A DNA stretch of 64,000 nucleotides from Beggiatoa leptomitoformis. Lineage in GTDB: Bacteria > Pseudomonadota > Gammaproteobacteria > Beggiatoales > Beggiatoaceae. This document shows positions 1 to 64,000 of the stretch, one piece after another. The stretch covers positions 1,984,001-2,048,000 of the forward strand of contig NZ_CP012373.2 in assembly GCF_001305575.3 (NCBI RefSeq), given 5' to 3'. Position numbers and translations under genes: made by a program. Every line of letters starts with the position of its first letter. The first letter of the stretch is position 1. The notes beneath the pieces are model-generated. The model made no database searches, was not told the origin of the DNA, and saw only the letters and a list, made by a program, of their open reading frames with translations.

Positions 1-455
1 AAGAAAATTTTCAAATTGGTACGATTTATATTAAAGATGTCTCTTTTGAAACCACCAGCTCTCCCGACGTGTGGAATGCACAAGGGAAATTAGCCCCAGA
101 AACAGAAATTAGCAGTAGTATTAATGTTCTACGTCAAGATGTCTATGAAGTCATCCTGAAAATTAATGTAACAGTTAAAGTAGAAGACAGCACTGCATTT
201 ATTATTGAAATTCAACAAGCTGGTGTTTTTGTGGTTCAAGGCTTTATTCCTGAACGCTTAAATTACATGTTGCACAGCTATTGCCTAAATATCCTCTTTC
301 CTTACGCCCGTGCGAATGTTGCCGACCTCGTCATGCGTGGCGGATTCCCTCCTTTAACACTTGGCATCATGAATTTCGACGCGATGTATGCGCAACGGAT
401 GCAACAACTCCGTGACGAAGCTGCTGCTAAAAGCACAACAACAGCAACTGCCTAA
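1..455 (+). CDS. secB: protein-export chaperone SecB (5' end cut by window edge)
   Basis: SecB is the cytosolic tetrameric chaperone that holds preproteins unfolded and delivers them to SecA. The open frame runs from base 3, so 150 codons are visible against about 155 in E. coli; only the first few residues are missing. The SecB signatures FQIGTIYIKDVSFE, DVYEVILKINVTV and NILFPYARANVADLV are readable in order. An internal ATG does not occur before the conserved start region, so a start at base 69 (a GTG) would remove the first conserved strand and is not the true one. gpsA follows 28 bp downstream, as in E. coli (secB-gpsA). Confidence 0.95.
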   Translation, partial: ENFQIGTIYIKDVSFETTSSPDVWNAQGKLAPETEISSSINVLRQDVYEVILKINVTVKVEDSTAFIIEIQQAGVFVVQGFIPERLNYMLHSYCLNILFPYARANVADLVMRGGFPPLTLGIMNFDAMYAQRMQQLRDEAAAKSTTTATA

Positions 456-483
456 TTTCCTATCACTTGATAAAACACGTTGC

Positions 484-1488
484 ATGTTATTGCCGTCCGC
501 CTTATTAGTTTTCGGGGCAGGGTCATGGGGAACTGCATTAGCCCTTGTACTTGCCCGCCAACACTATCCCGTTTATTTATGGGGCAAAAACCCTGACCAT
601 GTTCGCACAATGCAGGAACAACGCTGTAATGCGCGGTTTCTGCCAAATGCGGCTTTTCCTGATAACCTGCAAGCTGTGACAGATTTCGCTACGCTTATGC
701 CTGCGGTGCAAGATATTATTATCGTTGTTCCCAGTCATGGTTTTCGGGAAACCTTACAAAAAATTAAACCCTATGTCACATCTCAACACCGCCTATGCTG
801 GGCGACAAAAGGGCTAGAATATCAAACAGGGCTACTATTACATGAAGTTGCCCGTGCAGAATTAGGCGAAAATATTCCGTTAGCGGTATTGTCAGGTCCT
901 TCATTTGCGAGTGAAGTCGCCGCAGCGTTACCAACGGCTGTTACCATTGCGACAAATGATACGGCTTATGCACGTCATCTTGCCCAATTGTTTCATCACT
1001 CCTCGTTTCGTGCTTATACCAGCAACGATATGGTTGGCGTGCAAATTGGCGGCGCGGTGAAAAACGTAATTGCCATTGCGACAGGTATTGCTGACGGACT
1101 AAAAATGGGTGCAAATACCCGAGCGGCTCTAATAACACGGGGACTTAGTGAAATCGTGCGCTTAGGAACAGCACTGGGTGGACAGCGTGAAACCTTTATG
1201 GGATTAGCGGGATTAGGCGATTTAGTTTTAACCTGTACAGATAACCAATCGCGTAATCGACGTTTTGGCTACTATCTTGCGCAGGGAACAGACATTACCA
1301 GCGCACAAGCGCAAGTTGGACAAGTGGTTGAGGGCGTACACGCCGCGACTATCACTCACCAACTAGCACAAAAACACGCGGTAGAAATGCCGATTGTAGA
1401 ACATGTCAACCACGTTTTAACAGGACAATGCACGCTATTAGAAGCTGCACAAGCCCTGTTAGCCCGCGAACCGAAGCCAGAAATGTGA
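484..1488 (+). CDS. gpsA: glycerol-3-phosphate dehydrogenase [NAD(P)+]
   Basis: Makes sn-glycerol-3-phosphate from dihydroxyacetone phosphate for phospholipid synthesis; cytosolic. The protein of 334 residues opens with the dinucleotide-binding motif VFGAGSWGTALA (glycines at about 11, 13 and 16) and carries the family signatures LSGPSFASEVA, GAVKNVIAIATGIADGL and FMGLAGLGDLVLTC. The open frame extends upstream into secB, but the ATG at 484 puts the Rossmann strand at the usual distance from the N-terminus. It is followed six bases later by the HugZ-like gene, suggesting a common transcript. Confidence 0.95.
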   Translation: MLLPSALLVFGAGSWGTALALVLARQHYPVYLWGKNPDHVRTMQEQRCNARFLPNAAFPDNLQAVTDFATLMPAVQDIIIVVPSHGFRETLQKIKPYVTSQHRLCWATKGLEYQTGLLLHEVARAELGENIPLAVLSGPSFASEVAAALPTAVTIATNDTAYARHLAQLFHHSSFRAYTSNDMVGVQIGGAVKNVIAIATGIADGLKMGANTRAALITRGLSEIVRLGTALGGQRETFMGLAGLGDLVLTCTDNQSRNRRFGYYLAQGTDITSAQAQVGQVVEGVHAATITHQLAQKHAVEMPIVEHVNHVLTGQCTLLEAAQALLAREPKPEM

Positions 1489-1493
1489 TAATA

Positions 1494-2198
1494 ATGAGCG
1501 ATAAATCAATTGAAGCCCGCGCTTTACTATTGGAAAATAAACACGGCGTACTCTCCACCTTATTAGCAGACGACCCACAATATCCATTCGGTTCAATCGT
1601 CCCTTACTGTTTGGACAGACTAGGCAACCCGCTGATTCTCATTAGCCGATTAGCCCAACATAGTAAAAATATTTTGGCACACCCTAAGGTTTCGCTCACC
1701 ATTAACCAAGCAACCACAGGTAATGTGCTAATGGCACCGCGTTTAACCTGTTTAGCGGATGTCGGTTCGCTGGCAACGGATGATGAAGACAGTAAAACAC
1801 GTTACTATCGTTATTATCCTGAAGGTGAAGCGTATCACCAACAACTGGATTTTCATTTTTATCGCCTCATTATTAAAAAAGCCCTTTATATTGGCGGATT
1901 TGGACGAATAGAATGGTTAGCCAGTGATGAATTGGTCAAACCCAATCCATTAAGTGCAGAAGAAGAACAGCAAGTGCTGACACACTTTAATACAGAACAT
2001 CAAGCCGCGTTGCGTCACTATTACCAAACGTCGCAACACGTAGTGATTGATGTACGGCAAACACTCACAATGGTTGGTGTGGACAGTGATGGCTTTGATG
2101 TGCGGGCAGTAGAACGATTGCATCGTTTTGCTTTCAACCAAACGATTAAAGATATAACCGAGGTTAGACAAGCCCTCGTGGCAATGGCGCAGGTGTAG
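1494..2198 (+). CDS. HugZ-like FMN-binding split-barrel protein (heme utilisation family)
   Basis: A 234-residue protein with an N-terminal pyridoxamine-oxidase-like split barrel ([20 protein letters not shown], then [14 protein letters not shown]) and the C-terminal DUF2470-type domain ([14 protein letters not shown] ... [12 protein letters not shown]). This architecture is that of HugZ/HutZ heme-degrading or heme-storage proteins. I chose the ATG at 1494, six bases after the gpsA stop, because the longer frame would overlap gpsA and add residues unlike the family. Family assignment is firm; a heme substrate here is inferred. Confidence 0.85.
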
Positions 2199-2206
2199 AA
2201 AAATCA

Positions 2207-3166
2207 ATGAATCTGAATTTTTTAGAGTTTGAACAACCCATCGCAGAACTTGAAGCAAAAATTGATGAATTACGCTATGTTGGTAAAGATAATGAAATCA
2301 ACATCAGTGATGAAATAGAACGGCTCAAAAATAAAAGTGAAGAACTAACCCGTTCTATTTTCAGCGCGCTCAGCGCGTGGCAAATCGCCCAACTGGCGCG
2401 CCATCCGCAACGCCCCTACCTATTAGACTATATCGAACATGTCTTTACTGAATTTAAAGAATTACATGGTGATAGAGCGTTTGCCGACGACGAAGCGATT
2501 ATCGGTGGATTAGCCCGCTTAGCGGGTCGTTCCGTAATGGTTATTGGACACCAAAAAGGGCGCAGCACACGGGAAAAAATTCAACGCAATTTTGGAATGC
2601 CCCGCCCAGAAGGCTACCGTAAAGCCTTACGACTAATGCGCATGGCAGAACGATTTCGCTTACCCATTTTAACCTTCATCGACACCCCCGGTGCTTATCC
2701 CGGTGTGGACGCAGAAGAACGTGGACAAAGCGAAGCTATTGCCCGTAACCTCTACGAAATGATAGGGCTAACAGTACCTATTATCTGCACAGTGGTTGGC
2801 GAAGGCGGGTCGGGCGGTGCGCTAGCCATTGGGGTTGGCGATAGAGTTGCCATGTTGGAATACAGCACATACTCCGTGATTTCACCCGAAGGTTGCGCAT
2901 CTATTTTATGGAAAAGCGCGGATAAAGCCCCAGAAGCGGCAGAAGCAATGAATTTAACCTCTAAACGCTTAAAAGAATTGGGGCTAATTGACATCATTAT
3001 CCCTGAACCATTAGGTGGGGCGCATCGAGACGTACCGCAAATGATGGAAAATATGAGTCAAATTTTACAAAGCACACTGAAAGTCTTAGACGAACTAACC
3101 ATAGAAGACCTATTAGAGTCTCGCTATCAACGGTTTATGCAATTTGGTGTGTTTGAAGAAGCATAA
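2207..3166 (+). CDS. accA: acetyl-CoA carboxylase carboxyltransferase subunit alpha
   Basis: AccA pairs with AccD to transfer the carboxyl group from biotin to acetyl-CoA, the first step of fatty acid synthesis. The product has 319 residues, the usual gammaproteobacterial length. It starts with the typical helical leader [20 protein letters not shown], continues with [19 protein letters not shown], and has the glycine-rich [17 protein letters not shown] and the segment [15 protein letters not shown], all characteristic of the crotonase-fold alpha subunit. It begins nine bases after the HugZ-like gene; the ribosome-binding site is weak. Confidence 0.96.
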
Positions 3167-3202
3167 ATTAGGATTCACCCACGCACTCCCCGAGCCAGTG
3201 GC

Positions 3203-4195
3203 ATGACTGACCATGACCAAAGTTATAAACTATTCTTTTCACACCCAGAAATGGTCAAAGACTTATTACAAGGCTTTGTTCATGAAGATTGGGTGCAAGA
3301 ACTAGATTTTTCCACATTAGAAAAAGTCAGTGGTCAGTTTACCAGTGAAGACTTACGCAGTCGGGACAACGATATTATCTGGCGAATTCGTTGGCAAAAT
3401 AAATGGTTGTACGTGTATATTCTGATGGAATTTCAATCTAGTATAGATAACTACATGGCAATACGCCTAATGGTTTACATCGGCTTACTCTATCAAGACC
3501 TGATAAAAAGTGGCATAACCACTGACAAATTGCCGCCTGTTTTGCCCATTGTTTTGTACAACGGTAGTCGACGGTGGACAGCCCCTCTAAATGTACAAGA
3601 TTTGATAGAACCTTCCCCCTTACAAAACTACCAACCCCAACTACACTATTTACTAATAGACGAAGGCAGTTACACCACAGCAGAATTATCCTCTTTACAC
3701 AACCTAGTTGCTGCGTTATTCCGCATAGAAAAAGGGCAAACGGAAGCAGAAATTATTGCTGTATTAAACGCACTGATTGAGTGGCTCAAAGCCCCCGAAC
3801 AACTCAGCATCAGAAATACCTTTGTGATATGGCTAAAACGGGTTTACATACCTAAACATTTACCCGATAGTCAGTTATCGAACTTAGTAGAACTACAGGA
3901 GATAAAAGTTATGTTAGCCGAACGTGTAGAGGCTTGGTATGCAGAAGGCATTCAAAAAGGACGAGAAGAAGGCAAATTAGAAGGAATACTTGAAGGCAAA
4001 TTAGAGGGTAAAATAGAAGGAAAACAAGATGCTGTTCTCAATTGTTTAAGCCTCCGTTTTGGTAAACCCGCTTTAGAAATTCAACAGATTATCTACAATG
4101 CACAAGATACCGCAACTTTAGATGAACTGATGAAACATGCCCTATTTGCAGATTCTTTGGCTACTTTTCAACAATTAGCTCAGATTAAACATTGA
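3203..4195 (+). CDS. Rpn/YhgA-family PD-(D/E)XK nuclease-like protein
   Basis: A 330-residue protein of the Rpn (recombination-promoting nuclease) / putative transposase_31 family. The N-terminal nuclease-like domain begins YKLFFSHPEMVKDLLQGFV and contains the candidate active-site run RDNDIIWRIRW ... YVYILMEFQSS (D, then E-x-Q), followed by VLPIVLYNGSRRW. The C-terminal part has charged G-K-x-E-G repeats (about residues 250-272) and a DUF4351-type helical end (VLNCLSLRFGK). Such genes occur in many copies in filamentous and bloom-forming bacteria. It sits between accA and an acyltransferase with no operon logic, so it is probably a mobile or lineage-specific insertion. Confidence 0.85.
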   Translation: MTDHDQSYKLFFSHPEMVKDLLQGFVHEDWVQELDFSTLEKVSGQFTSEDLRSRDNDIIWRIRWQNKWLYVYILMEFQSSIDNYMAIRLMVYIGLLYQDLIKSGITTDKLPPVLPIVLYNGSRRWTAPLNVQDLIEPSPLQNYQPQLHYLLIDEGSYTTAELSSLHNLVAALFRIEKGQTEAEIIAVLNALIEWLKAPEQLSIRNTFVIWLKRVYIPKHLPDSQLSNLVELQEIKVMLAERVEAWYAEGIQKGREEGKLEGILEGKLEGKIEGKQDAVLNCLSLRFGKPALEIQQIIYNAQDTATLDELMKHALFADSLATFQQLAQIKH

Positions 4196-4260
4196 TAAAC
4201 TAGAATAAAATTACACAAGACATTGTTTCTTAAAAATCTATGACTCACTCTATCCTCTAA

Positions 4261-5187
4261 ATGTTCGCCCAATTTTTCCATCATTCCCCCTTATCTCCCC
4301 TATACTGGCACTGGTGGCTCATCATTGCCATCCTCTGGTTTATCACGCGCTTACCGCTACCATGGCAACTGATTATCGGGCGACAAATTGGCTATTGTCT
4401 CTATTTGCTTGCATCGCGTCGTCGTCATATTGCAACTATCAACATCAACCTATGTTTCCCTGAACGCAGTGATAGCGAACGTCTTACACTCGTTAAAGAA
4501 AGTTTTTTTGTACTGGGCGAAGGCTTGCTAGAACTCCTCTCCGCATGGTGGATGCCCACCAATCGCCTCAAAGTACAATGGCATGTTATTGGCGAAGAAC
4601 ACGTCATAAAAGCCCTTGAACGCAACAAAGGCATAATTTTATTAAGCGCGCACTTTACCGCCCTAGAAATGGGGGGGCGTTATGTCACCACACGCTTTCC
4701 TAAACAAATACATGCTATTTACCGACACCACCGAAATCCTGTTTTAGAATACGTCACTCATTACAGCCGCGAAAAACACGCTGAAAAAGCCATTCGTCGT
4801 GATGCCGTGCGCGAAATGCTTCGTAGTTTAAAAGCAAATAAAATTCTTTGGTTAGCCACAGACCAAAACTTTGGACATAAAAACAGCGTATTTGCCAATT
4901 TCTTCGGCATTCCCACTGCTACCAATACGGTTGTTAGCCGTTTGGCAGGATTTAGCGATTCTGTCATCATCCCTTTTTTTACCCAACGACTCCCCAACCA
5001 ACAAGGCTACAAAATTATTTACTTACCCCCCCTAGATAATTTTCCCAGCGGAGACTATTTAACCGATACCAATCGCTTAAATAAAATCATTGAAAACCAA
5101 ATACGTGAAGTGCCAGAACAATATTTATGGACACACCGACGCTTTAAAGACCGCCCAGCGGGAGAAAAATCATTTTATGACGCATAA
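4261..5187 (+). CDS. LpxL/HtrB-like lipid A biosynthesis acyltransferase
   Basis: Inner-membrane acyltransferase of the LpxL/LpxM/LpxP family that adds a secondary acyl chain to lipid A. The 308-residue protein has an N-terminal membrane segment (HWWLIIAILWFITRLPLPWQ), the catalytic H-x4-E box as HFTALE, and the family segments RQIGYCLYLLA, IYRHHRNPVLEY and the C-terminal QYLWTHRRFKDRP. Which acyl chain or position it uses cannot be read from the sequence. It is followed 72 bp later by the RNase II gene. Confidence 0.88.
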   Translation: MFAQFFHHSPLSPLYWHWWLIIAILWFITRLPLPWQLIIGRQIGYCLYLLASRRRHIATININLCFPERSDSERLTLVKESFFVLGEGLLELLSAWWMPTNRLKVQWHVIGEEHVIKALERNKGIILLSAHFTALEMGGRYVTTRFPKQIHAIYRHHRNPVLEYVTHYSREKHAEKAIRRDAVREMLRSLKANKILWLATDQNFGHKNSVFANFFGIPTATNTVVSRLAGFSDSVIIPFFTQRLPNQQGYKIIYLPPLDNFPSGDYLTDTNRLNKIIENQIREVPEQYLWTHRRFKDRPAGEKSFYDA

Positions 5188-5259
5188 CACACTATTTGCA
5201 GAAAAACACAACCTGCGTATGATCACCCCATTCACCTCCAACCGTAGATAGGAATTGTC

Positions 5260-7236
5260 GTGACTGATTTTGATGGGCAAGTGTGGGCAGCACAAGATGA
5301 TGACAACGTACAATTTATTTGCATCAGCAAACGGGTTAAAAACAAAATCCAAGCTGTGAACGAAAAAGGACGCGATACGCGCGTCTCTGAAGAAAAATTA
5401 CTCTGGCAATATCACAGTGATGTCCGCGACCTGAATGAATGGCAAAATCTCGCCTTCAATCTCCAAACCATTATTGATAGCCTCCGCAGTCAAATCGACA
5501 TCGCACTACTCTGGGAAACTGCGCTCGACATGCAGTTGACGGATATCAATGACATCGCAGAACTTTATTTTGGGGGAGATGTTACCGCTGAACACTTTGT
5601 TGCTATTTGGCGCGTATTAGCTGATGACCGTTTATACTTCAAACGACGTGGCAAAGTCTGGGAAGCCCGCACCACCGAACAAATCACCGAATTAAAACTA
5701 CAACGTGAACGCGAACAAGCCCGAGCTAAAGCCCAATTACTCGCCAACGAATGGCTAAAAAATGCGGCTTATCAAGACAGTGCAACCGTCACACCTGAAA
5801 TATTACCCTTCATAGAACGCCTAGAATGCTGGTTACGTGGCGATACCGACAAAGACATAAGCGAACTTATTGAACGTATTGCAGAATCTGCCCGTTTAAA
5901 TTCCCGCGAATTGGCTTTTGAAGTGCTACAAAAAAGCGGACGCTTACCCGCCAATGCTGACCGTGATGTCATCGTTGCAGGCTTAAAACCCGAATTTTCG
6001 ACAACAGTCAACGAAGCCGCTCAAGCTATCACACATTGGAATCCCCCAGCAGAACAAAAAATTACCGACGTTTTTTTCAGCATTGATGACGAAGAAACGC
6101 GCGAAGTTGACGACGCATTAACCATTGAAACAGATGGCGACAACTGGAAAATCACCATTGCAATTGCTGACCCCTCTGTCGTTATCCATCGCGGAGATGT
6201 CTTAGACCGCGAAGCCATGCGCCGTGGCACAACGGTTTATTTACCCACTCAAACCGTTCTAATGCTCCCCGAAAGCGTTTCTTGCAACATCGCAAGCCTT
6301 GCACCACAACAAGTCCGCTCCGCTATCCTACTGCGTGCATGGCTAGACAAAGATGCAAATCTAATAAACAGCAGTATTAGTCGAGAACCGATTATCGTCC
6401 GCCGTCGCCTCCACTACAGCGACGCAGACAAAATGCTTGCCAGTACAGAAACCGACAACGACACCCTTGCTTTACAACAACTCTTAAACATCGCCAAACA
6501 ACGTCAAGCCCAACGCTTAGCGGAAGGTGCGTTTAATTTACAACGTCCTGAATTAAAAATTAAAGTTTCCAACGGGCAAGTTTCTGTAGAAATTTTAGAT
6601 AAAGACTCACCCAGTCGCCTGCTTGTTGCAGAAATGATGATTCTAGCAAACCATATTGCTGCAAAATACGCACAACATCATCAAGTGCCGATTATCTACC
6701 GTACACAAGAATCTCCATTAGAACCCATTACGCCCGAATTATTAGCAGAACCATTAGGTTTTTATCGCGTACGTAAATTATTACGTCCTTCAAGTTTATC
6801 GCTACAACCCGCAGGACACAGCGGACTAGGCTTATCAGCCTACACACAATTAACATCGCCACTCCGTCGTTTTGCCGATTTAGTTATGCAACGCCAACTC
6901 GTCGCCCACATCGTTGGTGAGCCGTTACCGTATGACCAAGATGAATTATTCAAAGTTTTAGAAACCGCCGAACGCACTTCGCGCGAATCTCGCTCGGTAG
7001 AAAATGACGCGAAAAAACGCTTTTTTATGCAGTATTTGCAAGAATCATGGAGTGAACAACCCTTTCAAGCAATGTTATTGGATACGGTAAAAGGGGGTTA
7101 TAAAGTTGAGATGCGCCCATGGGGCATTGATGGCTTTTTAGGCGGAAATGACCGTTTAGAATTGGGTCAGGTGGTTACTGTGATGGTGGATAAAATACGG
7201 GTTCGGGATGGGTATGCAAGGTTGAAGGTGGTATAA
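5260..7236 (+). CDS. RNase II-family (RNB) exoribonuclease
   Basis: A 3'-5' exoribonuclease of the RNB superfamily, 658 residues. The catalytic RNB domain is recognisable from FFSIDDEETREVDDALTIE (the acidic cluster binding magnesium), IADPSVVIHRGDVLDREAMR, RRGTTVYLP-type text and YTQLTSPLRRFADLVMQRQL. The C-terminal S1-like part is short. The start is a GTG at 5260 with AGGAATT seven bases or so upstream; no ATG gives a better N-terminus. Length is closer to RNase II than to RNase R, and the lysine-rich tail of RNase R is absent, but I leave the symbol open. Confidence 0.85.
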   Translation: MTDFDGQVWAAQDDDNVQFICISKRVKNKIQAVNEKGRDTRVSEEKLLWQYHSDVRDLNEWQNLAFNLQTIIDSLRSQIDIALLWETALDMQLTDINDIAELYFGGDVTAEHFVAIWRVLADDRLYFKRRGKVWEARTTEQITELKLQREREQARAKAQLLANEWLKNAAYQDSATVTPEILPFIERLECWLRGDTDKDISELIERIAESARLNSRELAFEVLQKSGRLPANADRDVIVAGLKPEFSTTVNEAAQAITHWNPPAEQKITDVFFSIDDEETREVDDALTIETDGDNWKITIAIADPSVVIHRGDVLDREAMRRGTTVYLPTQTVLMLPESVSCNIASLAPQQVRSAILLRAWLDKDANLINSSISREPIIVRRRLHYSDADKMLASTETDNDTLALQQLLNIAKQRQAQRLAEGAFNLQRPELKIKVSNGQVSVEILDKDSPSRLLVAEMMILANHIAAKYAQHHQVPIIYRTQESPLEPITPELLAEPLGFYRVRKLLRPSSLSLQPAGHSGLGLSAYTQLTSPLRRFADLVMQRQLVAHIVGEPLPYDQDELFKVLETAERTSRESRSVENDAKKRFFMQYLQESWSEQPFQAMLLDTVKGGYKVEMRPWGIDGFLGGNDRLELGQVVTVMVDKIRVRDGYARLKVV

Positions 7237-7242
7237 AAGTTA

Positions 7243-7274
7243 AGGCAGTGTAGGATATATTGTACACTGCTTTT
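7243..7274. terminator. terminator hairpin between RNase II gene and reverse transcriptase gene
   Basis: GCAGTGTA (7245-7252) pairs with TACACTGC (7263-7270), followed by TTTT on the + strand and preceded by A-rich DNA, so it can stop transcripts from both converging genes. It touches the stop codon of the reverse transcriptase gene. Confidence 0.7.
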
Positions 7275-8850
7275 AATTCCTAAATTCTGGTTTTAAAAAA
7301 GAAATATCGTTTTCCTTTAGCGTTTTCCATTCAGCTTCATTTTCTAAATCAGAAGGGAGTAAATTTTCGTATAAATCAGAAAGGGATAAAGCTTCGTAGA
7401 TAAATAGCCAAAACTCATCAATATTAATCTTCTTCTTATTCTGATTATTCTGATTCGTAGTCACAACAATAAAGCTTTTCGCCAAATCTTTATATTCCAT
7501 AGCCTTACCAACACTAAACTTTTTGTCATATAAATAGGCAAGAAGCATGAATATGCAATCGTTGCTCTCTTCAGCAAAGTTATATAACTTTTGCTCTGCA
7601 TTTAATTTAAAGTTATTTTTTATTGCAAAATAAATAGCATAACTTACTGCTTCATATTGTCTATTTGCAGAAGCAATTTTAAATAAATTATCGGCAATTG
7701 ATTTAATATCCTTCTGTTCTATCTCATGAGCTAAAAAAATATCTTTTTCCAAAATGCGTACTAAATAAGGATAAAGTAGTACCAAGTGATGAATTCTTTT
7801 TACATAGAATTCTTTAGCATTTATTGTCATTTTTTTATTTGCTAAAGTTTTAGTAACATAGTTAATAACGGCTAAATTATCACCACTACATTGCATCAAT
7901 TCTATTGCAATATCTAAATATATTCTGACTTCTTTGAAGTTTAACTTATCTGGTAAAATCAAGCTATTAAGTCTTGTTATCCAATGCTCATTAGATGCTA
8001 AAGGCAATGGTAAAATCTCTGTTTTTTTATAATTAAGCGATAAGCTAAATTCTTTTAGTGTAGCGGCAAGAGATAATAAAAACTTTTCTGCCTCCTCGTA
8101 TGATTGTGCATAAAAAGCATAGTCATCAATATTTCTAATATAATAAAAGCCATCGCTAGTCATAATATTATCTATTGAAGTTAAAATGATTTCAGAAAGA
8201 ATATTTGACGCATCAGGACCTATTAAAATTCCATGGGTTTCTGCATCTTTCAAATTTCTAGCAAATTTATCTATTTTATTATAATAAAGATTATTACTGT
8301 TTTTATTTTGTTTAGCTATATCTTTACCAACAAGTGCCCAAGGAATGGAATGTGTATAAAAACTTGGAAAGCAGTTAGAAATATCAGCTTTCACAAGATA
8401 TTTCTTACCTATTGATAAATCAAATTCAGGAGAGCTATCTACCTGAAAATTTTTATAACTCATTTTAAATAATCTATCTTCATTTTTTAGTTTTCTAATA
8501 TGTATCCTGCTTATTTTAAAAGGGTTATTTTCCGTTTTCTCTTTGAAGCGTTCCTTAATCTCTTCCCAAGATTGAGATAAGACATTGCATAAATTCCAGT
8601 ATGCCATTGGATGAGGAATTGCAAGAACTCTGGGAATACTAATATTTCTCATACTTTCGTATTGGATAAATTTTCTTTCTTTTATTGTCTCAAAAAAAGC
8701 CTCATTGTTTAAATTTTGGCAAAAATCATAAAAAGGTTTTGAGGTAAGAATAGGCGGAATGCTTTCATGAAATAAACCATATCCTACTAAACCCTCTAAC
8801 AATTCCTCTTTAGTAATTTCATCCATCAACTCATAATAACTCTTGTTCAT
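7273..8850 (-). CDS. reverse transcriptase of the Abi/UG (defence-associated) type
   Basis: A 525-residue RNA-directed DNA polymerase-like protein. Visible motifs: LAIPHPMAYWNLCNVLSQSW in the N-terminal finger region; motif A as YLVKADISNCFPSFYTHSIP with the catalytic Asp; motif B as GILIGPDASNILSEI; the catalytic box as IRNIDDYAFY, that is NIDD where most relatives have YxDD; then LNYKKTEILPLPLA. The last 230 or so residues are helix-rich with no recognisable endonuclease or maturase domain, as in the Abi and 'unknown group' enzymes, several of which (AbiA, AbiK, DRT systems) block phage. The gene is markedly AT-rich beside its neighbours, stands alone, and faces away from a small membrane gene. 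The subgroup cannot be decided by eye; a defence role is inferred. Confidence 0.82.
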   Translation of the reverse strand: MNKSYYELMDEITKEELLEGLVGYGLFHESIPPILTSKPFYDFCQNLNNEAFFETIKERKFIQYESMRNISIPRVLAIPHPMAYWNLCNVLSQSWEEIKERFKEKTENNPFKISRIHIRKLKNEDRLFKMSYKNFQVDSSPEFDLSIGKKYLVKADISNCFPSFYTHSIPWALVGKDIAKQNKNSNNLYYNKIDKFARNLKDAETHGILIGPDASNILSEIILTSIDNIMTSDGFYYIRNIDDYAFYAQSYEEAEKFLLSLAATLKEFSLSLNYKKTEILPLPLASNEHWITRLNSLILPDKLNFKEVRIYLDIAIELMQCSGDNLAVINYVTKTLANKKMTINAKEFYVKRIHHLVLLYPYLVRILEKDIFLAHEIEQKDIKSIADNLFKIASANRQYEAVSYAIYFAIKNNFKLNAEQKLYNFAEESNDCIFMLLAYLYDKKFSVGKAMEYKDLAKSFIVVTTNQNNQNKKKINIDEFWLFIYEALSLSDLYENLLPSDLENEAEWKTLKENDISFLKPEFRN

Positions 8851-8972
8851 TGTATTGATTTCCGTAAAATAACCTGCTTAAATCCAAACTCCGCTTATTA
8901 AATTTAGAATACGAATATTCATTTTTTTACAGAATATAATTTTTAGATACTTCTACAGCAAGAAGGTGAAAC

Positions 8973-9296
8973 ATGCAAGCATTTGGGATTTCCGCATTTG
9001 TTCTGTCCATTATAGGCATTTTCGTTCCCGTCATTGGTTATTTTATGGCAGGGTTATCGGGTTTATTAGCGTTTTTTTCTGCTGGAAAAGGAACAACGCT
9101 TGGTTTGTCTGCGGTAATTATCAACATAGTAAATATCTTGTTCTTATCACCGAGTCTAATTTTGGCTGCATCTGATAAACACGCCATAAATCCGACGCAC
9201 CAGACTCAAGCGAAAATAATCTTTGCAACTTTATTGTTAATACAAATTATTGCGTTGATGATTTTTGCAATAAAACAATTATTTTTCAAAAAATAA
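8973..9296 (+). CDS. small hydrophobic membrane protein of unknown function
   Basis: 107 residues with three to four membrane segments: FGISAFVLSIIGIFVPVIGY, a second glycine-rich one ending in FFSAGKG, LSAVIINIVNILFLSPSLIL, and IIFATLLLIQIIALMIFAI near the C-terminus. AGAAGGTG lies just upstream of the ATG and fixes the start. A near-consensus -10 (TATAAT, 8935-8940) lies upstream but without a good -35. It is divergent from the reverse transcriptase gene, with only 122 bp between starts. I do not recognise a functional family. Confidence 0.6.
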   Translation: MQAFGISAFVLSIIGIFVPVIGYFMAGLSGLLAFFSAGKGTTLGLSAVIINIVNILFLSPSLILAASDKHAINPTHQTQAKIIFATLLLIQIIALMIFAIKQLFFKK

Positions 9297-9508
9297 CGGA
9301 TTAAATAGCCCGCATAAGGCGGGTATATTTGATGTGCGTTTTCACGCCATAATACACTAATTTTTATAAATTATTTTTAACAGTATGCTATACGCTAACA
9401 TAATCTATATTTACCTTTCTCCCACTTTAATACTCATTTATCTCCAATAAAACGCTAAACAGCTTCATGAGCATTAGAGCCTGTCATCAAATAAGAAGGG
9501 TTAAAGGT

Positions 9509-9841
9509 TCAAGCTAAAAGAATCAAGGTAGAAGCCAAATAAACCCCACTTAAGAAATTCCTAGCGCGTTTATCATATCGTGTAGCTATTGCACGATATT
9601 GCTTTAATTTACCAAAGAAATGCTCGATTAAATAACGTGCCTTATAAAGAGCTTTATCATAATCAGGTGGATTTAAACGATTTTTCCTGAACGGAATCAC
9701 AGGTTCTATGCCTTGCTGTTTTAAAACATCTCTAACCCGTTCATCTGCATCATAAGCCTTATCAGCCAATAAAGCGTTTGCCTTTATCTGAGGAATAAGA
9801 GCATCAGCCCCTTCAAGGTCGCTTGCCTGTCCCGCAGTCAA
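9509..9841 (-). CDS. IS5-family transposase, C-terminal frame (copy 1)
   Basis: C-terminal half of the DDE transposase: second Asp in LLADKAYDADERVRDVL and the catalytic Glu in YLIEHFFGKLKQYR, followed by ATRYDKRARNFLSGVYLAST. It has no own ribosome-binding site and lies in the -1 frame relative to the first half, overlapping it at a T9 run, so it is most likely made only as a frameshift fusion. The same arrangement in the second copy argues for programmed frameshifting, not decay. Confidence 0.88.
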   Translation of the reverse strand: MTAGQASDLEGADALIPQIKANALLADKAYDADERVRDVLKQQGIEPVIPFRKNRLNPPDYDKALYKARYLIEHFFGKLKQYRAIATRYDKRARNFLSGVYLASTLILLA

Positions 9842-10257
9842 AAAAAAAGGGTCGGATTGCCCAGTGCGTCAACAACGGAGTTAATCTTGGTACTTAAACC
9901 CCCTGCGCTACGTCCAATGGCTTCATCTGCGCCACCACCACTACTATGTTGATGCGCTCTAACTATTGTGCTGTCTATCATGGCATATTCATTATCGGCA
10001 TCGGCACTTAGTATCTTGAAAACACGTTCCCAGACACCTTTCTTAGACCAACGACTGAAGCGGGTATGGACGACACGGAAATCACCAAAGCGTTCGGGGA
10101 GGTCGCGCCAAGGAATGCCACTGCGATAACGGAATAGAACAGCATCAATAAACAAGCGGTTATCTTTAGCCGTCATCCCGACATGTCCTTTACGCCCAGG
10201 GAGTAGCGGTTCTAGTTTTGACCATTGTTCATCGGTTAAGGCATAGCGACGACTCAT
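9838..10257 (-). CDS. IS5-family transposase, N-terminal frame (copy 1)
   Basis: N-terminal half of a DDE transposase, beginning MSRRYALTDEQWSKLEPLLPG, with the DUF4096-type helix-turn-helix part, WRDLPERFGDFRVVHTRFSR, and the first catalytic Asp in AMIDSTIVRAHQHSSGG. I chose the ATG at 10257 because AAGGA lies seven bases upstream; the open frame extends further into the terminal repeat. It ends right after a run of nine T (coding strand) at 9840-9848, where -1 slippage would join it to the second frame. Confidence 0.9.
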   Translation of the reverse strand: MSRRYALTDEQWSKLEPLLPGRKGHVGMTAKDNRLFIDAVLFRYRSGIPWRDLPERFGDFRVVHTRFSRWSKKGVWERVFKILSADADNEYAMIDSTIVRAHQHSSGGGADEAIGRSAGGLSTKINSVVDALGNPTLFF

Positions 10258-10375
10258 TGTTTTATCCTTGGCGATATCTGGGTATATGATTATAATATAA
10301 CATTTTTTACTATTTGATGACACGCCCTAACGTGGTACACAACTATTTCACCAAACCCATTTTGTTTTTGCCCAA

Positions 10376-11059
10376 CTAATGCAGTCTTAAAATTGGCTGT
10401 TCCATTGTTTCTAAACGTAACCAAACGACGGCAGGGATACGTTGCCCATCTACTTGTAATCGTTTGATTAAATCCCGTGCTGCTGCACAAATAACCCGTT
10501 GTTGTTCTGCACCAAATAACGTCATTGCTGCTCGTAATACATTATTGTCTTCTGACAGTAATGTCGGCACGATGCTGGCTTCATCAATGGGAGATTCGGG
10601 ATGTAATAGATGCGCTATTAGTGCGTGTTCTAATAAGCTGAAATGTAATTGACGAGCAACCATTTCTTTTTCTAGTTCTTTCAAGGTTTCTGGGTCTTGA
10701 AGACCGCTGGCGTTGATGGATTCTACAATCAATTGGCTGAGTTTCATCAGCGCATTTTTTTCCATCGCATAATCTTTTCCGCCTAAGCCTGCACAGTGTT
10801 CATAAAGGCTGTCAATTTTTGTGCGTAAGCGGAGGATTACATCTGCTTCTACTTCGGATTGTAGTGTAGCAACTTCTTCTAAAAGGCTTTGAAACTGATT
10901 TGCAAATTTAATTTGTTCTGCTTCATCGCGTTCTTGAGCAAGGTCAACTTCTGTTTGAGTAACTTCATGTTCCCGCAGTTCGGCAAACAGGGGATTTTGA
11001 TATTGGCGTTGTAAATCCCGTTCCCAACAGCCCGGACGTTGACTAAAACGAACTTCCAT
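10376..11059 (-). CDS. uncharacterised coiled-coil protein
   Basis: 227 residues, soluble, mostly helical and rich in Glu, Gln and Leu; the stretch from about residue 35 to 150 looks coiled-coil (FANQFQSLLEEVATLQSEVE, LKELEKEMVARQLHFSLLEH). No signal peptide, membrane segment or catalytic motif that I know. The stop codon lies 49 bp from the right end of the IS, so the insertion does not cut it. It is followed on the same strand by no gene and preceded by the glycosyltransferase. Function unknown. Confidence 0.65.
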   Translation of the reverse strand: MEVRFSQRPGCWERDLQRQYQNPLFAELREHEVTQTEVDLAQERDEAEQIKFANQFQSLLEEVATLQSEVEADVILRLRTKIDSLYEHCAGLGGKDYAMEKNALMKLSQLIVESINASGLQDPETLKELEKEMVARQLHFSLLEHALIAHLLHPESPIDEASIVPTLLSEDNNVLRAAMTLFGAEQQRVICAAARDLIKRLQVDGQRIPAVVWLRLETMEQPILRLH

Positions 11060-11127
11060 TGTGGTATCCCCCTTTTGTAAATTTAAGATTTTTAGATTAA
11101 TGACATATTACTTAAATCCATTTGTAC

Positions 11128-12039
11128 TCATTGTTTACGCAATACGCTATTAATGACTAATAGCATAGCAAAACGTGTCCAAACTGCGATAATCACTCCC
11201 CATTGTAGCCAGATAGGATATTGTTGGCGAAAAAATTTGCGGTAGTATCGTACCATCCCACGATGTTTGTACCAGAGAACACGGATAGGGTGGCGACGAC
11301 TACACGCGCCTTTGATGTGCAGTACTTCAATGGTTGGAACAAAGAGGATAATCCAGCCCGCTTGGCGAAAACGCATAAACCAGTCTAAATCTTCGCAGTG
11401 GAGAAAATAGGCTTCGTCCATTGTTCCGACTTGTTCCATTGCTTGACGGCGCACAAACATGCACGCGCCAGAAATGCCTTCCATCGGAACCGCTGTTGTT
11501 GGCATGGCTTCTTGGGTTAAGACGAAACTTTTAAATCGTGGATTGTTGGGAAAGAATTTGTCTAAGTGCAGAACCCGTACAACTGACCGCCAAGGGCTGG
11601 GTGTACCACGCCGACTGCCTGCTTGCTCTGTGCCGTCGGGGTTGCGAACCAGCGCGCCTGCCATCCCTGCTTCTGGATGGGTATCAAGCGTTTGACAGAA
11701 ACGGTGCAGGGTATTTGGTTGGATAATGCAGTCGGGGTTAAGAAATAGTAGGTATTGTCCATGCGTTTGTGGAAGCGGACGGTTTGAGGCTTTGGCAAAG
11801 CCTTCATTTTGTGTATTTTGTAGAATTTGCACCCGTTTATCTGTGCCAACCGCTGTGCGTAGGGTAGCAAGGCTTGTGTCATCTGAGGCGTTATCGACAA
11901 CAAATATTTCAAACTCAACTTGTTGCGAGGATAGTGCAGATAACACACAGCGGGTGAGTAAGTCACCACCGTTGTAGTTGACGATAATGACAGAGACAAA
12001 AGGTGCAGTTGTAGAGGATAAAACGGTAGTATCCGACAA
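11128..12039 (-). CDS. family 2 glycosyltransferase (rhamnosyltransferase-like)
   Basis: 303 residues with a GT-A fold: VSVIIVNYNGGDLLTRCVLS, EIFVVDNASDDTS, and the metal-binding DxD-region as LLFLNPDCIIQPN. YFLHCEDLDWFMRFRQAGW is the ED-x-D acceptor-side motif. This pattern is that of WbbL-type rhamnosyltransferases acting on lipopolysaccharide or exopolysaccharide. A hydrophobic C-terminal segment (WLQWGVIIAVWTRFAMLLVI) suggests membrane association. It lies 33 bp downstream of rho on the same strand, but sugar specificity is not readable. Confidence 0.85.
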   Translation of the reverse strand: MSDTTVLSSTTAPFVSVIIVNYNGGDLLTRCVLSALSSQQVEFEIFVVDNASDDTSLATLRTAVGTDKRVQILQNTQNEGFAKASNRPLPQTHGQYLLFLNPDCIIQPNTLHRFCQTLDTHPEAGMAGALVRNPDGTEQAGSRRGTPSPWRSVVRVLHLDKFFPNNPRFKSFVLTQEAMPTTAVPMEGISGACMFVRRQAMEQVGTMDEAYFLHCEDLDWFMRFRQAGWIILFVPTIEVLHIKGACSRRHPIRVLWYKHRGMVRYYRKFFRQQYPIWLQWGVIIAVWTRFAMLLVINSVLRKQ

Positions 12040-12072
12040 GGCGTAGGCTCTTTAGGAGATGAGTGGCGTTGG

Positions 12073-13329
12073 TTAGCGTTTCATGGAGTCAAAGAATTCA
12101 GCATTGTTTTTAGTCAGTTTTAGTCTATCCATGAGGAATTCCATCGCGGCAATGTTGTCCATCGGGTGTAGGAGTTTGCGAAGTATCCACGTTTTTTGTA
12201 GGTCTTCTGCACTTACTAGTAGTTCTTCACGGCGTGTGCCTGAGCGATTGATATTGATGGCAGGATAAATGCGTTTTTCGGCAATTTCGCGGTCTAAATG
12301 TAGTTCGTTATTGCCTGTACCTTTGAATTCTTCATAAATCACGTCGTCCATCCGTGAGCCTGTGTCGACGAGCGCAGTAGCGATGATGGTTAAACTGCCG
12401 CCTTCTTCTATATTGCGTGCTGCACCAAAAAAGCGTTTGGGACGTTGCAGTGCATTGGCATCTACACCACCTGTAAGGACTTTACCAGAGGAAGGCACAA
12501 TGGTGTTGTAGGCACGGGCTAAACGGGTAATGGAGTCTAGTAAAATAACAACATCGCGTTTGTGTTCAACCAATCGCTTGGCTTTTTCAATAACCATTTC
12601 AGCAACTTGTACGTGACGGGTTGCAGGTTCGTCAAAGGTACTGGAGACGACTTCGCCTTTAACCGAGCGCATCATTTCGGTAACTTCTTCAGGGCGTTCA
12701 TCAATCAATAATACGATGAGGTAGCATTCTGGGTGATTGATAGCGATGGAATGGGCAATACTTTGTAGCATCATAGTTTTCCCTGATTTTGGTGAGGAAA
12801 CTATCATGCCGCGTTGTCCTTTGCCGATAGGGGCGATGAGGTCTATGATGCGGGGGGTTACATCTTCGGTACTGCCGTTACCAAGTTCTAGGCGGAAGCG
12901 ATCATTGGCAAATAAGGGGGTAAGATTTTCAAATAGAACTTTATTTTTAGCTTGTTCAGGGGCTTCAAAGTTAATTTCACTTACTTTTAACAGGGCAAAA
13001 TAACGTTCACCTTCTTTGGGCGGGCGAATTTTACCTGAGACGGTGTCGCCTGTATGGAGATTAAAACGACGAATTTGGCTGGGGGAAACGTAAATATCAT
13101 CAGGACCCGCTAAATAAGAGCTATCGGCGGAGCGCAAAAATCCAAAACCGTCTTGTAGAATTTCGAGTACACCATCACCAAAAATATCTTCGCCTTTTTT
13201 GGCATGGGCTTTGAGGAGGGCAAAGATTATATCTTGCTTACGGGCGCGGGCTGTCCCCTCTAGTCCCAAATCCTGCGCCATTTGGATAAGTTCACTAGCA
13301 TTTTTTTTCTTAAGTTCGGTTAGATTCAT
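12073..13329 (-). CDS. rho: transcription termination factor Rho
   Basis: Hexameric RNA helicase ending transcription at unstructured C-rich RNA. 418 residues, against 419 in E. coli. It has the N-terminal [20 protein letters not shown] helix bundle, the RNA-binding cold-shock-like domain ([20 protein letters not shown]), Walker A as SSPKSGKT, Walker B region [16 protein letters not shown], and the Q/R loops [20 protein letters not shown]. trxA lies upstream on the same strand, as in E. coli. Confidence 0.97.
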
Positions 13330-13741
13330 AATTGTATGTAGGGTAGAGATGTGTTGCAGGAATGATTAAGAACGGTTTTGGTGGAGATTGCTTAGGGGTC
13401 GCGGATGATACATTGTAGTCAACAAGGCATCAGTGCGGAAAACACGGGCTAACGGTCAAGCATAGTGATGAGTTCGCTAACAATCTGTTATGAATAGCTG
13501 TGATTAAAGATGAGTAACTTTTCAGTTTATAAGAAAACTATCGCCCGTTTTGGTATCGTGCGCTGGTGAGGGGATTAAAACGGGCTGGGTTTTATGAACA
13601 ACGAAAATATATTGTTAGAATATGCTTTATGACTACGATGTAGTGCGTTGCACACTGTAGTTGTAAAGACTAACACGTGAATCACGTTTCGTCTAGTTTT
13701 TCATCACACAAAACGTGGCACACAAGCGCGATTGATATTGA
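13330..13741. other. intergenic region upstream of rho
   Basis: 412 bp between the trxA stop and the rho start. It should hold the rho promoter and leader, since rho leaders are often long and autoregulated. I see no reading frame, tRNA or clear intrinsic terminator, and no promoter good enough to name. Confidence 0.5.
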
Positions 13742-14068
13742 TTAAAGATTGCTATCAAGAAAAGCCGTTAATTGTGATCTAGAAATCGCACCGACCTTTG
13801 TGGCTTCTACATTTCCGCCTTTAAATAACATTAGCGTCGGAATACCACGAATGCCATATTTTGGGGGCGTTTCAGGATTGTTATCAATATTCAATTTGAC
13901 AATTTTCAATTTACTTTTATATTCAATGGCAATTTCTTCTATGATGGGTGCAATCATTTTGCATGGACCACACCACTCAGCCCAATAGTCAACCAATACG
14001 GGTGATTCTGCATTTAACACTTCATCAGCAAAGGTGACATCGTTGATTTCAATTATATTATCGCTCAT
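13742..14068 (-). CDS. trxA: thioredoxin
   Basis: Cytosolic dithiol carrier for ribonucleotide reductase, methionine sulfoxide reductase and others. 108 residues from the ATG at 14068, matching the usual 108-109; the frame is open eleven codons further upstream, but those residues have no counterpart in the family. The redox motif is [10 protein letters not shown] (Cys33, Cys36), with [15 protein letters not shown] containing the cis-proline and [15 protein letters not shown] at the end. Upstream of rho as in E. coli. Confidence 0.95.
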
Positions 14069-14437
14069 TTGCGAGACACTCCAAAGAATGAAAATAAACA
14101 ATTGTATAATAACACAAGAATAGTTAAGTTAAACTTTATTTAATCTAACAGTTCGGTATGTAGATAAATGGGGGTAGGCGGTAAGAATTCTCAAGGGTCA
14201 ACTTAACTGAAGATACTCGGATTGTACGGATATTTTTACGGATTGGTTGCATTATTTTTTCACAATTCTCTTGCTAACAGTATAGATGAATAATAGATGG
14301 GACTGAATAAGCAGGGAATAATAGTTTTTTATTTGGACAATAATTTATGTTTATTCCACATTTTGCTCTATGGGCATAATTAATACTTTATAATTAGTTT
14401 GTTATAAAATAATAAAACCATTACAAAGGAGTCTTTA
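14069..14437. other. divergent promoter region between trxA and the dehydrogenase gene
   Basis: 369 bp of AT-rich DNA. It must carry promoters for both directions. The only clear signal is AAAGGAGT at 14425-14432, the ribosome-binding site of the + strand dehydrogenase gene. No RNA gene or conserved frame seen. Confidence 0.5.
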
Positions 14438-15202
14438 ATGCAAATTCAAGGAAATACCGCCATTGTTACAGGCGCAGGCTCGGGGATGGGAGCGGCTACT
14501 GCACGGGCTTTGGCACAGGCTGGCGCGAAAGTCGCCTTGTTAGATATTAATCACGCGGCAGCCCAACAGGTTGCTGATGAAATTGGTGGCATTGCGATTC
14601 ATTGTGATGTAAGTAGTGCTGACAGTGCTGTTTATGCCATTCAACAAGCACGTGAGGCATTTGGTGTAGCACGAATTTGTGTTAATTGTGCAGGGATTTT
14701 ACTGGCAGCACGGATTGTTGGCAAAACTGGCGCGCTTCCCTTAGAAACATTTAGTCGTGTGATTAATATTAATTTGGTGGGTACTTTTAATATCATGCGT
14801 TTGGTTGCCGCTAATTTGATGGAAACCGAAGCCATTAATGCAAGTGGTGAGCGCGGGATAATTATTAATACGGCCTCTGTCGCTGCCTTTGAAGGACAAA
14901 TCGGACAAGCGGCTTATAGCGCGTCTAAAGGGGGAGTTGTTTCGTTAGGTTTACCTGCCGCGCGTGAATTTGCCAAATTTGGCATACGGGTCATGACTAT
15001 TGCGCCCGGTTTGGTGGAAACACCAATGCTCGGTTCGTTATCGGAAGAGGCTCAAGCTAGCTTGGCTGCGTCTGTACCGTTTCCTGCGCGTTTATGCCGT
15101 CCTGATGAATACGCAAGTTTAGCATTATGTATCATACAAAATGAGATGTTAAACGGTGAGGTCATCCGTTTAGATGGTGCAATTCGCTTGCAAATTAAAT
15201 AA
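14438..15202 (+). CDS. short-chain dehydrogenase, 3-hydroxyacyl-CoA dehydrogenase type II-like
   Basis: 254 residues, classical SDR: cofactor motif TGAGSGMG (T-G-x3-G-x-G), NCAGIL, Ser in NTASVAAFEGQIGQ, and YSASKGG giving the catalytic Tyr-x3-Lys. The insert RIVGKTGALPLETFSRVINI and the ending GEVIRLDGAIRL match the HSD17B10/HSD10-like group that oxidises 3-hydroxyacyl-CoA and 2-methyl-3-hydroxybutyryl-CoA. A strong ribosome-binding site precedes the ATG. Single gene between divergent trxA and convergent pseudopilin gene. Substrate is an inference. Confidence 0.85.
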   Translation: MQIQGNTAIVTGAGSGMGAATARALAQAGAKVALLDINHAAAQQVADEIGGIAIHCDVSSADSAVYAIQQAREAFGVARICVNCAGILLAARIVGKTGALPLETFSRVININLVGTFNIMRLVAANLMETEAINASGERGIIINTASVAAFEGQIGQAAYSASKGGVVSLGLPAAREFAKFGIRVMTIAPGLVETPMLGSLSEEAQASLAASVPFPARLCRPDEYASLALCIIQNEMLNGEVIRLDGAIRLQIK

Positions 15203-15236
15203 GTTAATATCAGTTATATAAATTGTTTTTTTCAGT

Positions 15237-15270
15237 GAAGCGTATAGTGAGTCTGTTCGCGATACGCTTC
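15237..15270. terminator. bidirectional hairpin between dehydrogenase and pseudopilin genes
   Basis: GAAGCGTAT (15237-15245) pairs with ATACGCTTC (15262-15270) across a 16-nt loop, between converging genes. A T run (TTGTTTTTTTC) lies on the + side before the stem, which serves as the A/T tract for the minus-strand reading. Moderate support only. Confidence 0.45.
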
Positions 15271-15278
15271 GCGCATAT

Positions 15279-15749
15279 TCATTTTTTAGTCTGCAAAAAA
15301 TCGGATTCAATTTTACCTGTTAGGGCATTGATTTTTATATTTGCCTTTATTTCTGCATAACTTAAAACAATCTCTCCGCCGCTGCTTCCACCCTCAGGAT
15401 AAAAAACAATCTCATACATATTTTTATCTTTAGCAGTAATTTCTCCCCCCCATTGTAATTTTGCGCCACGACTTACCCAACTACTTGGTTTATAAGTTTT
15501 TTCATCCTGTCCTTCCTCCGTTCCTTCATAAAAAGTGACAACTTTGGATGTTCCCTCGACAATTGCAGAACGTCGTGCGTAATTTAATACAGCAATTGCT
15601 TCACGCAATTGGGCTTGTAGAAAAGTCGCTTTACCCGAATTTAAATTCGGAATCACAATTGATGCAGCTAATGCAATAATCGCCATAACAAGAAGAATTT
15701 CAAATAAGGTAAAACCAGATTGGTGTGTTACAAAAAGTGGCTTTGGCAT
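15279..15749 (-). CDS. GspH/FimT-like type II secretion or type IV pilus pseudopilin
   Basis: 156 residues with a prepilin leader ending in G followed by FTLFEILLVMAIIALAASIV, i.e. the G|F-T-x3-E cleavage and methylation site of the prepilin peptidase. The C-terminal beta-rich domain (NYARRSAIVEGTSKVVTFYE) resembles the GspH/FimT minor pseudopilin fold. It stands alone, away from any gsp or pil cluster in this window. Whether it serves secretion or pili cannot be told. Confidence 0.8.
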   Translation of the reverse strand: MPKPLFVTHQSGFTLFEILLVMAIIALAASIVIPNLNSGKATFLQAQLREAIAVLNYARRSAIVEGTSKVVTFYEGTEEGQDEKTYKPSSWVSRGAKLQWGGEITAKDKNMYEIVFYPEGGSSGGEIVLSYAEIKANIKINALTGKIESDFLQTKK

Positions 15750-16017
15750 AACGGCTTGATAAAAAAGTTAATTAGGTGAGTATTACTATAATCTGATAAA
15801 GTATCATTTTTTATGGAAAGCATACAGATTATTCGCTGTATTTATACCCTTTTAGTTATCATTTATATAAAAAATTGGTATGGTACACAATATTTGGCAT
15901 AGGCTTTACCTGTTCAATAAACTTGAATAAAGCACAAAACCGCTTAAACTGTTGGTCTCGTTTTAGCCTATCTTTACTACTCCTTTTTTCTTATTTGTCT
16001 TTAGAGTTCATTCTGTT

Positions 16018-17448
16018 ATGGCATTGCGCGATTACTATCAAATTTTAGAAATTACCCCTGATGCTGATCAGGAAGAGGTGAAACGTGCTTATCGACGGTT
16101 GGCACAAAAATATCACCCCGATCGTAGTACGGAAGCAAATGCAAAACAGCACTTCCTAGCGGTACAAGAAGCATACGATACCCTAAAAGACCCTGAACAA
16201 CGTATTGAATATAATCGTAGTCGTAAAGTTATTAGACCCTATAGTTTTGCATGGTTTCGCAGTCAATTGAATGCGTGGCGACGAGCGCGCGCAAATGATT
16301 ATGCCCTTAAATCAGCCCAACAACGCGCTTATGCACAAGAAGATAGCGATACTATCGAACCAACCGAGTTGATTGTTGGTATTGTATTATTTTTATTGGG
16401 TTTAGTTTGTGGTATTTGGTTACATTCCTTATTTTCTACTGAATCATCATCAGCCAGTGTTACCAGTATCACCGTACCATCACCACCTTCTGATAATAAA
16501 AATATAGCAACACAACAAGCATTAAATTATCAGGTTGCGATTTTTTTTATAGAACACGCCTCACCCCCTGATATGTTAGGCACGTTAGAGCAGTTGAATG
16601 GAACATTACAAACCGATGTTTTTAATGATGCTAACGTTAAAACTGCATTATTAAGCTATTATGATAAACATCCCGCTACGACTCATGAACAAGCATTACA
16701 GATATTAACTAAATTACAAGTTAAATATCCGCAAGATAAGTTAATTACTGAACGATTGCAAAGGGTCGCAACCGTTGCCATTGAACCTGAAAAACCCTCA
16801 CAACATAGTATTTCAGCAATCCCCGAATCAGCAGCAAGTCTTGACGAGAAAACAACAACAACGCCATTACCTTTAACCGTTACCGATGATTTATTGCCTG
16901 AAGATTCATCTAGTTTAACCGTTTCGCTGAATATATTTCCTACAAAAGAACCCGCTACACCATCGCCTGCTGTTGAATCGACATCCCTATTACCATCAAG
17001 CCCTTCACAAACAACAGGGGTTGATATTGCCCAGCGTTTGAGTGTGTGTCGAACACGTATTAATGAACAGCGTTTAACGTATGGAGAAGACAGTGCTTTA
17101 TTATGTTATCGGGAAATATTGCGTATAGACCCCAATAACCCCGCTGCACAAGCAGGGATAGCTAACTTAAAAAATAGCTTTTTATCGCGTTTTGACACCG
17201 TGTTAAATGAACAACGTGTTGATAAAGCGAAATCATATATCAGAAGTTTAGAGCGCATTGATTCTCGCCTACCTGTGCTTAAAGAGTTACGTTTAAAAGT
17301 TATTGAATTAGAAAATAAAATTCGTGCAGCTCCTTTATTATTTTCTACAACGGCAAACAGATGTACAGAACTTTTCTACAAACTATCCGTAAATGGGAGT
17401 GGGACCTTATCACCTGAAGAAGATAGCTATTTTAAGAAAAACTGCTAG
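16018..17448 (+). CDS. J-domain protein with a membrane anchor
   Basis: 476 residues. Residues 1-65 are a DnaJ domain (DYYQILEITPDADQEEVKRA, with the HPD tripeptide in KYHPDRS). No G/F region or zinc fingers follow. One membrane segment (LIVGIVLFLLGLVCGIWLHS, about residues 117-137) separates it from a low-complexity Ser/Thr/Pro-rich stretch and a C-terminal helical part with TPR-like text (ALLCYREILRIDPNNPAAQA). So the J domain lies in the cytosol and should recruit DnaK to the membrane. The two following genes encode envelope proteins and may act with it. Confidence 0.85.
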   Translation: MALRDYYQILEITPDADQEEVKRAYRRLAQKYHPDRSTEANAKQHFLAVQEAYDTLKDPEQRIEYNRSRKVIRPYSFAWFRSQLNAWRRARANDYALKSAQQRAYAQEDSDTIEPTELIVGIVLFLLGLVCGIWLHSLFSTESSSASVTSITVPSPPSDNKNIATQQALNYQVAIFFIEHASPPDMLGTLEQLNGTLQTDVFNDANVKTALLSYYDKHPATTHEQALQILTKLQVKYPQDKLITERLQRVATVAIEPEKPSQHSISAIPESAASLDEKTTTTPLPLTVTDDLLPEDSSSLTVSLNIFPTKEPATPSPAVESTSLLPSSPSQTTGVDIAQRLSVCRTRINEQRLTYGEDSALLCYREILRIDPNNPAAQAGIANLKNSFLSRFDTVLNEQRVDKAKSYIRSLERIDSRLPVLKELRLKVIELENKIRAAPLLFSTTANRCTELFYKLSVNGSGTLSPEEDSYFKKNC

Positions 17449-17551
17449 TGTGTATTGATATATTTATCGCAATAAATCAATTATCTGCACTGTTAAATAA
17501 GACAGGCTTGCGATGATTAATACAAACCTATTATTTTTAGGAGCATTGATA

Positions 17552-18775
17552 ATGCGGATTTCTCGTTTAAGTTATCTCTTTATATTTACCAGTTATTTAT
17601 TATTAAGTGCTTGTCAAACAGTACCTATTGCGCCGCTACAAACAATGGATTATCCGATTAGTTTTGAAGCCGCCATTCAAACACTAACCAACCATTTATT
17701 ACAAAATGTAGCAACGACTTATCCAGCGCGTCAGGGTTTAATCGTTTTAGACCCTTTTATTGATGCTAAAAGTGGTGATGTATTAAAAATCAGTCGTGAA
17801 ATTGAAACCGTTATGATTGCGGAAGGAAAAAAATATTTCCCACAGTTTTCTTTAATCCGTTTAACCCCCACAGAATTACGTCGTGCAAACTACGTTTTAA
17901 ATGGCACGATTGATTTACAAAACTATTCAATAAAAACGGACGAAGAGACTCAGGGGGAAAAATATTATCGTCTATCTGCCAGTGTTATTGATTTGAGTAC
18001 AGGATTGATTATTGCTAATGCACATAGCTGGATTGCTGAGGCAGACATCGACTATTCCCGAACACCTTTATATGAAGAAAGTCCTACCTTTCTTAAAGAT
18101 AAGCGCGTACAAAGCCAAATTACAACGACTGAATCTCCCACAGGGAAAAATGCGGATGACGAATATTACGACAGCCTAGATACTAACGCCTTGTTAGTAG
18201 AAGCAGAAACCGCTTATGAAGCGAATGACTACGTAAAATCACGTACCTTGTTTAATAAAGCCGCCGAGCGAACTGACGGGCAGGTAATGAAAACCTATTT
18301 AGGTTTATATGAATCCACACGACAAGGCGGTTCAACACTTGAGCCAGCAGCAGAAACAGCCTTTACAAAGCTGCTCACACTCAGCATACAAGAAACCAAA
18401 AGTTTAAATATTCGTTTTCTCTTTGAAGTCAATTCAACCGCATTTATTAATAACACAAAAATTCGTCAACAATATGCCGATTGGCTACGTATGATTAGTC
18501 ATTTCTTACAACAAAATGACTATTGCTTTCATATTGTTGGACATAGCAGTAAAACAGGTAAACAAGATTACAACCTAAAATTATCCTTGCAACGCGCAGA
18601 AAGTGTGCGCCATTTGCTTGCCACCGACACACCCGATTTATTAAATAAATCAAAGGCGATTGGTAAAGGATTTGCTGAAAATCTGGTGGGTACAGGAACT
18701 GATGATGCGCATGATGCAATTGACCGACGAGTTGAATTTATGATGATTGATTGCAGTAAACTCACGGCAGAGTAA
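17552..18775 (+). CDS. OmpA-family peptidoglycan-associated lipoprotein
   Basis: 407 residues from the ATG at 17552, preceded by TAGGAG at 17538-17543. Residues 1-20 form a lipoprotein signal (SYLFIFTSYLLLSAC, lipobox LSAC), so the mature protein is lipid-anchored. The middle (about 25-200) resembles penicillin-binding-activator or curli-assembly-like lipoprotein domains in outline only. The C-terminus is an OmpA-like domain (FHIVGHSSKTGKQDYNLKLS, RAESVRHLL, RRVEFMM) that would bind peptidoglycan. An upstream in-frame ATG at 17513 would bury the signal. Probably co-transcribed with the J-domain gene 103 bp upstream. Confidence 0.8.
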   Translation: MRISRLSYLFIFTSYLLLSACQTVPIAPLQTMDYPISFEAAIQTLTNHLLQNVATTYPARQGLIVLDPFIDAKSGDVLKISREIETVMIAEGKKYFPQFSLIRLTPTELRRANYVLNGTIDLQNYSIKTDEETQGEKYYRLSASVIDLSTGLIIANAHSWIAEADIDYSRTPLYEESPTFLKDKRVQSQITTTESPTGKNADDEYYDSLDTNALLVEAETAYEANDYVKSRTLFNKAAERTDGQVMKTYLGLYESTRQGGSTLEPAAETAFTKLLTLSIQETKSLNIRFLFEVNSTAFINNTKIRQQYADWLRMISHFLQQNDYCFHIVGHSSKTGKQDYNLKLSLQRAESVRHLLATDTPDLLNKSKAIGKGFAENLVGTGTDDAHDAIDRRVEFMMIDCSKLTAE

Positions 18776-18906
18776 CAGGCTTTACAAGTTTCTTCTTTCG
18801 CTTCTATACTCGTTTCGTCTGTTATAAAAAAAGAGGGCTATGCTGAGTTTTATCAGTTGGTCCTCCATAAAATAAATATTTACCACCATCAAAAGAGAAT
18901 ACTTTT

Positions 18907-19284
18907 ATGTTTTATCGTTTTATGGCTGTCGTTCCATTCTTATTTTGCGCCTCTGCTAGTCACGCAAATGATTATCCCACCCTCGATAAAGTAAGTTATG
19001 TATTTGAATGTATGGCATTACATGGCGGAGAAAGTTACGAAAACATGTATCAATGTGCCTGCGTCATTGACAATATTGCAGAAAACATGGTTTATCAAGA
19101 ATATACTGAAGCAGATACGCTCATTCGTCTTTCACAAGCACGGGGAGAGCGTGCCGCATTACTGCGGGATTCACCACAAAGTAAAGTATTACGAAAAAAA
19201 CTGACTGATATTAAAGCCAGTGCAGAAAAACGTTGTTTTATCCCCAAAGTTGCCCTTCCTGCGGAAAAATCAGCCCCACAATGA
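18907..19284 (+). CDS. small secreted protein of unknown function
   Basis: 125 residues with a Sec signal peptide (FMAVVPFLFCASASHA, cleavage after ASHA) and four cysteines in the mature part (ECMALH, CACVID, KRCFIP) that could form two disulfides. Two central helices follow. It ends the DnaJ/OmpA-like cluster, 131 bp after the lipoprotein gene. I know no named family; a periplasmic partner of the neighbouring envelope proteins is plausible. Confidence 0.65.
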   Translation: MFYRFMAVVPFLFCASASHANDYPTLDKVSYVFECMALHGGESYENMYQCACVIDNIAENMVYQEYTEADTLIRLSQARGERAALLRDSPQSKVLRKKLTDIKASAEKRCFIPKVALPAEKSAPQ

Positions 19285-19377
19285 TTATTTTAGTAACGCC
19301 ATGATATCCATCTTACTTATTTTTAGTTTTTAAATTCAATGGCATAAGACGGGTATTGCTCACCCTACAAAAATACT

Positions 19378-19676
19378 TTACCCCGCATGAAAATAACTAT
19401 TTCCCCCATGTTCCCCCATGTTTTTCTCGTTCCCACGCTCCTGCGTGGGAATGCCTATTGCGTCGCTCTAGCGGCGCGGATGCTTGAGAAGCGTGGGAAC
19501 GAGTTCGCTGGTGCAGATTTGTAACCTGCAGCGTAACATTTCAGCTTATTCTGACGTTCTCAAATGTTCCAGTCGGGATTACAAACCCCGACCAGTTAGG
19601 GTTATGCGCTTTAAATCGAGACCTGCTAGGTCTTAACAAAAATGCGTTACCCCGCATGGAAATAACTATTTCCACC
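19378..19676. repeat. repeat-rich intergenic segment bounded by 30-bp direct repeats
   Basis: A 30-base sequence beginning TTACCCCGCATG occurs at 19378-19407 and again at 19647-19676 with two mismatches; the second copy includes the last codons of the TPR gene. Between them lies a palindrome: CTCGTTCCCACGCT (19426-19439) with its perfect complement AGCGTGGGAACGAG (19490-19503), and an inner hairpin TTCCCACGC/GCGTGGGAA (19430-19451). GTTCCCACGC-type palindromes are familiar dispersed intergenic repeats in bacteria with expanded genomes. A TTCCCCCATG pair also repeats directly at 19401-19420. Confidence 0.8.
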
Positions 19677-21267
19677 ATTTTTTTAGTTTATCGATGATGG
19701 TTTGCGGTTTTTCAGGTTCTTCAATAATGGGTTCAGCTTTAGGCTTTGGTGCTGTTTTAGGCTGTTGCATTTCATTGAGGAGTTTTTGGTAATTTTGATA
19801 ACCTATTTCATAGTCTGAATGTTCTGCCCCAGTGATGGGTTCAGCTTTAGGCTGTTGCATTTTATTGAGAATTATTTGGTAATTGTGATAAGCCGTTTTA
19901 TAGTCTGGATGTTCTTCCCCTAGTTTTTTCTTAATAATTTCAATAGCCTGTTGCAACAAAGGTAAAGCCTGTGCGTAGTCGCCTTGGGCTTCATACAGCG
20001 TAGCAAGATTATTAAGGCTATGAGCCGTATGAGGATGTTCAGCCCCTAAGACTTTTTCATCAATGGCTAATGCCTGTTGCAACAAAGGCAAAGCCTGTGC
20101 GTAGTCGCCTTGGTCTTGATACAGCATGGCAAGATTATTAAGGCTACTAGCCGTATGAGGATGTTCAGTCCCTAAGACTTTTTCACGAATGGCTAATGCC
20201 CGTTGCAACAAAGGTAAAGCCTGTGCGTAGTCGCCTTGGGCTTGATACAGTCCAGCAAGATTATTAAGGCTCTGAGCCGTATGAGGATGTTCAGTCCCTA
20301 AGACTTTTTCATCAATGGCTAATGCCCGTTGCAACAAAGGTAAAGCCTGTGCGTAGTCGCCTTGGGCTTGATACAGTCCAGCAAGATTATTAAGGCTCTG
20401 AGCCGTATGAGGATGTTCAGTCCCTAAGACTTTTTCATCAATGGCTAATGTCCGTTGTGACAAAGGTAAAGCCTGTGCGTAGTCGCCTTGGTCTTGATAC
20501 AGCAAAGCAAGACCGTTCAAACTCTGGGCAATTTCTAAATGATTCGGATTATCTGCATATAATTTCTCTCGCCACTGCAAAGCAGGTGCTAGATATTCTT
20601 GTGCTTGAGAATAATGACCCGCTTGACGTAAAGCCTCGCCCGCACCGTATAAACAAGTGCTATATAACGCTCTAAATAAGCGAGTTTCCGAACGGGTTAA
20701 ATCATTTTTATACGGGGGAACGGGTAAGACTTCAGAGGCTTTGTGCCATTCCCATGCAGATTTTTCATAATACCCTTGATAGTCAAATAGTTCTGCGCGA
20801 GCGGCATGTAATCGATAAAGAATATACCAAAAATCTGGGTGTAATTCGCGCAGTGATGAACTTGTCAATAATTCAATTGCCCGCTCCATGATGTCGGGGA
20901 ATTGTTGATAATTCCCATCATTCGCGGCTTGTGTTAAAGCTGTATGCAATTGTTGAATAATAGGTTGTGCTTTTATTGACTCGGGGAGATTAGCAAATAA
21001 TTCTTCAATTTGTTGCGTATGAGTTAAATACGCCTCAACTTCACGTTGAACTAACAACAGTCGTTGTGTCTCGTTAAGTTTTTGTGTGGCACAATCTCGC
21101 GCAATACGCTGTAACACTTGGTCAGCAATAATAAAATTTTCTAATAAAGCGTTGTGCGTATCAACAGCAACGCCATTGATAATAATGTTCCGTCCCGCCT
21201 GCTGAATCGTAATATTACTATCTGAAACCCCTTCAATATGGATGTTACCAACGGTTTTATCGTTCAT
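19666..21267 (-). CDS. TPR-repeat protein with an N-terminal IQQAGR(D/N)I-type motif
   Basis: 533 residues from the ATG at 21267. The first 30 residues hold GNIHIEGVSDSN followed by ITIQQAGRNIIIN, nearly the same as the C-terminus of the small protein encoded just upstream. Residues about 100-240 are helical without clear repeats; then five 42-residue kinesin-light-chain-type TPRs with consensus SLNNLAGLYQAQGDYAQALP, and a shorter sixth. The tail has two related NYQ-x-L-N-x-MQQPKAEP segments and a basic end. No enzyme domain. Placement of the shared motif at the N-terminus of a repeat-bearing sensor suggests a receptor for the neighbouring small protein; this is inference. Confidence 0.82.
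   Translation of the reverse strand: MNDKTVGNIHIEGVSDSNITIQQAGRNIIINGVAVDTHNALLENFIIADQVLQRIARDCATQKLNETQRLLLVQREVEAYLTHTQQIEELFANLPESIKAQPIIQQLHTALTQAANDGNYQQFPDIMERAIELLTSSSLRELHPDFWYILYRLHAARAELFDYQGYYEKSAWEWHKASEVLPVPPYKNDLTRSETRLFRALYSTCLYGAGEALRQAGHYSQAQEYLAPALQWREKLYADNPNHLEIAQSLNGLALLYQDQGDYAQALPLSQRTLAIDEKVLGTEHPHTAQSLNNLAGLYQAQGDYAQALPLLQRALAIDEKVLGTEHPHTAQSLNNLAGLYQAQGDYAQALPLLQRALAIREKVLGTEHPHTASSLNNLAMLYQDQGDYAQALPLLQQALAIDEKVLGAEHPHTAHSLNNLATLYEAQGDYAQALPLLQQAIEIIKKKLGEEHPDYKTAYHNYQIILNKMQQPKAEPITGAEHSDYEIGYQNYQKLLNEMQQPKTAPKPKAEPIIEEPEKPQTIIDKLKKWWK
19905..20534 (-). repeat. 126-bp tandem repeat, five units, coding for TPRs
   Basis: The string GCCTGTGCGTAGTC recurs at 19967, 20093, 20219, 20345 and 20471, exactly 126 bp apart, so each unit encodes one 42-residue TPR. 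The units starting near 20219 and 20345 are almost identical at the DNA level. Such homogeneity points to recent duplication or gene conversion; repeat number is likely to vary between strains. Confidence 0.92.
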
Positions 21268-21275
21268 CACTGTGC

Positions 21276-21536
21276 CTATTTGCGATTAATAACAATATCA
21301 CGACCTGCTTGTTGAATATTCACATTGCCAGCGACGGATTGTATCGAGACATTGCCAAAATGCGTTGTTGGCTCGTTGCCGCCACTATCTGCACTTCCAC
21401 GCGACGCTAAGGCTTGTTTTATTTCCTCTATTTGTTTCCCTAATGCGAATTTTTGTGCGGCACTGGTTTCTAACACAAACGCTTTTTCTAAAAAAACCAA
21501 TTTTTCCTGTAATAATGCGGCAACCTCGTCCATCAT
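21276..21536 (-). CDS. small protein with C-terminal IQQAGRDI motif, partner of the TPR protein
   Basis: 86 residues. Residues 1-48 are a two-helix, coiled-coil-like domain (LLQEKLVFLEKAFVLETSAA, then KFALGKQIEEIKQAL), a pattern I associate with short effector-associated modules. A Ser/Gly-rich linker follows, and the C-terminus reads FGNVSIQSVAGNVNIQQAGR then DIVIN, matching the N-terminus of the next gene over about 28 residues. Start at the double ATG (21536/21533) behind a GGGGGA ribosome-binding site. The stop lies 8 bp before the TPR gene start, so they form one operon. Confidence 0.7.
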   Translation of the reverse strand: MMDEVAALLQEKLVFLEKAFVLETSAAQKFALGKQIEEIKQALASRGSADSGGNEPTTHFGNVSIQSVAGNVNIQQAGRDIVINRK

Positions 21537-21640
21537 ATCCCCCGTGTTTAGAATGAGTGCTAAATATCATAACGATTTTAATATACTATCTTTTAAGTTT
21601 TTTTCACATTGAGAAGCCCCCATAAATTTGCTATTTTTAA

Positions 21641-23326
<1,686 letters not shown>

Positions 23327-23344
23327 CGTAGGGATAAAAACGCC

Positions 23345-23379
23345 AAAACCTGACAGGTTTTTAAATCTTGTCAGGTTTT
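23345..23379. terminator. bidirectional terminator after pyrG
   Basis: AAAACCTGACA (23345-23355) pairs perfectly with TGTCAGGTTTT (23369-23379) around a 13-nt loop. It lies between converging pyrG and the dehydrogenase gene, and both sides end in A/T, so it should work in both directions. Confidence 0.85.
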
Positions 23380-23389
23380 AGATAAGTGG

Positions 23390-24274
23390 CTAGATTTTCC
23401 GAGTCAATCGGGTAATTAAACTGGATGTATCCCACCGATTTCCGCCTTTATCTTGCACATCGGCATAAAATTGGTCGACCAATGCCGTAATGGGTAATGT
23501 TGCACCATTTTGTCGGGCTTCTGTTAAACATAAGCCTAAATCTTTGCGCATCCAATCCACCGCAAAGCCGAAATTAAATGCTTTATCAACCATTGTTTTG
23601 CCCCTATTTTCCATTTGCCAAGATTGCGCCGCGCCTTTAGAAATCACGTCTAATACCAATTTCATATCCAGCCCCGCCTGCTCGCCAAAATGAACGGCTT
23701 CTGATAAGCCTTGCAATAACCCCGCGATGCAGATTTGATTAACCATTTTAGTAAGTTGTCCCATGCCTGCATTTCCCATTAGCGTAACGGCTTTTGCATA
23801 CGCAGAAATCACAGGCTGTACTTGCGCAAAAATCTCGGCTTCTCCTCCCACCATCACCGTTAAAATCCCTTTTTCTGCCCCTGATTGTCCACCCGATACA
23901 GGCGCGTCCAAAAAATGAAACCCTTTTGCTTGAGCAATGCTGAATAATTCGCGCGCAATATCCGCTGAGGTGGTTGAATGGTCAATAAAAACCGCATGAG
24001 GAGCTAGGGTATGAAACGCGCCTTGTTCGCCAATCGTCACCGCTCGTAAGTCGTTATCATTCCCCACACAAGAAAATACAATATCCATTCCCTGTGCAAG
24101 CTCGGCGGGTGTTTTCGCGCTTGTTCCTGAATATTGTGCTTGCCATTGTGTCGCTTTTGCTGGGGTGCGATTGTAAACGCTGACTTGATAGCCCTGTTGT
24201 GCGAGATGTCCCGCCATTGGATAACCCATTGTACCTAAACCTATAAAACCAATTTTGCTATTTTTATCGTACAT
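23390..24274 (-). CDS. NAD(P)-dependent 3-hydroxyisobutyrate dehydrogenase-family oxidoreductase
   Basis: 294 residues of the beta-hydroxyacid dehydrogenase family (MmsB, GarR/GlxR, GLYR). Rossmann motif IGFIGLGTMGYPMAGHL at the N-terminus, substrate-binding signature FLDAPVSGGQSGAEKG, and the catalytic Lys in GAGMGQLTKMVNQ-like text (GNAGMGQLTKMVNQ). The C-terminal helical domain (FNFGFAVDWMRKDLGLCLTE) is as expected. Tartronate semialdehyde, succinic semialdehyde or 3-hydroxyisobutyrate are all possible substrates; the context, a single gene, does not decide. Confidence 0.88.
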   Translation of the reverse strand: MYDKNSKIGFIGLGTMGYPMAGHLAQQGYQVSVYNRTPAKATQWQAQYSGTSAKTPAELAQGMDIVFSCVGNDNDLRAVTIGEQGAFHTLAPHAVFIDHSTTSADIARELFSIAQAKGFHFLDAPVSGGQSGAEKGILTVMVGGEAEIFAQVQPVISAYAKAVTLMGNAGMGQLTKMVNQICIAGLLQGLSEAVHFGEQAGLDMKLVLDVISKGAAQSWQMENRGKTMVDKAFNFGFAVDWMRKDLGLCLTEARQNGATLPITALVDQFYADVQDKGGNRWDTSSLITRLTRKI

Positions 24275-24729
24275 GTTATTTCCTTGTTTATTATCTGAAT
24301 CAGGATATTCAGGCTTAAAAAGCCTTGATAATTAATGCGTTTATATCCGTTAAATCTGAAAACTACAGTCGTTAGTTGATTTTACTTAACCCTTTAATTC
24401 TTCAATTGTAAAAAAGTGGTTAATATTATGTAATATAAAGTATTATCCTAAGTATCCATTTTACGTTAAACATTTTGTCACACGCAGGGCAAATAATGAT
24501 GAATATAATGGTTGTTTGCCTTGAGGCATTATTAGTGATGAATATGCCGAATTGTTTTGCAATCAGTATGAGGCAATAGAACGTTTAGCTTATTCCGTCA
24601 CGTTTCTATTGTAAAAATAAAGATAGTATCTATTAAGAGGATGTCTGTTAGTTTATATAGGCAAATAATTGCGGTGACATCGCTATTTATCACTATCTCG
24701 CTTTATCACAACTTACATAAGAGGACACT
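24275..24729. other. intergenic region between dehydrogenase and ParA-like genes
   Basis: 455 bp of AT-rich DNA between divergently transcribed genes. AAGAGGA (24719-24725) before the ATG at 24730 is the ribosome-binding site of the ParA-like gene. No open frame with coding character, RNA gene or parS-like inverted repeat that I can recognise. Confidence 0.5.
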
Positions 24730-25419
24730 ATGAAGAATATCCATTTTATTGGTGGGGAAAAAGGCGGGGTTGGTAAATCCGTCGTAGCACGGATTTTAGC
24801 GCAGTATTGTATTGATAATGACTTACCTTTTATCGGGCATGATAGCGACCGCTCACATGGAACGTTTACCCGTTTTTACGCAGACTTTGCTTCTCCGATG
24901 ACCGTTGACGAATATGCGCAGTTAGACCAGTTAATTGAAGAGATGTTGACAACGGAAGACAATCGTATTTTAGTGGATTTAGCCGCACAAACGATTCAGC
25001 CTTTATCACGTTGGATAGAAGAAAGTGAATTACTTGATTTATGCGCTGAACAAGAAATCAAGCTGACGTTTTGGCATGTGATGGATGGAAGTAAGGATTC
25101 CGTTGTATTGTTGGATGAGTTATTAAGTAAATTTGGTGATGGGGTTAGTTATGTAGTGGTTTTAAATCACGGACGCGGACAACCCTTTGATATTTTTAAT
25201 ACCTCACCTATCAGACAACGTGCATTAATGTTGGGTGCGAAGTTGATTGAATTACGGGCATTACAAAGTAGCACCATGCAGAAGATTGATAAGGCAAACG
25301 CCAGTTTTTGGAATGCGATTCATTTGAAAGAAACCAATGGGCTAGGATTAGTAGAGCAACGCCGTGTAAAAGTGTGGCTCGCCGATGCTTATGAATCATT
25401 AAAATTGTTAGACGTGTAA
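24730..25419 (+). CDS. orphan ParA/MinD-like ATPase
   Basis: 229 residues. The N-terminus has the deviant Walker A box GGEKGGVGKSVVA (signature Lys11, Lys16), the mark of ParA/MinD/CobQ-like ATPases. HDSDRSHGTFTRFY takes the place of the Walker A' region, and RILVDLAAQT is the Walker B-like strand. It is shorter than chromosomal ParA and has no ParB or MinE neighbour; similar stand-alone proteins occur on plasmids and integrative elements. Its partner is unknown. The gene is flanked by a long promoter region and a strong terminator, so it forms its own unit. Confidence 0.82.
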   Translation: MKNIHFIGGEKGGVGKSVVARILAQYCIDNDLPFIGHDSDRSHGTFTRFYADFASPMTVDEYAQLDQLIEEMLTTEDNRILVDLAAQTIQPLSRWIEESELLDLCAEQEIKLTFWHVMDGSKDSVVLLDELLSKFGDGVSYVVVLNHGRGQPFDIFNTSPIRQRALMLGAKLIELRALQSSTMQKIDKANASFWNAIHLKETNGLGLVEQRRVKVWLADAYESLKLLDV

Positions 25420-25443
25420 CGATTTTAGACAGGTAGAATTAAG

Positions 25444-25470
25444 AAAGACGCGATTTTTCGCGTCTTTTTT
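25444..25470 (+). terminator. intrinsic terminator after the ParA-like gene
   Basis: AAAGACGCGA (25444-25453), TTTT loop, TCGCGTCTTT (25458-25467) followed by more T. Ten perfect base pairs with a tetraloop and T run; classic Rho-independent terminator. Confidence 0.93.
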
Positions 25471-25521
25471 ACTGAAAAAATATTCTGTACTGTTCAAACG
25501 CAACGCTTAAGTACCCTAAAG

Positions 25522-26238
25522 TTATAACAATACCGACACGAATAACGGCACAAGAATCGCCGTGCTGATTCCATTTAATCCCATCGCTAAGCCTGCAAAT
25601 GCGCCCATTTCTGTATGAATTTGCAACGCCCGTGCTGTGCCTATCCCATGTGAAGCCAAGCCAATTGCAAAACCACGTACGCTGTTATCTTCTATGCGGA
25701 CAATATGCAGTAAGGCAGGTGCGGTTACAGCACCCACAATGCCCGTTAAAATAACCAAAACTGCAGTTAATGAAGGTTCTCCCCCAATTTCTTGTGCAAT
25801 GCCCATTGCAATGGGAGTAGTGATAGATTTTGGCAACATGGATAATAGACTGGTTTGTGATAAGCCTGTTAAGAATCCTAATGCCCACACAGAGAGAATA
25901 GCGGTTGTAGAACCAATGACTAATGTTAATAACAAGGGAAACCAGTGTTGTTTTAAACGGTCATAATATTGGTAAAGTGGAATAGCTAAGGCAACTGTTG
26001 TAGGCCCTAGCAGGAAATGAACAAATTGCGCACCATTAAAATAGGTTTGATAAGGTGTATGTGTAAGTTGTAACAGTATAACAAGACACAACATGCTAAA
26101 TAACACAGGGTTAAGCAGGGGAATTTGTCCGTAATGATGGTAAATGCGTTGTGTGAGCCAGTAAATGCTAAGAGTTAGGCTTAACCAAAGTAGTGGCGTT
26201 TGGGCAAGATATACCCAAATCGTATTTAAATCATTCAT
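25522..26238 (-). CDS. lrgB: LrgB/CidB-family membrane protein
   Basis: 238 residues from the ATG at 26238, which overlaps the lrgA stop by one base (TAATG); the open frame runs further upstream but only inside lrgA. About seven to eight hydrophobic segments, and the conserved signatures MLPKSITTPIAMGIAQEIGG and GLASHGIGTARAL of the LrgB family. With LrgA it forms a holin/antiholin-like pair linked in other bacteria to murein hydrolase control and, in plants and some bacteria, to export of small carboxylates such as glycolate or pyruvate. Which role applies here is unknown. Confidence 0.9.
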   Translation of the reverse strand: MNDLNTIWVYLAQTPLLWLSLTLSIYWLTQRIYHHYGQIPLLNPVLFSMLCLVILLQLTHTPYQTYFNGAQFVHFLLGPTTVALAIPLYQYYDRLKQHWFPLLLTLVIGSTTAILSVWALGFLTGLSQTSLLSMLPKSITTPIAMGIAQEIGGEPSLTAVLVILTGIVGAVTAPALLHIVRIEDNSVRGFAIGLASHGIGTARALQIHTEMGAFAGLAMGLNGISTAILVPLFVSVLL

Positions 26239-26588
26239 TAGGTTTTCCCTTCCCAAATTTTTAATAGGGTTTTCAATGTCCATGCTGTAACGAGTAACGT
26301 TATCCACGTACTTCCCAGCAGGGTAATGGTTATTGAAAGCCATTCCTGTTGTAGCAAGCCGATATGCACCATAATGCCAACACCAGCAGGGACGAAAAAA
26401 AGAGAAAGATGTTGGAGTAATCCTTGTGCAGTTTGTTGGAGAAAATGGGGAACATGACCGTGCCAAATGAACAAGAAAAAGAGGAGAAGCATTCCTAATA
26501 CAGGGCCGGGAATGGGGAGATGTAGGGCGCGAACGGTGATTTCCCCAATAAGTTGTAAACCGAGAAGAATGGCAAAAGCATTAAGCAT
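26238..26588 (-). CDS. lrgA: LrgA/CidA-family holin-like protein
   Basis: 116 residues with four membrane segments, starting AFAILLGLQLIGEITVRAL and containing the family signature LPIPGPVLGMLLLFF followed by LQHLSLFFVPAGVGIMVH. Translationally coupled to lrgB through a TAATG overlap. No LytTR/LytSR regulator is nearby in this window. Confidence 0.9.
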   Translation of the reverse strand: MLNAFAILLGLQLIGEITVRALHLPIPGPVLGMLLLFFLFIWHGHVPHFLQQTAQGLLQHLSLFFVPAGVGIMVHIGLLQQEWLSITITLLGSTWITLLVTAWTLKTLLKIWEGKT

Positions 26589-26725
26589 GATAAAGTGATG
26601 AGTGCGTTAAATGAGAGAGAAAAGCGGTTACTTTATTGATTATTCGCGTGAGTTTGGCATCATTTGCTGAGAAGAACGCGACTTTAGAATAGATTACTCA
26701 CAAGTCGCGTTTTTATTGCGGTGGT

Positions 26726-27715
26726 TTATTCGTCAATCAATATGCTATGTGGTACACGTCCAACAGGGACAGACTTTTCTACTTTAAGCGTTGCGGTGTC
26801 AATAATAGAAACATCATCACTCATGCCGTTAGTAACAAATAATAAACTGCCATCTTTGTTCAGTGTTGCTCCCCATGGGCGATTACCAACCAACACGTAG
26901 TTTTTTACTTCATTACTGGTTGTATCTACAACAGCAACGTGATGCGCCCGTCCTAAAGTGACATATAAGCTTTTACCATCCTTGCTTAAAACCAAGCCGA
27001 CAGGGGTCACTTCTTCAGGACGAAAGCCTTTAGGTGCAAATTTAATTTCGCCTGTTACTGCATTTTTTGCAGTATCGATAATGCTGACAGTACCACCAAT
27101 TTCGCTAGAGACATATAAACTCTTTCCATCAGCCGTGAGTGCAAAACGGCGCGGGCGTGTATTAACAATGATGTTAGCCTTAACAACGGGCTTGGTTTTA
27201 TCTGTTACGTCAATAACATGTACCATATTAGCAACTTCAGAAGTTACATAAACTGTATTGCCATCATGGCTAACTAACACACCTTCAGGTTCTTCACCCA
27301 CTTCTACTTGGGCAATCGTTTTTTTAGCAACCATGTCATAAACACTTAACGCACCATCATCTTCATTAGATACATATAAGTACTTACCTTCTGGGCTAAG
27401 GTCAAATATTTCAGGTTCTTCCCCCACATCTAGGCTATCAACAACCGCCAGTTTGGCAATGTCAATCACATCAATCCGATTACCATCTCCGCAAGCAACA
27501 TAAATCAAGTCGTGCGCAGGACTGAATTGTAAGTGACGAGGTTGTTCGTTGGTTTTAATTAGTTGGCGTTTTTCATAAGTTTTTCCATCTAGCACAATAA
27601 CAGCACTGTCACTTTCTAAACTTACAAAAATGTTTCCTGTTGCCGCATTAGCAGGAAGAGTGAAACATGTTAGTAGAGATACTGCTACCAATCCCGATTT
27701 ACCAAAAATAGACAT
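26726..27715 (-). CDS. secreted YncE-like beta-propeller protein
   Basis: 329 residues. A Sec signal peptide (VAVSLLTCFTLPANAA) precedes about seven repeats of the YVTN type: IYVACGDGNRIDVIDIAKL, LYVSNEDDGALSVYDMV, VYVTSEVANMVHVIDV, LYVSSEIGGTVSIIDTA, LYVTLGRAHHVAVVDT, LFVTNGMSDDVSIIDT. The set resembles the periplasmic beta-propellers found with PQQ-dependent alcohol oxidation, but no pqq or dehydrogenase gene is near. Ligand and partner unknown. The gene is monocistronic, with AAGGAGAG upstream (27721-27728) as ribosome-binding site. Confidence 0.85.
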   Translation of the reverse strand: MSIFGKSGLVAVSLLTCFTLPANAATGNIFVSLESDSAVIVLDGKTYEKRQLIKTNEQPRHLQFSPAHDLIYVACGDGNRIDVIDIAKLAVVDSLDVGEEPEIFDLSPEGKYLYVSNEDDGALSVYDMVAKKTIAQVEVGEEPEGVLVSHDGNTVYVTSEVANMVHVIDVTDKTKPVVKANIIVNTRPRRFALTADGKSLYVSSEIGGTVSIIDTAKNAVTGEIKFAPKGFRPEEVTPVGLVLSKDGKSLYVTLGRAHHVAVVDTTSNEVKNYVLVGNRPWGATLNKDGSLLFVTNGMSDDVSIIDTATLKVEKSVPVGRVPHSILIDE

Positions 27716-28435
27716 TTTTTATCTCTCCTTAACCACATACGATGAATATGAAAATGAGCCTTAATGTTATTACTTTTCGCGTAATAAAACATGCCTAGAA
27801 TTTTGTATCTAGTTTTCTTTAGTTAATAAAAGGTTATGTAGCTGTTTAGAATATTTACTAAAATAATCTTAATATATATTAATACCCTATAACATGTATT
27901 GGGTTGTTTAAATGATAGTTTTCGTTGCGTATAAAAATGTTAAATCGGATATTTGCGGGGTTTGTATCATTTAAAAAAAATAGTTGTACTAAAACACATT
28001 AGAGGATAAATGTAATAATCTGCCGAGTCAGAGTTTTCAATATTGAATAAGTATAAAAGTTATTTTATTGATAATCATTGGAATTATGGTAATTCTAAAA
28101 ATTTTGATTCAAATGGTCTTTTATCAGAAAAATGACTCATCCTTATTTTTCTAACATAACCAAAAAAGCAGCGAGTATGTGTGAATAAGTTTGTCCTAAA
28201 CTGTGTGGAAATGTATGTATTTTTCTGGAAACAGGAAAAAATTTCTTCCTGATATAACAAGGTTTTTTTAGCTTTTTTTATTTTGCTGTTCTGACTGTAT
28301 CAACAAGCTGAATAGTTGTTGTGTTAATATCCAACAAAAGCGTTAAGATATGCCATGAAACAAACATAATCCCTACCAGTGGTCTATTTTTTGCACTGGT
28401 ACTGTATTTTCATAAACTTGATGGAGAGCGATAAC
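27716..28435. other. long AT-rich intergenic region before the histidine kinase gene
   Basis: 720 bp between divergent genes. It ends with GGAGAG (28423-28428), the ribosome-binding site that sets the kinase start at 28436. The rest is AT-rich with homopolymer runs; I see no coding frame, tRNA or strong hairpin. Room for promoters and operators for both genes. Confidence 0.5.
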
Positions 28436-30310
28436 ATGGGGAAACCAGCAAACGAAGTGGAATCCTATACTGGGGGGGAGGAAAGTCCGCACCAACACCG
28501 ACATCCCAGTCATCTTGATAAAAGACCGCTGTGGCAACGCTATTTGCCCATTATTTTAACTGTTACAATCGGTATCGCTTTATCGATAGTGTTGTATTAT
28601 TTAACACTTGCTTGGGATCATCAACGGGTTAAAGCCGACTTTAAAAAAGCAGCAGAAGATAGAACCTTTGCAATTCAACGTTCTCTCGTTTTTAACTTAG
28701 ATTTGCTACAAACGTTTGAAGCCTTTTTTAAATCCAGAAATAACAGTGTTGATGCACAAACCTTTCACGCTTATAGCCAACCTTTTTTACAACGTTATGA
28801 ATATATTAAAGCGATACAATGGGCACCCTTAGTTAATGATGCCGAGCGTAACGCATTTGAAACAACCGTTAAACAATCTATTCCTGATTTCCGAATTAGT
28901 GATTTTAATGCAGATGGGCAAAAAGTGCCTGCTGCACAAAGGCCCTTGTATTTTCCCCTGCAATATATTGACCCTACAGAGGGAAATAGCATTGCGCAAG
29001 GGGTAGATTTATCCTCAGTACAAGCCTTTAATGAAGTGCTTAATGCAGCGCGTGATGATACAAAATCACGAGCGATTTCTCATGCGACCATTGCAGAAAA
29101 TACTAATCTAATCGGTTTAACAGTTTTTCTACCTATATATCAAATTGATGCCCCTTTAGACAGTATGGAAGAACGCAGAGCGGCATTAAAAGGTTTTGTC
29201 ATTGGTGTCTTTGAAATTGGCAGTATTTTAGACGTTGCAATGACTTATTTAGATGAACGTCCTATTGAAATTCGTGTTTATGACAAATCCTTACCGCCAG
29301 ACCGTCAATTTTTATATCTTTACTTAGGACAGCTCGATTCTGAATTATTAGAAAGTGTGGATGCGAGCCAATTAACCAAGAAAAATGAACCCGCTTTAGA
29401 AGTTGTAAAAGAGTTTAATTTTGCAGGACGTGATTTGTCCGTAGAATGCACCCCATCTGTGGGCTATCACCTTACAACGGGTAGTGGTTGGCAGGCATTA
29501 ACTGTTTTAGCGTTGGGTTTCCTTGTTACCCTCCTAATGGCGGGTTATTTCTATGCCGCCATGCGTCACGCCTATCATCTTGCTGAAGCAGCGGAAGAAG
29601 CAAACCAAGCGCAGTCCCGTTTCTTAGCCAATATGAGTCATCAACTGCGTACGCCACTAAATGCTATTACAGGTTATAGCGAGTTATTACGCGAAGAGGC
29701 TGAAGAACTAGACGACAAGTCTATTATTCAAGATATTGATAAAATATATATTTCTGCGCGTTACTTACTCTCTTTGAGCGAAGGCATTTTAGATTTATCT
29801 AAAATTAAAGCGGGTGAGATTGAGCTAAACTGGGCAATTACCGAAGTTAAACATCTCCTTACGGATATTGTGGACATTGCCACCCCCCTCGTAAAGAAAA
29901 ATAACAATGCGTTGATTATTAACTGTCCAAATAGCGTCGGCACTATGCAAACCGATGTTACACGTATCCATCAGGTATTATTCAACCTGCTGAATAATGT
30001 TTCCGAAGCCACAGAAAATCAAACGGTCACTGTCGATGTAACACGTGAATACAAAGATGGTAAAGAATGGATTTGTTTTAATATCAGTGGTTATATGGGC
30101 GGTGGGTTAACAGAAGAACAATGTCAACATCTCCGCTTACGCCTATCTAAAGCAGAAACCTCAGCATCAGAAACAGATTTAGGTATTCGGATGGGTCTCG
30201 TTATTAGCGCGCATTTATGGCATTTAATGGGTGGCTATGTAGATGTGAAAAGCGATTTAGGCAGAAGTGTTACCTTTACCCTCTATCTACCTGCACAAGC
30301 GGCTATTTAA
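28436..30310 (+). CDS. membrane CHASE-domain sensor histidine kinase with an altered ATP lid
   Basis: 624 residues from the ATG at 28436. A first membrane segment (YLPIILTVTIGIALSIVLYY) is followed by a periplasmic CHASE domain (IKAIQWAPLVNDAERNAFE ... ISHATIAENTNLIGLTVFLP) and a second segment (ALTVLALGFLVTLLMAGYFY). The dimerisation helix has the phospho-acceptor in NMSHQLRTPLNAITGY (His about 402), and the N box is RIHQVLFNLLNNVSEATE. The G1 box, normally D-x-G-x-G, reads YMGGGL, so the adenine-contacting Asp appears replaced by Tyr. No response regulator is adjacent. CHASE domains sense small extracellular molecules. Confidence 0.88.
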   Translation: MGKPANEVESYTGGEESPHQHRHPSHLDKRPLWQRYLPIILTVTIGIALSIVLYYLTLAWDHQRVKADFKKAAEDRTFAIQRSLVFNLDLLQTFEAFFKSRNNSVDAQTFHAYSQPFLQRYEYIKAIQWAPLVNDAERNAFETTVKQSIPDFRISDFNADGQKVPAAQRPLYFPLQYIDPTEGNSIAQGVDLSSVQAFNEVLNAARDDTKSRAISHATIAENTNLIGLTVFLPIYQIDAPLDSMEERRAALKGFVIGVFEIGSILDVAMTYLDERPIEIRVYDKSLPPDRQFLYLYLGQLDSELLESVDASQLTKKNEPALEVVKEFNFAGRDLSVECTPSVGYHLTTGSGWQALTVLALGFLVTLLMAGYFYAAMRHAYHLAEAAEEANQAQSRFLANMSHQLRTPLNAITGYSELLREEAEELDDKSIIQDIDKIYISARYLLSLSEGILDLSKIKAGEIELNWAITEVKHLLTDIVDIATPLVKKNNNALIINCPNSVGTMQTDVTRIHQVLFNLLNNVSEATENQTVTVDVTREYKDGKEWICFNISGYMGGGLTEEQCQHLRLRLSKAETSASETDLGIRMGLVISAHLWHLMGGYVDVKSDLGRSVTFTLYLPAQAAI

Positions 30311-30327
30311 AATCCAGCTAATATAAC

Positions 30328-30356
30328 AAAGGGCGGATAATACCGCCCTTTTTGTT
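30328..30356 (+). terminator. intrinsic terminator after the histidine kinase gene
   Basis: AAAGGGCGG (30328-30336) pairs with CCGCCCTTT (30343-30351), six-base loop, then TTGTTTT. Clear Rho-independent terminator 18 bp after the stop. Confidence 0.9.
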
Positions 30357-30412
30357 TTCTCAAGCGACAAAAACAGGCTAAAATGACCTTCTGTTTTAGT
30401 AAGGAGGATGTC

Positions 30413-30967
30413 ATGTCCACAGTGCTTGTACCCCTTGCCCAAGGGTGTGAAGAATTAGAAGCAGTTACCATTATTGATTTACTACGACGGGCAAATATCA
30501 CTGTCATTACAGCAGGATTAGATGAAAAACCTGTTAAAGCCAGTCGTGGTGTTGTACTCATCCCCGATACCACCATAGACCAAGTATTACCAGAAACCTT
30601 TGATATGATAGTCTTGCCCGGTGGTGCGGCAGGTGCAGAAAATCTTAACCGTGACCCTCGTATTCATCAACTCCTCAAAACCCTCTTTTATCAAGGAAAA
30701 TACGTTGCCGCCATCTGCGCTGCGCCGATAGTCTTAGCAACGGCCGCATTATTAGATAATAAACAAGCAACCTGTTATCCAAATAGTTTAAAAATAAGTC
30801 ATTTTCCAACAATTCAACTCCTAGACTCTCCTGTTGTTATTGATGGCAAAGTTATTACCTCGCGTGGGCCTGGAACCGCAATGGATTTTGCATTGATATT
30901 AATTGAAAAATTAGCAGGAAAACCCATCCGTGAACAAGTAGAATCTGGCCTAATGAGACCCCATTGA
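30413..30967 (+). CDS. DJ-1/PfpI-family protein (YajL-like)
   Basis: 184 residues from the ATG at 30413, fixed by AAGGAGGATG just upstream; an earlier in-frame ATG at 30383 lacks such a site. Conserved pieces of the DJ-1 subfamily: TVLVPLAQGCEELEAVTIID with the Glu that contacts the nucleophile, MIVLPGGAAGAENL, the reactive Cys in AAICAAPIVLAT (Cys102), and TSRGPGTAMDFAL. YajL and DJ-1 have been described as oxidative-stress chaperones or deglycases, a debated activity. It precedes the aldolase gene by one base, so the two are co-transcribed. Confidence 0.9.
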   Translation: MSTVLVPLAQGCEELEAVTIIDLLRRANITVITAGLDEKPVKASRGVVLIPDTTIDQVLPETFDMIVLPGGAAGAENLNRDPRIHQLLKTLFYQGKYVAAICAAPIVLATAALLDNKQATCYPNSLKISHFPTIQLLDSPVVIDGKVITSRGPGTAMDFALILIEKLAGKPIREQVESGLMRPH

Positions 30968-30968
30968 C

Positions 30969-31568
30969 ATGAACTTACCTGAACAATTAGTACAATATTA
31001 TCGCTGGTTACGCCAATATGGTATCAATGACTCACACAGTGGCAATGCTTCTGTGCGTGATGGTGAAACCGTTTGGGTAACGCCTACGGGAGCATGTGCA
31101 GATACATTACAAACCTCAGATTTAATTAAATGTAATATTAATGAAGCACCACCAACAGGTGCATCTTTAGACGCGCCCTTACATCTGGAAGTTTATCGGA
31201 GAAACAGCAGTACAACAGCCGTATTACATAGTCATGGTGCACATACGGTTGGGATAACCCTCTCAGGTGATGATTTTATACCAGTTGATTTTGAAGGTTT
31301 TTTTTATTTCCCCAAAGTTCCCGTTATCACCATCCCTTTTGAACGCTATGTTAGCGACTCGCCTCGCATGGTTGCAGAGATATTAACCGAATGTCCGATT
31401 ATGGTTGTTAAAGGACATGGTGTTTATGCACACGCTAAAACCCTCAATCTAGCCTATAAATGGACATGTTCATTAGAATTGTCCGCAAAAACTTATTTTA
31501 TCGCGCAACAAAGTGGTTCTTTAGGCATAGCGAATAAAAACAAAAAAATGAAGAAAATTAAAAAATAA
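30969..31568 (+). CDS. class II aldolase/adducin-family protein
   Basis: 199 residues of the zinc-dependent FucA/AraD/MtnB fold: GNASVRDGETVWVTPTGA for the phosphate-binding loop, the metal His pair in VLHSHGAHTVG, and the third His region in VVKGHGVYAHAKTLN. The acidic residue of sugar aldolases near EAPLH-type text is present as DAPLHLEV. It could act on fuculose-, ribulose- or methylthioribulose-like phosphates; the substrate is not readable. The Lys-rich end (KNKKMKKIKK) is unusual. Coupled to the DJ-1 gene. Confidence 0.82.
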   Translation: MNLPEQLVQYYRWLRQYGINDSHSGNASVRDGETVWVTPTGACADTLQTSDLIKCNINEAPPTGASLDAPLHLEVYRRNSSTTAVLHSHGAHTVGITLSGDDFIPVDFEGFFYFPKVPVITIPFERYVSDSPRMVAEILTECPIMVVKGHGVYAHAKTLNLAYKWTCSLELSAKTYFIAQQSGSLGIANKNKKMKKIKK

Positions 31569-31614
31569 TGTAGGGCTAACGATTAGCCTCAGAATTGAGA
31601 TTGATGATGTTCTA

Positions 31615-31638
31615 ACCCTCTCCGTAAATGGAGAGGGT
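31615..31638. terminator. hairpin between aldolase and VWA-protein genes
   Basis: ACCCTCTCC (31615-31623), six-base loop, GGAGAGGGT (31630-31638). Perfect nine-pair stem between converging genes, but without a T run, so it may be a repeat or a Rho-assisted barrier. Confidence 0.5.
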
Positions 31639-31671
31639 ATAAACCGTAGATAATCAGAAGGGACTAAAAGT

Positions 31672-32658
31672 TTAACGATATTTAATGCGAACTATCCACA
31701 AGAACATTGCTAATAACAAGGCAAGTGCTAAAGGATAGTAAAATAAAGCGGTTGAAGGACGAAAATATTGATTTTCTTTTTCTATCGGTTCTAACTTATC
31801 CAACTCAGCATAAATTTCTTCTAACGCCTGTGTATCTCTAGCGCGGAAATACCGCCCGTTGGTTTTCTCAGCAATCGCAGTTAACGTTTTTTCATCCAAA
31901 TCGACCGAAGGGTTTACACGTCGTGTGCCGAATAAATCTTGCACAAGCACCTCGTCCGCACCAATTCCAATGGTATAAATCTTTAACCCCGCTTGCGCGG
32001 CTAATTCTGCCGCTTTTAATGGTTCAACCGCGCCCGCTGTATTTGCACCATCCGTGAGTAAAATCACAATCCGACTTTGTACAGGTTGGTCACGCAAGCG
32101 TTTTACGGCTAAACCAATTGCATCACCAATGGCCGTTTTTTGCCCGGCTAATCCAATCGCCGATTCTAACAACAATGCACGTACAGTGGTGCGGTCAAAC
32201 GTGAGTGGCGTTTGTAGATAGGCCTGTTCACCAAATAAAATTAAACCAACACGGTCGCCAACTCGTCGTTCAATAAAATCACCTGCAACAGCTTTAGTTG
32301 CTGTTAAACGGTCAACCATCCGATTTTGCAGTTGAAAATCACCTATTTCCATACTCCCTGATAAATCAACCGCTAACATTAAATCCCGCCCACTAACAGG
32401 CAAGGCTATCGGTTCATCTAACCATTGTGGACGAGCCGCCGCGATAACGAGGCATAACCACGCTAACGCAGCAACAACTAATTGCCATCGTTGATATTTA
32501 GTCGTTATTGGGGCATTGCGTGTTAAGCTGCTAAAGTCCTCTAAAAATGGCACGCGAATAGCGGCAGTGCGCACAGGAGCCGCAGGTTTTAATCCATAAC
32601 GGATGATTAAGGGCAGTGGTAACACCAAAAATAGCCAAATCCATTCAAATTCAAGCAT
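31672..32658 (-). CDS. BatA-like von Willebrand factor A membrane protein
   Basis: 328 residues. N-terminal membrane segments (FEWIWLFLVLPLPLIIRYGL and LVVAALAWLCLVIAAARPQW) flank a small domain, then a VWA domain with an intact metal site: DLSGS (Asp98), T in QTPLTFDRTTVRAL and D in ILLTDGANTAGA. A last membrane segment (ALFYYPLALALLLAMFLWIV) closes it. This is the BatA/aerotolerance layout, which normally sits in an operon with a MoxR ATPase, a DUF58 protein and BatB; those genes are not on the visible downstream side, and the upstream side carries an unrelated gene. Confidence 0.88.
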   Translation of the reverse strand: MLEFEWIWLFLVLPLPLIIRYGLKPAAPVRTAAIRVPFLEDFSSLTRNAPITTKYQRWQLVVAALAWLCLVIAAARPQWLDEPIALPVSGRDLMLAVDLSGSMEIGDFQLQNRMVDRLTATKAVAGDFIERRVGDRVGLILFGEQAYLQTPLTFDRTTVRALLLESAIGLAGQKTAIGDAIGLAVKRLRDQPVQSRIVILLTDGANTAGAVEPLKAAELAAQAGLKIYTIGIGADEVLVQDLFGTRRVNPSVDLDEKTLTAIAEKTNGRYFRARDTQALEEIYAELDKLEPIEKENQYFRPSTALFYYPLALALLLAMFLWIVRIKYR

Positions 32659-32953
32659 TTTATTTTATCAGTGTGGGTGAAAAACAGCTCAATTATGTGT
32701 GTTATTGCAGGGGAATTAAAGAGGTGTTTAATGACAGTTATGTAACACTGTTGACTACTTAAAAACGGTCTGAATCAGAATTTTCAGAATTAGCTGAATT
32801 TTTAACCTTTAAAAACAGGAAAAATAACATTTTTCTATCTGAAGATTCTGCATGTTGGTGAGTTCTGATGTAGATAGAATAATTCCCTTCGCTTCTTCCC
32901 CGCCTTATACTTCCTGACATACCCCTGCAAACTCACTAATCCTATAAACAATT
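32659..32953. other. divergent intergenic region before the NACHT gene
   Basis: 295 bp between the divergent VWA and NACHT genes. AT-rich, with no recognisable ribosome-binding site before the NACHT ATG at 32954. No RNA gene or repeat seen. Confidence 0.45.
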
Positions 32954-35900
32954 ATGGTTACTCTCTTAAAGAAAACTTTATTTATCTTGTTATTAGGTTG
33001 TAATTTCTATATCAACACGGTGTTTGCAACCGCAACAACGGATGGTTGGGAGGAAAAAGCCAGCGGTTTAGTAGAAACCATACAGAAAACATTAGAATGG
33101 TTTGTCGACAAACCTTTTTACGCATTATTAACCTTATTTCTAGTCCTTATGGTTCTAATTCGTAAGAAGTTAGAAGAACGTTTTTCAGGTTTATTTGATA
33201 AAGCCTTTGATAGCTTGTTTGGTTTATCAACGAAATTATTTGCCCATTTTAGTTTTGAGATGCGTTATTGTCGCGATATTTTGTATAAACATCGGGTGTT
33301 TAATGTACGTGGCTTACGGGTGATGGGAACATTTACGCTTGAGTTGGACAAAGTATTTGTCGAGTTACGGATTGCACCTTCTTCTAATCCTAATCAGGCA
33401 AACGTTAATCCATTGTCTGACAAAGCGTTAGCAGGCAATCGGTCTATTTGGGATTTTCTCCAACACGGTGATAAACAGCGCAACCGTTTGGTGTTAGCGG
33501 TGTTAGGCTCACCCGGTTGTGGAAAAACTACTTTATTACAACATATTGCATTGGTATTGGCGCATCATCGTCAACACCGTTATCGGTTATCACGAAAAAT
33601 TCCGCTTTTCCTCGCGTTTCGTAATCATGTTGAAGATATTTTGCAAGAAGCGATTGACCCTGCAAAACCGTTTTCTGTGGACACCTCACCAACGTTAGCC
33701 GAGTTAGCCTACAAACATTTTAGCCATCCTAAAAAGTATCCCGAGTTAAAACCACCTGAAGATTGGTTTGCACGTCAACTTCAAATGGGGCTATGTCTTG
33801 TATTGTTTGACGGCTTAGACGAGGTTGGCGATGTGACACAACGGATAAAAATTGCTCAGTGGGTGGACGCACAGATTGATAGTTATCCACGCTGTCATTT
33901 TATTATCACGGCTCGCCCACACGGGTATAGAAGCGCGCCATTGCAACAGGCAAATATTTTAGAAGTGCAACCCTTTAATATGGAACAAGTACGCGCCTTT
34001 GTTCATGCGTGGTATTTGGCAAATGAAGTTATCAGCTTTGGTAAAGAAGACATGGGGGTAAAACAAAAAGCCCGCCAAGAAGCTGAGGATTTATTAACCC
34101 GTTTGCACAAAATTCCTGCCCTGAGTGCGTTAACCGTTAATCCTTTATTGTTGACGATGATTGCTATGGTACATCGTTATCGTGGACAACTACCCGGACG
34201 GCGAGTAGAGCTATATGCAGAAATTTGTGATGTTTTTCTGGGACATTGGCGACAATCTATTGGTATTCATGATAATTTAACCGCTGCACAAAAAAGAGTT
34301 GCCTTACAACCGCTGGCCGCCTATATGATGAATAAAAATATTCGTGATATTAGTTCCCAAGATGCGTTAGAGGTTATTAATAAGCCCTTAAAACGAGTAG
34401 GACTCACCGATGAAGCAATGGGGAATTTTTTACGGGATATTCAAGAAAGTAGTGGACTAGTCTTAGAAAAAGAGTTGAATTCTTGGCATTTTGCGCATTT
34501 AACGTTTCAGGAATATTTAGCATCTGCTTATTTATTAGAACGCAAAGACAGTATTAAATGGGAAGGCTTGGTATATCGCAGTTGGTGGCAAGAAACCTTG
34601 CGTTTATATGCCGCACAGGGGGATGCAACACCTGTTGTAAAAGCTTGTTTAGAAAATAGTTCGCTGGCTGCAATGACCTTAGCCGCACACTGTTTAGAAG
34701 AAGCCCGAGAATTAGAAGAAGAATTACGTAATGCAGTGGTTGAAAAAGTCTTAAGTAATTTAGAAGCGGATACGATAGAGCAACGGGAGCTGGCGGCAGA
34801 AGTGCGCATGAGCCAACGACTCAACACATTACAACGAATTGATGATGATATAGAAATTGATTTACAGTTTATCAGTTATGCAGAATATCAATTGTTTTTA
34901 GACGATACCCGCTCACAAGGAAAATTCCACCAGCCCGACCATTGGCAACAGCTCAGTTTTATTCGCGGACAAGCACAACAATCCATAACGGGGATGCAAG
35001 GCAAGGATGCGGAAGCCTTTTGTCTCTGGCTGACCAATAAACGCGGGGGCGGTGTTGCCTATCGCCTACCAACCCCAACAGAAGCACGCAGTCATCCTGC
35101 ATTAAACACAGGACTTGCAACATGGTGCAAATACAACAGCGAATATAGATTACAGTGGGATAGCGAAACTAATGAACAAGCACTCCTACAACGATTACAA
35201 CGCCTCTCAGCGTTACCGATAGATTTAACATTCGGACGTATTCGTGAAGAATGCTTTGCTTTATCACACGATATAGACCTATCCCGCGCCCGTTCTAAGG
35301 CAAGCACAACCTCCAGAGAGCCGCGTCACTACAGTCTGTCTGAACCTGCGGAACACCCTGTTTTAAGCGCGCTAGCCTTAGCATTAGAATATGCAGAATT
35401 ACCCAGCAGTGCGTTAGAACTTGCAAGATTACCCAAACTAGCCAGTGTATTAGAATTTATTTTTGATAAAGTTCGTCATTCCAACTCGCCTGAAATACTC
35501 ATTCAAGCACGCAGCCAACGCTTAGATTCTAAAGAAATTCATGACAAACATACACAACTAGAACACGAGTTTTATAACCCGCTTCCTGCTAATTTACTTG
35601 GACAAGCCAAACAATTATTACTCGCCATGCAAGCTGTAACTGACCCAGAACAACAGCGGGTAGGGGTATTAATTGCGGATTTATTACACTGTGTAGCTGC
35701 CAAAAACCCGCTTGCGGTGCGTCAAGCATGGCGACAATATTGTTTACACTTAGCCGAATATACATGGCGTGGATACGATTTATTAGAGAACAAACTAGCC
35801 CCTAAAGGATGGCAACGTTTTTTTAAAAAGAATAAACCTGAACAATTATTTGGGCGTGAAATTGTCTTGCGTTTATATTGGTATTTACGAATCGTTTTAG

Positions 35901-35968
35901 CCCGTGAAGCAGGAGAATTACCCGCATGGGAAGGCGTGCGCATTGTACGGGAAAGAAGGGCGTTTTAA
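32954..35968 (+). CDS. membrane-anchored NACHT-type STAND ATPase with FGE-like segment
   Basis: 1004 residues. Residues 5-27 look like a signal or first membrane segment, and 54-69 (FYALLTLFLVLMVLIR) a second, so the protein should be inner-membrane bound with its large part in the cytosol. A NACHT ATPase follows: Walker A GSPGCGKTTL (about 185-194), Walker B CLVLFDGLDEVGD (about 281-293), sensor FIITARPHGY, and LTVNPLLLTMIAMVHRYRG plus FAHLTFQEYLAS of the winged-helix region. Around 628-720 a partial formylglycine-generating-enzyme/C-lectin-like segment appears (GMQGKDAEAFCLWL, YRLPTPTEA). The last 280 residues are helical and unknown. NACHT proteins in bacteria include anti-phage sensors; this role is inferred. 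Confidence 0.85.
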   Translation: MVTLLKKTLFILLLGCNFYINTVFATATTDGWEEKASGLVETIQKTLEWFVDKPFYALLTLFLVLMVLIRKKLEERFSGLFDKAFDSLFGLSTKLFAHFSFEMRYCRDILYKHRVFNVRGLRVMGTFTLELDKVFVELRIAPSSNPNQANVNPLSDKALAGNRSIWDFLQHGDKQRNRLVLAVLGSPGCGKTTLLQHIALVLAHHRQHRYRLSRKIPLFLAFRNHVEDILQEAIDPAKPFSVDTSPTLAELAYKHFSHPKKYPELKPPEDWFARQLQMGLCLVLFDGLDEVGDVTQRIKIAQWVDAQIDSYPRCHFIITARPHGYRSAPLQQANILEVQPFNMEQVRAFVHAWYLANEVISFGKEDMGVKQKARQEAEDLLTRLHKIPALSALTVNPLLLTMIAMVHRYRGQLPGRRVELYAEICDVFLGHWRQSIGIHDNLTAAQKRVALQPLAAYMMNKNIRDISSQDALEVINKPLKRVGLTDEAMGNFLRDIQESSGLVLEKELNSWHFAHLTFQEYLASAYLLERKDSIKWEGLVYRSWWQETLRLYAAQGDATPVVKACLENSSLAAMTLAAHCLEEARELEEELRNAVVEKVLSNLEADTIEQRELAAEVRMSQRLNTLQRIDDDIEIDLQFISYAEYQLFLDDTRSQGKFHQPDHWQQLSFIRGQAQQSITGMQGKDAEAFCLWLTNKRGGGVAYRLPTPTEARSHPALNTGLATWCKYNSEYRLQWDSETNEQALLQRLQRLSALPIDLTFGRIREECFALSHDIDLSRARSKASTTSREPRHYSLSEPAEHPVLSALALALEYAELPSSALELARLPKLASVLEFIFDKVRHSNSPEILIQARSQRLDSKEIHDKHTQLEHEFYNPLPANLLGQAKQLLLAMQAVTDPEQQRVGVLIADLLHCVAAKNPLAVRQAWRQYCLHLAEYTWRGYDLLENKLAPKGWQRFFKKNKPEQLFGREIVLRLYWYLRIVLAREAGELPAWEGVRIVRERRAF

Positions 35969-36287
35969 CCTACGCTATAAAACTGAATTATCTGCATTTT
36001 TAAATTACGCAACCTGATAACACCGCTTGAAACGATGGTATTTATAACCTATAGAATGCTTGTAAGACTTGTTTCAACAAGGTGTATTAGGTGCGGTTTT
36101 TTACAAGGTGCGTTACGCAATAATGCTAATGCACCCGACAATCGTCCCCTTTGCAAAGGGGTTAGACAATACGTCACCGTTCGCTAGTTTATTTCAACAT
36201 ACCCAAGCGGTTTGTTAGTCGTTATAATGAGAATATTTTGCATAAATCACCCACTAAAACAGCAAGCAAAACCGTAGGGAAAAAGTC
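35969..36287. repeat. intergenic region with two palindromic repeats
   Basis: 319 bp between the NACHT gene and glyQ. GATAACACCG...ATGGTATTTAT (36017-36044) is a degenerate member of the window's dispersed GATAACACC palindrome family. GGTGCGTTA (36107-36115) with TAATGCACC (36127-36135) is another imperfect palindrome of a type common in intergenic DNA. The glyQ promoter must lie in the last 100 bp; GTAGGGA (36274-36280) is its ribosome-binding site. Confidence 0.65.
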
Positions 36288-37193
36288 GTGTCATCACCTA
36301 GCACTTTTCAAGATTTAATCCTTAGATTACAAGAATATTGGGCTAAACAAGGTTGTGTGATTCAACAACCTTATGATATGGAAGTCGGCGCGGGAACTTT
36401 TCACCCCGCAACCTTTTTACGTTCTATTGGCCCTGAACCTTGGAGCGCGGCGTATGTACAACCCTCCCGCCGTCCTGCGGATGGTCGTTATGGAGAAAAT
36501 CCTAATCGCTTACAACACTATTATCAATATCAAGTTGTTATAAAACCGTCCCCATTAAATATTCAAGAACTTTATTTAGATTCGTTGCAAATGTTGGGCA
36601 TAGACCCACTTGAATATGATATTCGTTTTGTTGAAGATAATTGGGAATCGCCAACCTTAGGCGCGTGGGGCTTGGGGTGGGAAGTATGGTTAAACGGCAT
36701 GGAAGTCACACAATTTACTTATTTTCAACAAGTGGGTGGATTAGAGTGTAAACCTGTGACGGGCGAAATTACCTATGGATTAGAACGGATTGCCATGTAT
36801 TTGCAGGGCGTAAACAGCGTTTATGACTTGGTGTGGGCAGATGGTAAGTTAGGACGGGTTACGTATGGCGATGTATTTCATCAAAATGAAGTGGAAATGT
36901 CCGCTTATAACTTTGAACACGCGCCTATTGCCGATTTATTTAAAAACTTTGACTTATACGAACGCGAAAGCACGAAATTAATCGAGTTAGGTTTACCTTT
37001 GCCTGCATACGAAATGGCGTTAAAAGCCTCACACACGTTTAATTTATTGGATGCCCGTAAAGCAATTTCAGTAACAGAACGCCAACGCTTTATTTTACGT
37101 GTCCGCACACTCGCCCGTGCTGTCGCACAAGCCTACTATAACAGTAGGGAAATGCTGGGTTTTCCTATGTGTCAAAACAAGGTAACTGCATAA
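36288..37193 (+). CDS. glyQ: glycyl-tRNA synthetase alpha subunit
   Basis: Catalytic subunit of the alpha2beta2 glycyl-tRNA synthetase. 301 residues with the class II signatures [55 protein letters not shown] and FEVGGLE-like text ([20 protein letters not shown]). The start is a GTG at 36288 with AGGGA upstream; no ATG lies in frame near it. glyS follows after 72 bp. Confidence 0.97.
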
Positions 37194-37265
37194 GAATAGT
37201 TCGTTGGGTGCATCAACAAAGCTTTATGTACCGTATTCAGCCACGTCATTCATGGAATCAGTGCA

Positions 37266-39341
37266 ATGTCTGCAACACAGGATTTATTAATAGAAATCGG
37301 GACGGAAGAGTTACCCCCCAAAAGCCTTAAGAATTTATCAGAAGCCTTTTTATCAGGTATTTGTGAAGGGTTAGAAACCCAGCATATTCAATATAATATG
37401 GCAAATCCTTATGCAACACCGCGCCGCCTAGCGGTATTAGTCAAAGGGGTTGCCGTACAACAGCCTGATATTCCCATAGAAAAGCGCGGACCTGCACTGA
37501 CTGCTGCATACGATAAAGAGGGCAAACCAAGCAAAGCCGCCGAAGGTTTTGCCCGTTCTTGCGGGGTAAGTTTTGCCGATTTAGAAAAATTAGAAACTGA
37601 CAAAGGTGCGTGGTTAGTTTATCGAACCTTGCAGAAAGGACAAGCAACGACTGAGCTATTAAATAATATTATTCACAATGCGTTAAATGCACTCCCGATT
37701 GCAAAACGGATGCGTTGGGGAAACTCAGATTTTGCTTTTGTTCGTCCTATTCATTGGGTATTGATTTTATTAGGTAGTCAAGTTATTGAAACGGAAATTT
37801 TAGGCGTAAAAAGTGGTAACACCTCACGCGGACACCGTTTCCATCATCCCGATGCGATTACAATCCATCATGCAGATGAGTACGCGAAAAAATTAGAGTC
37901 CGATGGTTTTGTCATTCCGACCTTTTCTATCCGTCAACAACGGGTAAAAATTCTGGTAGAAGAGGCGGCTGAAGGATTAGGCGGAACAGCGGTTATAGAC
38001 CCCGCGTTATTAGATGAAGTGACCAGTATTGTTGAAAATCCTTTCCCTATCACGGGCGAATTTGAAAAAGAATTCCTCGCTGTACCGCCTGAAGCCCTAA
38101 TTGCGACGATTAAAGGCAATCAAAAATACTTTCATGTCATTGATGCACAAGGTCAATTATTACCTTATTTCATTACCTTAGCCAATATTCAAAGCAAAAA
38201 TCCTAATGTGATTAAAGAGGGTAATGAACGGGTTATTCGTCCACGTTTAAGCGATGCAATGTTTTTCTGGAATCAGGATAAATTAAGCCCATTAGCCGAC
38301 CGTCAAGAGCGACTGAAAACCGTCACTTTTCAGGATAAATTAGGCAGTTTATTTGATAAATCGCAACGGGTTGCAATTGTCGCGGGGATTATTGCCAAAC
38401 AGTTGGGTGCAGACCCCAAACACGCGCAACGCGCCGCACAGTTAAGTAAATGCGATTTAATGACCAGCATGGTCAATGAATTTCCAGAATTACAGGGAAT
38501 TATGGGTGATTATTACGCACGGCATGATAATGAAGCCGATGCGGTAGCAATTGCCTTGCGTGAGCAATATATGCCGCGTTTTTGGGGGGATAATTTACCC
38601 CAAACGCCTATCGGTCAAGCCCTAGCAATTGCAGATAAATTAGATACTTTAGTAGGTATTTTTGGCATAGGACAAAGTCCAACAGGGGATAAAGACCCGT
38701 TTGGTTTGCGCCGTGCAACTTTGGGTATTTTACGTATTGTGATTGAATGTGCGTTACCCTTAAACATTCGCGTGTTATTACAAGAAACGGTTAAAGCCTA
38801 TCCCACAGAACTGACGGCTAACACAACCAGCGAACAAGTGTTTGAATTTATGTTAGACCGTTTGCGTGGTTATTATCAGGAACAAGGGATTAATAATAAT
38901 AGTATTGAAGCGGTGTTAAGCTGTCAGCCAGAATCGCCTTTAGACGCTGATAGACGTATTCGTGCGGTAGAAGCCTTTCAACAATTGCCCGCAGCGGAAA
39001 GTTTAGCGGCAGCGAATAAGCGTATCCATAATATTTTGAAAAAGGTGGAAGAACCTTTACCCAGCCACCCTGTTTTTACCCATTTTACTGAAGAGGCAGA
39101 ACGGGTTTTATATAACCAATTAACGCACACTGCCGAGATAATTAAACCCTTGTTAGTACAGGGTGATTATCAATCAAGTTTGCAACAACTCGCCAATTTA
39201 CGGGATGTTGTAGATAGCTTTTTTGATAAGGTGATGGTGATGATTGATGATGAAAAAGTCCGACGTAACCGTTTGGCTTTATTGCAAACATTACGAGCAT
39301 TATTTTTACAAATCGCGGATATTTCTCGCTTACAGGGATGA
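37266..39341 (+). CDS. glyS: glycyl-tRNA synthetase beta subunit
   Basis: tRNA-binding beta subunit, 691 residues (E. coli 689). Starts DLLIEIGTEELPPKSLKNL and has RRLAVLV, KRMRWGNSDFAFVRPIHW, AMFFWNQDKLSPLADRQERL, the HD-like part (LSKCDLMTSMVNEFPELQGI) and the C-terminal anticodon-binding helices ending FFDKVMVMIDDEKVRRNRLA. Directly downstream of glyQ. Confidence 0.97.
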   Translation: MSATQDLLIEIGTEELPPKSLKNLSEAFLSGICEGLETQHIQYNMANPYATPRRLAVLVKGVAVQQPDIPIEKRGPALTAAYDKEGKPSKAAEGFARSCGVSFADLEKLETDKGAWLVYRTLQKGQATTELLNNIIHNALNALPIAKRMRWGNSDFAFVRPIHWVLILLGSQVIETEILGVKSGNTSRGHRFHHPDAITIHHADEYAKKLESDGFVIPTFSIRQQRVKILVEEAAEGLGGTAVIDPALLDEVTSIVENPFPITGEFEKEFLAVPPEALIATIKGNQKYFHVIDAQGQLLPYFITLANIQSKNPNVIKEGNERVIRPRLSDAMFFWNQDKLSPLADRQERLKTVTFQDKLGSLFDKSQRVAIVAGIIAKQLGADPKHAQRAAQLSKCDLMTSMVNEFPELQGIMGDYYARHDNEADAVAIALREQYMPRFWGDNLPQTPIGQALAIADKLDTLVGIFGIGQSPTGDKDPFGLRRATLGILRIVIECALPLNIRVLLQETVKAYPTELTANTTSEQVFEFMLDRLRGYYQEQGINNNSIEAVLSCQPESPLDADRRIRAVEAFQQLPAAESLAAANKRIHNILKKVEEPLPSHPVFTHFTEEAERVLYNQLTHTAEIIKPLLVQGDYQSSLQQLANLRDVVDSFFDKVMVMIDDEKVRRNRLALLQTLRALFLQIADISRLQG

Positions 39342-39432
39342 TATGACAAGATGATAGGGGCGGCTTAATGCGTCCCTGATTGCGCAAGTAGCAAATTCTC
39401 TTTCTCTTTACTTAATAAAGTAGTCTTACCCC

Positions 39433-39978
39433 ATGAAATTAGTCATTTTAGACCGTGACGGGGTCATTAATCACGATTCCAATGAGTATATTAAATCGCC
39501 AGATGAATGGCACGCAATACCGGGGAGTTTAGCTGCGATTGCGCGACTAAATCAGGCGGGTTATCGCGTGGTTGTGATTACCAATCAGTCGGGTGTGGCG
39601 CGTGGTTTATTTACGTTAGATGATTTGAACGCGATTCATAATAAGATGTATCAACAGTTGAGCGAGGTTGGCGGTAACATTGAGGCAATTTTTTTCTGTC
39701 CGCATAACTTGCAAGACGATTGTCAATGTCGTAAACCCCGTGCGGGCTTATTTCATAATTTGGCAGAACGGTTGGGTATTTCCTTAACGGGCGTGCCTGC
39801 TGTTGGTGATTCTTTACGTGATTTACAAGCGGCCATTACCTGTGGCGCAAAACCTTTGCTGGTTTTAACGGGCAAGGGTGAAAAAACCTTACAAGAACTA
39901 AATGGATTTGGCGATGTTGCCGTATATGAAAACCTCGCTAGTGTTGTGGATGACCTCTTGAGTGAAAAACATGCGTAA
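39433..39978 (+). CDS. gmhB: D,D-heptose 1,7-bisphosphate 7-phosphatase
   Basis: HAD-superfamily phosphatase of ADP-heptose synthesis for lipopolysaccharide. 181 residues: nucleophile motif LDRDGVINHDS, VITNQSGVARGLF, the zinc cysteines in CPHNLQDDCQCRKPRAG and the acidic motif VGDSLRDLQA. It overlaps the start of plsC, and glyS lies upstream; the order glyQ-glyS-gmhB-plsC is common in gammaproteobacteria. Confidence 0.94.
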   Translation: MKLVILDRDGVINHDSNEYIKSPDEWHAIPGSLAAIARLNQAGYRVVVITNQSGVARGLFTLDDLNAIHNKMYQQLSEVGGNIEAIFFCPHNLQDDCQCRKPRAGLFHNLAERLGISLTGVPAVGDSLRDLQAAITCGAKPLLVLTGKGEKTLQELNGFGDVAVYENLASVVDDLLSEKHA

Positions 39979-40735
39979 TGATTTAACCCCTTCTACCTTC
40001 GTTCTTTATGGACGTTCTATTGCTTTTTATCTGGGTATCGTGGCGGCATTGATGGTATTTATGCCTTTATCGTTGCCACTCGCCTTGGTGCGTTACCCTG
40101 TTCGCTATCAAATTATGACGCACTTTGCGCACTTTTTTTTATGGTGGTTGGATAAAACTTGTCATTTGACTTATGAAGTGAAAGGCTTAGAAAATATTCC
40201 TAAAGATAAGCCTGTCATTGTATTGAGCAAACATCAATCTGCTTGGGAAACAATTGCTTATGCAAAAATATTACCATTTATGCAGGTGTGGGTTTTAAAA
40301 AAGGAATTATTGTGGATTCCATTGTTTGGTTGGGGGTTAGCAACAATGCGTCCGATTGCCATTGAACGGACAAATGTGCGCCGTTCTTTAGAACAGATTA
40401 TTGACCAAGGGCGTAAGCGGTTGGCGAATGGAATTTCTGTAATTATTTTTCCTGAAGGCACGCGGGTTGCACCAAACGAACGTGGACGTTATACCGTCAG
40501 TGGCGCATTATTGGCGGAGAAAAGTGGTTTTTCTGTGTTACCAATTGCGCATAATGCGGGTGTTTTTTGGCGACGACAGGGGTTTTTAAAATATCCCGGT
40601 GTTATTCAAGTGAGTATTGGAACATTAATTAAGACTGAAGGGAAAACTGCTAAGGTTATTAATACACAGGCTGAAGAGTGGATTGAGAATGAAATGAAGA
40701 AATTAGTACATGATGATGTTGTTACTAATGAGTAA
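39971..40735 (+). CDS. 1-acyl-sn-glycerol-3-phosphate acyltransferase-like protein
   Basis: PlsC-family lysophospholipid acyltransferase, 254 residues from the ATG at 39971 (a GTG at 39962 is also possible). It has membrane segments near the N-terminus (IAFYLGIVAALMVFMPLSLP), the catalytic box as KHQSAWE, i.e. H-x4-E instead of the usual H-x4-D but typical of this subgroup, and the substrate-binding motif IIFPEGTRVAPNERG. It overlaps the gmhB stop by eight bases. It should make phosphatidic acid; which acyl donor is used is unknown. Confidence 0.88.
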   Translation: MRNDLTPSTFVLYGRSIAFYLGIVAALMVFMPLSLPLALVRYPVRYQIMTHFAHFFLWWLDKTCHLTYEVKGLENIPKDKPVIVLSKHQSAWETIAYAKILPFMQVWVLKKELLWIPLFGWGLATMRPIAIERTNVRRSLEQIIDQGRKRLANGISVIIFPEGTRVAPNERGRYTVSGALLAEKSGFSVLPIAHNAGVFWRRQGFLKYPGVIQVSIGTLIKTEGKTAKVINTQAEEWIENEMKKLVHDDVVTNE

Positions 40736-40971
40736 TTCATTTTATTTTCAACAGACTAAATACTAAAGGTTTATAAGTTGATTTAAATAAGTTCTTTATG
40801 TCAAAATAAAACTTAACTTTTTTCTCACAATGGGTTAAATAGCGTTTATCTTAAATGGGCTGTTTACCATTTCTGGCGATAACAGAAATGGAATGGCTTG
40901 ACCCCTTGTTTTCAAAAACGCGCTTTTGTTAGCTGTAGTATGTTTAAAAACAGCTTGGAGTTTATCTCACA

Positions 40972-42240
40972 ATGTATAGAACGCTAATCTCTGCAAGGCG
41001 ATGGACAGTTTTAGGTTTAGTAATGACCGCTTTTATCAGTGGCTGTTCTACCGTTGAAACCACCGAACCAACCCCAACAGATACAGATAATGGCGGGTAT
41101 TCAGGAGAATATCCGACTGATATAACTATCCCAGATAATGGTAACGAGTCCCCTCCTGCTGATGGCTCTTATTATACGGTTGTTGCTGGCGACAGTTTGT
41201 ATGCAATTGCTCGACGCTACAATATGGATTGGCGTGCAATCGCAAGTAGTAATGGTATTGTTCCACCCTATAACTTGTCTGTAGGGCAGCAATTAATTAT
41301 TAATGGGAGTAGTAGTCCTAGTTATGATAGTGGCGCGGTAACTGCGCCTGTAAAATCAGTACCTACGCCACAACCGCAACCAACAACACCTGATTATAAT
41401 AACTATCCAAGTGTTAGCAGTGGTAATGTGCATGTCGTACAGCGTGGAGAAAGTTTATACGGTATCGCACGTTTGTATAATGTGGATTTTCGTAACATAG
41501 CTGCGTGGAATAATATTCCTGCCCCCTATGCGATTTCTGTTGGGCAACAGTTAAATTTATCTCCCGCAGGGACAACAGGTAGTACAACAGCCGCTGTTCC
41601 CGTTAGCAGTAGTCGTAATTATGCAACATCTGAAAATACCCATGTTGTACAAGCAGGTGAAACACTTTATAGCATTTCTAAACGCTATGGTGCTTCTGTG
41701 CAACAAGTGGCGAGTTGGAATAATATTCCTCAACCATACACGTTATCTGTCGGGCAACAGCTAACCGTTGGCACAGGGGGTGCCGTGACAAAAGCAAGCG
41801 TAGCAACCCGCAGTTATAGCCGTAGTACCGAACAATATCATACAGTTGCTAAAGGTGATACGCTATACAATATTGCAACCCGTTACGGGTTTACGCCGTT
41901 GGATGTTGCCGCATGGAATAATATTGCACCACCCTATAACATTATGTTAGGTCAACGTTTAATTGTTTCTCCCCCAGCTGCAAGCAGTTACACAGGGGAT
42001 ATGACAAGCCAATCTTATACAGGCAATACAAGCAGTACGCTTAAAACGCAAAGTGTTACTAACAATAGCCGTAACTTCTCACAAGCATATAGTTATCATG
42101 TGGTTGCGCAAGGAGAAACGCTGGGTAGTATTGCAGAACGCTATGGGTTGACCAGACAAGAACTTGCATTATGGAATGGCATTGGTAGTCCTTATACGGT
42201 CTATCCAGGACAACGTTTAATGATTATCCCGCCCAATTAG
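40972..42240 (+). CDS. lipoprotein with five LysM domains
   Basis: 422 residues. Lipoprotein signal ends at FISGC. Five LysM peptidoglycan-binding repeats follow, each with the pattern HVV-x-G-E-(S/T)-LY-x-IA-x-(R/K)-Y ... WNNI-x-x-PY-x-(L/I)-x-(V/L)-GQ-x-L, separated by Ser/Thr-rich linkers. There is no M23 peptidase or other catalytic domain, so it is a wall-binding protein. It stands immediately upstream of nlpD-like and rpoS genes but ends in its own strong terminator. Confidence 0.9.
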   Translation: MYRTLISARRWTVLGLVMTAFISGCSTVETTEPTPTDTDNGGYSGEYPTDITIPDNGNESPPADGSYYTVVAGDSLYAIARRYNMDWRAIASSNGIVPPYNLSVGQQLIINGSSSPSYDSGAVTAPVKSVPTPQPQPTTPDYNNYPSVSSGNVHVVQRGESLYGIARLYNVDFRNIAAWNNIPAPYAISVGQQLNLSPAGTTGSTTAAVPVSSSRNYATSENTHVVQAGETLYSISKRYGASVQQVASWNNIPQPYTLSVGQQLTVGTGGAVTKASVATRSYSRSTEQYHTVAKGDTLYNIATRYGFTPLDVAAWNNIAPPYNIMLGQRLIVSPPAASSYTGDMTSQSYTGNTSSTLKTQSVTNNSRNFSQAYSYHVVAQGETLGSIAERYGLTRQELALWNGIGSPYTVYPGQRLMIIPPN

Positions 42241-42247
42241 TCACTGT

Positions 42248-42283
42248 AAATAGACTTGTTCAGTCATGAACAAGTCTATTTTT
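42248..42283 (+). terminator. strong terminator after the LysM lipoprotein gene
   Basis: AAATAGACTTGTTCA (42248-42262) pairs perfectly with TGAACAAGTCTATTT (42267-42281), GTCA loop, followed by TT. Fifteen base pairs; it separates the LysM lipoprotein gene from nlpD. Confidence 0.92.
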
Positions 42284-42312
42284 AACTGACCCCAGCCAAG
42301 AAGTTGTACACC

Positions 42313-43179
42313 ATGTTTGCCGTTCGTCACCTTGCTTTATTCGCTAGCATTCTTCTCAGCAGTGCCTGTAGTAACAGCCTGTTTTTACCCCGTAATATAG
42401 ACAAACCCACCGCTGATGATAATACAGAATTCAGTGCGGCTGCTTCACAAATCACTTATGTCGTTAAAAAGGGTGATACGCTGTATGCCATTGCTCGTCA
42501 ATACAATACAACAGCAAATGCCATTGCCCGTTTAAACGGTTTTAGTGTTTCTAAAGCCCTACAAGTTGGACAAGTTATTCGTATTGCAACCACACAACAG
42601 CCCACCACCCCCAGCAAAACCACCCCTGTTGTTGTAACACCCGCGCCCAGTCGCACCACCACCCCTACCCCCAGCTATACAGCCCCAACGCCAACCTATT
42701 CCACACCTGCGACGAATACAACGCAAAAACAACCTTTACGTCAGGTATATAGAGGTTATCAACAAGAACCTGAAGTGACAGTTAAACCAACAACATCAGA
42801 TAGTTGTTTCCCTCCTGTACAATGGATATGGCCAACCAATGGGCGTGTTTCTGCCAGTGTTTCACCTGAAGGACGGCGGGGAATTAAGATAGCTAGTCAA
42901 CAAGGACAATCTGTCCGTGCTGCCGCTGCGGGTAAAGTTGTTTATAGTGGAACAGGAACAAATGGTTATCGTAATCTAATCATTCTACAACACAATAATG
43001 CTTATTATAGCGTCTATGCTGATAATCGCCGTTTACTCGTTCGCGAAGGCACACAAGTTGCGTCAGGACAAGCGATAGCCGAAATGGGAACAGATAGTAA
43101 CGGCATTGCCGCGTTACATTTTGAAATCAGATGCCGTACAAAAGCAGTTGATCCTTTGCTATATCTGCCCCCATTATAG
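42313..43179 (+). CDS. nlpD: NlpD-type murein hydrolase activator lipoprotein
   Basis: 288 residues from the ATG at 42313 (another in-frame ATG lies three codons upstream). Signal and lipobox LLSSAC, one LysM domain (ITYVVKKGDTLYAIARQYN), a Thr/Pro-rich linker, and a C-terminal M23/LytM domain (WPTNGRVSASVSPEGRRGIK ... LHFEIRCRTKAVDPLLYLP). The first zinc ligands of active LytM enzymes (H-x3-D) are replaced by GIKIAS, as in E. coli NlpD, which activates the amidase AmiC without cutting. Directly upstream of rpoS, the standard gammaproteobacterial pairing. Confidence 0.92.
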   Translation: MFAVRHLALFASILLSSACSNSLFLPRNIDKPTADDNTEFSAAASQITYVVKKGDTLYAIARQYNTTANAIARLNGFSVSKALQVGQVIRIATTQQPTTPSKTTPVVVTPAPSRTTTPTPSYTAPTPTYSTPATNTTQKQPLRQVYRGYQQEPEVTVKPTTSDSCFPPVQWIWPTNGRVSASVSPEGRRGIKIASQQGQSVRAAAAGKVVYSGTGTNGYRNLIILQHNNAYYSVYADNRRLLVREGTQVASGQAIAEMGTDSNGIAALHFEIRCRTKAVDPLLYLPPL

Positions 43180-43215
43180 GATCAAACTAACACATCAATT
43201 AATGATGAGGCAGAT

Positions 43216-44178
43216 ATGGATGACGACCCTATTGTATTAGATGATACGGACATCCTTGAAGGTGATGATGTCGCAGATGTTGACGAACCCGTCACGGAAG
43301 AAATAGAAGCAGGGGTTGTAGCCCCTGTTCACGATGTTGTGGATGGTGATCGTGATGCAACCCGTATTTATTTAAATGAAATTGGTTTTTCCGCACTTTT
43401 AACACCACAACAAGAAGTTGATTATGCACGGCGCGCTCAAAAAGGCGATATGGATGCACGGCGCATGATGATTGTGGCAAATTTACGCCTAGTCGTAAAA
43501 ATTGCGCGGCGTTATATGAATCGTGGGCTTGCTCTTTTAGATTTGATTGAAGAAGGCAATTTAGGTCTGATTCGTGCCGTAGAAAAATTTGACCCCGAAC
43601 GTGGGTTTCGCTTTTCAACCTACGCAACATGGTGGATTAAACAAACGATAGACCGCGCGTTGATGAACCAAACACGCACCATTCGTTTACCCATTCATGT
43701 CGTAAAAGAGCTAAATATTTACTTGCGTGCCGCACGTCAATTGTCACAAAAACTTGATCGCGAACCCACGCCTGAAGATGTTGCTCAAGAGCTAGACCGT
43801 CCGATTGAAGATGTAAAACGGATGTTAGGTTTAAACGAGCGGATTACCTCAGTTGACACGCCACGGGCAAATGACTCTGAAAAATCATTGCTTGACACTA
43901 TTCCTGACGAACAAAACCCCGACCCATCGGTATTATTACAAGATGCGGACATGTTAAAACACATTGAATTGTGGTTATCACAACTCAACGAGAAACAAAG
44001 ACGGGTTGTTGAACGTCGATTTGGTTTAGATGGTGATGAAGTTGCGACACTTGAACAAGTCGGTGCAGAAATCGGTATCACCCGCGAAAGAGTAAGACAA
44101 ATTCAACTGGAAGCCTTAAAACGATTGCGGGAAATTCTGGAAAAAGAAGGATTTTCAGGAGAAGCGTTGTTTAAATGA
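43216..44178 (+). CDS. rpoS: RNA polymerase sigma factor RpoS
   Basis: Stationary-phase and general stress sigma factor. 320 residues. After an acidic leader ([20 protein letters not shown]) come region 1.2 ([20 protein letters not shown]), region 2 ([52 protein letters not shown]), region 3, and region 4 ([20 protein letters not shown]). Start at ATG 43216 just after AATGATGAGGCAGAT, which carries GAGG as ribosome-binding site. In relatives a main rpoS promoter lies inside nlpD; none was verified here. Confidence 0.96.
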
Positions 44179-44285
44179 CAATATTGTCGAGGTTTTGGTC
44201 AGGCAAGATTTAATAAAGTGTCATCATAAAACCAAATAAAACCGAATTATCGTCAGATTTACTAACAATACTGTAGAACAAACAC

Positions 44286-44325
44286 AAAACCCCTTGAACT
44301 GAATATCAGCGCAAGGGGTTTTTTT
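44286..44325 (+). terminator. intrinsic terminator downstream of rpoS
   Basis: AAAACCCCTTG (44286-44296) pairs with CAAGGGGTTTT starting at 44312, loop of about 15 nt, then TTT. It lies 107 bp after the rpoS stop. Confidence 0.85.
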
Positions 44326-44412
44326 ATACAAAAATACACGGACTATTTATAATAACCTGATATAGAAAAAATTTTTCAATCTAAAAATAACTAACCACGA
44401 TGAACAAAAAAC

Positions 44413-44429
44413 TTGGCACTCTAATTGCC
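44413..44429 (+). promoter_or_regulatory. predicted sigma-54 (RpoN) -24/-12 promoter
   Basis: TTGGCACTCTAATTGCC at 44413-44429 matches the consensus TGGCAC-N5-TTGC: the invariant GG is at 44415-44416 and GC at 44427-44428, exactly ten bases apart. Expected transcription start is about 44440. No coding frame lies downstream on this strand; only two hairpins do. Enhancer-binding sites were not identified. Confidence 0.72.
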
Positions 44430-44439
44430 TTATAGGAAA

Positions 44440-44525
44440 TAGCTACATGATGGATTGCTCCTACCCAGTCTGCATGTAGTTAGGTAGCTTGGGTACTGGT
44501 CACACCCATGCTACCGCATTTTATT
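44440..44525 (+). ncRNA. candidate RpoN-dependent small RNA between rpoS and rpoH
   Basis: From the predicted start, a first hairpin pairs AGCTACATG (44441-44449) with CATGTAGTT (44473-44481); its 23-nt loop contains CTCCT (44458-44462), complementary to AGGAG ribosome-binding sites. A second hairpin pairs GGTAGC-TTGGGT (44483-44494) with ACCCA-TGCTACC (44504-44515), one mismatch, followed by GCATTTTATTT, which would end the transcript. It resembles no small RNA family I know by sequence. Prediction only; expression not shown. Confidence 0.5.
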
Positions 44526-44640
44526 TAAACACACAAAACAAAACTGTCTAAACAAAAGCCCTCAGACCAAAATAGGGACAAATCAATATATTTCCCATTT
44601 ATCCAGCAAATACCGCAAAAAATCAGCCCGTTAATTACAA

Positions 44641-45507
44641 TTATATTGCGGTTAGTAAATTCTTCTTCAATTTTTTCATTGCATTATTTTCAATTTGCCG
44701 AATACGTTCCGCAGAAACATTGTACTGTTCAGCCAACTCTTGCAATGTTGCTTTCTCGTCGCCTAACCAACGCTTCTGTAAAATATCTTGGCTACGCAAA
44801 TCCAGTTGATCTAAAGCCTGTTTAAGCTGTTTATTCCCATGCGCATCCCACTCCGCCTGCTCAATCATGGTTGCGGGATCGTAACGAATGTCTTCTAAAT
44901 ATGCCGCTGGTGCAAGCATTTCATTTTCTTCATCGGCATCATTTGGCGCGTCAAACGCCATATCGTGCATTGTCAAACGGGTTTCCATTTCCAGCACATC
45001 TTTAGTGCTGACACCCAAATCTTTTGCAACCGACTCTACTTCAGCATTCGTTAACCAACCTAAATGCTTTTTTGCACTTCTTAAGTTAAAAAACAACTTA
45101 CGTTGTGACTTGGTTGTAGCGACCTTAACAATTCGCCAGTTACGCAAAATATACTCATGAATTTCTGCACGAATCCAATGGACTGCAAAAGAAACCAAAC
45201 GCACGCCAACCGTCGGGTCAAAGCGTTTAACGGCTTTCATCAAGCCAATATTGCCTTCTTGAATTAAATCCGCTTGCGGTAAGCCATAGCCACGATAGCT
45301 ATGTGCAATGTGCATCACAAAACGCAAATGCGACATTACCAATACCCGAGCCGCTTCAAGGTCTTCTTCACTCCGCAAGCGAACAGCCAGTGCTTTCTCT
45401 TCATCACTGGTTAACATTGGAATTGCTCTAATAGCCTGCGCATAACCTTCAATGCTTTGACCGGGAACAGCAAGTTGCAAATTAAGCGTTAATGTCTGAG
45501 ATGTCAT
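44641..45507 (-). CDS. rpoH: heat-shock sigma factor RpoH (sigma-32)
   Basis: 288 residues from the ATG at 45507, which has GGGGAGG eight bases upstream; an earlier in-frame ATG at 45549 lacks this. Contains the RpoH box [15 protein letters not shown], region 2 ([54 protein letters not shown]) and region 4 ([20 protein letters not shown]). It converges on rpoS, with the candidate small RNA between them. ftsX/ftsE, the usual upstream neighbours, are absent. Confidence 0.95.
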
Positions 45508-46270
45508 GGTAAACCTCCCCTCATAAGCGTTGTGAGATATGCTTGGCATTCTGTTGACAGAGCGCGAAAATCATGAGGATGGTATCTTCAACGCTTTTGT
45601 ACAGATTTAAACCCAGTGTAACACTCAGGTATTATTATGTCAAGTGAATCAAACAATCAGTTTCACACAGTCGTATAAGTTTTATACAAACTAACTATTC
45701 TATTTGACTAGTATTATTAAACGGGTTGTCTAATTTTTGTATAAGGTTAAAACCTTAGTCGTTGTCAACGCAACGATTAGCATACAAAATCTGCCAGTGA
45801 GGCATAAAACAAGGGTTAGCAAATCGGAAAAAGAAAGGGAGAAAACGATAATTCCCCCTCTATATCAACTTTGCACAGGCTGCAAAGCATTTGATGATAA
45901 TGAAGTATTAACAGTAATTAATACTGATGTTGAGGTATTGATGGTTAATATAACATAGCTTTTTCAGACTAGGGATTAATTTTTAGTTATAAAAATACCT
46001 AATAAATTAAGAAAATTTATAGCTTATGAAACATTATAATACAATGAGTTTTTTCATAAATTTACATTTTATCCTTTAGTGTCCATCCATAAACTTTATG
46101 TAATCCTGATAACATTAACTAAATTTTTTAAACTTGGCAGATACTTTATTACCTGTCTGAATCAGGCTTAATAACGGCTTTAAAAAGGAAAGACAAAAGA
46201 TTAAGCTTCTAATAATCCAATTAATTTTAGAACACAACTACTTTTTTACTCACCTACTAAATTAAACAAA
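45508..46270. other. long AT-rich region between rpoH and murU
   Basis: 763 bp between divergent genes. It holds a small palindrome GTATAA-GTT-TTATAC (45673-45687), which could be an operator in the rpoH upstream region, and otherwise very AT-rich DNA. An open frame at 45737-45958 starts with TTG and has no coding character. No tRNA or strong hairpin seen. Confidence 0.45.
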
Positions 46271-46936
46271 ATGATACGTGCCATGATACTTGCGGCAGGG
46301 CGTGGGGAGCGGATGCGCCCTCTCACTGATACCTGTCCTAAACCTTTATTACAGGCAGGCGGTAAAGCATTAATTGAACATCATATTGAACGATTGGTTA
46401 ATGCTGGATTTACAGAGATTATTATTAATCATGCGTGGCTAGGTGAAAAAATAGAACAAACATTGGGTGATGGTTCACATTATGGCGCAACATTTTTCTA
46501 CTCCCGCGAAACCCAAGCACTAGAAACAGGGGGCGGAATTTATCAAGCCTTACCATTACTAGGGAATGCACCTTTTTTGGTAGTTAATGGTGATATATGG
46601 TGTGACTATCCATTTGCACGATTTCACCATTTTCATTTGCAAGGATTAGCACATTTAGTATTAGTTGATAATCCTATCCAACATCCATCAGGTGATTTTT
46701 ATTTAGAAAATGCCACCGTTTCCCCACAAGGAGAACCCCGTTTAACATTCAGCGGAATTGCTTATTATCACCCTATATTATTTAAAAATTGTACGGCGGG
46801 TAAATTTTCTATTGTTCCATTACTATTAGAAGCAATGAAAAATCAACAAGTAAGTGGCGAACACTATCACGGAAAATGGCTAGATATTGGTACACCCGAG
46901 CGATTAGCCTTATTGAATGCGTTAATCGTGGTTTAA
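46271..46936 (+). CDS. murU: N-acetylmuramate alpha-1-phosphate uridylyltransferase-like nucleotidyltransferase
   Basis: 221 residues of the sugar-nucleotidyltransferase family. The N-terminus has the pyrophosphorylase signature AMILAAGRGERMRPLTDTCP with the catalytic KP following, then TGGGIYQALPLLG and the metal Asp in FLVVNGDIWCDYPF. Length and text match MurU of the cell-wall recycling pathway (AmgK-MurU), which makes UDP-MurNAc and bypasses fosfomycin-sensitive synthesis. The kinase gene amgK, often next to it, is not here, so a thymidylyltransferase role is a minor alternative. Confidence 0.85.
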   Translation: MIRAMILAAGRGERMRPLTDTCPKPLLQAGGKALIEHHIERLVNAGFTEIIINHAWLGEKIEQTLGDGSHYGATFFYSRETQALETGGGIYQALPLLGNAPFLVVNGDIWCDYPFARFHHFHLQGLAHLVLVDNPIQHPSGDFYLENATVSPQGEPRLTFSGIAYYHPILFKNCTAGKFSIVPLLLEAMKNQQVSGEHYHGKWLDIGTPERLALLNALIVV

Positions 46937-47857
46937 TCGTTCATCTTTAGATGCGTTATGCACGGAATTTACCAAAAATGATGCTTTGTAATATGGCATG
47001 AATGACATCACTTCACATGGTGGTATCTATTATTCGTTCTTCTTAGGTTAAACCTAACAATGTTGTTTCCGTTAATTCACTTGTTGGGAAAATACCCTCC
47101 TGCTCTCGTAAGTAGCCACGATCACTGTAAACTTCATCAGCCACAAAGATATACACCCCATTTTCTCGAATGGTCACTGCTTTATCTTCTGTTAAATCTA
47201 ATCCGATAGTAATTGTAATCATCACGTTAATATCACTGGCATGGGCTGTTTTTATAAATTGTTTATAGCGTTCACGCAAAGTTCTTTTCGCACCAATGCC
47301 ATAGCTTCTCTTATCCCGTAATTTAAACCGAAAATCATATTCAGTACTTGCATCGGTTGTATCATGCACATTGCACTCAATATCTTCTTTTCTAAGTCCC
47401 ATATTTCCAGTTAAGACGGATAAAATACGATCTTCATAGTTTGAGCCTGAGTTGGAAATAATCGATTGATTTATGCTTTCATTAAACATCAGCATAAATA
47501 TCTGATTAGGTTCAACGCCTTTAGCTACTAAGCTCATTGCCGATATTGATAAAGATTTTAAAAAATCTTCAACTTCTTGAGACATAAAGTCAGATTGACC
47601 TGCTATCAATTTTTCAAAAAACACCAACGCTAATAATGCACCATTAACCCGCGCTGAATACGGTGTCATCACTGATAATTTATCATATTCAAGAGAAAGT
47701 GGCGGTAAGCTGGCAAGCCGTTCAGCAATGGTAATTATTTTTAATTTGGCTTCGCTCAATAGTAAATCTTTAATTGCATAAAGCCTAGAGCGTGTCATCA
47801 AATAGTAAAAAGTGTTATATTATAGGTATATACCCAGATATCGCCAAGGATAAAACA

Positions 47858-48277
47858 ATGAGTCGTCGCTATGCCTTAACCGATGAACAATGGTCAAAAC
47901 TAGAACCGCTACTCCCTGGACGTAAAGGACATGTCGGGATGACGGCTAAAGATAACCGCTTGTTTATTGATGCCGTTCTATTCCGTTATCGCAGTGGCAT
48001 TCCTTGGCGCGACCTCCCCGAACGCTTTGGTGATTTCCGTGTCGTCCATACCCGCTTCAGTCGTTGGTCTAAAAAAGGTGTCTGGGAACGTGTTTTCAAG
48101 ATACTAAGTGCCGATGCCGATAATGAATATGCCATGATAGACAGCACAATAGTTAGAGCGCATCAACATAGTAGTGGTGGTGGTGCAGATGAAGCCATTG
48201 GACGTAGCGCAGGGGGTTTAAGTACCAAGATTAACTCCGTTGTTGACGCACTGGGCAATCCGACCCTTTTTTTTTGA
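47858..48277 (+). CDS. IS5-family transposase, N-terminal frame (copy 2)
   Basis: Identical in layout to copy 1: starts MSRRYALTDEQWSKLEPLLP behind AAGGATAAAACA, carries the first DDE aspartate in AMIDSTIVRAHQH and ends at a run of nine T (48267-48275) with ...PTLFF then stop. -1 slippage on this run would continue into the second frame. Confidence 0.9.
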   Translation: MSRRYALTDEQWSKLEPLLPGRKGHVGMTAKDNRLFIDAVLFRYRSGIPWRDLPERFGDFRVVHTRFSRWSKKGVWERVFKILSADADNEYAMIDSTIVRAHQHSSGGGADEAIGRSAGGLSTKINSVVDALGNPTLFF

Positions 48278-48606
48278 CTGCGGGACAGGCAAGCGACCTT
48301 GAAGGGGCTGATGCTCTTATTCCTCAGATAAAGGCAAACGCTTTATTGGCTGATAAGGCTTATGATGCTGATGAACGGGTTAGAGATGTTTTAAAACAGA
48401 AAAGCATAGAACCTGTGATTCCGTTCAGGAAAAATCGTTTAAATCCACCTGATTATGATAAAGTCCTTTATAAGGCACGTTATTTAATCGAGCATTTCTT
48501 CGGTAAATTAAAGCAATACCGCGCCATAGCTACACGATATGATAAACGCGCTAGGAATTTCTTAAGTGGGGTTTATTTGGCTTCTACCTTGATTCTTTTG
48601 GCTTGA
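48274..48606 (+). CDS. IS5-family transposase, C-terminal frame (copy 2)
   Basis: Second half of the transposase with LLADKAYDADERVRDVLKQ and the catalytic Glu in YLIEHFFGKLKQYR. It opens at the T9 run in the -1 frame relative to the N-terminal half and has no ribosome-binding site of its own, so it is expressed only by frameshifting. Confidence 0.88.
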   Translation: MTAGQASDLEGADALIPQIKANALLADKAYDADERVRDVLKQKSIEPVIPFRKNRLNPPDYDKVLYKARYLIEHFFGKLKQYRAIATRYDKRARNFLSGVYLASTLILLA

Positions 48607-48686
48607 ACCTTTAACCCTTCTTATTTGATGACAGGCTCTAATATCAAATTTTTTATCAAGAATTTTGATTTTCTGTATCGTCATGT

Positions 48687-49676
48687 TCATTTTACCTTTT
48701 GTAATAGGACATTAAAAATAGCCTCCGCCAAAGCGCGAATTACAGGCACACAAACACTGTTGCCAAACTGCCGATACGCTTGCGTATCACTTACCACAAT
48801 CATAAAATCTTCAGGAAACCCCTGTAGGCGACAAGCCTCACGGGGTGTTAACTTACGGGGATTTTTACCTTGTTGAGCAATCAAAATTTCCGAACCATCT
48901 TTATAATAGCGCGCAGAAATAGTGCTGGTATATGCAGAATTCGCATCAAATAAAGAATACCCAAAACCGTTACCCTTTTGTAAATGTTCTAGTTTACGCC
49001 GCTGATGCCCATCCCATAACTTATCTGAAAGTGTATATTTTTCATCAACATTAGCTTCCAAAATATCGCCTAATTTGACTTTGCATTTTGGCGGAGTGGG
49101 AAATTCAAAATCCAATGGCTCTCGAAAACCAATAATATAAATCCGCTCGCGATTTTGAGGAACACCAAAATCTTTAGCATTTAAAACTTCAGCATAAACT
49201 ATGTAACCTAACTCATTTAATGTATTTTTAACGACGCGAAAAGTATTGCCTTTATCGTGATTTTTAAAGCCTTTCACATTCTCCAAAAATACCACTTTTG
49301 GCTGGTGATGCTTCACAATACGGACAATGTCAAAAAACAAAGTGCCGCGTACATCTTCAAAACCTTTTTTCAGTCCTGCATGAGAAAATGGCTGACAGGG
49401 AAAACCTGCAAGTAAAACATCAAATTGAGGAATTTCAGTTTCATTAATTAGGGTAATATCGCCCACAGGTGATTCACCATAATTTGCTTGATAGCTTTGT
49501 GCTGAAAACTTATCGATTTCTGAAGAAAACACGAACTGTGCATATTCTTTAAATGCTTGTTGAAAACCTGTCCGAATGCCACCAATACCCGCAAACAAAT
49601 CAATAACTTTATACACACGTACGACGTTGGATTCGATACGATATTCAAAACTTAACTGCTTAAATTCATTTGCCAA
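48687..49676 (-). CDS. DNA (cytosine-5-) methyltransferase of a type II R-M system
   Basis: 329 residues with the full set of C5-methyltransferase motifs in order: I (VIDLFAGIGGIRTGF), IV with the catalytic Cys94 (LLAGFPCQPFSHAGL), VI (VVFLENVKGF), VIII (QNRERIYIIGF), the variable target region, IX (LTPREACRLQGFPEDF) and X (FGNSVCVPVI). The open frame begins with TTG at 49676; a GTG shortly before YKVIDLF is the main alternative and no ATG is available. It precedes the interrupted endonuclease gene with an ATGA overlap. The recognition site cannot be read. Confidence 0.93.
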   Translation of the reverse strand: MANEFKQLSFEYRIESNVVRVYKVIDLFAGIGGIRTGFQQAFKEYAQFVFSSEIDKFSAQSYQANYGESPVGDITLINETEIPQFDVLLAGFPCQPFSHAGLKKGFEDVRGTLFFDIVRIVKHHQPKVVFLENVKGFKNHDKGNTFRVVKNTLNELGYIVYAEVLNAKDFGVPQNRERIYIIGFREPLDFEFPTPPKCKVKLGDILEANVDEKYTLSDKLWDGHQRRKLEHLQKGNGFGYSLFDANSAYTSTISARYYKDGSEILIAQQGKNPRKLTPREACRLQGFPEDFMIVVSDTQAYRQFGNSVCVPVIRALAEAIFNVLLQKVK

Positions 49677-50232
49677 AATTAAATACTCTTAATTTTATAG
49701 AACCTATTTGAAGTCTTTAAAAGAAAACCATTCATTTAATCATTAGTGTGATAGAACACAATTTTAGTTTCGCATTTGCATTCTCAAAAGATTGTTCAAC
49801 GTTTTTAATCCTCGATTTATTCCCTACCCAGATATTAGACCTTTCAACTACCATATTACTATAATGAGGACAAAACCTGCTCATTCCTAAAATATTTAGG
49901 TTAATCAATCCTATGTTATTAATATTCTTCATTATGGTGTGTAAATATCAATGGTATCAAACAAGACGTAATAAGCCTACTTCTGGGGGTAGGTTTGTCT
50001 TTTCTGGATTGGTAATTATTTTAATCAATGATTTAATAATTGCCCATTTTGCATTGTTTACTTGGATATGGGTTTGCGAGAAATTTACCCTAAAAAGAAG
50101 ATTCTGATTAAATTTTATTTAAATGCTGTACTGTCTTAACTAATTAAGTTATGTTCTTCAGTCCGTTTTAAGCACTATCATCTATACTCTCCTTTCAAAT
50201 CAAATTGGTTTCTCACTCATTACCTATACGCT
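49677..50232. other. intergenic region between the R-M operon and ccmC
   Basis: 556 bp, AT-rich. A hairpin-like AGCCTAC...GTAGGTTT (49975-49996) with T-rich DNA after it may be a terminator. Two short open frames here (49732-49932 minus, 49913-50107 plus) have no family resemblance and overlap this hairpin or each other. ccmA and ccmB, expected upstream of ccmC, are absent. Confidence 0.45.
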
Positions 50233-51015
50233 ATGTGGGCATTTTTACATAAACTTTCCTCTCCGCCTTATTTCTACAGTTTTGCAGGTCGTTTGATTCC
50301 TTATGTGGGTTGGACTTGCGCTGTTCTACTACTGATTGGTTTATATCAAGCCTTAATCGTCGCACCTGTCGATTATCAACAAGGACATAGTTATCGAATT
50401 ATGTTTGTACATGTGCCTGCAGCATGGATGGGTATGTTTATTTATGCGTTTATGGCCGTTTCTGCCGCAATTGGTATTATTTGGAAAATTAAACTTGCGG
50501 ATATTATGGCGGCATGTGCAGCACCGATTGGGGCTTCCTTCGCCTTACTTGCTTTAGCAACAGGGTCTTTATGGGGAAAACCTATGTGGGGAACGTGGTG
50601 GGCATGGGATGCACGACTCACTTCTACATTAATCATGTTTTTTCTGTATTTAGGAATTATTGCGTTAAATTCTGCGATTGAGGATAAGCGTAACGCTGCA
50701 CGGGCAAGTGGTATCTTAGCCATTGTTGGTGCTGTTAATTTACCGATTATTAAGTTTTCTGTAGATTGGTGGAACAGTTTGCATCAAGGTTCAACTATCA
50801 GTATTTTAAAGATGAAATCCAATATTGATATTAGTATGTTGATTCCTTTGTTGATTATGGCGATTGCATTTAAATTATTTTTTGTATTGGTTTTGTTGAT
50901 GCGAGCGCGCAATGAGGTGTTAGAACGTGAAAAAAACAGTAAATGGGTGGAATCTCTCTTATTGACACCCGTTACGTTGACAACGGCATCTAATCCATCG
51001 GTTGTTAAAGAATAA
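50233..51015 (+). CDS. ccmC: heme exporter / heme-handling protein CcmC
   Basis: Inner-membrane protein that loads heme onto CcmE in system I cytochrome c maturation. 260 residues, six membrane segments, with the periplasmic tryptophan-rich WWD motif as WGKPMWGTWWAWDARLTS and flanking histidines (MFVHVPAAW; VDWWNSLHQGSTIS). First gene of ccmCDEF. Confidence 0.96.
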   Translation: MWAFLHKLSSPPYFYSFAGRLIPYVGWTCAVLLLIGLYQALIVAPVDYQQGHSYRIMFVHVPAAWMGMFIYAFMAVSAAIGIIWKIKLADIMAACAAPIGASFALLALATGSLWGKPMWGTWWAWDARLTSTLIMFFLYLGIIALNSAIEDKRNAARASGILAIVGAVNLPIIKFSVDWWNSLHQGSTISILKMKSNIDISMLIPLLIMAIAFKLFFVLVLLMRARNEVLEREKNSKWVESLLLTPVTLTTASNPSVVKE

Positions 51016-51033
51016 GAGAGCGGGTATTAATCA

Positions 51034-51195
51034 ATGAATGATTTTTTTAATATGGGCGGTTACGCCTTTTATGTCTGGACAAGTTATGGATTGGCTTTTT
51101 TAATTTTAGGAGCTAATTTGTTGATTCCCTTGAGTCATAAGCGTGAGTTATTGCAAACGTTAGCGCGACGAGCTAGAAGGAAAGAAAATGGCTAA
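51034..51195 (+). CDS. ccmD: heme exporter protein CcmD
   Basis: 53 residues, starting MNDFFNMGGYAFYVWTSYGL, one membrane segment (AFLILGANLLIPL) and a basic cytoplasmic tail (ARRARRKENG). Short length, the MGGYAFYVW text and position between ccmC and ccmE identify it. Its last eight bases overlap the start of ccmE. CcmD helps release holo-CcmE. Confidence 0.92.
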   Translation: MNDFFNMGGYAFYVWTSYGLAFLILGANLLIPLSHKRELLQTLARRARRKENG

Positions 51196-51658
51196 TAGTT
51201 TTATCACTATGACAAAAAAACACAAGCAACGTCTTGTTATTGTATTTTTGATTATTGCTGGGGTTGGCGCAACGGTTGGGTTAGCGGTGAGTGCCTTTAG
51301 TGAGAATATGTTGTTTTTCTTTACGCCAAGTGAAATTTTGGCAGGCAAAGCACCCGCAGATAAAACAATTCGTATCGGTGGCATGGTCACAACAGGCAGT
51401 TTGCAACGGGCAAAGGATAGTTTAACCGTGCAATTTACAGTAACTGATACGGTAAAAACCATGATGGTTGAATATACAGGGATTTTGCCTGATTTGTTTC
51501 GTGAAGGACAAGGCGTTGTTGCAATTGGTAAATTATCCAGTGATGGGGTGTTTAAAGCCTCTGAGGTGTTGGCAAAGCATGATGAGAAATATATGCCGCC
51601 TGAAGCCGCTAGCGCGATTAAAGCCGCGCAGTTAGAAAAAGCTAAAGCCCCGCAATAA
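51188..51658 (+). CDS. ccmE: cytochrome c-type biogenesis heme chaperone CcmE
   Basis: Membrane-anchored periplasmic chaperone that binds heme covalently. 156 residues: N-terminal anchor (RLVIVFLIIAGVGATVGLAV), beta-barrel with IRIGGMVTTGSL, VTDTVKTMMVEYTGILPDLF and the heme-attaching His in VLAKHDEKYMPPE. GAAGGAAAGAAA precedes ATG 51188. Confidence 0.96.
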   Translation: MANSFITMTKKHKQRLVIVFLIIAGVGATVGLAVSAFSENMLFFFTPSEILAGKAPADKTIRIGGMVTTGSLQRAKDSLTVQFTVTDTVKTMMVEYTGILPDLFREGQGVVAIGKLSSDGVFKASEVLAKHDEKYMPPEAASAIKAAQLEKAKAPQ

Positions 51659-51696
51659 GCGGTTTTCCTTCTTTTTTCTTTTACTTGTGTTTATTT

Positions 51697-53679
51697 ATGA
51701 TTCCAGAACTTGGTCATTTCGCTTTAATTCTCGCTTTGTGTTTGGCGATGGTGCAATTGTTTTTCCCTTTGGTGGGTGCAACACGCAATATTCCTAACTG
51801 GATGGCGGTGGCGCGTCCTGCGGCGGTGGGGCAATTGGTGTTTATTTTATTGGCCTATTGCTGTTTAACTTATGCTTTTATTACAAATGATTTTTCCGTT
51901 AGCTATGTTGCACAAAATTCTAATTCACAATTACCGCTTATTTATCGCATTGTGAGCGTGTGGGGTGGACATGAGGGGTCATTATTATTGTGGGTGATGA
52001 CCTTAGGATTTTGGACGGTAGCTGTTGCCATTATTAGCCGTCATTTACCCATCGCAACCCTTGCGCGGGTGTTGAGTGTTATGGGTTTTATCAGCGCGGG
52101 GTTTTTATTGTTTCTAATTGTTACGTCTAATCCATTTGACCGTTTGGCTGTTGCGCCTGCTAATGGGCGCGATTTAAATCCGTTATTACAAGACCCCGGT
52201 TTAATTATCCATCCACCCATGTTGTATATGGGTTACGTTGGTTTTTCCGTTGCATTTAGTTTTGCAATAGCAGCATTGCTGAGTGGACAGCTAGACAGTG
52301 CGTGGACGCGGTGGTCACGCCCTTGGACACTGATTGCGTGGATGTTTTTAACGGTAGGTATTGCGTTGGGTAGTTGGTGGGCATATTACGAATTGGGGTG
52401 GGGCGGTTGGTGGTTTTGGGACCCTGTGGAGAATGCGTCTTTTATGCCTTGGCTGGTAGGGACAGCATTAATTCATTCGTTGGCAGTTACTGAAAAACGC
52501 GGTGCTTTTAAGAGCTGGACGGTATTGCTTGCTATTATTACCTTTTCTCTTAGCTTATTAGGAACGTTTTTAGTTCGTTCAGGTGTGCTAACGTCGGTTC
52601 ATGCGTTTGCGACTGACCCTGAAAGAGGGATTTTTATTCTTGCTTTTTTGGGTACGGTAATTGGAATTTCTTTATTACTTTACGCATGGCGTGCGCCAAA
52701 AATGGGTAAAGGTGGACATTTTGATTTATTTTCTAAAGAAACATTGTTGTTGTTGAATAATGTATTTCTTGTAGTTGCTGCCGCGTGTATTTTATTGGGA
52801 ACATTATACCCACTCTTTTTAGACGCATTGAATTTAGGAAAAATTTCTGTCGGCCCGCCTTATTTTGATAAAGTCTTTTTCTTTCTTATCGCACCCTTAA
52901 TGTTGTTGTTAGGATTTGGTTCATTAACCCATTGGAAAAGTGATAATCCACGCAGAGTAATCAAGCAATTGTGGTTTTTATTGTTGATGAGTATTGTGTT
53001 AGGTGTTGCCGTCCCTGTTTTTTATTTGGGTGAAGCAGGCTTAGTCGTTTTTCCCGGTCTTGCGGTTGCATTTTGGATTTTATTCACAGTGGTTAAGGAT
53101 ATACGTGAAAAAATAAGAAATAAACCAACTGTTTGGCAAGGCTTGCGTGATTTACCGCGTGGTTTTTACGGCATGACTATCGCACATCTTGGGGTTGCCG
53201 TATTTGTTGTCGGGGTTACGCTAACAAATGCTTATAGTGTGGAGCAGGATGTTCGTTTAGAACCGAATGTAGAATTAGATGTTGCGGCGCATCATTTTAT
53301 TTTTGAAAAAATCGAACAGGTTGATGGTCCAAATTATAAGGCAGAGCGCGCAACCGTGCGTGTGCAGAAAGATGGAGAGGATGTTGCTGTGTTACATCCT
53401 GAAAAGCGTAATTATCTAGTCCGTTCTATGCCAATGACTGAAGCGGGTATTGATGCGGGTTTATTCCGTGATATTTACGTGTCAATGGGTGAGCCATTAG
53501 GTGGTGGCGCGTGGAGCGTGCGGATTTATTACAAGCCATTTATTCGTTGGATTTGGTTAGGTGCGTTATTCATGGCATTCGCGGGATTTTTATCAGCCAC
53601 TGATAGACGTTATCGGCGCATTGCAGAAAAAACCGTCAAGAAAACTGAAGCACAGTTTACACAACCTGTTGTTGTATAA
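51697..53679 (+). CDS. ccmF: cytochrome c heme lyase subunit CcmF
   Basis: Large inner-membrane component of the heme ligation complex. 660 residues from the ATG at 51697, many membrane segments, the WWD domain GWGGWWFWDPVENASFMPWL, WGGHEGSLLLWV and LLGTFLVRSGVLTSVHAFA. The frame is open four codons further upstream from a TTG. ccmG and ccmH, its usual partners, do not follow; the next feature is a tRNA on the other strand. Confidence 0.96.
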   Translation: MIPELGHFALILALCLAMVQLFFPLVGATRNIPNWMAVARPAAVGQLVFILLAYCCLTYAFITNDFSVSYVAQNSNSQLPLIYRIVSVWGGHEGSLLLWVMTLGFWTVAVAIISRHLPIATLARVLSVMGFISAGFLLFLIVTSNPFDRLAVAPANGRDLNPLLQDPGLIIHPPMLYMGYVGFSVAFSFAIAALLSGQLDSAWTRWSRPWTLIAWMFLTVGIALGSWWAYYELGWGGWWFWDPVENASFMPWLVGTALIHSLAVTEKRGAFKSWTVLLAIITFSLSLLGTFLVRSGVLTSVHAFATDPERGIFILAFLGTVIGISLLLYAWRAPKMGKGGHFDLFSKETLLLLNNVFLVVAAACILLGTLYPLFLDALNLGKISVGPPYFDKVFFFLIAPLMLLLGFGSLTHWKSDNPRRVIKQLWFLLLMSIVLGVAVPVFYLGEAGLVVFPGLAVAFWILFTVVKDIREKIRNKPTVWQGLRDLPRGFYGMTIAHLGVAVFVVGVTLTNAYSVEQDVRLEPNVELDVAAHHFIFEKIEQVDGPNYKAERATVRVQKDGEDVAVLHPEKRNYLVRSMPMTEAGIDAGLFRDIYVSMGEPLGGGAWSVRIYYKPFIRWIWLGALFMAFAGFLSATDRRYRRIAEKTVKKTEAQFTQPVVV

Positions 53680-53913
53680 GTAATAAACTAAAACTTGTTT
53701 GTGTCAGGATTAATAGTGTTACTACATTAGTAATGCGGTTAGTCCTGATTCAAATGGGTTTTAATGTTGTTACGGGATGGAAAAATAGCTGAATTATTTG
53801 CAGACGCAAGAAAAAGCAAGCTAACAGGAAGTTAGTGGCTTATTTTTGAACAGAATATTGGGGATTTATTTGAGTGTAATAACAGAAAAATACATTTAAG
53901 AAGGGTTAAAAAT

Positions 53914-53990
<77 letters not shown>

Positions 53991-54514
53991 CCAGAAGAAC
54001 CCATTATAGACCTGTTGCTTTTTACATGCAAGCTAATTTTGTTTTTTTATAAAAAAATCTTACAGAGTGTAAATTACTTGACGGTTTGTAATAACACAGA
54101 CACCACTGTTTAAAACAATATCATCTGTTTTTAAAGGTTATTTTTATCAGGATGCTCAGATACAGAGAATTTAAAGACAAGAGCAATGTTTTTCAAAGAT
54201 AATGACCCTTTTAATTAAGCGTAATATGGATAACATAGCTTTTCTCTTAATCTGTTTTTAGTTAAGCTGTCCCAGCATTCTAGCTTAATTACTTATTTTT
54301 ATTAGCTATTAAGTGTTTTATTGTGGCAATCTGCGCACATAAATCTTTTCTTCACCTTAAGACAGTTTGAAGTCATCCCGAATTCTTGTATTCTGCCATG
54401 TTATGGTAACTTGCACTTACGGGTAGAAACCATTCAAATACATAATAGGGCTATGAAAGCCAATCTATAAATATATTCAACCGTCTATTGAATCACAACT
54501 AAATATCCTCTCCC
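53991..54514. other. AT-rich intergenic region upstream of ccoI
   Basis: 524 bp between the tRNA (minus) and ccoI (plus). The left end should hold the tRNA promoter. ACAGACACC...CATCTGT (54096-54127) is a possible degenerate member of the dispersed palindrome family. Otherwise nothing recognisable. Confidence 0.4.
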
Positions 54515-56965
54515 ATGATGTCAGAAACCCATTGTTACCATTGCGGATTACCCATTCCTGAAAAAACTTATTTACCCGTTCGTATCAATCATGAAACCCA
54601 TTTAATGTGTTGTGCAGGCTGTCAGGCAGTTGCACAAGCCATTGTTGATAGTGGTTTAACCGATTTTTATGATTATCGTACAGATAACGCGCCAACAGGA
54701 CGGGAAATCGTCCCGAGTTTTTTACAGCAAACGACGGTTTATGATAATCCACAAATTCAAAAACGCTTTGTACGAGAAGAAGGGGAGAATATTTATGAAG
54801 CGGCATTAATATTAGAAGGAATTACTTGCGCTGCTTGTGTATGGCTAAATGAACGCCATCTGCGCAGTTTATCAGGTGTGTTAGAAGTGAGTGTCAATTA
54901 CACAACACATCGAGCGCGTGTGCGTTGGGATAGCCGTAAAATTCAATTGAGCGATATTTTACAAGCAGTTACACGTATAGGTTATCTTGCTCATCCCTAT
55001 GACCCCGACCGCCAACAAGCCGTTTTAGAGCAAGAACGCCGTTATTATCTGCGACGTATTGGGGTTGCAGGGGTTCTTAGTATGCAGATTATGATGTTTG
55101 CCCTCGCCGTTTATGCAGCAGAATGGTCTGGTACACAATTGGAAGATGAATTCCGCATTTTATTTAATTGGATTAGTTTATTATTGACTATCCCCATTAT
55201 GTTGTATGCCGCAACGCCGTTTTTTAATAATGCTTATCGAGATTTATCCTTACGGCGCGTTGGTATGGATGTGCCTGTTGCGTTAGGCTTACTCCTCGCT
55301 TTTGTTGGTAGCGTGTGGACAACTATCGTGCAAGGAACTGAACATGTTTACTATGATTCTGTGAGCATGTTTGTGTTTTTTCTCCTGAGTGGTCGCTATT
55401 TTGAATTGGTTGCCCGCCAAAAAAGTTCCCATGCGTCAGAAAGTTTAGTTCGTATTGTTCCCAGTATGGCAACACGCCTCATCACCAATGCAACAGGGAC
55501 GGATGAAGAACTTGTTTTAGTTGCCGATTTAGCGATTGGTGATACCGTATTGATTCGTCCGGGAGAAAATATTCCAGCAGATGGGCAGGTTATCGCGGGA
55601 TATTCCAGTATTGATGAATCATTACTAACAGGAGAAAGTCGCCCAATAGAAAAACACAGCGGCGATACTGTTATTGCGGGTACTATCAACATAGAAAGCC
55701 CTTTACAAATGCGCGTGGACAAAATTGGTGCTGATACCGTGTTATCACACATACTCCGCTTATTAGAACGCGCACAGACTGAAAAACCCAATATTACCCA
55801 ATTTGCCGACCAAATCGCAGGATGGTTCGTGGGTGGTGTCTTATTACTCTCGGTTATCGTTGCCTTTTACTGGTGGCAAGTTGACCCCAGCCGTTGGCTA
55901 GAAATTACCTTATCTGTCCTTGTTGTTACCTGTCCTTGTGCTTTATCGCTGGCGACACCAACCGCAATTACGGCTGCAACCAGCACATTAACCCGTATTG
56001 GTTTATTAACCACACGCGGTCATGCGTTAGAAACACTCGCGCGGGCAACACATATCGTTTTTGACAAAACAGGCACACTCACCATTGGACGACTAACGTT
56101 ACACAGTACACATAACATCAGCGACTGGACAACCAGCACCTGTTTACAATACGCAACCGCCTTAGAAAAGTATTCCGAACATCCCATCGCAAAAGCCTTA
56201 CACAACGCCTGTACAAATACACCATTAAGTGCGAATGCGGTTATCAATCAACTGGGCGCGGGTTTACAAGGTGAGATTAATGGTAAAACCTATTTTGTTG
56301 GAACAGTTGCTTTTATTCAAACCCAAACAACGCTAACGCTTCCCCTGACAACCCTTAACACGCTACAAAAAACAGGGCAGACTCTTGTTTGTTTTGCGGA
56401 TAAACAACAAATTCACTGCATTTTTTTACTGGATGATGAACTGCGTGCAGGAGCGCGCGAGCTGATTGATGCACTGCGTAAACAACACAAGCAACTGTAT
56501 CTATTCAGTGGTGACCATGTCACTGCTGTACAAAATGTTGCGCTGGCAGTTGGCATTACAGACTACGCAGCAGAATTGAGTCCAGCGGATAAATTATCTA
56601 AAGTTAAAGCGTTACAAGCACAAGGTGCAGTCGTTGTTATGATAGGTGACGGTGTAAATGATGCCCCTGTGCTGGCCCAAGCTCAAGTATCCATTGCGAT
56701 GGGAAGCGGTACACAAATCGCACGAGCCAGTGCAGATATGATTTTATTATCCGAACAATTATCTAATTTAAATATCGGCATTCAAACCGCGCAAAAAACC
56801 TTAATCGTTATCCGCCAAAATATTGTTTGGGCAATCGCTTATAATGTGCTGGCGTTACCCGCAGCGGCGTTAGGTTTTGTTCCACCTTGGTTGGCTGCAT
56901 TAGGGATGTCTTTGAGTTCACTCCTCGTTGTACTAAATGCGTTACGCTTGGTAAAAAAAGAGTAG
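54515..56965 (+). CDS. ccoI: P1B-type copper-transporting ATPase for cbb3 oxidase assembly (CcoI/FixI)
   Basis: 816 residues. The N-terminus carries a CcoI-type metal-binding region (HCYHCGLPI, then MCCAGCQAV) and a heavy-metal-associated domain with GITCAACVW. Transmembrane CPC motif in VVTCPCALSLATP, TGES as SLLTGESRPIE, phosphorylation site FDKTGTLT, and the hinge MIGDGVNDAPVLAQA. The two-part N-terminus distinguishes it from CopA. CcoI pumps copper out of the cytosol for cytochrome cbb3 oxidase; ccoNOPQ are not in the window. A second in-frame ATG at 54518 could be the start. Confidence 0.92.
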   Translation: MMSETHCYHCGLPIPEKTYLPVRINHETHLMCCAGCQAVAQAIVDSGLTDFYDYRTDNAPTGREIVPSFLQQTTVYDNPQIQKRFVREEGENIYEAALILEGITCAACVWLNERHLRSLSGVLEVSVNYTTHRARVRWDSRKIQLSDILQAVTRIGYLAHPYDPDRQQAVLEQERRYYLRRIGVAGVLSMQIMMFALAVYAAEWSGTQLEDEFRILFNWISLLLTIPIMLYAATPFFNNAYRDLSLRRVGMDVPVALGLLLAFVGSVWTTIVQGTEHVYYDSVSMFVFFLLSGRYFELVARQKSSHASESLVRIVPSMATRLITNATGTDEELVLVADLAIGDTVLIRPGENIPADGQVIAGYSSIDESLLTGESRPIEKHSGDTVIAGTINIESPLQMRVDKIGADTVLSHILRLLERAQTEKPNITQFADQIAGWFVGGVLLLSVIVAFYWWQVDPSRWLEITLSVLVVTCPCALSLATPTAITAATSTLTRIGLLTTRGHALETLARATHIVFDKTGTLTIGRLTLHSTHNISDWTTSTCLQYATALEKYSEHPIAKALHNACTNTPLSANAVINQLGAGLQGEINGKTYFVGTVAFIQTQTTLTLPLTTLNTLQKTGQTLVCFADKQQIHCIFLLDDELRAGARELIDALRKQHKQLYLFSGDHVTAVQNVALAVGITDYAAELSPADKLSKVKALQAQGAVVVMIGDGVNDAPVLAQAQVSIAMGSGTQIARASADMILLSEQLSNLNIGIQTAQKTLIVIRQNIVWAIAYNVLALPAAALGFVPPWLAALGMSLSSLLVVLNALRLVKKE

Positions 56966-57105
56966 TGCTAAATAAGCAGGAAGACTTTTTCATTCTGCCT
57001 CTTTTATCGCTACCAACAATCAGTAGTGCCAACGCAACAAAGATAATTTTATTTATTTGGCACTATCAAACAATTTTTAATTCTTCCGTGTATTGGACTA
57101 TCACC

Positions 57106-57900
57106 ATGAATATTTTTGTGTTTGATATTGAAACCATTCCCGATGTTGCCAGTGGTCGACGTTTATATGGAACGCCCGCCGAAATGGCGCAACTTAGTGA
57201 TAAAGACGTGGCAAAAGTCATGTTTCATTATCGTAAACAAGAAACTGACGGACAAACGGAAGTATTACGCCATCATTTGCAGAAAATTATTGCTATTTCT
57301 GTCGTATTACGCATTAAAAATGATAGACATGATATTTTTAAAGTTTGGTCATTAGGCGAACCAAATGCACCAGAAGAGGAATTGATTCAACGGTTTTATA
57401 CGGGATTACAAGAATATACACCGACATTGGTTTCTTGGAATGGCAGTGGCTTTGATTTACCCGTGTTGCATTATCGAACATTACTACATGGTATTCCTGC
57501 CCCGCGTTATTGGGAAACGAATGGCGATTTTCGGTGGAATAACTACTTAAGCCGTTTTCATGAAAGACATACCGATTTAATGGATGTGTTGGCCGCGTAT
57601 CAACCAAAAGCCTTTGCCCGTTTAGACGAAATTGCAACAATTTTGGGGTTTCCCGGCAAAATGGGGATGAGTGGCGACCAAGTGTGGGATGTGTACCAAG
57701 CAGGCGGTATTCAAGATATTCGCCATTATTGCGAAACGGATGTATTAAATACATATTTGATTTTTTTACGTTTTGAGTTAATACGAGGAAAATTAAAACC
57801 TGACGAGTATCAAAAGGAAACGCAACGTGTCCGTGAAACACTAGGCGCAGATGCACAGAAAAAACATTTACAAGAATTTTTGACCGCGTGGGAAGGTTAA
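57106..57900 (+). CDS. PolB-like DEDDy 3'-5' exonuclease
   Basis: 264 residues from the ATG at 57106; the longer open frame would overlap ccoI. It has the three exonuclease motifs of the DNA-polymerase-B exonuclease-like family: Exo I FVFDIETIPD, Exo II LVSWNGSGFDLPVL and Exo III HYCETDVLNTY (Y-x3-D). No polymerase domain follows. It is probably a stand-alone nuclease for DNA or RNA ends; the family is widespread but poorly characterised. Confidence 0.88.
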   Translation: MNIFVFDIETIPDVASGRRLYGTPAEMAQLSDKDVAKVMFHYRKQETDGQTEVLRHHLQKIIAISVVLRIKNDRHDIFKVWSLGEPNAPEEELIQRFYTGLQEYTPTLVSWNGSGFDLPVLHYRTLLHGIPAPRYWETNGDFRWNNYLSRFHERHTDLMDVLAAYQPKAFARLDEIATILGFPGKMGMSGDQVWDVYQAGGIQDIRHYCETDVLNTYLIFLRFELIRGKLKPDEYQKETQRVRETLGADAQKKHLQEFLTAWEG

Positions 57901-57930
57901 GAAAATCAATTAACATAATGCTTAATCACA

Positions 57931-57961
57931 CAGATAACACGGTCTCAAACGGTGTTATCTG
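57931..57961. repeat. palindromic repeat / bidirectional terminator, GATAACAC family
   Basis: CAGATAACAC (57931-57940) pairs with GTGTTATCTG (57952-57961) around the loop GGTCTCAAACG. It lies between the converging exonuclease and cysG genes. Member of a family also found at 60469, 63209 and 36017. Confidence 0.75.
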
Positions 57962-57995
57962 CGTAACCTGTTATAAACAATCCACCCATTTACAC

Positions 57996-59420
57996 TCACA
58001 TAACCGATGCGTTCTTCCGTGCCATCGTCTCAGGATTAAACCATTTTAACTTCTCGTGTAACTTCACCACATCACCAACAATAATCAGACTTTGCAAATT
58101 AACATTCTCAGCTTCAACCAATTGCGGTAATGTTTGCAACGTACCAACAATCACTTTTTGGTCAGCCGTGGTTGCTTTTTGAACAAGTGCTGCGGGTTGC
58201 TCACCAGACATGCCATGTTTTATCATTTCTGCGCAAAAAATAGAGATTGCTTTCAATCCCATATAGACCACAACCGTTTGATGTGCTTGTGTGAGAACCT
58301 GCCAATTTAAATCAATACTGTTATCTTTCAAGTGTCCTGTGACAAAAATACAGGATTGGGCATAATCACGATGAGTTAAGGGAATACCTGCATAAGCAGC
58401 CGTCCCTAACGCGGCAGTAATTCCGGGTACAACCTGAAACGGCACGCCTTCTGCCATTAGCGTTTCAATTTCCTCCCCTCCCCGCCCAAAAATAAAGGGG
58501 TCTCCGCCTTTTAAGCGCAAGACTTTTTTGCCTTCTTTTGCCAATCGTGCCAATAGCAAATTGATTTCTTCTTGCGGCAACGTGTGATTATTCGGACGTT
58601 TTCCAACATAAATATGCTCTGCATCCCGTCTGACAAGGGCTAATACTGAAGGGGAAACCAAGCGGTCATATAACACCACATCGGCTTTTTGCATTAAACG
58701 CAGGGCGCGAAATGTTAATAAATCAGGGTCTCCTGGGCCACCGCCAACTAGATAAACCTCTCCCATTGTAGAATGGACAGTCGACTTTTCATGCAGTAAG
58801 GTTTCTACCGCTTGTTCCGCCATTGCAATTTGTCCTGACAAAACCAATTCAGCAATATGTCCACTTAATACCGTTTCCCAAAAATCCCGCCGTTGCGCGG
58901 TATTGGTAAAAACTCGTTTAGTTTTATCACGAAATTGCGCCATTAAACGGGCTAAATCCCCAAAAGCGGCTGGTATGACACTTTCTAATTTTGCGCGTAG
59001 CATCCGTGCTAAAACGGGTGCTGCGCCCCCTGTAGAGATTGCAACTTGTAAGGGGGAACGGTCTAGCATTGACGGGACAATAAAGCTACATAATTCAGGC
59101 TGGTCAACAACATTGACAGGTATATTTAAGGCGTTAGCACATTCAGATATATCACGATTCACCGCATTATCACTGGTTGCGGCGATAACGAGACGATACG
59201 CTTGCATTTGCAAATCAGATGCTTGAAATGTTCGGGGGTAATATCTAAGGCTTCTTGCCTGTTGTAAAAGAACTAATTTATCCTGTAACTCAGGGGCAAC
59301 AACATCTATTAGCGCACCAGCCTGTTGTAATAATTCAATTTTACGGGCTGCTGTTGTTCCCCCGCCAATAACCAAGCAAGGTTGATTGCGTAAATCAAGG
59401 AAAATAGGAAAAAAATCCAT
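57996..59420 (-). CDS. cysG: siroheme synthase (trifunctional)
   Basis: Makes siroheme for sulfite and nitrite reductases from uroporphyrinogen III. 474 residues. The N-terminal part is the precorrin-2 dehydrogenase/ferrochelatase (DLRNQPCLVIGGGTTAARKI, VISTGGAAPVLARMLRAKLE-type text). The C-terminal half is the SAM-dependent methyltransferase: VYLVGGGPGDPDLLTFRA, VLYDRLVSP, VLRLKGGDPFIFGRGGEE and VPGITAALGTAAYAGIPLTH. In a sulfur oxidiser siroheme also serves reverse dissimilatory sulfite reductase. Confidence 0.95.
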   Translation of the reverse strand: MDFFPIFLDLRNQPCLVIGGGTTAARKIELLQQAGALIDVVAPELQDKLVLLQQARSLRYYPRTFQASDLQMQAYRLVIAATSDNAVNRDISECANALNIPVNVVDQPELCSFIVPSMLDRSPLQVAISTGGAAPVLARMLRAKLESVIPAAFGDLARLMAQFRDKTKRVFTNTAQRRDFWETVLSGHIAELVLSGQIAMAEQAVETLLHEKSTVHSTMGEVYLVGGGPGDPDLLTFRALRLMQKADVVLYDRLVSPSVLALVRRDAEHIYVGKRPNNHTLPQEEINLLLARLAKEGKKVLRLKGGDPFIFGRGGEEIETLMAEGVPFQVVPGITAALGTAAYAGIPLTHRDYAQSCIFVTGHLKDNSIDLNWQVLTQAHQTVVVYMGLKAISIFCAEMIKHGMSGEQPAALVQKATTADQKVIVGTLQTLPQLVEAENVNLQSLIIVGDVVKLHEKLKWFNPETMARKNASVM

Positions 59421-59557
59421 TTTCGGTGTCCTTCTGAAGATAAGCCATGTTAAGCAGTAATCTGTTGTCTTTGCTTATTCTGCCAGTTAAAAACAAGCAG
59501 GAATTGCTTTATTTGAAAGATTTTTATTTTTTGCGTTGCATCAAACTGTTATAGCAC

Positions 59558-59586
59558 TTGACACCTATTTCTAATTCAGTATATAA
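59558..59586 (+). promoter_or_regulatory. predicted sigma-70 promoter of tusA-dsrE2
   Basis: TTGACA (59558-59563), a perfect -35, is followed after 16-17 bases by TATATAA (59580-59586). The tusA start lies about 100 bp further on, giving a leader of that length. Confidence 0.6.
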
Positions 59587-59695
59587 GAAATAAATAATAC
59601 GCAAAAATTCTAATGCTAGCGTTATTTGTTATTATTGTGCTGATGTAAAAAATGCTAGGCTATTTGCTTATATTAGAATGTTAGGAGAAACTAAA

Positions 59696-59929
59696 ATGAT
59701 TGAGTTTACAAAAGAGTTAGATGCGTCTGGTTTAAACTGTCCGTTACCTATTCTGAAAACCAAGAAAGAGCTTAACACCATGCAAATGGGTGAAATACTG
59801 CATATTCTGACAACTGACCCCGGTTCGGTGAAGGATTTTGATGCGTTTGCACGTCAAACAGGCAATAAGTTGCTTGCTTCTACTGAAGAAAATGGCAAGT
59901 ATTCCTTTCTGATTGAAAAAGCGAAATAA
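59696..59929 (+). CDS. tusA: TusA-family sulfur carrier protein
   Basis: 77 residues from the ATG at 59696, with TTAGGAG nine bases upstream. The persulfide-carrying Cys15 is in SGLNCPLPILKTKKEL, the family C-P-x-P motif, and DPGSVKDFDAFARQTGN is the second conserved helix region. Followed 33 bp later by a DsrE2-type gene. In sulfur oxidisers TusA with DsrE2 and a rhodanese passes sulfane sulfur towards DsrEFH or heterodisulfide-reductase-like systems. Confidence 0.92.
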   Translation: MIEFTKELDASGLNCPLPILKTKKELNTMQMGEILHILTTDPGSVKDFDAFARQTGNKLLASTEENGKYSFLIEKAK

Positions 59930-59962
59930 AATCATCCCCTGTACAAGAAGGAGGGAATAAGC

Positions 59963-60433
59963 ATGTCTGATACAAAAAAACTCGCCATTATTGCGACTAA
60001 GGGAACGTTAGATTGGGCGTATCCACCGTTTATTTTGGCATCAACGGCAGCCGCCTTGGGGTATGAAGCGCAGATTTTCTTTACTTTTTACGGGTTACAA
60101 TTGTTAAAGAAAAAGTTAAATTTGCAAGTTACCTCGTTGGGCAATCCTGCCATGGAAATGCCTATTCCTGTACCCGTCTTAGTACAGGCATTGCCCGGTA
60201 TGCAAAGTTTTATGACCAGCATGATGAAAAAGAAGATGAAGCAAAAAGGTGTCGCCAGTGTTGAAGAGTTGCGCGAGCTTTGCATCGAGGCGGAAGTAAA
60301 ACTGATTGCCTGTCAGATGACCGTGGATTTATTTGATTTGCACAAAGAAGATTTTATTCCGTCAGTTGAGTTTGGTGGGGCAGCAACCTTTTTTGAATTT
60401 GCAGGTAATGCGGACATTACACTGTATATTTAA
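59963..60433 (+). CDS. DsrE2-like sulfur-trafficking protein
   Basis: 156 residues of the DsrE/DsrF/DrsH-like superfamily, beginning LAIIATKGTLDWAYPPFILA. The length, the hydrophobic FILASTAAALGYEAQIFFTF, the Met/Lys-rich linker MMKKKMKQKG and the Cys in LIACQMTVDLF match DsrE2 proteins encoded next to tusA in sulfur oxidisers. GAAGGAGGG precedes the ATG. A rhodanese gene, often the third member, is missing here. Confidence 0.88.
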   Translation: MSDTKKLAIIATKGTLDWAYPPFILASTAAALGYEAQIFFTFYGLQLLKKKLNLQVTSLGNPAMEMPIPVPVLVQALPGMQSFMTSMMKKKMKQKGVASVEELRELCIEAEVKLIACQMTVDLFDLHKEDFIPSVEFGGAATFFEFAGNADITLYI

Positions 60434-60468
60434 TGTATTGTGTCAAAAAAAAACCTTGCAAAAACAAC

Positions 60469-60502
60469 ACGGATAACACCATTTTTAAACGGTGTTATCC
60501 GT
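60469..60502. repeat. palindromic repeat / bidirectional terminator, GATAACAC family
   Basis: ACGGATAACACC (60469-60480) pairs perfectly with GGTGTTATCCGT (60491-60502), ten-base loop ATTTTTAAAC. It separates converging dsrE2 and rnhA. Nearly the same stem as at 57931-57961. Confidence 0.82.
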
Positions 60503-60551
60503 CGTTTATTTTCCATTATTCATTTTTGTAAAAAATCTGGGCGATTTATCG

Positions 60552-61010
60552 TTACCCTAAAATTTTTTGTTTTAAGGCCGCATCTAATCCCTGATTAGCC
60601 AACGTATCCGCAAGTTCATTTTCTCGATGCCCTGTGTGTCCACGCACCCAGCACCATTCAACCTTATGTTGTTGTGTTGCTTGGTAAAGCCGTTGCCATA
60701 AATCAACATTTTTCACAGGGCTTTTATCGGCAGTTTTCCACCCGCGTTTAATCCAATTATGAATCCATTTTGTAATACCATCACGAACATAAGTAGAATC
60801 TGTCGTGAGGCGCACAATAGAAGCACGATTTAAGGATTCTAACGCCATAATGGCAGCAAGTAACTCCATGCGGTTATTTGTGGTTTCATGCTCTCCGCCA
60901 CATAAACATTTTTCATGCTGTTTATAACGCAATAATACGCCCCAGCCACCAGGTCCGGGATTACCGCGACACGCGCCATCGGTAAATGCTTCAACAATAT
61001 CGTCACTCAT
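60552..61010 (-). CDS. rnhA: ribonuclease HI
   Basis: Degrades RNA in RNA-DNA hybrids. 152 residues with the active-site residues in [43 protein letters not shown] and [18 protein letters not shown]. Overlaps the end of the upstream methyltransferase gene by eight bases, the yafS-rnhA arrangement of E. coli. Confidence 0.96.
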
Positions 61011-61773
61011 GTTCTGTCTGTTTTTGGGGGTCTTTAGCGTAACGTGAGGGAATCACGTTTGAGGCAACGAGTGATTTCCGTCGTGTTGCCCATGTTGGTT
61101 TTCGTAATGGGGTAAGGGTTGCAACCCGTTTTTTTGCAACGACAATGTACACTGCACCAAACCGTCCTGCCATCCGTTTGCCAATATTTTCAAATAGGGG
61201 TGAGCGAGGCATTAAGCGTTCATGATAAAACGGTAAGGCATAAAATAAGGTTTGTTGTTCTACCAGTTCAAAGCCGAGCAGGGCTAACCAGTCTTTAATG
61301 CGGAGCAGTCCAATAAACCGTCCACACCATGGCGCGGATTTACGATTAGCAAATGACCAACGCCATATTCCCCATAAGCTTAGTGGATTAAACCCGACAA
61401 TAATAACATGTCCTTCAGGTATGAGGATGCGTTCTACTTCGCGCAGGATGGCGTGGGGATTGTCTTCAAATTCTAAGATATGTGGTAAGACTGCGACATC
61501 AATACTATCCGCTGCAAATGGCAACGTTTCCATCGTACCACACACACGTGAGCGAACACTTTGTAAACTGTCAGCATAGCGGCTGAGAACACAACGATGG
61601 CGGATGCGACTGCTTTCTATTAAGCGACCTTGTCCCATACCGCCAATTTGTACAAGATGATAACCAAACAGGTACGGTAATATTCGCGCTAGACTGTTTG
61701 TTTCTATATTAAATAACCGTTGTCCAATCGCCGTTTCAAACCAACGATTAAGTTGTAAAGAACGCTGGCTCAT
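61003..61773 (-). CDS. SAM-dependent methyltransferase-like protein (YafS-like)
   Basis: 256 residues. Methyltransf_11-type text is visible: [40 protein letters not shown] and [13 protein letters not shown]. The glycine-rich SAM motif is degenerate ([12 protein letters not shown]), so activity is uncertain. The C-terminus is basic and extended. Coupled to rnhA, as the E. coli homologue yafS is its neighbour. Substrate unknown. Confidence 0.82.
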
Positions 61774-61811
61774 AATCCGTTATCTGCATAAAAGCGATTA
61801 GATTAGGTTGG

Positions 61812-62135
61812 TTAAAAGGGGAGTTTGAAACCCGCAGGTAGGTTAATACCGCCTGTCATACCCGAATATTTTTCTTGGGTTACTTTTTCTACTTTACGCA
61901 CGGCATCATTCACAGCAGCAGCGAGTAAATCTTCTAACATTTCACGCTCTTCTGTCATTAACGTGGGGTCTATAGTAACTTTTTTCACATCATGCCGCCC
62001 TGTCATCAGGATTTTTACCATTCCCCCACCTGCCTCGCCTGTGACTTCTAAAGTGGCAATTTCTTCTTGCGCTTTTTGTAAATTTGCTTGCATATCTTGT
62101 GCTTGCTTCATTAAATTACCGAGTCCACCACGCAT
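61812..62135 (-). CDS. ybaB: YbaB/EbfC-family nucleoid-associated protein
   Basis: 107 residues: [20 protein letters not shown] helix, [20 protein letters not shown] strand region and the conserved KVTIDPTLM. Binds DNA as a dimer. In most bacteria it sits between dnaX and recR; here neither is adjacent, the neighbours being a pentapeptide-repeat gene and the YafS-like gene. Confidence 0.93.
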
Positions 62136-62228
62136 TAAAACTATCCTCGCTATAAAGTTAAGTTAAAAAGATAAAATAGTTATACGACTGTAAAATTCAA
62201 CCAAATAAAAGATGCTTTATGATAAATG

Positions 62229-62822
62229 CTATTTTTTCATCACACTTTCATCAATTTGTGTACCATCAATTTTTGCCCCTGTTAAATCAGCTTCTGTCAT
62301 CGTTGCTTTAAAAAGGCTTGCCCCTGTTAAATAGGCTTCAATGAGATTGGTTTCTGTGAGATTAGTTTTAAATAAATTTGCACCTGTTAAATTGGCGCGA
62401 AACAAGTCAGATTCGAATAAGTTGGCTCTAAATAAATTGGCTTCGGACAAATTTGCCCCAGATAAATACGATTCAATAAGATAAGCCTTTGTTAAATTGG
62501 CTTCAGATAAATTCGCATCGGTTAAGTTAGTTCGCGCAAGATAAGATTCACTTAAATTGGCTTCGCTCAAATCCGCTTTACTTAAATTGGCTTTACTCAA
62601 GTTTGCTTCGCTTAAATTCGCTCCAGATAAATTCGCTCCAGTTAAATTAGCGTTCGTTAAATCCACTTTATTTAAATTGGCGCGAAATAAATCCGCTTTC
62701 GTGAGGTTTAGCCCTGCTAGATTGCTACCCGATAAATCAGGCCACTCAGCCGCCTTTGCCCGCCACGCATTCCACACAACTACCCCTTGCTGTAGGATAG
62801 ATAAATGCTCTGGGTTTGCCAT
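62229..62822 (-). CDS. pentapeptide-repeat protein
   Basis: 197 residues. After a 30-residue leader (LSILQQGVVVWNAWRAKAAE) about thirty consecutive A(N/D)L-x-x units run from residue 35 to the end, e.g. ANLSGANLSEANLSKANLSK, which fold as a right-handed square beta-helix. No signal peptide or other domain. Leaders with WN-x-WR are common on such proteins in cyanobacteria and large sulfur bacteria; function is unknown, and a Qnr-like gyrase role cannot be inferred. Confidence 0.9.
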   Translation of the reverse strand: MANPEHLSILQQGVVVWNAWRAKAAEWPDLSGSNLAGLNLTKADLFRANLNKVDLTNANLTGANLSGANLSEANLSKANLSKADLSEANLSESYLARTNLTDANLSEANLTKAYLIESYLSGANLSEANLFRANLFESDLFRANLTGANLFKTNLTETNLIEAYLTGASLFKATMTEADLTGAKIDGTQIDESVMKK

Positions 62823-63278
62823 AACACCAATCTCTAATCTCTAAGGATAATTTAGATAAATATCGCCATTTTCCATCATTAAATAAGTCGCTCGATGTAT
62901 GCAAGGGAGAAACGCATTCTGCAAATGTGTGTACATAGCGACAGTATCCATGAGTAGATTTTTCATTATTATGCACTTATTTATATCATTGAACAGGTGT
63001 TAATCTGTTAATGTGTCGAATGGATTATATAAATAATTTGATTATCTTACAGGAAAATATTAAACCAAAATCTTAATTGGTGAAATTGTTGTTAAATTGG
63101 GTTATTTAAAACAGCAAGCTAACGCCTTATATCCTTTTAGTCGTGTTACACAAATCAGGACTGCCACGCTTCGCAATTTACTTGTTTGGGTTATTTGCAG
63201 AAGTAGCGCGGATAGCACCGCTTAAAACAATGGTGTCCGTATGCGTCTTTCATCATTCCTTTAAAAAGATACTTAATC
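62823..63278. other. intergenic region before the antiporter gene
   Basis: 456 bp between divergent genes. It contains GCGGATAGCACCG...GGTGTCCGTATGC (63208-63244), a degenerate member of the dispersed GATAACACC palindrome family. Open frames here have no coding character. The antiporter promoter should lie near the right end. Confidence 0.5.
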
Positions 63279-64000
63279 ATGGATATACAACTCATTATTC
63301 TCTTTATTATTGGCTTAGTATTCTTGGTTTACGGGGCGGATATGTTGGTTGCAAGTGCTTCTAAACTTGCATTAATCATGGGAATTTCTCCATTGGTGAT
63401 AGGACTAACCGTTGTCGCATTTGGGACAAGCGCGCCAGAATTGGCGGTGAATATCCAATCGGCATGGATAGGACAATCTGATATTGCCATTGGGAATGTC
63501 GTTGGGAGTAATATCGCTAATATCCTATTGATTTTAGGCGCGGCGGCGGTTATTGCGCCATTGATGGTCAGTCAACAACTGTTGCGTTTAGATGTGCCAT
63601 TAATGATAGGGGCTTCTTTTCTCTTATGGTTTTTGGTTTTTGACGGCTTAATCAGCCTATTTGATGGATTTGTTTTATTCGCAGGTATTGTTATTTATAC
63701 CGTTTATTCTATTAGAAAAAGTCGGCAAGAAAATAATGCCGCTGTTCAAGCAGAATATGCAGAAGCCTTAGATGTGGAAGTGTCTAATAAAGGCCAAACA
63801 ACTATTTTTAAACAAATTGCTTTGCTAATAATGGGATTAGTTTTGTTGGTTGTCGGTTCTAATTGGTTAGTGGATGGTGCTGTTGCGTTGGCAAAATATT
63901 TTGGAATTAGTGAGTTAGTCATTGGATTAACCATTGTTGCGATTGGTACATCGTTACCCGAGCTTGCAACCTCCATTATTGCTAGTTTACGCAAAGAAGC
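63279..64000 (+). CDS. YrbG/CaxA-type calcium/sodium antiporter (3' end cut by window edge)
   Basis: The frame opens at ATG 63279 (MDIQLIILFIIGLVFLVYGA) and runs to the window edge, 240 codons without a stop. It has the two alpha repeats of the K+-dependent or K+-independent Na+/Ca2+ exchanger family, VAFGTSAPELAVNIQSAW and VAIGTSLPELATSIIAS, each with the ion-binding Glu, in the usual inverted-duplicate membrane layout, with an acidic cytosolic loop (QAEYAEALDVEV) between. About 60-80 residues should be missing. Confidence 0.9.
   Translation, partial: MDIQLIILFIIGLVFLVYGADMLVASASKLALIMGISPLVIGLTVVAFGTSAPELAVNIQSAWIGQSDIAIGNVVGSNIANILLILGAAAVIAPLMVSQQLLRLDVPLMIGASFLLWFLVFDGLISLFDGFVLFAGIVIYTVYSIRKSRQENNAAVQAEYAEALDVEVSNKGQTTIFKQIALLIMGLVLLVVGSNWLVDGAVALAKYFGISELVIGLTIVAIGTSLPELATSIIASLRKE

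What the first reader, a model, noticed from the sequence alone, without database searches (positions are those of the whole stretch)
44413..44525. Sigma-54 promoter driving a candidate small RNA between rpoS and rpoH
A nearly consensus RpoN promoter (TGGCAC-N5-TTGC, GG-N10-GC exact) sits in the 462 bp between the converging genes of two stress sigma factors. Nothing downstream codes for protein. The predicted start coincides with the base of a nine-pair hairpin whose loop shows CTCCT, complementary to Shine-Dalgarno sites; a second strong hairpin plus a T-rich run would end an RNA of about 80-90 nt. Qrr, GlmY/GlmZ and CrcZ show that RpoN-driven regulatory RNAs exist, but I see no sequence likeness to them. 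It may also run antisense towards the rpoH 3' end if read-through occurs.
Basis: partly seen in the sequence, partly recalled or inferred. Interest (0 to 1): 0.78.

Follow-up and report, generated by a model that had tools for sequence, protein, structure and literature searches.

The report
New RpoN-driven small RNA family
A short stretch between two stress-regulator genes of a sulfur bacterium is very probably a gene for a small regulatory RNA, switched on by the RpoN sigma factor, and relatives of it occur in one to five copies in most searched genomes of its bacterial family, although no RNA database family matched it and its targets are unknown.

Summary
Observation confirmed, interpretation largely supported, and the finding is larger than reported. 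Window 44414-44428 is a -24/-12 box (TGGCACTCTAATTGC); it predicts a start at 44440, the base of a two-hairpin RNA (44440-44515; folding z about -4.5). A covariance model of the RNA part alone, from six sequences, led to 74 copies among 42 searched genomes of the family (Beggiatoaceae-like); a refined model matches 33 of 42 genomes (28 of 30 good ones), 1-5 hits each. No model holds the promoter, yet 59 of 74 copies carry exact GG-N10-GC 24-27 nt upstream (control windows: mean 0.9, maximum 3), as do 53 of 68 non-seed copies. All 28 stem pairs show two-sided compensatory changes; loop 1 (UCCUACC) and loop 2 (UGGNC) are nearly invariant. Neighbours differ, so it is a stand-alone gene. The rpoS-rpoH place is seen only in its genus. 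Rfam has no match; elsewhere only three weak hits appeared, none with promoter. Most likely: a multicopy trans-acting sRNA whose loop 1 pairs with Shine-Dalgarno regions. Not shown: transcript, activator (no shared upstream site found) and targets (simple target pattern not enriched).

The parts
43216..44178 (+). rpoS (upstream neighbour, same strand); not part of the RNA gene
   Evidence: ORF of 320 aa; 95% identical in G001; name from the finding; no family search was run on it
44289..44326 (+). probable intrinsic terminator of rpoS (ACCCCTTG...CAAGGGGTTTTTTT)
   Evidence: sequence by eye; conserved in G001; not called by the scan
44414..44428 (+). sigma-54 (-24/-12) promoter TGGCAC-N5-TTGC; GG 44415-44416, GC 44427-44428
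   Evidence: same element at offset 24-27 in 59 of 74 family copies, control mean 0.9, maximum 3; recovered de novo as tTGGCAt...taTTGC
44440..44482 (+). hairpin 1 of the small RNA; predicted transcription start 44440
   Evidence: fold; covariation of helices 1-3; commonest distance of 25 from GG to model position 1
44458..44465 (+). loop 1, CUCCUACC; likely seed
   Evidence: alignment columns 26-32 (UCCUACC) 69-73 of 71-73; TCCTACC in 64 of 74 copies
44483..44515 (+). hairpin 2, probably the terminator hairpin
   Evidence: fold; 12 of 12 pairs with two-sided changes, 95.6% of cells paired
44495..44503 (+). loop 2, ACUGGUCAC; conserved UGG-U/G-C
   Evidence: columns 100-104; TGGTC in 61 of 74
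44516..44530 (+). U-rich 3' tail (RNA end guessed at about 44520-44528)
   Evidence: sequence; over non-redundant copies the first 10 nt after the model are 49% T and 4% G, against 31-37% T and 13-17% G from 40 nt on
44641..45549 (-). rpoH (convergent neighbour); not part of the RNA gene
   Evidence: ORF of 302 aa; name from the finding

Best explanation
This is a stand-alone small RNA gene, one member of a multicopy RNA family spread over the family of this sulfur bacterium. Shown by sequence comparison: an RpoN-type promoter, a start at the base of hairpin 1, two covarying hairpins with nearly invariant loops, and 1-5 copies per positive genome at mostly unrelated places, some in tandem. Inferred: RpoN-RNA polymerase and an unidentified enhancer-binding protein make an RNA of about 80-90 nt in response to some signal; hairpin 2 with its pyrimidine-rich tail ends it and may hold Hfq; loop 1 (UCCUACC) pairs with GGUAGGA-type Shine-Dalgarno regions of several mRNAs and blocks their translation, loop 2 (UGGUC) giving a second contact or a second target set. 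It would thus work like the RpoN-driven sibling sRNAs of other bacteria while being unrelated to them in sequence. The confidence figure is for this whole statement; for the RpoN-driven conserved RNA gene alone I would say 0.95.
For: RNA-only model R1 from six sequences: 32 of 42 family genomes match at E<=1; 74 matches at E<0.01 in 63 sources, the window, L007 and 61 regions fetched around the hits. Refined model R2: 33 of 42, 28 of 30 good genomes, 79 hits. Promoter independent of the models: exact GG-N10-GC at offset 24-27 in 59 of 74 and in 53 of 68 non-seed copies; 65 control windows mean 0.9, maximum 3; TGGYA-N7-TGC in 52 of 74, control mean 0.12. Of five further weak family hits all five have GG-N10-GC upstream, four at 25-26 and one at 30. 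Covariation: 28 of 28 pairs, 374 two-sided cells (shuffled 102 +/- 11), 90.1% paired (alignment fitted to this structure). Loops nearly invariant while stems change. RpoN in 40 of 42 and in all 30 good genomes; Hfq in 37 of 42, own genome included. The nearest right-hand ORF is on the opposite strand in 46 of the 70 copies that have one, and the neighbours vary, which speaks against a shared cis leader.
Against: No transcript data were available. No common activator site within 260 nt upstream: de novo search no better than control. GGTAGGAG-N3-10-ATG is not enriched: 8 against 5 for the reversed pattern in G000 and 6 against 12 in G001, one hit in each being the reverse strand of an RNA copy, and no shared target gene between the two genomes. 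The second copy in the own genome has ACACCUACC in the loop, which weakens the CUCCU part. Two good genomes that carry the RNA, G004 (five hits) and G009, gave no Hfq match, against a need for Hfq unless the assemblies miss it. Fifteen of 74 copies lack the exact box at offset 24-27. Six of 74 copies overlap or abut an ORF of the simple ORF caller. The terminator is not called by the scan. Among the 12 best duplexes of loop 1 with 55 window gene starts rpoS does not appear and rpoH only with an internal start, at rank 7.
Confidence: 0.6

Rival explanations
1. RpoN-driven decoy RNA: the nearly invariant loops UCCUACC and UGGUC bind a protein (an RNA-binding regulator) and titrate it, as CrcZ titrates Hfq/Crc or RsmZ titrates RsmA; no mRNA pairing.
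For: Loops fixed in sequence and placement inside variable stems; multicopy and tandem arrangement, which raises dose; no enrichment of a simple target pattern.
Against: Only one copy of each motif per RNA, whereas CsrB/RsmZ-type and CrcZ-type decoys repeat their site (recalled). No GGA loop is conserved. The loop 1 motif resembles an anti-Shine-Dalgarno.
Confidence: 0.22
2. Sponge or mimic RNA: the loops pair with another small RNA or with 16S rRNA/30S rather than with mRNA Shine-Dalgarno regions.
For: Loop 1 resembles the anti-Shine-Dalgarno of 16S rRNA (recalled); it is more invariant than I would expect of a seed that follows changing mRNA targets (inference).
Against: No partner RNA was sought; UCCUACC is not the 16S tail sequence (recalled).
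Confidence: 0.1
3. Cis element: RpoN-driven leader or attenuator of a downstream gene, or antisense RNA towards the rpoH 3' end.
For: 24 of the 70 copies with a right-hand ORF have it on the same strand.
Against: 46 of 70 have it on the opposite strand, rpoH here included; the most recurrent right-hand neighbour, an LptG-like gene beside 10 copies, is on the opposite strand in each of them; between the two genomes of the genus the high-identity block ends just after hairpin 2, about 125 nt short of rpoH.
Confidence: 0.03
4. Not an expressed RNA: a mobile repeat or chance palindrome with a chance promoter-like motif.
For: Bare GG-N10-GC is common (385 in the window); copies sit at mostly unrelated places.
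Against: Promoter spacing fixed to the RNA start in 59 of 74 copies against a control mean of 0.9; covariation; 1-5 diverged copies per positive genome, only two found in the own genome.
Confidence: 0.03

Closest known systems
Qrr small RNAs of Vibrionaceae
   Same: RpoN-dependent, stand-alone, often multicopy sRNAs (four qrr genes in the title of PMC3352281, listing); the abstract and passages of PMC10162802 describe sigma-54-dependent qrr1 activated by LuxO and SypG.
   Different: No match to any Rfam family; two hairpins instead of the Qrr fold (recalled); no shared upstream activator site found; found only in a different family.
GlmY/GlmZ of enterobacteria
   Same: RpoN can drive them (recalled); paired sRNAs (abstract of PMC7073468 in the listing).
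   Different: GlmY/GlmZ are longer (recalled), and Rfam shows no likeness.
CrcZ/CrcY of Pseudomonas and Azotobacter
   Same: Regulatory RNAs of gammaproteobacteria (abstracts in the listing); RpoN-driven (recalled; the word RpoN-dependent occurs in several listed papers).
   Different: Long A-rich decoys with repeated CA motifs (recalled); here about 80 nt with no such repeats by eye.
NmsRA/NmsRB of Neisseria
   Same: Tandem sibling sRNAs with UC-rich anti-Shine-Dalgarno stretches, one in a loop (passages of PMC5362039).
   Different: Three stem-loops, stringent control through RelA, tandem pair at one place; here two stem-loops, RpoN promoter, scattered places.
RsmZ downstream of rpoS in Pseudomonas
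   Same: Small RNA gene beside rpoS (recalled).
   Different: RsmZ carries repeated GGA motifs for RsmA (recalled); no conserved GGA loop here, and the rpoS neighbourhood is seen only in this genus.

Membership tests
Sigma-54-dependent small RNA (functional class) | -24/-12 promoter, GG-N10-GC, fixed distance to the RNA start | tested here: met
   Window; 59 of 74 copies against control mean 0.9; de novo motif
Sigma-54-dependent small RNA (functional class) | RpoN present in the genome | tested here: met
   40 of 42 genomes, all 30 good ones, own genome included
Sigma-54-dependent small RNA (functional class) | Upstream activator site for an enhancer-binding protein | tested here: inconclusive
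   No shared motif within 260 nt upstream; sites may vary or lie further away
Sigma-54-dependent small RNA (functional class) | RpoN-dependent transcript | not testable with these tools
   Needs RNA
Conserved structured RNA family | Compensatory changes in the stems across relatives | tested here: met
   28 of 28 pairs; 374 cells against 102 +/- 11 shuffled; slid controls 25-50 cells; the alignment leans towards the structure
Qrr, GlmY/GlmZ, CrcZ and every other Rfam 15 family | Covariance-model match | tested here: not met
   No family reaches its cut-off: window with lax filters, relative L109 and 20 loci. That these named families are in Rfam is recalled
Trans-acting anti-Shine-Dalgarno sRNA (NmsR-like) | Exposed, conserved UC-rich loop | tested here: met
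   UCCUACC nearly invariant; an 8-nt loop in the window fold
Trans-acting anti-Shine-Dalgarno sRNA (NmsR-like) | Target mRNAs with complementary ribosome-binding sites | tested here: inconclusive
   GGTAGGAG-ATG 8 and 6 against 5 and 12 for the reversed pattern; no shared gene
CsrB/RsmZ decoy | Repeated GGA in hairpin loops | tested here: not met
   Loops are UCCUACC and UGGNC; no GGA in a loop of the alignment consensus

The most novel reading that the evidence does not exclude
A previously undescribed, family-wide network of RpoN-driven sibling sRNAs, one to five per genome, gives the giant and filamentous sulfur bacteria a Qrr-like regulatory layer of independent origin: two fixed loops in freely varying stems, read into a shared set of mRNAs in response to an RpoN-coupled signal (nitrogen, surface, gliding or cell density).
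Probability: 0.5. Interest if true: 0.82.

Novelty: new variant of a known kind. Interest (0 to 1): 0.72.

Why it matters
[quoted passage not shown] The RNA is found in 28 of 30 good genomes, so it is likely to matter to these cells. The likely genus of the window has cultured members, so the RNA, its signal and its targets can be tested directly. It would also be a further independent case of evolution joining RpoN to multicopy sRNAs, which bears on why that pairing recurs.

Tried and rejected
Small ORF in hairpin 1 (ATG at 44447, 10 codons): rejected; the same-genus copy has no ATG, and hairpin length varies among copies by steps that are not multiples of three (by eye).

Common activator site: k-mer and dyad counts and an EM motif search gave nothing convincing above control; a positive control on the promoter region worked.

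Loop 1 - loop 2 kissing, and loop 1 pairing with the AGGU linker: considered by eye. Loop 2 column 103 changes U to G in 11 of 73 sequences while A30 never changes, and AGGT is present in only 39 of 74. Rejected.

Target search by pattern and by duplex energy over 55 window gene starts: no convincing target.

Hits outside the family: G181, G070 and G522, E 2e-4 to 2e-3, have no GG-N10-GC upstream and no UCCUACC. Regarded as chance.

Own slips: the extended promoter patterns had the wrong spacing and returned 0; redone correctly. In one search I read the wrong strand of L246; redone.

rpoS loci of other genomes: 20 of the 69 loci were searched with R1, and only the window matched; in some of them little DNA is held after rpoS (about 200-250 nt in L039 and L087). 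The rpoS context is therefore not general.

Rows dropped before a count: the upstream motif searches left out tandem, truncated and near-duplicate copies (58 sequences kept, 53, of 74). The 74-copy counts drop nothing and include degenerate or partial copies (two in L153, one in L185).

Full report
WHERE IT IS. The window is G000:C1:1984001-2048000 of a single-contig 4,265,317-base genome. The nearest named relatives by RpoS include Thiotrichaceae, Beggiatoa, Albibeggiatoa and Thiomargarita MAGs. I call the searched family Beggiatoaceae-like for the same reason.

OBSERVATION. The gap rpoS-rpoH (44179-44640) is 462 bp. It holds the probable rpoS terminator (44289-44326) and then TGGCACTCTAATTGC (44414-44428). 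Numbering the first G as -25 puts +1 at 44440, the base of hairpin 1. The RNA folds at -35.5 kcal/mol, z -4.45. Bare GG-N10-GC is common (385 in the window on both strands) and TGGYA-N7-TGC occurs 8 times; TGGCAC-N5-TTGC is unique in the window. So the window alone could not decide, and comparison was needed.

THE SAME GENUS. In G001 the region also lies between rpoS and rpoH. A 115-nt block with promoter and both hairpins is 85% identical, while the flanks are diverged apart from the rpoS terminator.

THE FAMILY. Weak DNA matches in G006, G026 and G008 (two copies in tandem) had the same loops and a -24/-12 box upstream. On the six sequences 14 of 28 predicted pairs already showed a two-sided change. 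I built a model from the six RNA parts only, without promoter (R1). Over the 42 genomes held of the family, R1 matched 32 at E<=1. Fetching the regions and searching again gave 74 copies at E<0.01. A refined model R2, built from these 74, matched 33 of 42 genomes, 28 of 30 good ones, with 79 hits, 1-5 per positive genome. The order search held the same 42 genomes as the family search. Named positives, reached through RpoS loci, were 7 of 11 searched genomes (a twelfth was not held): Thiotrichaceae STC_44, S06.Bin195 and BB3, Beggiatoa SZUA-411, Candidatus Albibeggiatoa and two Thiomargarita MAGs; by identical coordinates these are genomes already counted under other G handles. The own genome has a second copy at C1:715542-715620 (-).

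PROMOTER AS INDEPENDENT TEST. Exact GG-N10-GC starts 24-27 nt before model position 1 in 59 of 74 copies; the same test at 65 other offsets gives a mean of 0.9 and a maximum of 3. Without the six seeds it is 53 of 68; with near-duplicate upstreams also removed, 49 of 63. The commonest offset, 25, puts +1 exactly on model position 1 (31 copies). TGGYA-N7-TGC: 52 of 74, control mean 0.12. Of the 15 copies without the exact box at 24-27, six have a one-base variant, three have the exact box at 29, 30 or 38 nt, and six, mostly later copies in tandem groups and one partial copy, show no box in place; one of these six has a GG-N10-GC at 39 nt, inside the preceding copy (by eye). Five further weak family hits all have GG-N10-GC upstream, four at 25-26 and one at 30. 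A de novo motif search over 140 to 10 nt upstream returned tTGGCAt...taTTGC.

STRUCTURE. On the 74-row alignment (71 distinct) 90.1% of pair cells are standard pairs. All 28 pairs have two-sided changes, 374 such cells against 102 +/- 11 in shuffles and 25-50 when partners are slid. The alignment was fitted to the structure, which favours it, and related sequences can beat shuffles, but the contrast is large. Loop 1 columns UCCUACC are 69-73 of 71-73; loop 2 UGG-U/G-C is nearly as fixed. After hairpin 2 the first ten bases are 49% T and 4% G, a weak but consistent terminator tail.

SURROUNDINGS. The genes next to the copies differ: an LptG-like gene beside 10 copies, the most recurrent, always on the opposite strand; also oligopeptide-binding, ffh-like, rtcB-like, metG-like and others, named by sight from the translations without a family search. 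rpoS and rpoH appear only beside the copies of the window and of G001. The nearest right-hand ORF of a simple caller (70 aa or more) is on the opposite strand in 46 of the 70 copies that have one; tandem copies count separately, and six of 74 copies overlap or abut a called ORF. This fits a free-standing gene with its own end and speaks against a leader or an antisense role at rpoH.

DISTRIBUTION. Beyond the family members found in each draw: 1 of the other 365 class genomes, 1 of 34 in a smaller class draw with laxer filters and 1 of the other 397 phylum genomes had a weak hit; the draws overlap. All three hits lack the promoter and the loop. The large draws scored only 11-12 candidates per genome, so distant relatives could be missed, but the four family genomes listed in the class draw were found there. 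Four genomes reached through RpoS loci with 150 candidates scored also had none.

WHAT IS KNOWN. Rfam 15 has no match above a cut-off. Paper searches for Beggiatoa with small RNA (9 papers), Beggiatoa with rpoN (1), Beggiatoa leptomitoformis (19 papers, 15 listed; three opened: a word search without hits, passages, whole text), the loop letters (28 papers, 10 listed, none of the 10 bacterial by title) and a broad search over six terms (2,567 papers, 25 listed) showed no description of such an RNA in what was listed. Passages of PMC4679880 treat TAACTGA repeats in the family, a different thing. Subscription papers are mostly not held, so this is a limited search.

MECHANISM. Shown: conserved RpoN promoter, RNA start, fold, fixed loops, multicopy. 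RpoN is present in 40 of 42 genomes and Hfq in 37 of 42; G004 and G009 carry the RNA but gave no Hfq match. Inferred: activation by an unknown enhancer-binding protein, since no shared site was found, and mRNA pairing through loop 1. A simple target test was negative: GGTAGGAG near ATG 8 times in G000 and 6 in G001, one of each on the reverse strand of an RNA copy, against 5 and 12 for the reversed pattern, with no shared gene. I therefore hold the RNA gene at about 0.95, the trans-acting pairing model at about 0.6 and a protein decoy at about 0.2.

Noticed in passing
G000:C1:158615-158806 (-), outside the window: A second, diverged Hfq-like gene in the own genome; two matches also in G001, G015 and G019 (in G019 with a stop inside).
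   Followed up: no
L153:3080-3323; L166:3008-3087 and 3529-3608: L153 holds three tandem RNA copies about 80 nt apart behind one promoter-like box, the later two degenerate; L166 holds two RNA copies of the same sequence, 521 bp apart, with different upstream DNA.
   Followed up: partly
upstream regions of the copies in L135-L195: The 5-mer ACTGA/TCAGT is about twice as common as expected upstream of the RNAs (49 against about 23); it may reflect the TAACTGA repeats described for marine Beggiatoaceae (PMC4679880, passages).
   Followed up: no
window 42247-42281: A near-perfect inverted repeat (AAATAGACTTGTTCA...TGAACAAGTCTATTT) just upstream of the nlpD-like gene; picked up only by chance-level Rfam matches.
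   Followed up: no
L187, L188, L189, L192-L195 and others: A subgroup of copies has loop 2 as UGGGC instead of UGGUC (column 103 is G in 11 of 73), perhaps a second functional class of the RNA.
   Followed up: no
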